A DNA stretch of 34,374 nt from an uncultured Ruminococcus sp. (lineage in GTDB: Bacteria; Bacillota; Clostridia; Oscillospirales; Acutalibacteraceae). Both the position numbers and the translations under genes were made by a program. The stretch spans positions 1 to 34,374 of the forward strand of contig CACYSI010000012.1 of the NCBI GenBank assembly GCA_902776975.1. The letters are read 5' to 3'. The notes beneath the pieces were generated by a model. The model was not told the origin of the DNA, ran no database searches, and saw only the letters and a program-made list of their open reading frames with translations. Of this stretch, positions 1-34,374 are shown piece after piece (the stretch's first letter is position 1; every line of letters begins with the position of its first letter).

Positions 1-4
1 TTGA

Positions 5-40
5 GGTGTTGTCCAAATCTTTGATTTGGCTAACAACACC
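5..40. repeat. Two-stage inverted repeat at the window start
   Basis: GGTGTTGT (5-12) pairs with ACAACACC (33-40), and inside it CCAAATC (13-19) pairs with GATTTGG (23-29) around a TTT loop. Related CAACAACAC and ACAACACC words follow at about 46-116. No T-run follows on either strand, so a terminator role is not supported. The remaining sequence up to glyS (41-173) shows no gene I can support; it is the 3' side of glyS and of whatever lies outside the window. Confidence 0.55.
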
Positions 41-173
41 CATGCAACAACACTCCAAGAGCGAAGCGATTGGCTTAGTGTCACTGCTGGCGTATGTCAA
101 GGACGACAACACCGCTATGCGGAATTTAACGCAATAAATGTTAAAGTGTTTTAATGATACTTAGATATTAGAC

Positions 174-1556
174 TTAGAACTTGATCTTCTCCGCTATATA
201 AGCCTCGAGGTCGGCGATGGCTACGCGCTCCTGCTGCATGGTGTCACGGTCACGGACTGTCACGCAGTTGTCCTCTAAGGAGTCGAAGTCATAGGTGACG
301 CAGAACGGTGTGCCGATCTCATCCTGACGGCGATAACGCTTGCCTATAGAGCCGGCGTCGTCGTAGTCTACCATGAAGCTCTTTGAGAGCTCGTCAGCCA
401 GCGCGCCCGCCTGCTCGCCGAGTTTCTTTGAGAGCGGCAGCACGGCAGCCTTGAACGGAGCGAGGAAGGGATGCAGTCTGAGCACGACTCTGGTGTCGTT
501 TTTAGCCTCGTCGACTACCTCCTCGTCATACGCCTCTGTCATAACGGTCAGGAAGAGACGCTCAACACCGAGCGACGGCTCGATGACATAGGGGATGTAG
601 CGGGTGTTGTCGGTGGGATCGAAGTAGCTCAGATCCTTGCCCGAAACGTTCTGATGCTGAGTCAGGTCGTAGTCGGTACGGTCGGCTATGCCCCACAGCT
701 CGCCCCAGCCAAACGGGAAGAGATACTCAAAGTCGGTGGTAGCCTTGGAGTAGAAGCTCAGCTCCTCCTTAGAGTGATCGCGCAGGCGGAGGTTCTCTTC
801 CTTGATGCCGAGGCTGTAGAGGAAGTCGCGGCAGTATGAGCGCCAGTAATCGAACCACTCGAGGTCGGTGTCGGGCTTGCAGAAGAACTCAAGCTCCATC
901 TGCTCGAACTCGCGCACACGGAAGATGAAGTTGCCGGGGGTGATCTCGTTGCGGAAGCTCTTGCCTACCTGAGCCACGCCGAAAGGAACCTTTTTGCGTG
1001 TGGTACGCTGGATGTTCGGGAAGTTTACGAATATGCCCTGAGCGGTCTCGGGGCGCAGATACAACTCTGCCTTAGTGTCCTCGGTAACGCCCTGGAAGGT
1101 CTTGAACATCAGGTTGAACTGACGTATATCGGTGAAATTCGACTTGCCGCAGTTAGGGCAGGTTATGCCCTTGTCGCGGATATAATCCATCATCTGCTCG
1201 TTAGACCAGCCGGCTACGTTGGTGCCGTCAAAGTCCTCGATGAGGTTGTCGGCGCGGTGACGGGTCTTGCATTCTTTGCAGTCCATCAGCGGATCGGAGA
1301 AGCCGCCGAGATGACCCGAGGCGATCCATGTCTGGGGATTCATCAGTATGGCGGAGTCCAGCCCTACGTTGTACTTGTTCTCCTGTACGAACTTTTTGAG
1401 CCACGCCTTTTTGATATTGTTCTTCAGCTCGGCGCCGAGAGGACCGTAGTCCCAGGTGTTGGCGAGACCTCCGTATATCTCGGAGCCGGGATATACAAAG
1501 CCTCTGCCCTTGCACAGAGCGACGAGTTTTTCCATTGTTTTTTCGGTATTTTTCAT
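174..1556 (-). CDS. glyS: Glycyl-tRNA synthetase, single-chain (class II)
   Basis: Charges tRNA-Gly with glycine in the cytoplasm. The 460-residue product is the usual length for the dimeric alpha2-type enzyme of Firmicutes, archaea and eukaryotes, not the alpha2beta2 type. The N-terminus carries [14 protein letters not shown]. Two CxxC pairs (CKEC, CPNC) form the zinc-like insertion. Class II motifs include [12 protein letters not shown] and FEQMELEFF, and the C-terminus is the anticodon-binding domain starting near [15 protein letters not shown]. The reading frame is open further upstream to 1637. I place the start at the ATG at 1556 because AAGGAGG lies just before it, the length then fits the family, and the upstream part overlaps the promoter. 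It is a single-gene unit with its own promoter. The 3' end has no clear terminator. Confidence 0.96.
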
Positions 1557-1608
1557 TATTATCCTCCTTGCCGCCACTGGCTGTGACGAACTTTTTTTAC
1601 CAAGTAAT

Positions 1609-1637
1609 ATAGTACAGTTTAAGCGCGTGATTGTCAA
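1609..1637 (-). promoter_or_regulatory. Sigma-A-type promoter of glyS
   Basis: Reading the minus strand, TTGACA (1637-1632) is followed after exactly 17 bases by TACTAT (1614-1609), about 50 bases upstream of the glyS start. I see no T-box specifier stem or T-box sequence in the short leader, although glyS genes of Firmicutes often have one. Confidence 0.75.
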
Positions 1638-1650
1638 GAGAGCTTTTGTT

Positions 1651-1866
1651 CAATTAGGAATCAGGAATGAGGAATTAGGAATTATGGGAAACGTTTAGCC
1701 TCCCTTTCCTAAGGGAGGTGCCCCGAAGGGGCGGAGGGTTGATACATATAAAATACTTATTATTCAGCAACCCCCGTTCCCCGTTAACTGTTAACCGTTA
1801 ACCGAGTTTTCGGGTGCGGGCAACGCCCGCCGTAAACTCCACACTCCTAACTTCTAACTCCTAACT
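1651..1866. repeat. Composite intergenic repeat (TAGGAATT arrays around a palindrome payload)
   Basis: The left edge is a TAGGAATT-like array (1652-1683) and the right edge is an opposite-orientation array (CTCCTAACTTCTAACTCC, from 1845). Between them are a truncated copy of the 113-bp double-arm palindrome (1698-1776: CCTCCCTTTCCTAAGGGAGG, then CCCCGAAGGGGCGGAGGGTTG and an AT-rich centre), GTTAAC-type words, and the hairpin GCGGGC-AAC-GCCCGC (about 1818-1832). The right array supplies the TAG stop codon of the pseudouridine synthase gene at 1861. No gene is seen in it. Confidence 0.85.
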
Positions 1867-2490
1867 GAAGAAGCCCGGTTTACACTCAAAGCACAGCTCC
1901 TCACCCGTGAACGGATGCGTAAGGCACAATCGGTATGCGCAGAGCATGATATCATCGCTTTTGACGCGGCTGCCGTAGCGTCTGTCGCCGACAAGCGGCA
2001 TACCGCGGGAGGCGAACTGCGCGCGTATCTGGTGGGTGCGCCCCGTATACAGCTTTATGCCGAGCAAAGCTATCTTATTTCCGTCACGCTCCACTGTACC
2101 GAGCAGACGGTAGCTCAGCCGAGCCTCTTTGACGCCCGCTCGCTTGCGGCGCACCACATAGCTCTTGCCCGCTCTCCTGTCATAAAACAGCAAGTCGGTA
2201 AGCTCTCCCTCCGGCTCCGTCGGTACTCCGCCTACAACGGCGAGATAGGTCTTATCGACCTTATGAGCCTGAAAAGCCTCGCTGAGCCGCCGAGCCGCCT
2301 CGGGGGTCTTGGCGTACACCATGACTCCCTGTGTAGTGCGGTCGAGACGATGCACGGGATAGACAGTCTCACAGCCTAAAGCCTCACACAGCAGCGACGG
2401 CATATTCGGCTTATTTTCATCTATTTCGCTGAGCACCCCGCAGGGCTTTACCGCCGCAGCGAGGTGCTCGTCACTATATAATATATTCAT
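1861..2490 (-). CDS. RluA-family RNA pseudouridine synthase
   Basis: Predicted to isomerise uridine to pseudouridine in rRNA or tRNA. The catalytic motif HRLDRTTQG is present near residue 47, with the aspartate of the RLD triad. A second family signature, GRTHQIRAQFASRGMPLVGD, follows in the C-terminal half. At 209 residues it is a short single-domain member without an N-terminal S4 RNA-binding domain, like RluA, YjbO or TruC types, so the target base cannot be assigned. The start codon shares a base with the fhs stop codon (TAATG), so translation is probably coupled to fhs. The stop codon TAG falls inside a TAGGAGTTAG-type repeat, so the repeat may have trimmed or replaced the original end. 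Confidence 0.9.
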   Translation of the reverse strand: MNILYSDEHLAAAVKPCGVLSEIDENKPNMPSLLCEALGCETVYPVHRLDRTTQGVMVYAKTPEAARRLSEAFQAHKVDKTYLAVVGGVPTEPEGELTDLLFYDRRAGKSYVVRRKRAGVKEARLSYRLLGTVERDGNKIALLGIKLYTGRTHQIRAQFASRGMPLVGDRRYGSRVKSDDIMLCAYRLCLTHPFTGEELCFECKPGFFS

Positions 2491-4157
2491 TAAAACAGTC
2501 CGCTGATGACGCCGTTGTCGTCTACGTCGATGCGCTCGGCGGCAGGCGACTTAGGCAGACCGGGCATGGTCATGATATCGCCGGTGAGCGCGACGATGAA
2601 GCCCGCTCCGGCGGATATCCTGATATCCTTGACGTGTATCACAAAGCCCTCAGGCGCGCCTATGAGCGACGCGTCATCCGAGAAGCTGTACTGGGTCTTA
2701 GCCATACAGATCGGCAGATTGGCGTAGCCCATACGGGTGAGCTTTTGGATGTCTTTCTCAGCCTTTCGCGAGAAGGCTACATGGCTCGCGCGGTACACGC
2801 GCTTGCAGATAGCGCGCACCTTCTTCTCGACGGGCATATCGAGATCATAAGCAAAGCTGAATCTCTCGCTGCTCTCTTCTTTACAGAGCCTTACCACCTC
2901 TCGGGCAAGCTCTATGCCGCCCTCGCCGCCGTCAGCCCACACGGTGCTGAGCACGGTCTTGACGCCCAGCTCCGAGCAGCGGCTCATCACCAGCTCGATC
3001 TCGGCGTCGGTATCGGTAGGAAAGCGGTTGAGCGCTACCACTGCCGGCAGATGAAAAACGTTCTTGATGTTGTCAACGTGTCTGAGCAGGTTTGGCAGAC
3101 CCTTTTCGACTGCCTCGAGGTTCTCGGGAGCGAGATCCTTCTTATCCACGCCGCCGTGCATCTTGAGCGCTCTTACGGTGGCTACGATGACCGCGGCGTC
3201 GGGTCTGATACCCGCGAAGCGGCACTTGATATCGAGGAACTTTTCAGCGCCGAGATCAGCGCCGAAGCCTGCCTCGGTGACAGTATAATCGGCGAGCATG
3301 CGCGCGGTCTTAGTGGCTATGACCGAGTTACAGCCGTGGGCGATATTAGCGAAGGGACCGCCGTGAACGAAGGCGGGAGTGCCCTCTAAGGTCTGCACGA
3401 GGTTGGGCTTGAGAGCGTCTTTGAGCAGAGCCGCCATAGCGCCCTGAGCCTTGAGGTCACCCGCTGTGACGGGCTTCTCGTCAAAGGTATAGCCCACGAT
3501 GATCTTAGACAGGCGCTCCTTAAGGTCGCCCACAGACTCAGCGAGGCAGAGTATAGCCATGATCTCTGAGGCGACGGTGATATCGTAGCCGTCCTCCCTG
3601 GGTACACCGTTGACTCTGCCGCCCAGACCGTCGGTGATGTATCTGAGCTGGCGGTCGTTCATATCCACACAGCGCTTCCATGTGATCCTGCGGGGGTCGA
3701 TACCAAGGCTGTTGCCCTGATAAATATGGTTGTCGAGCATAGCGGCGAGCAGGTTGTTAGCCGCTCCGATAGCGTGAAAGTCGCCCGTAAAATGCAGGTT
3801 GATATCCTCCATGGGCACCACCTGAGCCCAACCGCCTCCCGCGGCGCCGCCCTTGATGCCGAAGACAGGCCCCAGCGACGGCTCTCTGAGAGCTACGTCA
3901 GCGCTCTTGCCTATCCTGCGAAGAGCGTCGGCGAGACCTATGGTAGTGGTGGTCTTGCCCTCGCCCGCGGGGGTAGGCGTGATAGCCGTGACGAGCACGA
4001 GCTTGTTGTCTCTGACGCCGCTTTTGAGTACGTCAAGGCTCAGCTTAGCCTTGTATTTTCCGTAATATTCGAGGTACTCTTCGGGTATGCCGGCGTCGGC
4101 GGCTATTTTGCCGATCGGCTTCATCTCACAGCTCTGCGCTATCTCAATATCTGTCAT
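2490..4157 (-). CDS. fhs: Formate-tetrahydrofolate ligase
   Basis: ATP-dependent formation of 10-formyl-tetrahydrofolate from formate, feeding purine synthesis and one-carbon metabolism in the cytoplasm. The 555-residue length is typical. The nucleotide loop [14 protein letters not shown] is near residue 60, followed by [21 protein letters not shown], which is diagnostic of the family. The C-terminus [18 protein letters not shown] is also conserved. I chose the ATG at 4157 (MTDIEIAQ) because GGAG lies nine bases upstream. The frame runs on to 4208 and another ATG exists at 4166, but neither has as good a ribosome binding site. A sigma-A promoter and a palindromic leader precede it. fhs and xpt are divergently transcribed, and both serve purine metabolism. 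Confidence 0.96.
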
Positions 4158-4190
4158 TAAGGTCATCTCCGCAAAGGCAAAAGCCGCCTT

Positions 4191-4231
4191 ATACTGATTT
4201 CTGATCAAAGCGTTTTATCAGAGATCAGTAT
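4191..4231 (-). promoter_or_regulatory. Palindromic hairpin in the fhs leader
   Basis: ATACTGATTTCTGAT (4191-4205) and ATCAGAGATCAGTAT (4217-4231) form 15-base arms with one mismatch around an 11-base loop. It lies between the fhs promoter and its ribosome binding site, so it would fold in the mRNA leader. AAAAGCCGCCTT occurs as a direct repeat on both sides (from about 4179 and 4233). The arm ends resemble the GAAATTAGTATCA words of the neighbouring mosaic repeat, so it may be a small inserted element and not a dedicated regulator. Confidence 0.6.
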
Positions 4232-4265
4232 CAAAAGCCGCCTTTACCCATTATATTTTGACATA

Positions 4266-4294
4266 ATTATATAACAAATTCCTCTTTCAGTCAA
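4266..4294 (-). promoter_or_regulatory. Sigma-A-type promoter of fhs
   Basis: On the minus strand TTGACT (4294-4289) and TATAAT (4271-4266) are separated by 17 bases. This places the transcript start near 4259, about 100 bases upstream of the fhs ATG. Confidence 0.8.
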
Positions 4295-4299
4295 TCCCG

Positions 4300-4575
4300 C
4301 CGGACTTATACTAATTTCAAATAAAACCCTTTAACATCTGTTGCGGAGAATTCCGTATAACTTTGTTGTCGGACTTGACAGGCGCCAGCCTGCCTGCGAT
4401 CTCCGCCTTGCTCTGCGAAATTTTCCGCAAATATCTTGTTTAAGCGTTTTAATTGAAATTAGTATCATACTATCCGGCAACATAGTTATACGAAAATCTC
4501 CGCAGCGGATGTTAAGTTTTTTTGAAACCGGTATTGCGATTATTTTTCCAAAAAATAATTTTGAGATTAGTGTCA
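4300..4575. repeat. Mosaic of interleaved inverted repeats upstream of xpt
   Basis: ATACTAATTTCAAATAAAA (from about 4308) is matched in inverted form by TTTTAATTGAAATTAGTAT (to about 4467), bounding an element of about 160 bp. A second word, TTAACATCTGTTGCGGAG followed by CCGTATAACTTTGTTG (4330-4372), recurs inverted at 4475-4515, outside the first pair, giving the order A-B-A'-B'. A further diverged end, GAGATTAGTGTCAAAAGC, lies at about 4563. Small frames here on either strand show no recognisable protein. Together with 4232-4299 and the xpt leader this is the gene-free stretch between fhs and xpt. Confidence 0.6.
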
Positions 4576-4582
4576 AAAGCTC

Positions 4583-4611
4583 TTGCTATCTGTCACAAAT
4601 TGTTGTATTAT
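4583..4611 (+). promoter_or_regulatory. Probable xpt promoter
   Basis: TTGCTA (4583-4588) and TATTAT (4606-4611) are separated by 17 bases, about 45 bases before the xpt start. The leader is too short to hold a purine riboswitch, which is the usual xpt control in Bacillus. Confidence 0.5.
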
Positions 4612-4656
4612 CTAAGTAATTACAACTTACTTTCCACGCAACATGGAGGTTTTGCA

Positions 4657-5226
4657 ATGAAATTACTTGAAGACCGTATCTTAAAGGACGGTATCGTGCG
4701 CGAGGGCAACGTGCTCAAGGTAGACAGCTTCGTCAACCATCAGATCGACGTTGATTTCATCGCTCAGCTCGCCAAGGAGTTCAAGCGGCTGTACGAGGGC
4801 GAGGAGATCACCAAGATCCTCACCATAGAGGCGAGCGGCATTGGCATAGCGTGCATAGTGGCTCAGGAGTTCCATGTGCCTGTGGTCTTTGCAAAAAAGA
4901 ACAAGACCATCAACATCGCCAACGACGTCTATACCTCAAAGGTCGAGAGCTTCACACACAAGCGCACCTATGACATCATCGTCTCCAAGGACTTTTTGAA
5001 GCCCGAGGACAAGGTGCTCATCATCGACGACTTTCTGGCCATGGGCTCGGCTCTCAAGGGACTCATCAGCCTGATACGCGACGCGGGCGCCGAGATAGTG
5101 GGCGCCGGCATCATCATCGAAAAGGCATACCAGCAGGGCGGCGATCTGATACGCGGCATGGGCGTGAGAGTAGAGTCGCTCGCGCGTATCAAGAGCATGG
5201 AGAACAATCAGATACAATTCATATGA
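4657..5226 (+). CDS. xpt: Xanthine phosphoribosyltransferase
   Basis: Salvages xanthine (and probably guanine less well) to the nucleotide using PRPP, in the cytoplasm. The 189-residue product has the usual Xpt length. The type I PRPP-binding loop is VLIIDDFLAMGSALKGL (about residues 120-136). The N-terminus MKLLEDRILKDGIVREG and NHQIDVDF are typical of Xpt and distinguish it from adenine or hypoxanthine enzymes. The open frame extends upstream to 4522, but the ATG at 4657 follows GGAGG at good spacing and the extension would run through the promoter and repeat. With the guanine deaminase and nucleoside importer further along, it fits a guanine-to-xanthine-to-XMP salvage route. Confidence 0.94.
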   Translation: MKLLEDRILKDGIVREGNVLKVDSFVNHQIDVDFIAQLAKEFKRLYEGEEITKILTIEASGIGIACIVAQEFHVPVVFAKKNKTINIANDVYTSKVESFTHKRTYDIIVSKDFLKPEDKVLIIDDFLAMGSALKGLISLIRDAGAEIVGAGIIIEKAYQQGGDLIRGMGVRVESLARIKSMENNQIQFI

Positions 5227-5330
5227 TCGCATTATGATCTCAGACTGAAGCAAATACATTTTTCCGAAAACAAATCGATATCAAAACAGAAACATCAAAC
5301 AGAAACCAAAATACAAGGAACATCGGAAAT

Positions 5331-6812
5331 ATGAAAAAGAGGACGATCATCATCATCGCGGCAGCCGTACTGGCGGCAGTTGCCGTCATAATCACAGCCG
5401 TTGTGATCATCAGCGGCAGATCCCGCGCGGTCAAGCCGGCAGATAAACCCGACATACCGGGCTTTGAACAGCCTAAACAGGTCACCGATCTGCTCAAAGA
5501 TCTGAACCCCACCGCGGCGTCTGAGAGCGCTTCGGAGCCTAAGCTCCCCGGGACAGGCTCGGAGCCCGACGACGAGGAGCCTGCCTACAACGTCTCTAAC
5601 ATCCCCGAGGTGACGGAGCTCATGCGCTTAGGCGGTCAGAAGGACAGCATCAACCTCGTCTGGAGAGAAACCAGCGGCGTCAAAGGCTACAGAGTATACC
5701 GCAGAGCAAGCGGCGAAAAGGGCGCTGTATACACGCTGTTCTCAACAGTGAAAAGAGCTCATCTCGAGATACGCAATCTTGCCGCAGGCAGCAAGTACGA
5801 CTTCAAGGTCGCGGCGTTCATCTCTGACGACTACGGCACATACGAGGGCAAGGGCGCGGAGGCTACCTTCGCCACAGAGCCCGCTAAGGTATCGGGGCTG
5901 GTCCTCGCCGGAGTTGACAACAACAGCACAACCATCAGCTGGAATAAGATGAAGAACGCCGACGGATATATCGTGAAGAGGTGCTTCGGCGGCAAGTGGA
6001 GCGACTACGATACCTTTGACGCCGACACAACCGAGTTCACCGATGAAGATCTCGAAGCCGGCAGAGCGTACTACTACCGTGTCTCGGCGTTCATCAAGGA
6101 CAGCGGCGGCACGCTCACGGGCGGCACCAAGGACGTATATACGGTAGCGGGCATGACGGCTCCCGAGGATACAGGCTCTACGACGCGCGTAGGCAGGGTA
6201 TCTCTCGACTACAGCTCGAGCCCCTATGCCGACGGCTACAAGATATACTTCTCTGAGGACAAGAAGAAGTGGGAGCTGCTGGACGATATCGAAGAGACCT
6301 ACTACAATACCGACCGTCTCGAAGAGGGCGATACATACTACTTCCGCGTGACTCCGTACCGCAACGTAGGCAAGATAGAGGTAGCCGGACCGTATCTGGC
6401 TCTGACATTCACCGCGGGCGACGACTTCTACGATAAGGAGATCGGCGACACCTACATAGAGGTCAGCTTAGCCGATCAGCATATGTGGTTCATCAAGGAC
6501 GGCGCGGTGTATCTCGACAGCGACGTCGTATCCGGAAACCGCAACTCGATGGACACGCCCACAGGCACCTACAGCATACTCAGCAAGGCGTCGCCCTGTA
6601 CACTGACAGGAGCCGACTATGTATCATATGTAGACTACTGGATGGCGTTCATCGGCGGCTCATACGGACTGCATGACGCATCGTGGCGCTCGTCCTTCGG
6701 CGGAGATATCTACGAGGGAGACGGCTCGCACGGCTGTGTGAACCTGCCCACCGAGATAGCCAAGGAGCTGTACGCAACAGCCGAGGTAGGCACTCCCGTG
6801 ATAGTTTATTAA
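5331..6812 (+). CDS. Membrane-anchored L,D-transpeptidase with fibronectin type III-like domains
   Basis: Predicted to act outside the cell on peptidoglycan, forming 3-3 cross-links or attaching proteins. An N-terminal hydrophobic segment (residues 5-28) after MKKR looks like a signal anchor. A Pro/Glu/Ser-rich linker (about 30-80) follows, then three fibronectin III-like modules (about 85-180, 181-270, 271-363). Repeated signatures are GYRVYRR, GYIVKRC and GYKIYFS with YYYRVSAF or YYFRVTPY. The C-terminal YkuD domain (about 366-493) holds the catalytic motif SHGCVNLP with Cys469 and His467, plus an upstream His448 in GLHDASW. It starts about 105 bases after xpt with AAGGAA upstream and no clear promoter, so it may be co-transcribed. 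A strong terminator follows. The exact substrate is not visible. Confidence 0.9.
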   Translation: MKKRTIIIIAAAVLAAVAVIITAVVIISGRSRAVKPADKPDIPGFEQPKQVTDLLKDLNPTAASESASEPKLPGTGSEPDDEEPAYNVSNIPEVTELMRLGGQKDSINLVWRETSGVKGYRVYRRASGEKGAVYTLFSTVKRAHLEIRNLAAGSKYDFKVAAFISDDYGTYEGKGAEATFATEPAKVSGLVLAGVDNNSTTISWNKMKNADGYIVKRCFGGKWSDYDTFDADTTEFTDEDLEAGRAYYYRVSAFIKDSGGTLTGGTKDVYTVAGMTAPEDTGSTTRVGRVSLDYSSSPYADGYKIYFSEDKKKWELLDDIEETYYNTDRLEEGDTYYFRVTPYRNVGKIEVAGPYLALTFTAGDDFYDKEIGDTYIEVSLADQHMWFIKDGAVYLDSDVVSGNRNSMDTPTGTYSILSKASPCTLTGADYVSYVDYWMAFIGGSYGLHDASWRSSFGGDIYEGDGSHGCVNLPTEIAKELYATAEVGTPVIVY

Positions 6813-6829
6813 CAGAATAAAGCATAACA

Positions 6830-6859
6830 GAAGGCTCCCTGTCATAGGGAGCCTTCTTT
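6830..6859 (+). terminator. Intrinsic terminator after the L,D-transpeptidase gene
   Basis: GAAGGCTCCCT (6830-6840) and AGGGAGCCTTC (6846-6856) form a perfect 11-base stem with a GTCAT loop, followed by a short T-run. Confidence 0.85.
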
Positions 6860-6861
6860 CA

Positions 6862-7125
6862 GTTAGTAGTTAGGAGTGAGAAGTGAGGAGTTTACGGCGG
6901 GACACCCGCACCCGAATACTCGGCTAACGGTTAACGGTGAATGGCGGGACACCCGCACCCGATACAGGCCCCCTTTCCTAAGGGGGCTGGCGCGAAGCGA
7001 CTGGGGGTTGCTGAACAATAAGTATTTTATATATATCAACCCTCCGCCCCTTCGGGGCACCTCCCTTAGGAAAGGGAGGCAAAGCGTTTTCCTTAACTCC
7101 TAACTCCTAATTCCTCACTACTCAC
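6862..7125. repeat. Composite intergenic repeat with a full 113-bp-type palindrome
   Basis: The left edge TTAGTAGTTAGGAGTGAG (about 6862-6879) and the inverted right edge CTCCTAATTCCTCACTAC (to about 7125) bracket two copies of GGCGGG-ACA-CCCGCACCCGA (about 6896 and 6944) joined by GGTTAACGG words, and then a complete double-arm palindrome (6967-7080). The right array provides the copA stop codon (TAG at 7120-7118). No gene is seen. Confidence 0.85.
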
Positions 7126-9640
7126 TAAAGCCAACGGCTTTATACCCCGCCTCGTTGATAGCCGCCATGACGGCGTCTGAGTCGAGGGGCTGAGCAGACA
7201 TGATGACAGTCTCGCCCTTTTCGTGAGAGGACTCTACGCTCTCTACGTCAAACGCCTTTTTTACCGCTTCGTTAACGTGCTTCTCGCACATGGGGCACAT
7301 CATGCCCTCTACCTTGACTGTTGTCTTGATCATCTTGGGTTCTCCTTTATCAACATTTATTTGAGCGGCAGGCAAATCCACTGCCGCTGTTTTACTTTTG
7401 GTACGCTTATGAGGGTCAAAGAGGTTAAGCCTGAGGGCGTTGGTGACTACGCAGAAGGAGCTCAGGCTCATAGCCGCCGCGCCGAACATCGGGCTGAGGC
7501 TGACGCCGAGTATCGGTATCCACAGACCCGCCGCGAGCGGTATTCCTATCACGTTGTATATGAACGCCCAGAACAGGTTTTGGCGGATATTGCGAAGGGT
7601 CTGACGCGAGAGTCTGACCGCAGCCGCCGCTTCTTTAAGGCTCGAGCCCACCAGCACTATATCGGCTGACTCTATGGCTATATCCGAGCCTGAGCCTATG
7701 GCTATGCCTGTATCAGCCGAGGTCAGAGCGGGAGCGTCATTGATGCCGTCGCCCACCATGGCGGTCTTGCCGTGATTCTTGAGCTGAGCTACGATATCGC
7801 TCTTGCCCGTAGGCAGTACGCCCGCGTAAACCCGATCCAAGCCAACCTTATCGCCTATCGCGCGAGCCGTGCGCTCGTTGTCGCCCGTTATCATCACGGC
7901 GCGGATGCCAAGCTCCGACAGCTCTTCTACAGCCTCTCGGCTGTCGTCCTTGACGGTATCGGCAGCGGCGATAACGCCGAGCAGTCTGCCGCCTCTGACA
8001 AACAGCATCGGGGTCTTGCCCTCGGACGAGAGCTTTTCGAGCGTGGCACTCGTATCCGCGTCTACCTCGGTCTTACCCGAGATAAAGCGGTATGAGCCTG
8101 CATAGATATCCTCGCCGCCTATGACGCCGCTCAAGCCGCTGCCCGAGAGATTTTTGAAGCTAAGGCACTCGTCATACGCTATACCGTCGCTCTGAGCGCG
8201 CGCTGTCACGGCGTCGGCGAGAGGATGTGAGCTTAGCCGCTCTATACTGTATGCGGCTGTGAGAAGCTCGCTCTCGCTGATACCCTCAGCGGGCATGATA
8301 TCGGTCACCACGGGCTTGCCCTCTGTGACGGTACCCGTCTTATCGAGAGCTATGATCTGAGTCTTGCCGGCGTTCTCGAGAGCCTCGGCGTTGCGGAAGA
8401 GTATGCCCGCCTTAGCCGCTACGCCGTTGCCGACCATGATCGACACGGGGGTAGCGAGTCCGAGCGCGCACGGACAGCTGATGACAAGTACCGATATGCC
8501 CCTCTCGAGAGCATAAGCGAACTCAGCGCCCGTCAGCAGCCAGATGATGAAAGTCACCAGAGCTATGCCGATGACAGCGGGCACGAATATGCCCGAGACC
8601 TTGTCGGCTATGCGGGCTATGGGAGCCTTGGTGGATGAAGCCTCATACACCGTGCGGATGATCTGACTGAGGGTGGTGTCCTCCCCTACCCTGTCGGCGC
8701 GGCAGCGGATAAAGCCGCTTATGTTCATCGTAGCCGAATATATCTTGCTGTCGGCGGACTTTTCGACAGGCATGCTCTCGCCCGTGAGCATGCTCTCGTC
8801 CACCGAGCTCTCGCCCTCGATGACGGTGCCGTCCACGGGAGCGCTCATGCCGGGACGCAGGACGAAGATATCGCCTATGCTCACCTCGTCTATGGGTATC
8901 TCCTGTTCGGTACCGCCGCGCTCAACCACAGCCGTCTTGGGGCTGAGGTCCATAAGCGAGCGCAGAGCGTCGGTGGTCTTGCCCTTGCTGTGAGCCTCCA
9001 GTATCTTGCCGAGCGTGATGAGCACGAGTATCATCGCCGCCGACTCATAGTACAGTCCGTGCAGAGTCCTCATCGCCTCTTCGCCCTGAGTCAAAGGGTC
9101 GGCGAGCGCAAAGGTGAGGTATACGCTCCACACAAAGCTCGCCGCCGAGCCGAGAGATACCAGAGTATCCATGTTTGGAGCGCGGTGTATCAGCCCCTTG
9201 AAGCCGCTGATGAAGAACCGCTTGTTGATGATCATTATCACGGCGCTGAGTATCATCTGAGCCAGAGCGATCTTCATGGGACTGTTCAAAAACGGCGGCA
9301 GCGGAAAGCCCCACATCATGTGCCCCATGGATATATACATCAGCATCAGCAGCAGCACGAGAGAGGTCACGAACCGCTGTACGAGCGGCTTGACCTCATC
9401 GGGCTTGTCTATCTTTATCTTAGGTTTGGATGTATTTGCGGCTGTCTGAGCCTTAGCGGTATAGCCCGCCTTTTCGACAGCTCTGATTATCGTATCGGGA
9501 GCGGCGCTGCCCTCAACGGTCATGGAGTTAGTCAGCAGGCTGACGCTGCATGATGTCACTCCCTCGAGCGAGCCGACAGCCTTCTCTACCCTCGCGGAGC
9601 AGGCGGCGCAGCTCATACCTCCCACATCATATCGTTCCAT
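7118..9640 (-). CDS. copA: Copper-translocating P1B-type ATPase with C-terminal CopZ-like domain
   Basis: Exports Cu(I) across the membrane using ATP. In order there is an N-terminal metal-binding HMA domain (GMSCAAC, Cys11/Cys14), membrane helices from about residue 85, the actuator motif TGES, the transmembrane metal site SCPCALGLATP, the phosphorylation motif DKTGTVTEGKP, SSHPLADA, and the hinge GDGINDAPALTSAD. After the last helices, a linker of about 28 residues leads to a second HMA domain starting at Met770 with GMMCPMC. The usual CopA ends before this point, and a free CopZ chaperone is normally a separate gene, so this is a CopA-CopZ fusion. An excellent ribosome binding site sits just before Met770. 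The stop codon lies within a repeat array. No CsoR or CopY gene is in the window. Confidence 0.93.
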   Translation of the reverse strand: MERYDVGGMSCAACSARVEKAVGSLEGVTSCSVSLLTNSMTVEGSAAPDTIIRAVEKAGYTAKAQTAANTSKPKIKIDKPDEVKPLVQRFVTSLVLLLMLMYISMGHMMWGFPLPPFLNSPMKIALAQMILSAVIMIINKRFFISGFKGLIHRAPNMDTLVSLGSAASFVWSVYLTFALADPLTQGEEAMRTLHGLYYESAAMILVLITLGKILEAHSKGKTTDALRSLMDLSPKTAVVERGGTEQEIPIDEVSIGDIFVLRPGMSAPVDGTVIEGESSVDESMLTGESMPVEKSADSKIYSATMNISGFIRCRADRVGEDTTLSQIIRTVYEASSTKAPIARIADKVSGIFVPAVIGIALVTFIIWLLTGAEFAYALERGISVLVISCPCALGLATPVSIMVGNGVAAKAGILFRNAEALENAGKTQIIALDKTGTVTEGKPVVTDIMPAEGISESELLTAAYSIERLSSHPLADAVTARAQSDGIAYDECLSFKNLSGSGLSGVIGGEDIYAGSYRFISGKTEVDADTSATLEKLSSEGKTPMLFVRGGRLLGVIAAADTVKDDSREAVEELSELGIRAVMITGDNERTARAIGDKVGLDRVYAGVLPTGKSDIVAQLKNHGKTAMVGDGINDAPALTSADTGIAIGSGSDIAIESADIVLVGSSLKEAAAAVRLSRQTLRNIRQNLFWAFIYNVIGIPLAAGLWIPILGVSLSPMFGAAAMSLSSFCVVTNALRLNLFDPHKRTKSKTAAVDLPAAQINVDKGEPKMIKTTVKVEGMMCPMCEKHVNEAVKKAFDVESVESSHEKGETVIMSAQPLDSDAVMAAINEAGYKAVGFSE
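7331..7348 (-). promoter_or_regulatory. Internal ribosome binding site and in-frame ATG for a free CopZ-like protein
   Basis: Inside copA, the minus strand reads AAAGGAG, eight bases, then ATG at 7333, in frame. The product would be 71 residues (MIKTTVKVEGMMCPMC...), exactly the size and domain boundaries of a CopZ chaperone. The spacing is as good as that of any true start in the window. Confidence 0.6.
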
Positions 9641-9689
9641 ATATTATCCTTATAATATCCTTTCGGTTTGCAATATCTAACTATAGTCT

Positions 9690-9718
9690 ACAATACTCTA
9701 ACGCGGATTATTTGTCAA
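9690..9718 (-). promoter_or_regulatory. Promoter of copA
   Basis: TTGACA (9718-9713) and TATTGT (9695-9690) on the minus strand are 17 bases apart, about 50 bases upstream of the copA ATG. A weak inverted arrangement around the -10 (TAGAGT...AGACTA) might be a repressor site, but it does not match a CopY or CsoR consensus. Confidence 0.65.
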
Positions 9719-9759
9719 GCAAAAGAATTATTTTAAAGTTGCGTAAAGAAATTTTAAAA

Positions 9760-9779
9760 GTTGCATAAAAGTATGCAAC
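9760..9779. promoter_or_regulatory. Short perfect inverted repeat upstream of the DUF6291 gene
   Basis: GTTGCATA (9760-9767) and TATGCAAC (9772-9779) with an AAAG loop, preceded by a related GTTGCGTAAA word at about 9739. It lies between the copA promoter and the DUF6291 start, where an operator would be expected. Its role is unknown. Confidence 0.4.
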
Positions 9780-9822
9780 CGACGGCTTTTAATGCGGCAT
9801 TGGTGAAGGAGTTGATATACAT

Positions 9823-10131
9823 ATGACTAAACCGGCAGGATTTTTCACCTACTTTCACCACAGCGCGCTGATAAACCACCTCACCGACGAGCAGGCGGGC
9901 AGGCTCTTCAAGGCTCTGCTGATATACGGTGACGAAGGCGAGATAGCCGACCTCGACGACGATCAGGCGTGTACTCTCGCTTTCATCATCATGAAGGGCG
10001 AGATAGACCGTAACTTTGAGCGCTACGCCGAGACGTGCGAAAAGCGCAGAGAAGCAGGCAAAAAGGGCGGACGCCCCCGAAAAAGCAAGGAAAATGAAGA
10101 AACTGAAATCTATGACGGAGCAGACCTCTGA
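9823..10131 (+). CDS. DUF6291-like small phage-type protein
   Basis: A 102-residue protein of unknown function. The N-terminal half (AGFFTYFHHSALINHLTDEQAGRLFKALLIYGDEG) matches the pattern I know from DUF6291 proteins, which are common in Clostridia prophages near replication genes. The middle is acidic (IADLDDDQACTLAFIIMKGEIDRNFERY) and the end is basic, with the AGKKGGRPRK motif also seen in such proteins. The start follows GGAG at good spacing. No other phage gene is adjacent. Downstream, the DNA becomes a purine-only tract that in one frame reads EKDKDKEKE, like the charged tails of longer family members, so this may be a truncated phage relic. The family call is from memory and moderate. 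Confidence 0.65.
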   Translation: MTKPAGFFTYFHHSALINHLTDEQAGRLFKALLIYGDEGEIADLDDDQACTLAFIIMKGEIDRNFERYAETCEKRREAGKKGGRPRKSKENEETEIYDGADL

Positions 10132-10139
10132 TCAACATA

Positions 10140-10240
10140 TAAAACCAAATGGTTTTTTAAAAAAGCAAAAAAACCTAAGAAAAAGATAAAGATAAAGAAA
10201 AAGAATAAAAGAAAAAGATAAAGTGAAAGGAAATGTCAAA
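10140..10240 (+). other. Purine-rich low-complexity tract, possible decayed tail of the phage gene
   Basis: After the DUF6291 stop, about 80 bases of the plus strand (about 10153-10235) are almost entirely A and G, built from AAAGATAAAG/AAAAAGAAT units. One frame reads EKDKDKEKE between stops. No open frame links it to the upstream gene. The region to 10300 shows no gene. Confidence 0.5.
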
Positions 10241-10318
10241 CACCGCTTACGCGGCTTGCTTTTCATCTCATTCCATTTCATTTCTATTATGTGATAGCTT
10301 TTAAGATCCCTCGACAAG

Positions 10319-10395
10319 CTCGGGATGACAAGGCTGCTGTTCGGGATGACAAGGCTGCTGCTCGGGATGACAAGGCTGCTGTTCGGGATGACGAC
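10319..10395 (+). repeat. 21-bp tandem repeat
   Basis: The unit CGGGATGACAAGGCTGCTGT plus one base starts at 10321, 10342 and 10363, with a partial copy at 10384. Units differ only at the last bases. The period is a multiple of three (it would read RDDKAAV), but the frame has no ribosome binding site or recognisable product. Confidence 0.85.
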
Positions 10396-10409
10396 GTTTT
10401 CAGCAGCAT

Positions 10410-10678
10410 TGAGCCTTCCCCTTGTAGGTTGTGTGTCGCTAAGCGACAGAGGGAAGCCTTCCCCTTGAGGGGAAGGTGGCTCGGCTGTGCCGAGTCGGAT
10501 GAGGTGTAAACGCTTCTGTCAGTACCCTAACTCGGAGACAGACGAACGTTACCAACCAATTATTTAAGGTGTGAGCCTCACTGAGTTATTGATGTAACAT
10601 AGAGGTTGTCCCCTCATCCGCTTCACGCGACACTTCGTGTCCGTTCAGCACCTTCCCCCCCGAGGGGAAGGCTCGTGA
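10410..10678. repeat. GATGAGG-type structured intergenic element
   Basis: The left part holds AGCCTTCCCCTTGAGGGGAAGG followed by GTGGCTCGGC and CGGATGAGG (about 10459-10504). The right part is the inverted form, CCTCATCCG...CACCTTCCCC...GGGGAAGGCT (about 10614-10673). The same two ends recur at about 16355-16512, so this is a repeat family. Together with the tracts before and after, it fills the gene-free stretch 10132-10813. Confidence 0.75.
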
Positions 10679-10756
10679 ACGCCCTGCGAAGCCTTCAGCC
10701 GACTTTACCTCAAGTAACCGGCGATTTGACCGGCGCAACTATGAGTATTTGCTTAA

Positions 10757-10791
10757 GCAAAAGGAGAGCTGACAGACGTCATACTCTCCTT
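10757..10791 (-). terminator. Terminator of the nucleoside transporter operon
   Basis: On the minus strand AAGGAGAG (10791-10784) pairs with CTCTCCTT (10768-10761), followed by TTTTGCTT. It lies about 25 bases after the stop of the last permease gene. Confidence 0.75.
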
Positions 10792-10813
10792 GTATATATA
10801 GTGTTTTATACGG

Positions 10814-11818
10814 CTACCTGTCTTCTCTGAAGTACGGCAGCCCCAGCGCTTCGGGAGGCTGGTTCTCGCGCTTCTTGCGCATACTGTTGATGATGAGCAC
10901 CAGCACGGTGACCACATAGGGAGCCATCTTGATGAGCTCCTGTGTGCTCATGTTCACGGGGATAGCCGGGAAGAACTGGTTGAGGTAGTTGTGTACGATG
11001 TACAGACCGCCGAAGAGGATAGAGCCGATGATAGCGAAGTTCGGCTTCCAGACGGTGAAGATGACCAGAGCGATAGCGAGCCAGCCGCGATCGCCGAAGC
11101 CGTCGTTCGACCATACGCCGCTTACATAGTCCATGACGTAGTACAGTCCGCCCATACCTGCGATCATACTGCCGATGCAGGTAGCGAGATACTTGTACTT
11201 GGTAACGCTGATACCGCCCGCGTCGGCGGTAGCGGGGTTCTCGCCCACAGCCCGCAGATTAAGACCGGTACGAGTCTTTTTGAGGAACAGCGAGGTGACA
11301 ATCGCTATGACTACGGCAAGATAAGCGAGGAAGCCGTAGGACAGGAAGATCTCGCCGAACCAGCCGAGGTTATCGGCGAACGGCAGTGACGCCGAAAAGA
11401 ACTTAGAGGTAGTTGACAGAGTGATCGAGGGCACGTCGGCGCCGACGATCTTGATCAGAGAGCCGCCGAAGAAGTTGCCGAGTCCCACGCCGAAGGTGGT
11501 TATGGCAAGACCGGTGACGTTCTGGTTAGCTCTGAGGGTGGTGGTGAGGAAAGAGTAGATCAGACCCATCAGCAGCGAGCCGAGCAGACAGCACACAAGG
11601 GGTATCATAATAGCCAAAAAGCCGTTAGCCTGACTCTTGTCGGCGAGGGAGTTCTCATACAGGAACGCGCCGATAACGCCCGAGATACCGCCTACATACA
11701 TCACGCCGGGGATACCGAGGTTGAGGTTGCCGCTCTTCTCGGTGACTATCTCGCCCGTAGCGCCGAAGAGCAGAGGCACGCCCTGCATGACGGCTCTGTG
11801 GATAAAAGCAGCGATCAT
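10814..11818 (-). CDS. Nucleoside-type ABC transporter permease (second permease, NupQ/BmpF-like)
   Basis: A 334-residue polytopic membrane protein of the BPD_transp_2 family, the second permease of BMP-type nucleoside importers. The N-terminus carries GATGEIVTEKSGNLNLGIPGVMYVGG, the family hallmark. Typical cytoplasmic-loop sequence GLNLRAVGENPATADAGGISVTKYKY is the likely contact to the ATPase. About nine to ten hydrophobic segments can be seen. Its ATG overlaps the stop of the upstream permease by four bases (ATGA), so translation is coupled. It is the last gene of the operon and is followed by a terminator. By family it would take up nucleosides or purine bases; the exact ligand cannot be read from the permease. 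Confidence 0.9.
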   Translation of the reverse strand: MIAAFIHRAVMQGVPLLFGATGEIVTEKSGNLNLGIPGVMYVGGISGVIGAFLYENSLADKSQANGFLAIMIPLVCCLLGSLLMGLIYSFLTTTLRANQNVTGLAITTFGVGLGNFFGGSLIKIVGADVPSITLSTTSKFFSASLPFADNLGWFGEIFLSYGFLAYLAVVIAIVTSLFLKKTRTGLNLRAVGENPATADAGGISVTKYKYLATCIGSMIAGMGGLYYVMDYVSGVWSNDGFGDRGWLAIALVIFTVWKPNFAIIGSILFGGLYIVHNYLNQFFPAIPVNMSTQELIKMAPYVVTVLVLIINSMRKKRENQPPEALGLPYFREDR

Positions 11819-12936
11819 TTAGCCTCGACCTCCTTTGCGCGGAATTTGATACTGTAGTTGATGAAGAACTCGGAGCCGATGATGAAGAAGATGATGATAC
11901 CGGTGATGATATCCGAGAACGAGTTGTTGAGTCCGAATACGGTGGATATCTCCTGAGCGCCCTTCTGCATGAACACGATCAGCAGAGAGGTCAGTACCAT
12001 GAACAGCGGGTTGAACTTGGCGAGCCAAGATACCATGATAGCCGTAAAGCCTCTGCCGCCCGCGGTGTTGGGGGTGATGGTATGGTCGGTGCCCGATACC
12101 AGAAGCATACCGGCTACGCCGCACAGAGCGCCCGATATAATCATGGTGCGGATGATGACCTTCTTGACGTTGATGCCGGCGTACTTAGCGGTGTTCTCGC
12201 TCTCGCCGACTACTGATATCTCATAGCCCTGCTTACTGTACTTGAGGTAGAAGTACATCAGTACCGTGAGCGCGCCGACTATGATGACGTTGAGCATATA
12301 GCCGTACTTATCTATCGAGGGGGGCAGCTCCAGCCAGCCCGCGTGGGTATCTACGTTGATGGTGTTGATGACGTTGTTGCCCTTGTTGGACGACCAGATA
12401 TAGGTGAAGTAGCTGACGATCTGGATAGCGATGTAGTTCATCATCAGGGTGAAGAGCGTCTCGTTAGTGTTCCAGAAAGCCTTGAAGATAGCGGGGATGA
12501 GACCCCAGACAGCTCCGCAGATGATGCTGACCACGATGACCAGCACCAGCACGAGGGGAGCGGGCAGGGTCTTGCCGAACAGGATCATGCAGGCTGTCGC
12601 TCCCAGTCCGCCCATGAGCACCTGACCCTCAGCGCCTATGTTCCAAAAGCGCATCTTGAAGGCGGGAGTCACGGCGAGAGCGATACACAGCAGCATAGCC
12701 ACGCCCTGCAGCAGAGCCCATATACGTCTGGGCGAGCCTACGGCGCCCTTCACCATGGTACCGTATATCTGTATCGGGTTGTCGCCCGTCAAAAGTATGA
12801 TTATGACCGCGCATATGATCAGCGAGGCTACTACCGCGCCGATACGGATCAGCCATGACTTCCACATGGGCAGATCGGTTCGCTTGACTATATGAAACAG
12901 CGGTTCTTTGCCTGTCTCTTTGGTATTTGCAGCCAT
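11815..12936 (-). CDS. Nucleoside-type ABC transporter permease (first permease, NupP/BmpE-like)
   Basis: A 373-residue integral membrane protein pairing with the downstream permease to form the channel of a BMP-type importer. Visible signatures are AFKMRFWNIGAEGQVLMGGLGA, the hallmark of this permease type, and a coupling-loop-like segment YEISVVGESENTAKYAGINVKK. Multiple hydrophobic stretches start at about residue 28. The N-terminus (KETGKEPLFHIVKRTDLPMW) is cytoplasmic and polar. Its start codon shares a base with the ATPase gene stop codon (TGATG), and its end overlaps the next gene, so ATPase, first permease and second permease form one tightly coupled unit. Confidence 0.9.
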   Translation of the reverse strand: MAANTKETGKEPLFHIVKRTDLPMWKSWLIRIGAVVASLIICAVIIILLTGDNPIQIYGTMVKGAVGSPRRIWALLQGVAMLLCIALAVTPAFKMRFWNIGAEGQVLMGGLGATACMILFGKTLPAPLVLVLVIVVSIICGAVWGLIPAIFKAFWNTNETLFTLMMNYIAIQIVSYFTYIWSSNKGNNVINTINVDTHAGWLELPPSIDKYGYMLNVIIVGALTVLMYFYLKYSKQGYEISVVGESENTAKYAGINVKKVIIRTMIISGALCGVAGMLLVSGTDHTITPNTAGGRGFTAIMVSWLAKFNPLFMVLTSLLIVFMQKGAQEISTVFGLNNSFSDIITGIIIFFIIGSEFFINYSIKFRAKEVEAK

Positions 12937-14480
12937 CAGGCGGTAGCCTCCTTTCCTTTGAGATGGGTCATCAGCTCGCCGACCTCTTCTTTAGTGGCGG
13001 TGCGTCCGTCCACAATGCCGTTGAGCTTGCCGTCGCAGAGCACGGCGATACGGTCGCACAGCGCGAGCAGTACGTCCAGATCCTCGCCGACATAGATGAC
13101 GGCGGTGCCCTTCTTCTTCTCTTCATTGAGCAGATGATATATGGTGTAGGATGTGTTGATATCCAGACCTCTGACAGCGTAAGCCGCCATCAGAACGGTC
13201 GGATCGGAGGCTATCTCTCTGCCTACGAGTACCTTCTGCACGTTACCGCCCGAGAGTCTGCGGACGGGCGTCTGGATGCCCGGGGTGACTACCTCGAGCT
13301 CCTCCTTGACCTTGAGAGCCAGCTCACGCGGAGCCTTGCGGTCGGTGAACATGCTGCGTCCCTTTTTATACGAGCGCAGCATCATGTTGTCAGCCATACC
13401 CATGGCTCCGACCAGACCCATGCCCAGTCTGTCCTCGGGTACGAACGACAGCGCCACGCCTAACTTCTTGATCTGAGTCACGGACTTGCCTATGAGCTCC
13501 TCACGCTTGCCCGTATCGGGGTTTATATACTGAATCGAAGCCCCCGCCTCGGCAGCCTGCAGACCCGCTATAGCCTCAAGCAGCTGCTTCTGACCCGAGC
13601 CGGATATGCCCGCTATGCCCAGTATCTCGCCGCCGTACGCCTCGAGGCTGACGTCATCGAGAGCCGTCACGCCGTACTTATCGAGGCAGGTGAGGTGATC
13701 TACGGTCAGCCTGAGCTGCTTGTCCTCTACCTCGGGACGCTCTATATCGAGCTCTACCTTCTGACCTACCATCATCTCGGTCAGCGACTGTACCGTAGCC
13801 TCGGAGGTAAGCACATCGCCTATATACTCGCCCTTGCGCAGTATGGCTACGCGGTCGGATATGGCGAGCACCTCGTTGAGCTTATGGGTGATGATGATGA
13901 TAGACTTGCCGTCCGCCTTCATGTTGCGGAGCACGGCAAAGAGCTTGTCCGTCTCCTGAGGAGTCAGAACAGCGGTAGGCTCGTCGAGTATCAGGATGTT
14001 GGCGCCTCTGTACAGAGTCTTGACTATCTCGAGCGTCTGCTTCTGAGATACGGTCATGTTGTAGACCTTTTGCTTAGGATCTATATCAAAGCCGTAGCGG
14101 TCGCAGATCTCGGTGATCGCCTTGGTCAGATCCTTGTAACTGCCGGTGGTCTTTTTGTCCATACCGAGAGCCACGTTCTCGGTGGCGGTGAATACGTCTA
14201 CCAGCTTGAAGTGCTGGTGTATCATGCCTATGCCTAAGTCATACGCGTCCTTGGGCGAGGTGATGTGGACCTCGCTGCCGTGGACATATATCTGACCCGA
14301 GTCCTGACGGTATATGCCCGATAGCATATTCATCAGAGTGGTCTTGCCCGAGCCGTTCTCACCCAGCAGAGCCAGTATCTCGCCCTCGTGGATATCCATG
14401 GAGACGTCCTTGTTGGCTACTACCTTGGAGCCGAAAGCCTTGGTGATATGTCTCAGGCTGACAGCAATATTGTTATCCAA
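12936..14480 (-). CDS. Nucleoside ABC transporter ATP-binding protein (double ABC, NupO/BmpD-like)
   Basis: A 514-residue protein with two ABC domains that drives the importer. The first domain has Walker A GENGSGKTT and Walker B ILILDEPTAVLTPQE with a degenerate signature (MTVSQKQTLEI). The second has GISGSGQKQL in place of a standard Walker A, signature RLSGGNVQK, and a degenerate Walker B MAAYAVRGLD. This asymmetry is normal for the sugar/nucleoside class. The reading frame begins at a TTG (14480) with GGGGGG six bases upstream; the next in-frame Met is residue 28, past the conserved N-terminal strand, so TTG is the likely start. A 200-bp repeat separates it from the binding-protein gene. 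Confidence 0.92.
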   Translation of the reverse strand: MDNNIAVSLRHITKAFGSKVVANKDVSMDIHEGEILALLGENGSGKTTLMNMLSGIYRQDSGQIYVHGSEVHITSPKDAYDLGIGMIHQHFKLVDVFTATENVALGMDKKTTGSYKDLTKAITEICDRYGFDIDPKQKVYNMTVSQKQTLEIVKTLYRGANILILDEPTAVLTPQETDKLFAVLRNMKADGKSIIIITHKLNEVLAISDRVAILRKGEYIGDVLTSEATVQSLTEMMVGQKVELDIERPEVEDKQLRLTVDHLTCLDKYGVTALDDVSLEAYGGEILGIAGISGSGQKQLLEAIAGLQAAEAGASIQYINPDTGKREELIGKSVTQIKKLGVALSFVPEDRLGMGLVGAMGMADNMMLRSYKKGRSMFTDRKAPRELALKVKEELEVVTPGIQTPVRRLSGGNVQKVLVGREIASDPTVLMAAYAVRGLDINTSYTIYHLLNEEKKKGTAVIYVGEDLDVLLALCDRIAVLCDGKLNGIVDGRTATKEEVGELMTHLKGKEATA

Positions 14481-14496
14481 TGTTTACCCCCCCTGT

Positions 14497-14708
14497 TGAT
14501 AATTAGGAATTAGGAATTAGGAATTGACGGAAACGTTTAGCCTCCCTTTCCTAAGGGAGGTGCCCCGAAGGGGCGGAGGGTTGATACATATAAACTACTT
14601 ATTGTTCAGCAACCCCCAGTCGCTTCGCGCCAGCCCCCTTAGGAAAGGGGGCCTGTACGTGGAACGGCTGTCCCGGCATCAATTCCTCATTACTAATTCC
14701 TAATTGTG
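14497..14708. repeat. Composite repeat with a complete double-arm palindrome, inside an operon
   Basis: The left array AATTAGGAATTAGGAATT (about 14501-14525) and inverted right array AATTCCTCATTACTAATTCC (to about 14704) bracket a complete palindrome (14540-14652). Its outer stems are CCTCCCTTTCCTAAGGGAGG and CCCCCTTAGGAAAGGGGG, its inner stems CCCCGAAGGGG and TCGCTTCGCG, with an AT-rich centre. It lies between the binding-protein and ATPase genes of one transporter. Confidence 0.88.
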
Positions 14709-14712
14709 ATAT

Positions 14713-14762
14713 AAACTGGTTAAAGGGAAGCCGAGAAATCAGCTTCCCTTTACGTTCAGTTT
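14713..14762 (-). terminator. Hairpin after the binding-protein gene, probable partial terminator
   Basis: AAAGGGAAGC (14722-14731) and GCTTCCCTTT (14742-14751) form a perfect 10-base stem, with outer AAACTG/CAGTTT pairing. It starts nine bases after the lipoprotein stop. The T-run on the minus strand is short, so partial read-through is likely; this would give more binding protein than permease. Confidence 0.6.
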
Positions 14763-14770
14763 AATTCAGA

Positions 14771-15997
14771 TCAATACTTCTCGTTGAGCAGCTTGATACC
14801 GTCGATCCTGAGATCGAAGTAAGGAGCGGAGCGATACTCGGACTCGTGGAAGTAACCGTCAGCGATTACTTCGGTGTCGGGAGTATAGTCAGCGTCTGTA
14901 TCAACGTCAGCCTTGTAAGAATCGAGCTTCTTGCCGTCTACTGTGAAAGAAGCAGTGTCGAATACATGGATAGAACCATCCTCGAGACCCTTCTTGACCT
15001 CAGCGATCTTGTCGGCTGTGCCGGGAGCGGCAGCCTTATCGTTGACCTCTGTCAGAGCGACAGACTGAGTAGCCAGGGTGCCTGTCCAGTCAGCGTCGAT
15101 CTTCTCGCCGTTCATAGCAGCCTTGATAGCGAGCTCCATGTAGGGAGTCCAGTCGATACGAGAGGATACGATGAAGGTGTTGGGGCAGGAAGAGAGTGTA
15201 GAACCGTTGTAAGATACATCGGGGATGCCTGCGTCCTCACAAGCTGTGGGAGCGCCCATGGAGTCGGCGTGCTGAGAGAGCAGTACGCACTTGTTGTTGA
15301 TCAGAGTTGTAGCAGCCTCTTTCTCTAAGGTCTCATCGTACCATGAACCTGTGAACTGTACCTCCATGGTAGCGCTGGGGCAGATAGAGCGGGCGCCGAG
15401 GAAGAAGGATGTGTAACCGGATACGACCTCTGCGTAGGTGTAAGCGCCTACATAGCCGATCTTAGCCTCTTCAGCCTTGATCTTGCCCTCTTCGATCATC
15501 TGGTTGAGCTTCATACCCGCGGCAACGCCGGCAAGGTAACGACCCTCATAGATGGACGCGAAAGCGTTGTGATAGTTATCGAGCTTCTCTGTGTGTGCCT
15601 TAGTACCTGTAGCATGGCAGAACTGGACCTTGGGGAACTCCTTGGCAGCAGCGATCATGAAGTCCTCGTGACCGAAGGAATCCGCGAATACTAAGCCGCA
15701 GCCCTGATCGGCGAGGTCAAGAGCAGCGTCCTTACACTCGTTGGACTCGGGGACGTTGGTCTTGATGATGCACTCTACGCCGAGGTTCTCGCAAGCGGCC
15801 TTGGCAGCGTTGATGAAGTTGAGGTCATAGGTGGAGTTTTCATCATGCAGGAAGATGAAGCCCGCCTTGAAGTCAGTCTTAGCAGCCTTGGTCTCATCGG
15901 CAGTAGCCTTGCTTGTGTTGGCATTGTTGCCGCCGCAGGCAGCGAGAGCGCCGCATACGAACACTACAGCAAGCAATACAGCAATAATTCTTTTCAT
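14771..15997 (-). CDS. BMP-family nucleoside-binding lipoprotein
   Basis: The extracellular binding component of the ABC importer. The signal peptide MKRIIAVLLAVVFVCGALAAC ends in a lipobox (LAAC) with Cys21 as the lipidated residue, followed by a low-complexity GGNNANTSKAT linker. The mature part has BMP-family features: GFIFLHDENSTYDLNF, FADSFGHEDFMIAAAKEFP, EGRYLAGVAAGMKLNQMI, IGYVGAYTYAEVVSGYTSFFLGAR, VLLSQHADSMGAPTACEDAG and SSRIDWTPYME. At 408 residues it is slightly longer than typical (about 350). It is preceded by AGGAGG, a hairpin leader and a good promoter. The neighbouring guanine deaminase and xpt make a purine nucleoside or base the most likely ligand, an inference from context. 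Confidence 0.92.
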   Translation of the reverse strand: MKRIIAVLLAVVFVCGALAACGGNNANTSKATADETKAAKTDFKAGFIFLHDENSTYDLNFINAAKAACENLGVECIIKTNVPESNECKDAALDLADQGCGLVFADSFGHEDFMIAAAKEFPKVQFCHATGTKAHTEKLDNYHNAFASIYEGRYLAGVAAGMKLNQMIEEGKIKAEEAKIGYVGAYTYAEVVSGYTSFFLGARSICPSATMEVQFTGSWYDETLEKEAATTLINNKCVLLSQHADSMGAPTACEDAGIPDVSYNGSTLSSCPNTFIVSSRIDWTPYMELAIKAAMNGEKIDADWTGTLATQSVALTEVNDKAAAPGTADKIAEVKKGLEDGSIHVFDTASFTVDGKKLDSYKADVDTDADYTPDTEVIADGYFHESEYRSAPYFDLRIDGIKLLNEKY

Positions 15998-16025
15998 TTC
16001 TTTTCCTCCTAATTAACAATTAATC

Positions 16026-16063
16026 AGACTTAGCGCCGCCTGTTACGGCTTGCGCTACAAGTC
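16026..16063 (-). promoter_or_regulatory. Stable hairpin at the 5' end of the binding-protein leader
   Basis: On the minus strand, GACTTGTAGCGC pairs with GCGCTAAGTC through a two-base bulge, with inner GCC/GGC around GTAACA. It starts a few bases after the predicted transcript start and ends about 28 bases before the ATG. It does not match the purine riboswitch consensus. It may stabilise the mRNA or bind a regulator. Confidence 0.5.
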
Positions 16064-16064
16064 A

Positions 16065-16093
16065 ATTATACATAATGAAGCAGAAATTGGCAA
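16065..16093 (-). promoter_or_regulatory. Promoter of the nucleoside transporter operon
   Basis: TTGCCA (16093-16088) and TATAAT (16070-16065) on the minus strand with exactly 17 bases between. Further upstream (16094-16250) is AT-rich DNA with no gene or recognisable riboswitch. Confidence 0.8.
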
Positions 16094-16250
16094 CTGAAAA
16101 AAATGTCAAAAAGTCAGCGTCAAACAGCGGCTTTTTTATAATATATTACAAAGAATCACATCATAAAATGCGATAAACGGGTTTATTATTCCTTATAGGC
16201 AATTTAGCAGGAATTATTGCATATTCCCGACCGTAGGTGTATAATGGTAG

Positions 16251-16770
16251 TTGATAGTTAGTAGTTAGTAGTTAGTAGTTAGTAGTTAGTAGTTGGTAGT
16301 TGGTAGTTGGCGGTTGGCAGTTGGAGGCTGACGGTTGACAGTTGACTGTTACAAGAGCCTTCCCCTCGGGGGGAGGTGGCTCGGCTTTGCCGAGTCGGAT
16401 GAGGCAGAAGCCTGTCCGATATATAAATCAACGGGATGAGGCAGGTGCGTTTACACCTCATCCGTCACCGCCTCAGTCGGCGGCGACACCTTCCCCTCAA
16501 GGGGAAGGCTCTTTTGCAGCTTTGCGACACCTCCCCTTAGGGGAGATCACACCAAGGGGAAGGCTCTTTTCTGCTGCTGACACGTTTAGGCGGGTCAGGC
16601 GGGCGGGTCAAGACCCGCCCCTACAATAGGTGCAGCTACGTTTAGCGTTTCCCATAATTCCTAATTCCTCATTCCTAACTCCTAACTACCAGAAACTCCT
16701 AACTCCACACTTCTAACGCCTCACTAAACTAACTCCTAATTCCTCATTCCTAATTCCTAATTCCTAATTA
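16251..16770. repeat. Long composite repeat block upstream of guanine deaminase
   Basis: It begins with about ten tandem GTTAGTA/GTTGGTA 7-mers (16251-16345) and ends with an inverted CTAATTCCT-type array (about 16655-16768). Inside is a GATGAGG-type element (about 16355-16512) like the one at 10459-10673, a further AAGGGGAAGGCTC copy, and a perfect hairpin GGGCGGGTC-AA-GACCCGCCC (16601-16620). This fills the gene-free stretch between the transporter promoter and guaD. Confidence 0.85.
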
Positions 16771-16784
16771 TAAAGAGGTTCCCC

Positions 16785-18071
16785 ATGTCAGACTTCATCA
16801 TCAAGGGCGATATCTGCTATACCGCCGACAAGAATACTCTGATCACAAGACCCGACAGCTATGTCGTATGCAAAGACGGCTTAAGCGTGGGCGTATACGA
16901 TACTATCCCCGAAAGATACGCGACTCTGCCCGTACACGACCGCGGCGGTATGCTTGTCATGCCCGGCATGGCGGATCTGCATATACACGCGCCCCAGTAC
17001 GCCTACAGAGGTCTGGGCATGGATATGGAGCTGCTCGACTGGCTCAACGCCTATGCCTTCCCCGAAGAGGCTAAGTACGCCGATATGAGCTATGCCGACA
17101 GGGCGTATACCATCTTTGCCGAGGCGGTAAAGAAGAGCGCCACCACTCGCCTCGCGGTATTCGGCACCCTGCACAGGGAGGCTACCGTGCTGCTGATGGA
17201 TAAGCTCGAAGCTACGGGAGTCGTCAGCTATGTGGGTAAGGTCAATATGGACCGCAACTCACCCGACGACCTCAGAGAAGAATCGGCGGCAGCATCCGCT
17301 GAGGATACGGAACGCTTCATACTCGAGACAAGAGATAAATACAAGAACACTTATCCCATAATAACCCCTCGCTTCATCCCCTCGTGCAGCGACGAGCTCA
17401 TGAAGAGCTTAGGCGAATTAAGCAAAAAATATGACGCCCGCGTCCAGTCGCATCTGAGCGAGAACCCCTCTGAGGTAGAGTGGGTGCGGGAGCTGTGCCC
17501 CCTTGCCGAGAACTACGGCGCCGCGTATGACGGCTTCGGTATGTTCGGCAGTCAGGGTAAAACAATAATGGCGCACTGTGTATACTCCGACGACAGAGAG
17601 ATAGCCCTAATGAAGAACAGAGGCGTGTACATCGCCCACTGTCCCGCCTCAAACATGAACGTAGCCTCGGGCGTGGCTCCCGTGCGAAAATATCTCGACA
17701 TGGATATGCGTATCGGTCTCGGCTCGGATGTAGCGGGAGGTCACAGCGAGAGCGTCTTCACCGCCATGGTGGACGCCCTGCAGTCGAGCCGCCTGTACTG
17801 GAGGCTGGTGGACAGCAGCCTTAAGCCGCTGAGCGTGACAGAGGTCTTTTACATGGCGACCAAGGGCGGCGGCAGCTTCTTCGGCAAGGTCGGCTCCTTT
17901 GAAGAGGGCTATGAGTTTGACGCGGTAGTCATAGACGACAGCCTGCTGCCACATCCCCAGCCGCTTAGCCTGAGCGAAAGGCTCGAGAGGGCGATATACC
18001 TCGGCGGAGATATCAAGGCTCTCAGAGCAAAATACTGTCGCGGCAGAGAGGTGTTCTCATCAGAGAGCTGA
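16785..18071 (+). CDS. guaD: Guanine deaminase (amidohydrolase family)
   Basis: Converts guanine to xanthine and ammonia in the cytoplasm. The metal-binding start is MPGMADLHIHAPQYAYRGLGMDMELLDWL, a guanine deaminase signature and not the adenine or cytosine type. Later metal ligands are in QSHLSEN (His), TIMAHCVYSDD (His) and GLGSDVAGGHSES (Asp). AHCPASNMNVASG is conserved in the family. The 428-residue length is normal. The start follows GAGG six bases upstream. It is divergent from the nucleoside importer operon, with the repeat block between, and its product xanthine is the substrate of the xpt-encoded enzyme in the same window. I could not find a convincing promoter in the repeat-rich upstream region. 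Confidence 0.93.
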   Translation: MSDFIIKGDICYTADKNTLITRPDSYVVCKDGLSVGVYDTIPERYATLPVHDRGGMLVMPGMADLHIHAPQYAYRGLGMDMELLDWLNAYAFPEEAKYADMSYADRAYTIFAEAVKKSATTRLAVFGTLHREATVLLMDKLEATGVVSYVGKVNMDRNSPDDLREESAAASAEDTERFILETRDKYKNTYPIITPRFIPSCSDELMKSLGELSKKYDARVQSHLSENPSEVEWVRELCPLAENYGAAYDGFGMFGSQGKTIMAHCVYSDDREIALMKNRGVYIAHCPASNMNVASGVAPVRKYLDMDMRIGLGSDVAGGHSESVFTAMVDALQSSRLYWRLVDSSLKPLSVTEVFYMATKGGGSFFGKVGSFEEGYEFDAVVIDDSLLPHPQPLSLSERLERAIYLGGDIKALRAKYCRGREVFSSES

Positions 18072-18096
18072 GCCCGAAAACGGCTTGAACAGTGGC

Positions 18097-18215
18097 CCGC
18101 AACCGGTAGTTGCGGAAAAATCAGCAAATTGACAACTCGAATTGATTGCGCAACCGGGGCAACTTCGGCTATGATCAAGTCAACAGATCAGGGCGGTCAC
18201 ACAACCCGGATCGCC
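18097..18215 (+). promoter_or_regulatory. Inverted repeats in the leader of the XRE regulator gene
   Basis: CCGCAAC (18097-18103) and GTTGCGG (18109-18115) form a perfect 7-base palindrome; a half-site CGCAACCGGGGCAAC recurs at about 18149. Further on, GGGCGGTC and GATCGCCC form a stem just before the ribosome binding site. The CGCAACCGG repeats could be autoregulatory sites. The first palindrome is followed by A and not T, so it is not a normal terminator of guaD. Confidence 0.4.
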
Positions 18216-18235
18216 CCATCAGAGGAGGATGAACT

Positions 18236-19045
18236 ATGAATATCGAGACAGCTAACAGATTATATCAGTACCGTAAGAAAATGGGCATCTCGCAGGAGGA
18301 GCTCGCGTCACGAATAGGCGTATCGCGCCAGGCAGTCAGCAAGTGGGAGCGCGCCGAGGCGTCGCCCGATACCGATAACCTCATAGAGCTGAGCAAGGTA
18401 TACGGCGTCACTCTCGACGAGATGCTGCAGGGCTCAGAGGTAAGCGCTCAGTCCGAAGCGCGGACATCCGATACAAATACAGCGGATACATCCGAAAGCG
18501 GCTCTGAAAAAGCCGATGACAGCGCGCAGAACCCTGCCACCGCGGGCAACAAAGTACATATAGGCTTTGACGGAATACATGTGCACGACAAAAACGGCAC
18601 CAAGGTAGACATAGACAGGCACGGAGTCTTTGTCAACGAGAACGGCGAGCAAAAGGTCTATACCGACGAGAACGGCGCCGTACACAAGAGCGATGACATC
18701 GCGGCCGCCGAGGGAGATCACAGGCAAAAGACAAAGAGCATCTGGCTCAAGCTCCCCTATCCTCTCGTCGCTGTGGCGGCGTATATACTCTTCGGCACGC
18801 TCAACATCATGGGCGGCTGGGCTTGGGGCTGGATAGTCTTTTTGACCATTCCGCTGTACTACACGCTGGTCGAGGCGATAATCAGGCGCGATCTCAGGAT
18901 CTTCGCCTATCCCGTGCTCGCGGCGATGATATATCTGATACTCGGCGCGACTCTCGGCATATGGCATCCGGGTTGGGTGATCTTTCTGACCATCCCGATA
19001 TACTACTGGATCGCGAACGCGGTTTCTAAGGCAGCCAATGATTAA
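18236..19045 (+). CDS. Membrane-bound XRE-family transcriptional regulator
   Basis: A 269-residue protein with an N-terminal helix-turn-helix (about residues 7-60, ISQEELASRIGVSRQAVSKWER). A Ser/Thr/Glu-rich linker follows (about 67-105). The middle segment has imperfect repeats, GIHVHDKNGTKVDI and GVFVNENGEQKVYT. The C-terminal membrane part (about 168-266) is an internal duplication: WGWIVFLTIPLYY recurs as PGWVIFLTIPIYY, each preceded by a YPL/YPV hydrophobic segment. Such regulators are common in Clostridia, and the membrane part may sense envelope state. AGGAGG precedes the ATG. The target genes are unknown; acpP lies downstream but has its own promoter. Confidence 0.88.
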   Translation: MNIETANRLYQYRKKMGISQEELASRIGVSRQAVSKWERAEASPDTDNLIELSKVYGVTLDEMLQGSEVSAQSEARTSDTNTADTSESGSEKADDSAQNPATAGNKVHIGFDGIHVHDKNGTKVDIDRHGVFVNENGEQKVYTDENGAVHKSDDIAAAEGDHRQKTKSIWLKLPYPLVAVAAYILFGTLNIMGGWAWGWIVFLTIPLYYTLVEAIIRRDLRIFAYPVLAAMIYLILGATLGIWHPGWVIFLTIPIYYWIANAVSKAAND

Positions 19046-19049
19046 TTCA

Positions 19050-19185
19050 CGCCTGACGGCTGGGCACGTAACTTGCTTGTATCTTTTCCGCCATTTTGCC
19101 CAAAAATCGGCACCCATACGTCAGTATGCGAACCGATTGTTTGTCCAAACTGACGAAAAATCTACCGGTGCAATTTACGCACCCG
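19050..19185. repeat. Structured intergenic repeat with double stem
   Basis: AATCGG (19105-19110) pairs with CCGATT (19133-19138), and inside it CATAC (19115-19119) pairs with GTATG (19124-19128) around GTCA. Flanking sequence TTGCTTGTATCTTTTCCGCC resembles a repeat I recall from Ruminococcaceae intergenic regions. The stretch 19046-19324 holds no gene I can support. Confidence 0.5.
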
Positions 19186-19324
19186 AATTAATCATTGTCT
19201 ACCTAAGAAAAAATAAACTCTGTCGAAACATCCAAAATATTGTAACAAGAGTTTACTATGTCCACAAAATATTCCGTTCTTAATTCCCGGTGAGCAATAA
19301 CAGTTAAAAATTTGACATAATTAT

Positions 19325-19353
19325 TGACAAAGTCAGATATTACTAATAATATG
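19325..19353 (+). promoter_or_regulatory. Promoter of acpP
   Basis: TTGACA (19325-19330) and TAATAT (19348-19353) are 17 bases apart. A second TTGACA lies at about 19312, a near-duplicate of the -35. No clear FapR-type site was found. Confidence 0.8.
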
Positions 19354-19361
19354 GATGTGTA

Positions 19362-19437
19362 ACGCAGAGACAGTGATCTCTGCCTGCGTGAGCCGACGCC
19401 AACCGCTGCGGTCGGTCAACGCACCTTTCACCATATT
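19362..19437 (+). promoter_or_regulatory. Structured leader of acpP
   Basis: GCAGAGA and TCTCTGC pair perfectly around CAGTGA (about 19365-19384), extendable by ACGC/GCGT. A second stem, CCGAC/GTCGG, encloses an 11-16-base loop (about 19393-19419). Both lie between the promoter and the AGGAGG of acpP. I do not recognise a described RNA class. Confidence 0.5.
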
Positions 19438-19455
19438 CTGTCAGGAGGAAAAGTA

Positions 19456-19686
19456 ATGGTTTTAGAAAAGATTAAGGTCATCCTCGCAGAGCAGTTCGAT
19501 GTAGAAGAAAGCACTTTACAGAACGATACCGATCTGCAGGCGGATCTTGGCGCGGATTCTCTGGACGTTGTAGATCTGCTCATGTCTATTGAGGACGAGT
19601 TCGAGATCGAGATCCCCGACGAGGAGATCGAGAATATCCGTACAGTAGGCGATCTTGTCAGTTACATTGAGGCTAACATTAAGTAG
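19456..19686 (+). CDS. acpP: Acyl carrier protein
   Basis: Carries growing fatty acids on a 4'-phosphopantetheine arm. The 76-residue acidic protein has the modification motif GADSLDVVDL with Ser35, and the helix after it, EDEFEIEIPDEEIENIRTVGD, is typical of fatty acid synthesis ACPs. The start follows AGGAGG. It is a single-gene unit, with its own promoter, structured leader and strong terminator. No fab gene is adjacent, so its place among the cell's ACPs (housekeeping or extra copy) cannot be told from the window, but the sequence looks like the housekeeping type. Confidence 0.95.
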   Translation: MVLEKIKVILAEQFDVEESTLQNDTDLQADLGADSLDVVDLLMSIEDEFEIEIPDEEIENIRTVGDLVSYIEANIK

Positions 19687-19698
19687 CAGCATAAAAAT

Positions 19699-19729
19699 CA
19701 GGGTGGTCATCGTACCACCCTGTTTTTTT
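19699..19729 (+). terminator. Terminator of acpP
   Basis: CAGGGTGGT (19699-19707) and ACCACCCTG (19714-19722) form a perfect 9-base stem followed by seven T. Confidence 0.95.
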
Positions 19730-19866
19730 ATGCCTGTATTCTTTTGTAAGGGACTGCATTTTTTGTAGGAGAGGGTCGCGGAACACGTTTCTGACCCTCC
19801 CGTTACCTTTCTCGTAAATCCCTTTCACCGCTGACCGCTCTCAGCGAGCGCAGCGAACGACGACGA

Positions 19867-19949
19867 GACTGAGGGTTGCCGAATAACGAATAAGCTTTAT
19901 ATGTAAAAACCCTCCGCCCTGTCGGGCACCTCCCTTAGAAAAGGGAGGC
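19867..19949. repeat. Partial copy of the double-arm palindrome
   Basis: GACTGAGGGTTG, an AT-rich centre (CGAATAACGAATAAGC...), then CCCTCCGCCCTGTCGGGC and CTCCCTTAGAAAAGGGAGG, which is half of the 113-bp element plus a stub of the other arm. It ends about 12 bases from the phosphatase stop codon. The preceding DNA (19730-19866) shows no gene. Confidence 0.8.
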
Positions 19950-19960
19950 TCTAAAACGAT

Positions 19961-20419
19961 TCATTTTTCTGTGAGGATATGCTCCATCAGCGCTGAACAG
20001 CCCTCGCTTATATCCCGCCATGTCCGCTCAAAGTCGCCCGTATACCACGGGTCGGCTACGTCGCGCGGACGGTCGGTGAAGTCCGTCAGCATACGCACCT
20101 TGCCGTCGGGATCGTCGGGTATTATGCGCCTCAGGTTTCGGCGGTTGTTCGAGTCCATGAGGATGATATAGTCATAGCGGTCATAGTCTGCCGCCGTGAT
20201 CTGCACGGCTGTCTTGCCCGAGCAGGATATGCCGTGCTCAGCGAGCTTGCGGCGGGCGGGAGGATACACGGGGTTGCCGATCTCCTCGCGGCTTGTGGCG
20301 GCTGAGGCTATCTCAAAATCACGCTCCATGCCCCTGTCGAGCGCGAGCCTTTTCATCACGAACTCAGCCATAGGGCTGCGGCATATATTTCCGTGACATA
20401 CAAACAGTATCTTAGTCAT
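19961..20419 (-). CDS. Low-molecular-weight protein-tyrosine phosphatase
   Basis: A 152-residue cytoplasmic phosphatase. The active-site loop CHGNICRS starts at Cys8, with Arg14 and Ser15, and the general acid is Asp123 in the motif DPWYTGDF. This is the DPWY variant of the usual DPY motif, common in Firmicutes YfkJ-like enzymes. It starts four bases after the DUF1667 stop with only a weak ribosome binding site, so it is probably translated by coupling as the last gene of the glycerol operon. Its target (phosphotyrosine, phosphoarginine or other) is not visible; the DPWY motif argues against a specialised YwlE arginine phosphatase call. Confidence 0.9.
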   Translation of the reverse strand: MTKILFVCHGNICRSPMAEFVMKRLALDRGMERDFEIASAATSREEIGNPVYPPARRKLAEHGISCSGKTAVQITAADYDRYDYIILMDSNNRRNLRRIIPDDPDGKVRMLTDFTDRPRDVADPWYTGDFERTWRDISEGCSALMEHILTEK

Positions 20420-20423
20420 AGCT

Positions 20424-20783
20424 CTATATCGCGCTCGCGGTGGCGATAACGTCCACGCCCGTGCCGGCTACATCGTGTATAAGCGTCTCGCCTATCACTA
20501 CGGGAGCCTGAGCTGTGGCGGCGTCTATCTCGCGCATGACATCAAAGATCTTATCCTTGGGTATATCGCTCTCGGTCTTGCAGGGCACGCGCTCACTCCT
20601 GCCGCCCTCTACCCTCACGGTAGAGGTGACGATACGGGTGGGGTTGGTGACCTCCTTCTCGGCGTAGGTCTTGCCTCGCGGACAGGTATAGCCGCTGATA
20701 TCCGTGACGGTATCGCCGTCCATGGTGACAGTCAGCAGACAGCCCATAGGACAGTTGATACAGGTCAGTTCTCTTATCTCCAT
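20424..20783 (-). CDS. DUF1667 protein, predicted Fe-S electron-transfer partner of the GlpA/GlpB-like pair
   Basis: A 119-residue protein of the DUF1667 family, which usually travels with GlpA-like and GlpB-like flavoproteins. The N-terminus has Cys8, Cys11, Cys15 and Cys34 in the motif CINCPMGCLLTV...YTCPRG. This CX2CX3CXnC pattern resembles the [4Fe-4S] site at the N-terminus of molybdopterin oxidoreductases. I infer that it binds an iron-sulfur cluster and passes electrons from the flavoproteins, replacing GlpC, which is absent. AGGAGG-like sequence precedes the start, and the gap to the upstream oxidoreductase gene is 14 bases. Confidence 0.85.
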   Translation of the reverse strand: MEIRELTCINCPMGCLLTVTMDGDTVTDISGYTCPRGKTYAEKEVTNPTRIVTSTVRVEGGRSERVPCKTESDIPKDKIFDVMREIDAATAQAPVVIGETLIHDVAGTGVDVIATASAI

Positions 20784-20797
20784 AGTATCGCCTCCGA

Positions 20798-22060
20798 TTA
20801 TCTCTCTATCTTGACCGTGATCGTTTTAAGATCGGGGTACTCTTTCATCTGCTCCCTGCTCAGGATGATCTGCTCCATCTCGCCGGGGGCGATGATACGC
20901 TTTTTCTTGCGCATGACGCGCGCTTCGTCAAAGTAAACGCTGACGTAAGCGTCCTTATATACATCCCCCGCTCTGAATCTGACAGTCAGCCTGTCGTCCA
21001 TGCGGTCGATACATACGGTCGAGGGCACGGTATATCTCGCGCCGCCCCCGGCGTGTATCTCGATCTCTCTGCCGCCTTTTTCAACGGCTCCCTGAGCGTA
21101 TCTCGCGGCTGTCTGACCCGCCTTAGCCGCCTCCTCGGAGACATAGTCCACCAGATCATGGACGTGCAGGACGTTGCCGCAGGCAAAGACTCCGGGGATG
21201 CTTGTCTCAAGGCTCTCGTTGACCACGGGACCGTTCGTAATCGGACTGAGCCGCACTCCCGCAGAGGTGCTCAGCTCGTTCTCGGGGATGAGACCGCACG
21301 AGAGCAGCAGGGTGTCGCAGGTGTATCTGACCTCGGTGCCCTTGATCGGTCTGCGGTCGGCTCCGACCTCGGCTATAGTCACCGCGGTGATATGCTCCTT
21401 GCCCTCGATATCCACCACCGTGTGCGACAGCAGCAGCGGTATACCGAAGTCATCGAGGCACTGCACGATATTTCGCTTGAGTCCTCCCGAGTATGGCATC
21501 AGCTCAGCTACGCACTTGACCTTAGCTCCCTCGAGCGTCATGCGGCGCGCCATGATGAGCCCGATATCGCCCGAGCCGAGTATGACGACCTCTCTGCCGG
21601 GCATATAGCCTTCGATGTTGACGAGTCTCTGCGCCGTGCCCGCCGAGAAAATGCCCGCCGGTCTGTAGCCGGGGATATTCAGAGCCCCGCGGGGTCTCTC
21701 GCGGCAGCCCATAGCGAGTATGACCGCCTTAGCGTCTATCACGAACATACCGTCCTCACGGTTCATCGCGGTGACGGCGCGCTCGGGCGAGATATCCATG
21801 ACCATGGTGTCGAGCTTGTACTCGATGCCCATGTCGATGACCTTCTGTATAAATCTGTGGGCGTACTCGGGGCCTGTCAGCTCCTCCTTGAAGGTATGCA
21901 GACCGAAGCCGTTGTGTATGCACTGGTTGAGTATGCCGCCGAGCTGCTCGCCGCGCTCGAGGATGATGACGCTCTGCGTACCGCTCTCACGCGCGGCTAT
22001 CGCCGCCGCCAGTCCGGCGGGGCCTCCGCCGACGATAACTATATCATATGCCTTGTTCAT
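20798..22060 (-). CDS. NAD(P)/FAD-dependent oxidoreductase, GlpB-like partner
   Basis: A 420-residue flavoprotein. The FAD-binding motif IVGGGPAGLAAAIAA is at the N-terminus, EQLGGILNQCIHNGFG follows, and a second dinucleotide-binding motif VVILGSGDIGLIMARR lies mid-protein. ACGNVLHVHDLVDYVSEE is the C-terminal FAD contact. The protein resembles the small subunit found beside GlpA in Clostridia, related to NADH oxidase-like or opine-type oxidoreductases. An alternative GTG start at 22069 overlaps the upstream gene but has poor spacing; the ATG at 22060 lies one base after the upstream stop with AAAGGA before it, so I prefer it. It likely forms a complex with its two neighbours. Confidence 0.85.
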   Translation of the reverse strand: MNKAYDIVIVGGGPAGLAAAIAARESGTQSVIILERGEQLGGILNQCIHNGFGLHTFKEELTGPEYAHRFIQKVIDMGIEYKLDTMVMDISPERAVTAMNREDGMFVIDAKAVILAMGCRERPRGALNIPGYRPAGIFSAGTAQRLVNIEGYMPGREVVILGSGDIGLIMARRMTLEGAKVKCVAELMPYSGGLKRNIVQCLDDFGIPLLLSHTVVDIEGKEHITAVTIAEVGADRRPIKGTEVRYTCDTLLLSCGLIPENELSTSAGVRLSPITNGPVVNESLETSIPGVFACGNVLHVHDLVDYVSEEAAKAGQTAARYAQGAVEKGGREIEIHAGGGARYTVPSTVCIDRMDDRLTVRFRAGDVYKDAYVSVYFDEARVMRKKKRIIAPGEMEQIILSREQMKEYPDLKTITVKIER

Positions 22061-22061
22061 C

Positions 22062-23498
22062 TCAGTCACCGTCCTTTGTGCGCGAGCTGACTATATACGA
22101 GCCGCCTCCGCTCTTGGTTATATCCGTAAGCTCAACTCCGAGCTCGCGGCGCAGTATCTCCATGACCTTGGGACTGCAAAAGCCTGCCTGACATCTGCCC
22201 ATGCCCGCTCTTGTGCGGCGCTTGACTCCGTCGAGCGACCTCGCTCCGAGAGGTCTGCGTATGGCGTCGAGTATCTCGCCCTCGGTGACGCTCTCACAGC
22301 GGCAGACTATCGTGCCGTAGGCGGGCTCGCGGCGTATCAGCTCGTTGCGCTCCTCTATGCTCAAAGCCGACGGGTCGAGGATATCCTTGCGCTCTTTTAT
22401 GAAATCGGCTTTTTCGCCGAGCTGTAATCTGTCCTTGATAAGCCGCGCCGTATACTTGCCGATAGCGGGAGCCGCCGAGAGCCCGGGGCTCTCTATACCG
22501 GCGCAGTTATAGAAATCCTCCGCGTCCTCAGCCTCGCCGAGCACGAACTCTCCGCCGTCCTCATGGGCTCTGAGTCCCGCGAAGGAGGTGATGACCTGCC
22601 GCGTAGGCAGACCCTTGACGCTGATCGCCGACTTGGCGATAACGCTGTCTATGCCATCTGCGGAGGTAGCTGTCTCTTCACGATCCTCCGTGTCATAAGC
22701 GGTGGGACCGACTATGGTGTTGCCGTGTACGGTGGGCGTCACCAGCACGCCCTTGCCGAGCTTGGTCGGGAGCTGAAAGATCGTGTGCCTGACATATCCG
22801 CCCACAGAGCGGTCGAGCAGGATATAGTCGCCGCGTCTGGGCGTGATATTCAGCTTGCGTGTTGAAACCATGTTGTTGAAGATATCCGAGTATACGCCGG
22901 CGGCGTTGACCACCGCCCTTGAGGTGTATTCCGCGTCATCCGTAACGATATGCCATAAGCCGCCCTCACGGTATACCTTCTTGACCTCTGTATCAAATTT
23001 AAACTGCGCGCCGTTGACGGCGGCGTTCTCGCCTAAAGCAATAGTCAGCTTGAACGGACAGATTATGCCCGCGGTGGGAGCGTACAGAGCCGCCGCGACG
23101 TCGTCGCCGATATTGGGCTCCATAGACAGCAGCTCGTCGCGCCTGACTATGCGCAGACCCTCCACGCCGTTGTTTATACCTCTCTGTCTGAGCTCTTCGA
23201 GAGCGGGTATATCCCCCTCATCGGTGCATACCGTCAGTGAGCCTATACGCTCAAAGGGCACGTCCAGCTCACGGCACAGCTCGTCCATCATACAGTTGCC
23301 CTCAACGTTGAACCTCGCCTTCAGGGTACCGTTCTCTGCGTCGTAGCCCGAGTGGACGATGGCGCTGTTTGCCTTGCTGGTGCCTGCGCACACATCCTCG
23401 TTTTTTTCAAGCACGAGTACATCCGCGTCATAAGCGCTCAGATACCTCGCGACGGCGCAGCCTATGACCCCCGCGCCGATAATTATAACATCATACAT
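22062..23498 (-). CDS. GlpA-like FAD-dependent glycerol-3-phosphate dehydrogenase
   Basis: A 478-residue flavoprotein predicted to oxidise glycerol 3-phosphate to dihydroxyacetone phosphate. It has the N-terminal FAD motif IIGAGVIGCAVARYLS, a DAO-type fold, and a C-terminal BFD-like [2Fe-2S] region with CRCESVTEGEIL and CQAGFCSPKV. The frame is open upstream to 23567, but that part reads IPNSSFLIPDC, translated from TAGGAATT repeats, so I start at the ATG at 23498 after GAGGAA. It lies in the operon with GlpB-like and DUF1667 genes. glpK lies upstream on the same strand, but a repeat and the four-helix-bundle gene separate them. L-2-hydroxyglutarate-type oxidation is a less likely alternative given glpK. 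Confidence 0.87.
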   Translation of the reverse strand: MYDVIIIGAGVIGCAVARYLSAYDADVLVLEKNEDVCAGTSKANSAIVHSGYDAENGTLKARFNVEGNCMMDELCRELDVPFERIGSLTVCTDEGDIPALEELRQRGINNGVEGLRIVRRDELLSMEPNIGDDVAAALYAPTAGIICPFKLTIALGENAAVNGAQFKFDTEVKKVYREGGLWHIVTDDAEYTSRAVVNAAGVYSDIFNNMVSTRKLNITPRRGDYILLDRSVGGYVRHTIFQLPTKLGKGVLVTPTVHGNTIVGPTAYDTEDREETATSADGIDSVIAKSAISVKGLPTRQVITSFAGLRAHEDGGEFVLGEAEDAEDFYNCAGIESPGLSAAPAIGKYTARLIKDRLQLGEKADFIKERKDILDPSALSIEERNELIRREPAYGTIVCRCESVTEGEILDAIRRPLGARSLDGVKRRTRAGMGRCQAGFCSPKVMEILRRELGVELTDITKSGGGSYIVSSRTKDGD

Positions 23499-23518
23499 TT
23501 TGCTCGTTCCTCGCATAC

Positions 23519-23552
23519 AATCAGGAATTAGGAATGAGGAATTAGGAATTGT
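23519..23552. repeat. TAGGAATT array, left boundary of the four-helix-bundle cassette
   Basis: ATCAGGAATTAGGAATGAGG followed by AATTAGGAATT. It is in opposite orientation to the array at 23937-23969. Confidence 0.85.
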
Positions 23553-23579
23553 CTTCCCAATACCCACCTTAATTCCTTT

Positions 23580-23936
23580 TTAATTATCTTTTTCTTTCAT
23601 CGTTTTTGTTATTGATGAAAGTAACTTTTTCAATTCTATACAATCCGATGAAATCGATTGATATTCTTGCTCAGTCATATAATCGGTTTCAAACAGCAGA
23701 TCAAGCCAATACTGCGTTTCTGCGCATTCTTTGAACGCAATATATATCTTTGACAAGAAATCCTTGTCGCTCACAGCGCAGGTCGACTCGGCAATATTCG
23801 CTCCGATACTTGTACCGCTCCTGAGCAACTGTTTTGACAAAACGTATTCGTTCTTTTCATATCTTAAATACTTATACAGATTAACTATTCTGACAGCAAA
23901 CTTCTTGCTTTTTATGAGTACTACGTTTCCGTCCAT
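23580..23936 (-). CDS. Four-helix-bundle protein, 23S rRNA intervening-sequence-protein family
   Basis: A 118-residue protein of the family first seen inside 23S rRNA intervening sequences (S23/IVP; TIGR02436-like) and structurally related to the Avd accessory protein of diversity-generating retroelements. Signatures are FAVRIVNLYKYL and LSKQLLRSGTSIGANIAE, then helices with DFLSKIYIAFKECAETQYWLDLL. No enzyme activity is expected; family members may bind nucleic acid. Its DNA is clearly more AT-rich than the neighbouring glp genes. It lies between inverted TAGGAATT arrays. Its ribosome binding region and first codons (ATGGACGGAAACG) match the sequence that follows the same array elsewhere (at 14523-14535 GAATTGACGGAAACG), so the gene is fused to the repeat. 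Its function here is unknown. Confidence 0.85.
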   Translation of the reverse strand: MDGNVVLIKSKKFAVRIVNLYKYLRYEKNEYVLSKQLLRSGTSIGANIAESTCAVSDKDFLSKIYIAFKECAETQYWLDLLFETDYMTEQEYQSISSDCIELKKLLSSITKTMKEKDN

Positions 23937-23966
23937 AATTCCTAATTCCTCATTCCTGATTTCTAA

Positions 23967-23969
<3 letters not shown>
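23937..23969. repeat. TAGGAATT array (inverted), right boundary of the four-helix-bundle cassette
   Basis: AATTCCTAATTCCTCATTCC, then TGATTTCTAATTAA. It abuts the glpK stop codon (TAA, 23969-23967) and supplies the ribosome binding region of the four-helix-bundle gene. Confidence 0.85.
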
Positions 23970-25538
<1,569 letters not shown>

Positions 25539-25594
25539 CTATCCTAATAGCATACAATAATCAGCGGAGATTTATGTACAAAATGACTTTATTC

Positions 25595-25767
25595 AATTAG
25601 GAATTAGGAATGAGGAGTTAGGAATTAACGGCGGGACACCCGCACCCGGCTTATGGATAACGGAGAACGGTTTACAAATGGTTACCGTATACCGGATTAT
25701 ATAACTTCAAAACGCGTACACGCGTTTCCCAAAATTCCTAATTCCTATTTCCTGATTCCTAATTCTC
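25595..25767. repeat. Composite intergenic repeat between glpK and the dehydrogenase gene
   Basis: A left array (AATTAGGAATTAGGAATGAG, about 25596-25627) and an inverted right array (AATTCCTAATTCCTATTTCC, about 25734-25765) bracket GGCGGG-ACA-CCCGCACCCGG and diverged GGATAACGG words. Together with the two promoters this is the gene-free stretch 25461-25837. Confidence 0.85.
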
Positions 25768-25776
25768 CGGCCCCTC

Positions 25777-25805
25777 TTGCCAATCTTTTCTTTTTATTAT
25801 ATAAT
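25777..25805 (+). promoter_or_regulatory. Promoter of the D-2-hydroxyacid dehydrogenase gene
   Basis: TTGCCA (25777-25782), 17 bases, TATAAT (25800-25805). It starts ten bases after the end of the repeat. Confidence 0.8.
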
Positions 25806-25837
25806 AGCTCCGAAATAAACAAATCATCGAGGAACTT

Positions 25838-26782
25838 ATGAAGATCATACTGACAGACGCTAAGACCGTCACTCAGGGCGACCTGAGCCTGAAGCCTCTC
25901 GAAGAGTTCGGAGAGGTGATCGTCAACGAGCTGACAGCCTACGACGATATCGCAGAGACAGTGCGCGACGCGGATATGATAATCTGCAACAAGACTCCGC
26001 TGAACGCCGATACTCTGAGATACGCGTCGCATCTGAGATATATCGGGCTGTTCGCTACGGGCTACAACAATATCGACACCGCGTACTGCCGAGAGCACGG
26101 GATAACAGTATGCAACGCGGGCTCCTACAGCACGGACGCCGTGTGTCAGCACACCTTCGCGCTGATACTGGAGTGCCTTAACCGTACAGGCAGCTACAAC
26201 CGCTTTGTGCACAACGGCGGATGGAAGAACAGCTCCACCTTCTCGCCCTTTGTCTATCCCCTCAACGAGATATCGGGCAAGACCCTGGGCATTATCGGCT
26301 ACGGCTCTATAGGTAAGGCTGTAGAGAGAGTCGCCCTCGCCTTCAACATGAAGGCCCTGAAGGTCAGACGGCACGGCGAGGATGATCCGAGCTTTGTCGA
26401 CCTCGACACACTGCTCGGCGAAAGCGATATCATCACGGTACACTGTCCCCTGAACGACAGCTCATACCGTATGATAAACGCCGAGAGTATAGCCAAGATG
26501 AAGGACGGCGCGATCTTCATCAACACGGCCCGCGGCGGAGTCATGGACGAGCAAGCGGTGGCTCAGGCGCTCAAAAGCGGCAAGCTCGCCTATGCGGGCA
26601 TAGATGTGCTCGAGACCGAGCCTATGGACAGGGACTGCCCCCTGTGCGGGATAGACAACTGCATCATCACCCCGCATATAGCGTGGGCGCCCATGGAGAC
26701 AAGGATAAGGCTGATGGGCATAGTGTGCGATAACATCCGCGCGTATCTGAAAGGTGATCCCGTAAACGTGGTGAACCGATAA
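25838..26782 (+). CDS. D-2-hydroxyacid dehydrogenase
   Basis: A 314-residue NAD(P)-dependent enzyme that interconverts a 2-hydroxyacid and a 2-keto acid. The substrate side has YIGLFATGYNNIDTAYCREHGITVCN. The nucleotide-binding motif is LGIIGYGSIGKAVERVA. The catalytic residues are in NTARGGVMDE (Arg), AGIDVLETEP (Glu) and TPHIAWAPMETR (His). It resembles glycerate or hydroxypyruvate dehydrogenases, but the substrate cannot be fixed from sequence. GAGG lies upstream of the ATG. The EIIC-like gene follows on the same strand after 115 bases of AC-rich repeat-like sequence (ACCACCAACCAACAAC) and may be co-transcribed. Confidence 0.9.
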   Translation: MKIILTDAKTVTQGDLSLKPLEEFGEVIVNELTAYDDIAETVRDADMIICNKTPLNADTLRYASHLRYIGLFATGYNNIDTAYCREHGITVCNAGSYSTDAVCQHTFALILECLNRTGSYNRFVHNGGWKNSSTFSPFVYPLNEISGKTLGIIGYGSIGKAVERVALAFNMKALKVRRHGEDDPSFVDLDTLLGESDIITVHCPLNDSSYRMINAESIAKMKDGAIFINTARGGVMDEQAVAQALKSGKLAYAGIDVLETEPMDRDCPLCGIDNCIITPHIAWAPMETRIRLMGIVCDNIRAYLKGDPVNVVNR

Positions 26783-26897
26783 ACAGAAATCGGTATCAAG
26801 ACAACACCGGACACCCGATTACGCGGTATTACCTTAAAGCGCAAAACCACCAACCAACAACTACAAACTACCAACTATTCTCAAAAAGAGGTAAATT

Positions 26898-27977
26898 ATG
26901 TCTAAAGTAAAAGAATTTTTGAAACGAAAAAATATTGAGATATCGTGGAAGCGATACGGCATAGACGCTCTCGGAGCTATGGCGCAGGGCTTGTTCTGCT
27001 CTCTGCTCATCGGCACGATAGTCAAGACCGTAGGCGTGCTCAGCGGCTGGCAGTTCTTCACCGATATAGGAGGCTACGCCATGGCTGTATCGGGCCCCGC
27101 TATGGCTGTGGCTATAGGCTACGCGCTGAAGGCTGATCCGATGGTACTGTTCTCGCTAGCGGCTGTCGGCTGGGCAGCCAACGCCGAGGGCGGCGCGGGA
27201 GGTCCCCTCGCGGTGCTCATCATCGCGATAATCGCGGCTGAATGCGGCAAGGCGGTATCTAAAGAGACTAAGGTCGATATCCTCGTGACTCCGGCTGTGA
27301 CGATACTCGTCGGCGTAGCTCTGGCTAAGCTGATAGCTCCGCCGATAGGCACGGGCGCGTCGTACTTCGGCATGCTGATAGACAGCGCGACTAAGCTGCA
27401 GCCCTTTTTGATGGGTATAGTGGTATCGGTGCTGGTAGGCGTCGCGCTGACTCTGCCGATATCCTCGGCGGCGATATGCTCGGTGCTGGGGCTGACGGGG
27501 CTTGCCGGCGGAGCGGCTGTCGCGGGCTGCTGCGCGCAGATGGTCGGCTTTGCGGTGATGTCCTTCCGCGAGAACCGCTGGGGCGGTCTGGTGAGTCAGG
27601 GCATAGGCACATCAATGCTGCAGATGCCTAATATAATGAAGAATCCGCGCATATGGCTCGCGCCGATAATCACCTCGGCGATAACAGGCCCTATAGCTAC
27701 CTGCGTGTTCAAGCTCCAGATGAACGGCGCTCCGATCAACTCAGGCATGGGCACCTGCGGCTTCTGCGGTCAGATAGGCGTTATCACCGGCTGGTTCACT
27801 CCGTCCGAGGAGGCGATAGCAAAGGGCGCCGAGGCTATAGCTCCCTCTGCCATGGACTGGATAGGGCTGATACTGATATGTATAGTCCTGCCCGCCGTGC
27901 TTGCTCCGCTTATCAACCTCATCTTCCGCAAGATAGGCTGGGTCAAAGAGGGAGACCTCACTTTGGTCAGGAACTAA
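26898..27977 (+). CDS. PTS EIIC-like membrane transporter (PTS_EIIC_2 family)
   Basis: A 359-residue integral membrane protein with about nine or ten hydrophobic segments, starting near residue 22. It has the features of the PTS_EIIC_2 family of standalone EIIC proteins: FFTDIGGYAMAVSGPAMAVAIGYALK, GAGGPLAVLI, and GAPINSGMGTCGFCGQIGVI. No EIIA or EIIB gene is in the window, and the protein lacks the phosphorylation domains, so PTS-driven sugar transport is not shown. The ligand is unknown; the adjacent hydroxyacid dehydrogenase suggests a small metabolite but does not prove it. GAGG precedes the ATG. A bidirectional terminator lies downstream. Confidence 0.85.
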   Translation: MSKVKEFLKRKNIEISWKRYGIDALGAMAQGLFCSLLIGTIVKTVGVLSGWQFFTDIGGYAMAVSGPAMAVAIGYALKADPMVLFSLAAVGWAANAEGGAGGPLAVLIIAIIAAECGKAVSKETKVDILVTPAVTILVGVALAKLIAPPIGTGASYFGMLIDSATKLQPFLMGIVVSVLVGVALTLPISSAAICSVLGLTGLAGGAAVAGCCAQMVGFAVMSFRENRWGGLVSQGIGTSMLQMPNIMKNPRIWLAPIITSAITGPIATCVFKLQMNGAPINSGMGTCGFCGQIGVITGWFTPSEEAIAKGAEAIAPSAMDWIGLILICIVLPAVLAPLINLIFRKIGWVKEGDLTLVRN

Positions 27978-27999
27978 TGTCAGATAATGCTTATCGGAT

Positions 28000-28055
28000 A
28001 CCGGTTAACGGTTAACGGTTAACGGTGAATGGCGGGCTCTGCCCGCACCCGATTT
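28000..28055. repeat. GTTAACGG / GCGGG hairpin repeat
   Basis: Three GGTTAAC words, then GTGAATGGCGGG-CTCTG-CCCGCACCCGA. It is the same element as at about 6896-6966 but with a different loop. Confidence 0.8.
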
Positions 28056-28070
28056 ATATATCTTAAAAAT

Positions 28071-28113
28071 AACGCTTGCAGCCCCCCCGAAAAGAGCTGC
28101 AAGCGTTTCTTTA
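28071..28113. terminator. Terminator between convergent EIIC-like and threonine synthase-like genes
   Basis: AACGCTTGCAGC (28071-28082) and GCTGCAAGCGTT (28096-28107) form a perfect 12-base stem. T-rich sequence follows on both strands (TTTCTTTAT on plus, ATTTTTAAG on minus), so it may stop transcription in both directions. Confidence 0.85.
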
Positions 28114-28128
28114 TAGAACAAGATATAA

Positions 28129-28170
28129 TTGGGTGTGGGCAAAACCCACCGTTAATTCCTCATTCCTAAT
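28129..28170. repeat. Variant GCGGG hairpin and inverted TAGGAATT array
   Basis: GTGGGC-AAA-ACCCAC followed by GTTAATTCCTCATTCC. The hairpin differs from the one at about 1818-1832 by a paired C-to-T and G-to-A change. It abuts the stop codon of the threonine synthase-like gene. Confidence 0.75.
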
Positions 28171-29390
28171 CAGAAGAAGAGTTTTTCGAATTGCGCCAAA
28201 TCGTTTTTGCAGTGTACCGGCTCGCCGACCGACTGTATAGCCGAGTCGATGTCTTTTAGACCGTTGCCCGTGACTATCGACACTACGACAGCTTCATGGG
28301 GCAGTCTGCCCTCGCGGCTGAGCTTTATCAGTCCCGCCGTGGCGGTGACTCCGGCAGGCTCTCCGAAAACTCCGGCTTTAGACGCGAGATACCTGCGCGC
28401 CGAGCGTATCTCGTCGTCGCTGACGTTCACGCAGATACCGCCGCTGTCGCGTATCGCGTTTATCGCCTTATCGGGGTTGCGCGGCACGCCTACAGCGATG
28501 CTGTCGGCAAAGGTGTTCTCCTCCTGCGGCTGCCACGGCTCATTGTTTATGACGGCGGTGTTGATCGGGCAGCAGCCCTCAGCCTGAACGCTGATGATAT
28601 GAGGTATCCTGTCTATGAGTCCGATCATATACATATCGTACAGACCCTTGTATACGCCCGCTACGGTGCAGCCGTCGCCAACGGACACAGCCACATAGTC
28701 GGGAGCTTTATAGCCGAGCTGCTCGCATATCTCGTGAGCCACGGTCTTTTTGCCCTCGCCGAGATAGGGATTTATCGCGGCGTTGCGGTTATACCAGCCG
28801 AACTTGTCGATAGCCGCCTTGGAAAGCTCAAAGGTCTCTTCATAGCTGCCGTCCACGGCGGTGAGGTTAGCGCCGAACATCATCAGCTGAGCTATCTTGC
28901 CCTTGGGAGCTCGGGAGGGGACGAAGATATAGGTCTTGAGTCCCGCCTTAGCCGCGTTGCCCGCGAGCGACGAGGCGGCGTTGCCCGTAGATGAGCAGGC
29001 TATGGTATCGTAGCCCGCCTCTATCGCCTTGGTCACAGCCATGGCGGAGGCTCGGTCTTTGAGCGAGGCGGTGGGGTTGATGCCGTCGTCCTTGATATAC
29101 AGCTTGGCTATGCCGAGCTCGGCGGCGATGTTATCCGCCTCATACATCGGCGACATACCCACGCACAGTCCCGACGGTACGGTGCTCTCCTCTATGGGCA
29201 GCAGCTCGCGGTAACGCCACATGGTCCGATCCGTACGCGCTCTCAGCGTTTCTTTCGTGAGCTTGGTCGCGATATACTCATAGTCGTATATGACATCGAG
29301 GATACCGCCGCACTCACAGGTGGTGATATCCGGCGCGGCAGGGTACTCTCTGCCGCATTTTACACATCTACAGCAAATAACATTTTTCAT
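28170..29390 (-). CDS. Threonine synthase-like PLP enzyme
   Basis: A 406-residue fold-type II PLP enzyme with a threonine synthase-type N-terminal zinc ribbon (Cys9, Cys12, Cys25, Cys27). The PLP lysine is Lys111 in the motif NPTASLKDRAS. SSTGNAASSLAGNAAKAGL is the conserved asparagine loop, and VSVGDGCTVAGVYKG binds the phosphate. The frame is open to 29456, but the ATG at 29390 gives the normal family start. The standard reaction is O-phosphohomoserine to threonine, yet no hom or thrB gene is present. It follows a TrpB-like PLP enzyme and a YheO-type regulator, so it may serve a specialised amino acid pathway; both readings are possible. Confidence 0.82.
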   Translation of the reverse strand: MKNVICCRCVKCGREYPAAPDITTCECGGILDVIYDYEYIATKLTKETLRARTDRTMWRYRELLPIEESTVPSGLCVGMSPMYEADNIAAELGIAKLYIKDDGINPTASLKDRASAMAVTKAIEAGYDTIACSSTGNAASSLAGNAAKAGLKTYIFVPSRAPKGKIAQLMMFGANLTAVDGSYEETFELSKAAIDKFGWYNRNAAINPYLGEGKKTVAHEICEQLGYKAPDYVAVSVGDGCTVAGVYKGLYDMYMIGLIDRIPHIISVQAEGCCPINTAVINNEPWQPQEENTFADSIAVGVPRNPDKAINAIRDSGGICVNVSDDEIRSARRYLASKAGVFGEPAGVTATAGLIKLSREGRLPHEAVVVSIVTGNGLKDIDSAIQSVGEPVHCKNDLAQFEKLFF

Positions 29391-29412
29391 AGCAATATAC
29401 CTTTTACTAAAT

Positions 29413-29446
29413 ATCAAAGCCTTCCTTTGATCAAGGAGGCTTTGAT
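29413..29446 (-). promoter_or_regulatory. Hairpin between the TrpB-like and threonine synthase-like genes
   Basis: ATCAAAGCC (29413-29421) pairs with GGCTTTGAT (29438-29446), with further pairing of CCTT/AAGG inside. On the minus strand it is followed by ATTTAG, a weak T-run. It could be an attenuator or a processing site in a shared transcript. Confidence 0.5.
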
Positions 29447-29471
29447 TATCGTTCACTATGCTGAGGATCTA

Positions 29472-30947
29472 TCAGAAAATAGCGCCTACCAATACTTCTC
29501 TGTTGAACTCTTCGATAAGCTCGTCGAGCTGCTCAGCCTGCTTATGCACTGCGTCCCAGGTGTTTTCGGTGTCGTACCACAGATCGTTGAGCTCTTCGAC
29601 GGTCCTGCCCTGCTGCTCTACCCATGTATAGTACTTGAGGTTATGCACACGCTTGCGATCCTTATATGTAAGCTCGAGCATATTGTCGTCCTTGAGGTTG
29701 AGCATATGCAGGTTGTGGTCGAGCTCAGCCTTCTGCGCGGTATACTCGCCGTACATATCCTCAAGCTCCTTGATGCGGCTCTGATACATAGCGGCGCTGT
29801 CGGTGAGGACGGTGCCGATGACGTCGTGCTCGGTGAACTCATAATACTTAGCCATCTTGATACAGCACAGCACGTTGGCGATACCGCTGATGCCGAGATA
29901 TGACAGAGTCTCGACAAACTCGCTGTCAAGACCGACAGTCTCGACCAGATACTTCTTGCCCGCCTGCGTATTGAACAGGCTCAGCAGGCGCTGGCTGTCC
30001 TCATCGTCTATATCTATGACCATATCGGTGTTCTTTACGTTATGTATCCACGGGATATGCTTGTCGCCTATGCCCTCTATGCGGTGACCGCCGAAGCCGT
30101 TGTCGAGGATGGTGGGGCACTGCAGAGCCTCGCCCACAGCGAGCTTGAGCTGAGGATACTGCTCCTTAAGATAGTCGCCCGCGCTCATGGTGCCGGCTGA
30201 GCCGGAGGTAAAGCAGGCGCCCGAGAAGCGGTCGCCCTCGCCCTTGATAGACTCAAAGGCGTCCTTTAAGGCGTGACCCGTGACGTTATAGTGCCACAGC
30301 GGATTGCCCATCTCCTCAAACTGGTTGAAGATCATCACCTCGGGGCGCTGTCTGAGCTCCCATGTCTTGTCAAATATCTCTTTGACGTTTGACTCACAGC
30401 CGGGGGTAGCGATGACCTCGCCCGCGATAGACGACAGCCACTCAAAGCGCTCGCGGCTCATCTCGGCGGGGAGGATAGCTATGCTGTCGCAGGACAGGAG
30501 CTTACTGTTGAAAGCGCCGCCGCGGCAGTAGTTGCCCGTAGACGGCCATACAGCCTTGTGCTTGGTAGCGTCGAACTGACCCGTGACCAGCCTCGGAGCG
30601 AGACAGCCGAAGGACGCGCCGACCTTATGGCAGCCCGTGGGGAACCACTTGCCCACCATGGCGAAGATACGCGCCTTGACGCCCGTCAGAGCCGAAGGCA
30701 GCTCAATGATGTTTGGTACCTTGCGGAACAGACCGCCGCTCTCTACAGGCTCGTTCTTCCATGTGATACGGAAGAGGTTGACGGGGTCGACGTCCCACAG
30801 ACCCGTATCTTTGAGCTTGAGCTTGATGAGTCCCGGGATAAGCTCGGGGTTCTGCATCTGCTTGATAGTGGGTATAAGGATATTGTTCTCCCTCGCCTTT
30901 TCGATATTATGCTTCAAGCCTTCTTTGTTTACGGTAAAATCAATCAT
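29472..30947 (-). CDS. TrpB-like PLP-dependent enzyme of unknown substrate
   Basis: A 491-residue protein of the tryptophan synthase beta / cysteine synthase superfamily. The predicted PLP lysine is Lys108 in the motif FPTGCHKVGASFG, which parallels the TrpB motif HTGSHKIN. The phosphate-binding loop is TSGSAGTMSAGD (about 248-259). It carries an N-terminal extension of about 90 residues and a long C-terminal part rich in charged helices, both outside the usual catalytic core. I know close relatives in gut Clostridia as uncharacterised PLP enzymes. The start overlaps the regulator gene by eight bases and has GGAGG before it, so the two are translated together. A lyase, synthase or ammonia-lyase on a small amino acid is plausible; the substrate is unknown. 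Confidence 0.8.
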   Translation of the reverse strand: MIDFTVNKEGLKHNIEKARENNILIPTIKQMQNPELIPGLIKLKLKDTGLWDVDPVNLFRITWKNEPVESGGLFRKVPNIIELPSALTGVKARIFAMVGKWFPTGCHKVGASFGCLAPRLVTGQFDATKHKAVWPSTGNYCRGGAFNSKLLSCDSIAILPAEMSRERFEWLSSIAGEVIATPGCESNVKEIFDKTWELRQRPEVMIFNQFEEMGNPLWHYNVTGHALKDAFESIKGEGDRFSGACFTSGSAGTMSAGDYLKEQYPQLKLAVGEALQCPTILDNGFGGHRIEGIGDKHIPWIHNVKNTDMVIDIDDEDSQRLLSLFNTQAGKKYLVETVGLDSEFVETLSYLGISGIANVLCCIKMAKYYEFTEHDVIGTVLTDSAAMYQSRIKELEDMYGEYTAQKAELDHNLHMLNLKDDNMLELTYKDRKRVHNLKYYTWVEQQGRTVEELNDLWYDTENTWDAVHKQAEQLDELIEEFNREVLVGAIF

Positions 30948-31587
30948 CTTGAGTCTCCTCCTTGTTGTCTATATAAGAGTATAATGTGAACTTGGATATA
31001 CCGAAGTACTTAGCTATCTTATCGCCCGACTTGGTGATGAGCAGAGCGCCCTTGCTGTTTAGATATCGCACGGCGCGCTGTTTATCGTCCTTATTCATCA
31101 GTGATACGGGCTTACCGATGAGCTCGGTAGACTTCCACAGAAGCTCGTCGAGCAGCTCGCCCACATGGGGAGTGATCTTCTCGGGCTTGCCGATACGGTT
31201 GGGCGCGGTGAGCTCGCCTAAAGCCGAAGCCGCTACGCTCAGAGCCGTTATATCGTGATTGATCGAGAAGATAGCAGCGACCCTGCCGCTGTCGTCACGG
31301 ATATATACGGTAGTGGACTTGAGCACCTTGCCGTCTGTGGTCTTGGTGAAGTAACCGATACGGTCCTCTCCCTCTCTGCCGCCGCTGAGCTCCTCGAGCA
31401 CGACGGCGGAGGCTCCGTCGCCTACCTTGCGACCGGTCACATCGCCGTTCTCTATGTATATTATCGAGTGATCCGCCGCGTCGGGGTCGGTCAGATCATG
31501 CACCGCCACCTCACAGCTCCTGCCGTAGTGCAGGGCTATGGCGTGAGCGAGCGAGCATAAAGAATCCTTCATCTTAGATTCAAGCAT
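30940..31587 (-). CDS. YheO-type PAS and helix-turn-helix transcriptional regulator
   Basis: A 215-residue protein. The N-terminal part (about 1-115) is a YheO-like PAS domain with SCEVAVHDLTDPDAADHSIIYI and IFSINHDITAL. The C-terminal part (about 155-210) is the HTH_22 type DNA-binding domain, NKDDKQRAVRYLNSKGALLI and FGISKFTLYSYI. Family members such as DauR control amino acid catabolic genes. GAGG lies upstream of the ATG. It is the first gene of the operon with the TrpB-like enzyme (eight-base overlap), and its own promoter lies upstream, so autoregulation by the substrate of that enzyme is a reasonable guess. Confidence 0.88.
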   Translation of the reverse strand: MLESKMKDSLCSLAHAIALHYGRSCEVAVHDLTDPDAADHSIIYIENGDVTGRKVGDGASAVVLEELSGGREGEDRIGYFTKTTDGKVLKSTTVYIRDDSGRVAAIFSINHDITALSVAASALGELTAPNRIGKPEKITPHVGELLDELLWKSTELIGKPVSLMNKDDKQRAVRYLNSKGALLITKSGDKIAKYFGISKFTLYSYIDNKEETQDD

Positions 31588-31655
31588 AGGTCGCCTCTTT
31601 TCTTAATGTAGTCGATATACTAATCAAACTGATTTTTTGATATTCTAACAATCTT

Positions 31656-31684
31656 ATTGTAATACATAGTCAGTCAATTATCAA
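31656..31684 (-). promoter_or_regulatory. Probable promoter of the YheO regulator operon
   Basis: TTGATA (31684-31679) and TACAAT (31661-31656) on the minus strand, 17 bases apart. A second TTGACT follows inside the spacer. Confidence 0.55.
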
Positions 31685-31755
31685 TGGCATAGAGCAATTT
31701 TTCAGTGATATTTTCAAAAATTTTTTCTGCTTTTACACGGCAGGATATTCCAAAA

Positions 31756-31782
31756 GTATCCAATAAGTGTTATAATGGATAC
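31756..31782 (+). promoter_or_regulatory. Extended -10 promoter of the PHP gene with flanking inverted repeat
   Basis: TGTTATAAT (-10 at 31771-31776) is flanked by GTATCC (31756-31761) and GGATAC (31777-31782), a 6-base inverted repeat centred near the -10. The -35 is weak. This layout suits a repressor site. Confidence 0.5.
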
Positions 31783-31808
31783 AATCATTTATTACAGGGG
31801 TGATGATC

Positions 31809-32654
31809 ATGGCAAAAACCTGTGATCTCCATACACATTCGGTATTCTCGGACGGCACATTCACACCCGCCGAGCTGATAGACGCGGCTATAAAGGCGGA
31901 TCTGTCCGCTCTCGCTCTGACCGACCACAACACCGTGACGGGACTGAGCGACTTTCTCACCGCGGCGTACGACAAGCCTATCGAGGCGGTGCCCGGCACC
32001 GAGTTCACCACATCGTACAAGGGCACAGAGCTGCATATACTCGGTCTGTTCATAGAGCCGCAGAGCTTTTATACCGTCAACAAATATATCGACAAGGCTA
32101 CGATACGCAAAGAAGAGAGCAACTATAAGCTGGTACAGAGGCTCAGAGAGCGCGGCTATGACATCAGCTATGTCGAGATCATGAACAACTCAAAGGGTCA
32201 TATCAACCGCGCCAACATCGCCGCCGAGCTGTTCAAAAAAGGATATATAGAGAGTATAGAATGGGCGTTCAATAACATCCTGCACAAGAGCTACGGTCTG
32301 TACGAGCCTCCCGAGAGGCTCTCGGCGCTCGAAACGATATCCTTCATCCGCTCTATAGGCGCGGTGGCGGTATGGGCGCATCCGTACTTTCACATGAACT
32401 TTGAGCAGGCTGACGAGTTTCTGCCCCACGCGGTAGAGGCGGGACTGCAGGGCATGGAGACCATATACAGCCTGTATGACGACGAGACCACGGAGTGGGC
32501 GCACAAGACCGCCGATCGCTTCGGTATACTCTACAGCGGCGGCAGTGATTTTCACGGCGCTAACAAGCCCGATATATCCCTCGGCAAGGGCAAGGGCAAC
32601 CTGTCTGTACCCTACGAATACTACGAAAGATTGAAGGAACTGAAAAAAGCCTAA
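31809..32654 (+). CDS. PHP-domain metal-dependent phosphoesterase
   Basis: A 281-residue PHP-family protein predicted to hydrolyse small phosphoesters. Metal-binding motifs are CDLHTHSVFSDG (His8, His10), ALTDHNTV, PGTEFTT, AVWAHPYFH and SGGSDFHGANKPD. It resembles TrpH / RNase AM-type nucleoside 3',5'-bisphosphate phosphatases and lacks polymerase domains. The frame opens at a GTG at 31800 and an ATG at 31803, but the GGGG ribosome binding site fits only the ATG at 31809. The gene ends just before the promoter of the ygeY-like gene and has its own promoter, so it is probably a single unit. Confidence 0.88.
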   Translation: MAKTCDLHTHSVFSDGTFTPAELIDAAIKADLSALALTDHNTVTGLSDFLTAAYDKPIEAVPGTEFTTSYKGTELHILGLFIEPQSFYTVNKYIDKATIRKEESNYKLVQRLRERGYDISYVEIMNNSKGHINRANIAAELFKKGYIESIEWAFNNILHKSYGLYEPPERLSALETISFIRSIGAVAVWAHPYFHMNFEQADEFLPHAVEAGLQGMETIYSLYDDETTEWAHKTADRFGILYSGGSDFHGANKPDISLGKGKGNLSVPYEYYERLKELKKA

Positions 32655-32682
32655 AAATCTTTTAGAAAACCGAAAATTTTAT

Positions 32683-32710
32683 TTGACAACACCGTATATT
32701 GTTGTATAAT
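32683..32710 (+). promoter_or_regulatory. Promoter of the YgeY-like hydrolase gene
   Basis: TTGACA (32683-32688) and TATAAT (32705-32710), 16 bases apart, both perfect consensus. Confidence 0.85.
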
Positions 32711-32732
32711 TTAATTAAAGAGATGGCGCCTA

Positions 32733-32758
32733 CCCGCCCCCTCTGACGAGGGGGCGGG
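32733..32758 (+). promoter_or_regulatory. Very GC-rich hairpin in the leader of the YgeY-like gene
   Basis: CCCGCCCCCTC (32733-32743) and GAGGGGGCGGG (32748-32758) form a perfect 11-base stem with a TGAC loop, about 15 bases after the predicted transcript start. No T-run follows, so a plain terminator is unlikely. It may be a repeat insertion or an mRNA-stabilising end. Confidence 0.55.
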
Positions 32759-32801
32759 CAAGCGTTCGCTATATTATCCAACCGTAAGAGGAGGTACAGT
32801 T

Positions 32802-34007
32802 ATGGATTTTGAAGCTGTCAAAAAGGCTGCCGAAAGCTACAGAGATGATATGACGCGTTTTCTGCGCGAGCTGATCGCTATACCGAGCGAGTCTGCCGAA
32901 GAAGAGGGCGTCGCGAAGCGGATAGTATCAGAGATGCAAAAACTCGGCTTTGACGAGGCGTTCATCGACCCTATGGGCAACGTACACGGAGTCATGGGCG
33001 CGGGCGATAAGATCATCGCCTATGACGGACATATCGACACCGTGGGACTGGGTGAGCTGTCTAACTGGAAGTTCGACCCCTACAAGGGCTATGAGACCGA
33101 TGAAGAGATCGGCGGACGCGGCTCCTCCGACCAGACGGGCGGCGTTGTATCGGCTGTATACGGCGCTAAGATAATGAAGGATCTCGGACTCATCCCCGAT
33201 GGATACAAGGTGCTGGTGACAGGCACCGTGCAGGAAGAGGACTGCGACGGTCTGTGCTGGCAGTATATACACAACGAAATGGGTATCACGCCCGAGTTCG
33301 TGGTCATCACGGAGCCTACCGACAAGGGCATCTACCGCGGTCAGCGCGGACGTATGGAGATTCGCGTAGAGGTCAAGGGCATATCCTGCCACGGCTCGGC
33401 GCCCGAGCGCGGAGACAACGCTATCTATAAGATGGCTGAGATCGTGCTGGACGTAAAGGAGCTAAACGACCGTCTGCACTATGATCCCTTCCTCGGCAAG
33501 GGTACGGTGACGGTATCTCAGCAGTTCTATAACTCGCCCTCACGCTGCGCGGTAGCGGACTTCGCGGCTATATCGCTTGACCGTCGTCTGACCAACGGCG
33601 AGACATGGGAGAGCGCTCTCGAAGAGATACGCGCGCTGCCGTCTGTACAGAAGTACGGCGCTGAGGTATCCATGTACAAGTACGAGCGTCCGTCGTGGAC
33701 GGGTCTGGTATACCCCACCGAGTGCTACTTCCCGACCTGGGTCATCCCCGAGGATCACCCCGCGTGCAGGGCTATGGTAGCCGCCCACAAGGGTATGTAC
33801 GGCGAGCCGAGAGTCGATAAGTGGACCTTCTCGACCAACGGCGTCAGCATCATGGGCAGATACGGCATACCGTGCATAGGCTTCGGTCCCGGAGCCGAGG
33901 CTCAGGCTCACGCTCCCAACGAGATAACCTGGAAGGACGATCTGGTACGCTGCGCCGCGGTCTACGCCGCCGTGCCGATGAACTATAAAAAAGGCTCCCT
34001 TTCCTAA
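32802..34007 (+). CDS. YgeY-family M20 metallohydrolase
   Basis: A 401-residue M20 peptidase-type hydrolase with two metal sites: His77 and Asp79 (YDGHIDTV), Asp110 ([11 protein letters not shown]), Glu145/Glu146 (QEEDCDG), and the dimerisation-domain motif [26 protein letters not shown] and [11 protein letters not shown] are typical of the YgeY family, often called selenium metabolism-linked because of its genome neighbours in other species. Usual partners YgeW and YgeX are not here. AGGAGG precedes the ATG. The last five residues (KGSLS) and the TAA stop are encoded by the first arm of a palindrome repeat, so the natural C-terminus has probably been altered. Confidence 0.9.
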
Positions 34008-34038
34008 GGGAGCTGTCGCGAAGCGACTGAGGGTTGAC
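33993..34038. repeat. Single arm of the double-arm palindrome, joined to a nuclease gene
   Basis: GGCTCCCTTTCCTAAGGGAG, then TGTCGCGAAGCGACTGAGGGTTG. It matches one arm of the complete copies at 6967-7080 and 14540-14652 up to the GGGTTG inner edge. Where those copies have the AT-rich centre, the DUF559 gene begins. The matching second arm would lie beyond the window. Confidence 0.8.
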
Positions 34039-34374
34039 ATGAGCAAAGAAAAGCCTATCCCGAGAGATTTACATTCAAGGCATAACGCGCGTACACTGAG
34101 GAACAATCCTACAAAGGAAGAAAACCATCTTTGGTATGATTTCCTGAGGAGTTATCCTGTCAGGTTCCACAGACAATATGTAGTAGAAAATTATATAGTT
34201 GATTTCTTTTGTCCTAAAGCCAAATTAGTTATAGAGTTGGACGGAAACCAGCATTTTACTACCGACCGAGCTGTCGACTATGATTTGAAGCGGACAAAGG
34301 ATATAGAAAAATACGGCTTTCTTGTACTCAGATATTCAAATCTCGATATACACAGACAATTTCGTAACGTCTGT
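34039..34374 (+). CDS. DUF559 endonuclease-like protein (3' end outside the window)
   Basis: 112 codons are visible and the frame is still open at the window edge. The product starts MSKEKPIPRDLHSRHNARTL and has NPTKEENHLWYDFL, RQYVVENYIVDFFCPKAKLVIELDG and RYSNLDI. This is the DUF559 / very-short-patch-repair-like nuclease fold, with catalytic candidates D (VDFFCP), E and D (IELDG), and the RTKDIEKYGF segment. GAGGG from the repeat arm, five bases before the ATG, is its ribosome binding site. The DNA is markedly more AT-rich than the ygeY-like gene beside it, a sign of different origin. Activity and target are not known. Confidence 0.88.
   Translation, partial: MSKEKPIPRDLHSRHNARTLRNNPTKEENHLWYDFLRSYPVRFHRQYVVENYIVDFFCPKAKLVIELDGNQHFTTDRAVDYDLKRTKDIEKYGFLVLRYSNLDIHRQFRNVC

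Follow-up and report, generated by a model that had tools for sequence, protein, structure and literature searches.

The described system closest to the locus analysed here is that of REPINs and RAYTs, with which it shares short GC-rich hairpins in inverted pairs, gene-less copies, and a small gene located between the same hairpins. The REPIN/RAYT protein, however, is a Y1 HUH transposase, whereas the DUF559 unit found here codes for a predicted PD-(D/E)XK Vsr-like nuclease. In addition, the arms of the DUF559 unit contain two hairpins each, several arm families and genes are possible per genome, and the GTAG tag of RAYTs was absent, by eye, at the hairpin foot, which instead reads GAGGGTTG, GAGGGATTG, GATGAGG or similar. 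A second related class consists of MITEs with an autonomous partner, which are short inverted-ended copies, some of them internal deletions, with direct repeats. Similarly, the present repeats comprise short inverted-ended copies, some of which resemble internal deletions, and direct repeats at some ends; unlike in MITEs, the DUF559 partner is no known transposase and neither the length nor the position of the direct repeats is regular. A third relative is the homing endonuclease I-Bth0305I (3r3p), which resembles the DUF559 protein in predicted fold and, weakly, in sequence, although the DUF559 genes read here were seen in no intron or intein and lie, between hairpin ends, at numerous unrelated sites instead of a fixed one, with gene-less copies in addition. 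Fourthly, VsrA of Caulobacter, also a Vsr-like nuclease with a DUF559 domain, has an in-vivo effect on DNA damage, being reportedly needed for the DNA-damage response when a cytosine methyltransferase is missing; it differs in being proposed as a mismatch-repair enzyme (PMC12907096). Lastly, CGTC-tagged REPs are REP-like dimers, mostly of alpha-proteobacteria, that apparently possess no dedicated transposase according to their description (Di Nocera et al. 2013, PMC3733652). The DUF559 arms, read by eye, do not fit the consensus quoted there (a CGTC tag, a stem of 8-9 bp beginning with A,T, and a CCA tail; PMC3733652), and a link between both is only a suggestion. A search of the open-access literature, with preprints and most subscription journals outside its scope, yielded no paper tying DUF559 to REP-like repeats.

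The best reading is that the arm-DUF559-arm unit, the best-defined type of which measures about 440 bp, works like the REPIN/RAYT system with a Vsr-like nuclease and no Y1 transposase; the wording 'works like', not 'is', was chosen because the architecture is RAYT-like but the defining enzyme of RAYTs is missing. The unit and the gene-less palindromes probably represent a mobile element, the arms of which are recognised or cut by the DUF559 nuclease and which is copied by the host. In the mechanism judged most likely, the nuclease would first recognise the hairpin arms, and repair would then copy the element. The arm-DUF559-arm unit, ending in inverted arms of two hairpins each, would be the gene-bearing form, and the gene-less palindromes would be the non-autonomous forms, in a relationship like that of REPINs to RAYTs. 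The nuclease would recognise the arms, as single strands or cruciforms, of its own unit and of the gene-less copies, and would cut or nick at or near them. Through host repair or replication, a copy of the unit would then arrive at a new location, mostly between genes, with a short target duplication or none at all. That the movement depends on the nuclease and not on some other enzyme is what we infer, and the same applies to recognition and cutting of the arms. REP-like palindromes that have no known mover are on record, for example the CGTC class in the 2013 survey (PMC3733652). If the above reading is true, DUF559, a common domain of unknown function, would turn out to serve a widespread mobile element as its enzyme, in place of both transposase kinds known for such repeats, and many intergenic palindromes would get a cause. 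The unit offers a cheap and concrete test, involving one small protein and one 45-base arm.

The window, i.e. the whole stretch of 34,374 nucleotides that was analysed, is the complete contig G000:C12 of an uncultured Ruminococcus sp. (Table 1), indicating that the DUF559 gene, the start of which makes up the last 336 bases, is cut by the assembly. Its open reading frame scored 93.6 bits against PF04480 (Pfam curated cut-off, 20.6), confirming the domain named in the original prediction. The arm preceding it had been claimed to match the arms of the complete palindromes, and indeed 40 of its 44 bases are identical to those at 6967-7010 and 14610-14653. The arrangement at its inner edge was also as described, with GGGTTG (34031-34036) separated from the ATG by two bases (AC), and with GAGGG (34029-34033) located 5 nt upstream of this start codon. 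Similarly, the gene is AT-rich compared with its neighbour, its available part having a GC content of 38.4% versus 57.9% for the M20 peptidase gene. As the stop codon of the latter lies inside the arm, the unit overlaps the end of the peptidase gene. Folded as single-stranded DNA, the 5' arm reached -13.1 kcal/mol (z -3.8).

Table 1. Coordinates of the DUF559 unit, its upstream neighbour, and the related repeats in the window.
Feature	Position	Strand	Remark
5' arm of the DUF559 unit	33993..34036	+	two hairpins, GCTCCCTTTCCTAAGGGAGC and GTCGCGAAGCGAC, then TGAGGGTTG
DUF559 (PF04480) gene, putative nuclease, cut by contig end	34039..34374	+	E 8.9e-27
M20 peptidase gene, upstream	32802..34007	+	stop TAA inside the arm
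Gene-less palindrome, type a	6967..7080	.	two inverted arms, AT-rich centre
Gene-less palindrome, type a	14540..14653	.	98% identical to the copy at 6967, other strand
Partial type-a palindrome	1698..1775	+	97% over 78 bases
Diverged partial type-a palindrome	19861..19949	-	81%
e-type arm core CTTCCCCTTGAGGGGAAG	10458..10475	+	arm type of the C31 DUF559 unit
e-type arm core	16490..16507	-	–

An inverted second arm had been predicted after the DUF559 gene, beyond the end of the window, and was found on contig C44 of the same genome. The first 21 bases of C44 equal the last 21 bases of the window; the gene continues at G000:C44:22-54 and is followed by the inverted arm CAACCCTCCGGCTCTGCGAGCCACCTCCCTTAGGAAAGGGAGGC (C44:55-98), inside of which the stop codon (TAG) is read in frame, the next gene starting at C44:157. 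That C44 is the continuation of the window contig rests on this overlap and on the occurrence of the same order on single contigs of G012, G017, and G035; G037 was compared by the flanks of the DUF559 gene alone. A second DUF559 copy on C44 (320 of 336 bases identical) was preceded by four tandem arms and immediately followed by a single inverted arm. A third gene (C31) was flanked on both sides by another arm family (CCTTCCCCTTGAGGGGAAGG..GGATGAGGTG), and a fourth one (C3) possessed such palindromes downstream only.

Structural comparison points to a PD-(D/E)XK Vsr-like nuclease with the fold of I-Bth0305I as the probable product of the DUF559 gene. The AlphaFold model of the relative L120 (pLDDT 84.5, pTM 0.76) matched 3hrl (E 1.9e-5) and I-Bth0305I (5.8e-5; TM 0.82 by target length) in a fold search, and Vsr weakly (E 0.11-0.24). 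A profile search similarly retrieved 3hrl (2.1e-22) and, weakly, I-Bth0305I (0.014). In addition, Asp55, Glu66, Asp68, and His72 were invariant in 50 sequences.

The original prediction also expected DUF559 genes to be associated with such arms at other loci and in other genomes, which was the case for the majority of the loci scored. For the flank score, the 200-250 bp upstream of each gene were compared with those downstream and the best match in inverted orientation was taken, a score of at least 13 counting as flanked; it is blind to inverted versus direct order where the repeat itself is palindromic. PF04480 was present in 29 of the 60 genomes of the genus, in which 50 rows yielded 41 short full-length genes (seven partial ones and two in long frames were excluded); 30 of the 39 loci with enough flank were flanked. 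The same was true for 20 of the 28 testable loci of the family (29 in total, two of which repeat the named set) and for 56 of the 78 testable ones in named genomes, mostly Clostridia and Selenomonas relatives (80 loci, the best 80 of 581 relatives). In contrast, none of 30 GNAT acetyltransferase genes from the same genus genomes was flanked, the top scores being 10.5 from the ORF ends and 10.0 from the domain ends. Shifted windows (0.8-1 kb for the genus) were flanked in 2 of 152 cases for the genus, 4 of 278 for the named genomes, and 0 of 104 for the family (6 of 534 overall). When partners were swapped between genomes, 229 of 1426 pairs still scored at least 13, as the arm families resemble each other. 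Six of the 14 Y1 transposase loci scored were flanked too, indicating that inverted flanks mark mobile genes generally, not DUF559 alone. Inverted flanks were not detectable at 9 of 39 DUF559 loci in the genus, 22 of 78 in the named genomes, 8 of 28 in the family, and 12 of 24 among the distant records.

The distant records comprised 29 annotated stretches, 24 of which were scored (L285, L287, L288, L289, and L298 were excluded), with DUF559 encountered on chromosomes, plasmids, and two phage-like scaffolds. Twelve loci were flanked, namely those of four Deinococcus, Pseudanabaena, Picosynechococcus, two Sinorhizobium, Novosphingobium, Azospirillum lipoferum, and two fecal phage-like scaffolds, one of the latter having a plain repeat only; the score of 17 of MT835749 reflects a plain 22-base repeat at 218 bp from the gene, with no hairpin arm. 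Flanks on both sides were absent in E. coli (two records, its ycjD gene being among the loci without inverted flanks), Photobacterium, three Sphingomonas genes, two Synechocystis genes, Shinella, Sphingobium, Azospirillum brasilense, and N. gonorrhoeae. An arm grammar near that of the clostridial units, i.e. a pyrimidine-rich hairpin, a short linker, a second hairpin, and then GGAGGG or GGATGAGGGG, occurred beside DUF559 on both sides in Novosphingobium and upstream only in Shinella and Sphingobium. The palindromes differed by group, with CCTCCC..GGGAGG in Clostridia, CCCTCACCCTAACCCTCTCCC in Sinorhizobium, CCCCCCAGAATTGGGGGG in Pseudanabaena, and others in Deinococcus. It is possible, as a tentative generalisation, that DUF559 proteins are the missing enzymes of the GC-rich REP-like palindromes throughout the bacteria, in a hairpin-ended element with a Vsr/homing-endonuclease-like enzyme as its sole protein. 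Apart from this, the N. gonorrhoeae record L299 displayed, by eye, long direct, not inverted, repeats around DUF559, and E. coli BL21 carried a palindrome pair downstream of ycjD only.

Each arm consists of two hairpins and a purine-rich foot. The two arms of a type-a palindrome are not identical, one end being CCTCCC..GGGAGG-TG and the other GCCCCC..GGGGGC-TG; the arm of the DUF559 gene in the window (GCTCCC..GGGAGC-TG) is of the second kind. An end of the CC..GG kind was paired with one of the GC..GC kind in 44 of 65 units, hence not in all, and in all ten b-type gene-less copies read. Arm type varies among units and mostly agrees inside one unit. Single-strand folding of two a-type arms gave z-scores of -3.8 and -2.7, and that of the palindrome at 14540 gave -7.1; among b-type arms, a left one reached -4.1 and a stretch covering part of a right one only -1.4. 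An Rfam search of the window gave no match, and PADLOC matches were weak. Among the units with a canonical right arm, the DUF559 stop codon lay inside or beyond the approximate inner edge of this arm in 52 of 86 cases, indicating that gene and arm form one sequence object. The 21 b-type units measured 430-487 bp, 16 of them being 443 or 444 bp long, and were usually bordered by AAG before and CTT after the arms. Eleven b-type units, with nine distinct left flanks, shared a conserved tail of about 130-150 bp past the right arm, which may belong to the mobile unit or to its target. This tail (L128, L144, L149, L151, L154, L160, L166, L178, L179, L187, and L195) displayed two further hairpins and was split in L128 by another insert carrying a b-type palindrome. 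Concerning gene neighbourhood, 75 units were co-directional with the neighbouring gene, 23 were opposite, and 19 had none upstream, these being counts without a control set.

Arm and protein vary together. For 103 units (121 minus four duplicates and 14 without a usable hairpin), hairpin similarity correlated with protein identity (r 0.575), also for pairs below 65% protein identity (r 0.295), and none of 2000 permutations reached r in either case. The fraction of pairs with alike hairpins was 0.00 (rounded) below 60% identity, 30% at 65-70%, and 59% at 70-80%, and at 80% identity or more it comprised 135 of 135 pairs; both the Mantel test and these pair counts ignore shared ancestry and include pairs at shared sites. 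Such co-variation is expected from linkage alone, indicating that arm and gene travel together and leaving recognition unproven by it. In addition, the DUF559 gene is under strong purifying selection, as 55 pairwise comparisons among the 11 b-type genes with nine distinct left flanks yielded a median dN/dS of 0.046 (median dN 0.026, median dS 0.59).

The distribution of the arms over the 60 genus genomes bears on the question of the mover. Type-a arms were present in at least two copies in seven genomes, six of which hold a type-a DUF559 gene, the other 53 genomes holding none. With types assigned by hand and kinship ignored, an association between arms and DUF559 of the same type was seen for type a (Fisher 1.4e-7) and for e/f arms (2.6e-4 or 2.2e-5, by threshold), was weak for b arms (0.002 or 0.046), and was absent for c-type arms (0.43 and 1.0). 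Many arms without DUF559 of that type occurred in G008 (18 b), G056 (11 b), G003 (43 c), G023 (24 c), G051 (9 c), G035 (23 e/f), and G058 (15 a). These arm-rich genomes would suit a scenario in which the units are moved in trans, for instance by an IS200/IS605 Y1 transposase, or by host recombination, while DUF559 performs a repair or defence job, as would the presence of Y1 transposases (PF01797) in 32 of the 60 genomes and the mismatch-repair function proposed for Caulobacter VsrA (PMC12907096). This scenario is rather unlikely, since gene and arm overlap and co-vary and the strong purifying selection on genes inserted at many different places fits a function borne by the element. Moreover, no Y1 match was found in G008, G044, G054, and G058, where arms of the a, b, and e/f patterns number 18, 58, 35, and 23, respectively; a Y1 transposase thus seems unneeded to keep arms, with the reservation that G044 and G058 are just 78-80% complete.

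The claim that the gene-less palindromes are relatives of the nuclease unit held in part. The 20 gene-less copies read measured 136-216 bp and had paired inverted arms. In five of the seven f-type copies, the sequence on the inner side of the arm resembled that of e/f-type DUF559 units more closely than any control did; three of these alignments spanned 32-41 columns, and the match of L241 reached just before the start codon. Similarly, one of three e-type copies matched a DUF559 unit, at both ends. Judged from the alignments, these matching copies look like the products expected if a gene-bearing unit underwent internal deletion. No common subterminal sequence was found for two of the seven f-type and two of the three e-type copies, and the a-type gene-less centre in the window, to which the claim referred, displayed no likeness, by eye, to the inner ends of the gene-bearing unit.

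One empty site and an excess of direct repeats indicate insertion. In G035, the genes for an FGGY kinase and an FAD oxidoreductase are separated by about 15 bp with no repeat and no palindrome, whereas the same junction in G012, G017, and G044 contains an f-type DUF559 unit between 8-bp direct repeats (TCCTCACT; left copy in G017, TCCTCGCT). The insertions of G012 and G044 are one event. As TCCTCACT resembles heptamer repeats elsewhere in the genome, it may not be a target duplication. In a set of 74 units and gene-less copies, from which four duplicates and 12 conserved-tail units had been excluded, flanking direct repeats scoring at least 8 occurred in 10 of 74 cases versus 19 of 871 swapped pairs (2.2%), and those scoring at least 9 numbered 7 versus 3 in swapped pairs. 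They lay 0-23 bp outside the arms, at varying distance, in a minority of units. The clean cases (L150 and G016C3_65k) abut the arms or nearly so; less clean were G028C63, in a longer imperfect duplication, G033C1, in a tandem duplication, and L242 and L244, in low-complexity sequence. Insertion with an irregular duplication appears supported by these comparisons. Two further candidates for a clean empty site were rejected. The site before the gene that we take to be arcC held other repeats in G017 and an unrelated stretch in G035. The place of E. coli ycjD contained efflux genes in the two ycjD-less strains opened; a sapF-ycjD-fabI query was covered for at least 80% at one place in 3333 of 5426 genomes, and among the sapF-fabI junctions inspected (L286, L287, L288, and L289) one strain has IS421 between ycjD and fabI.

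Alternatively, DUF559 may act in a homing-like manner by cutting existing gene-less palindromes that spread otherwise, repair from a gene-bearing copy via the common arms then swapping the centre, whereby the gene would invade them. I-Bth0305I, the nearest solved fold with known biology, would fit such behaviour, the arms would be abundant homologous landing sites, and the a-type gene-less centre is, by eye, unlike the inner ends of the gene-bearing unit. It is nevertheless quite unlikely, as the empty junction in G035 lacks any palindrome, five f-type gene-less copies hold sequence like the stretch from arm to gene, and the arm type tracks the protein type, indicating that genes seldom change palindrome family. 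Compared with the preferred reading of an element moved by its own nuclease, it is very improbable that palindromes and small AT-rich genes simply gather in intergenic hot spots with no functional link, because the GNAT control (0 of 30), the shifted windows (6 of 534), the length of 443-444 bp in 16 of 21 b-type units, and the arm-protein co-variation all speak against it, even if, at one and the same junction, two genomes carry an IVP gene and three carry DUF559, the site before the presumed arcC is occupied by various repeats, and IVP genes, which are small and AT-rich too, lie between other inverted repeats, these being heptamer arrays, not the arms of DUF559 units.

The IVP gene at the FGGY kinase/FAD oxidoreductase junction was found in the window and in G037. 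In the window, an IVP or four-helix-bundle gene (PF05635; 23580-23936, minus strand) was bordered on either side by an array of 7-base repeats (about 23520-23551 and 23936-23968), the two arrays being inverted relative to each other. Within the genus, 20 of the 24 IVP loci scored (30 were found, six near contig ends being excluded) had inverted flanks, compared with 1 of 84 shifted windows. These flanks were mostly heptamer-like arrays that varied from locus to locus (AGTGGTT, CAATGCG, AATTCGT, AGTTGAA, and others), and the IVP unit looks like a second, independent gene-in-inverted-repeat unit. Gene-less heptamer arrays like those around the IVP gene occurred in the window at 1670-1683, 6860-6900/7095-7115, 14505-14525/14675-14705, 16656-16765, and 25613-25746, both complete type-a palindromes being within heptamer-flanked stretches. 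At the site corresponding to 14540, G035 had a heptamer-flanked stretch without the type-a palindrome. Two other kinds of repeat were encountered. A MITE-like insert with AT-rich inverted ends in G017 (L229:7225-7360), for which the site was empty in G012 (L228:6690-6700), was bounded by a near-perfect target duplication of 9 bases (CTATGACGG/CTATGGCGG) and contained a single DUF559-type arm. Lastly, another MITE-like family is represented by a repeat approximately 170 bp long, which occurs in the window at 87-171 and 4304-4465 and in G012 (L228:6284-6450) and is absent at the same site of G017.
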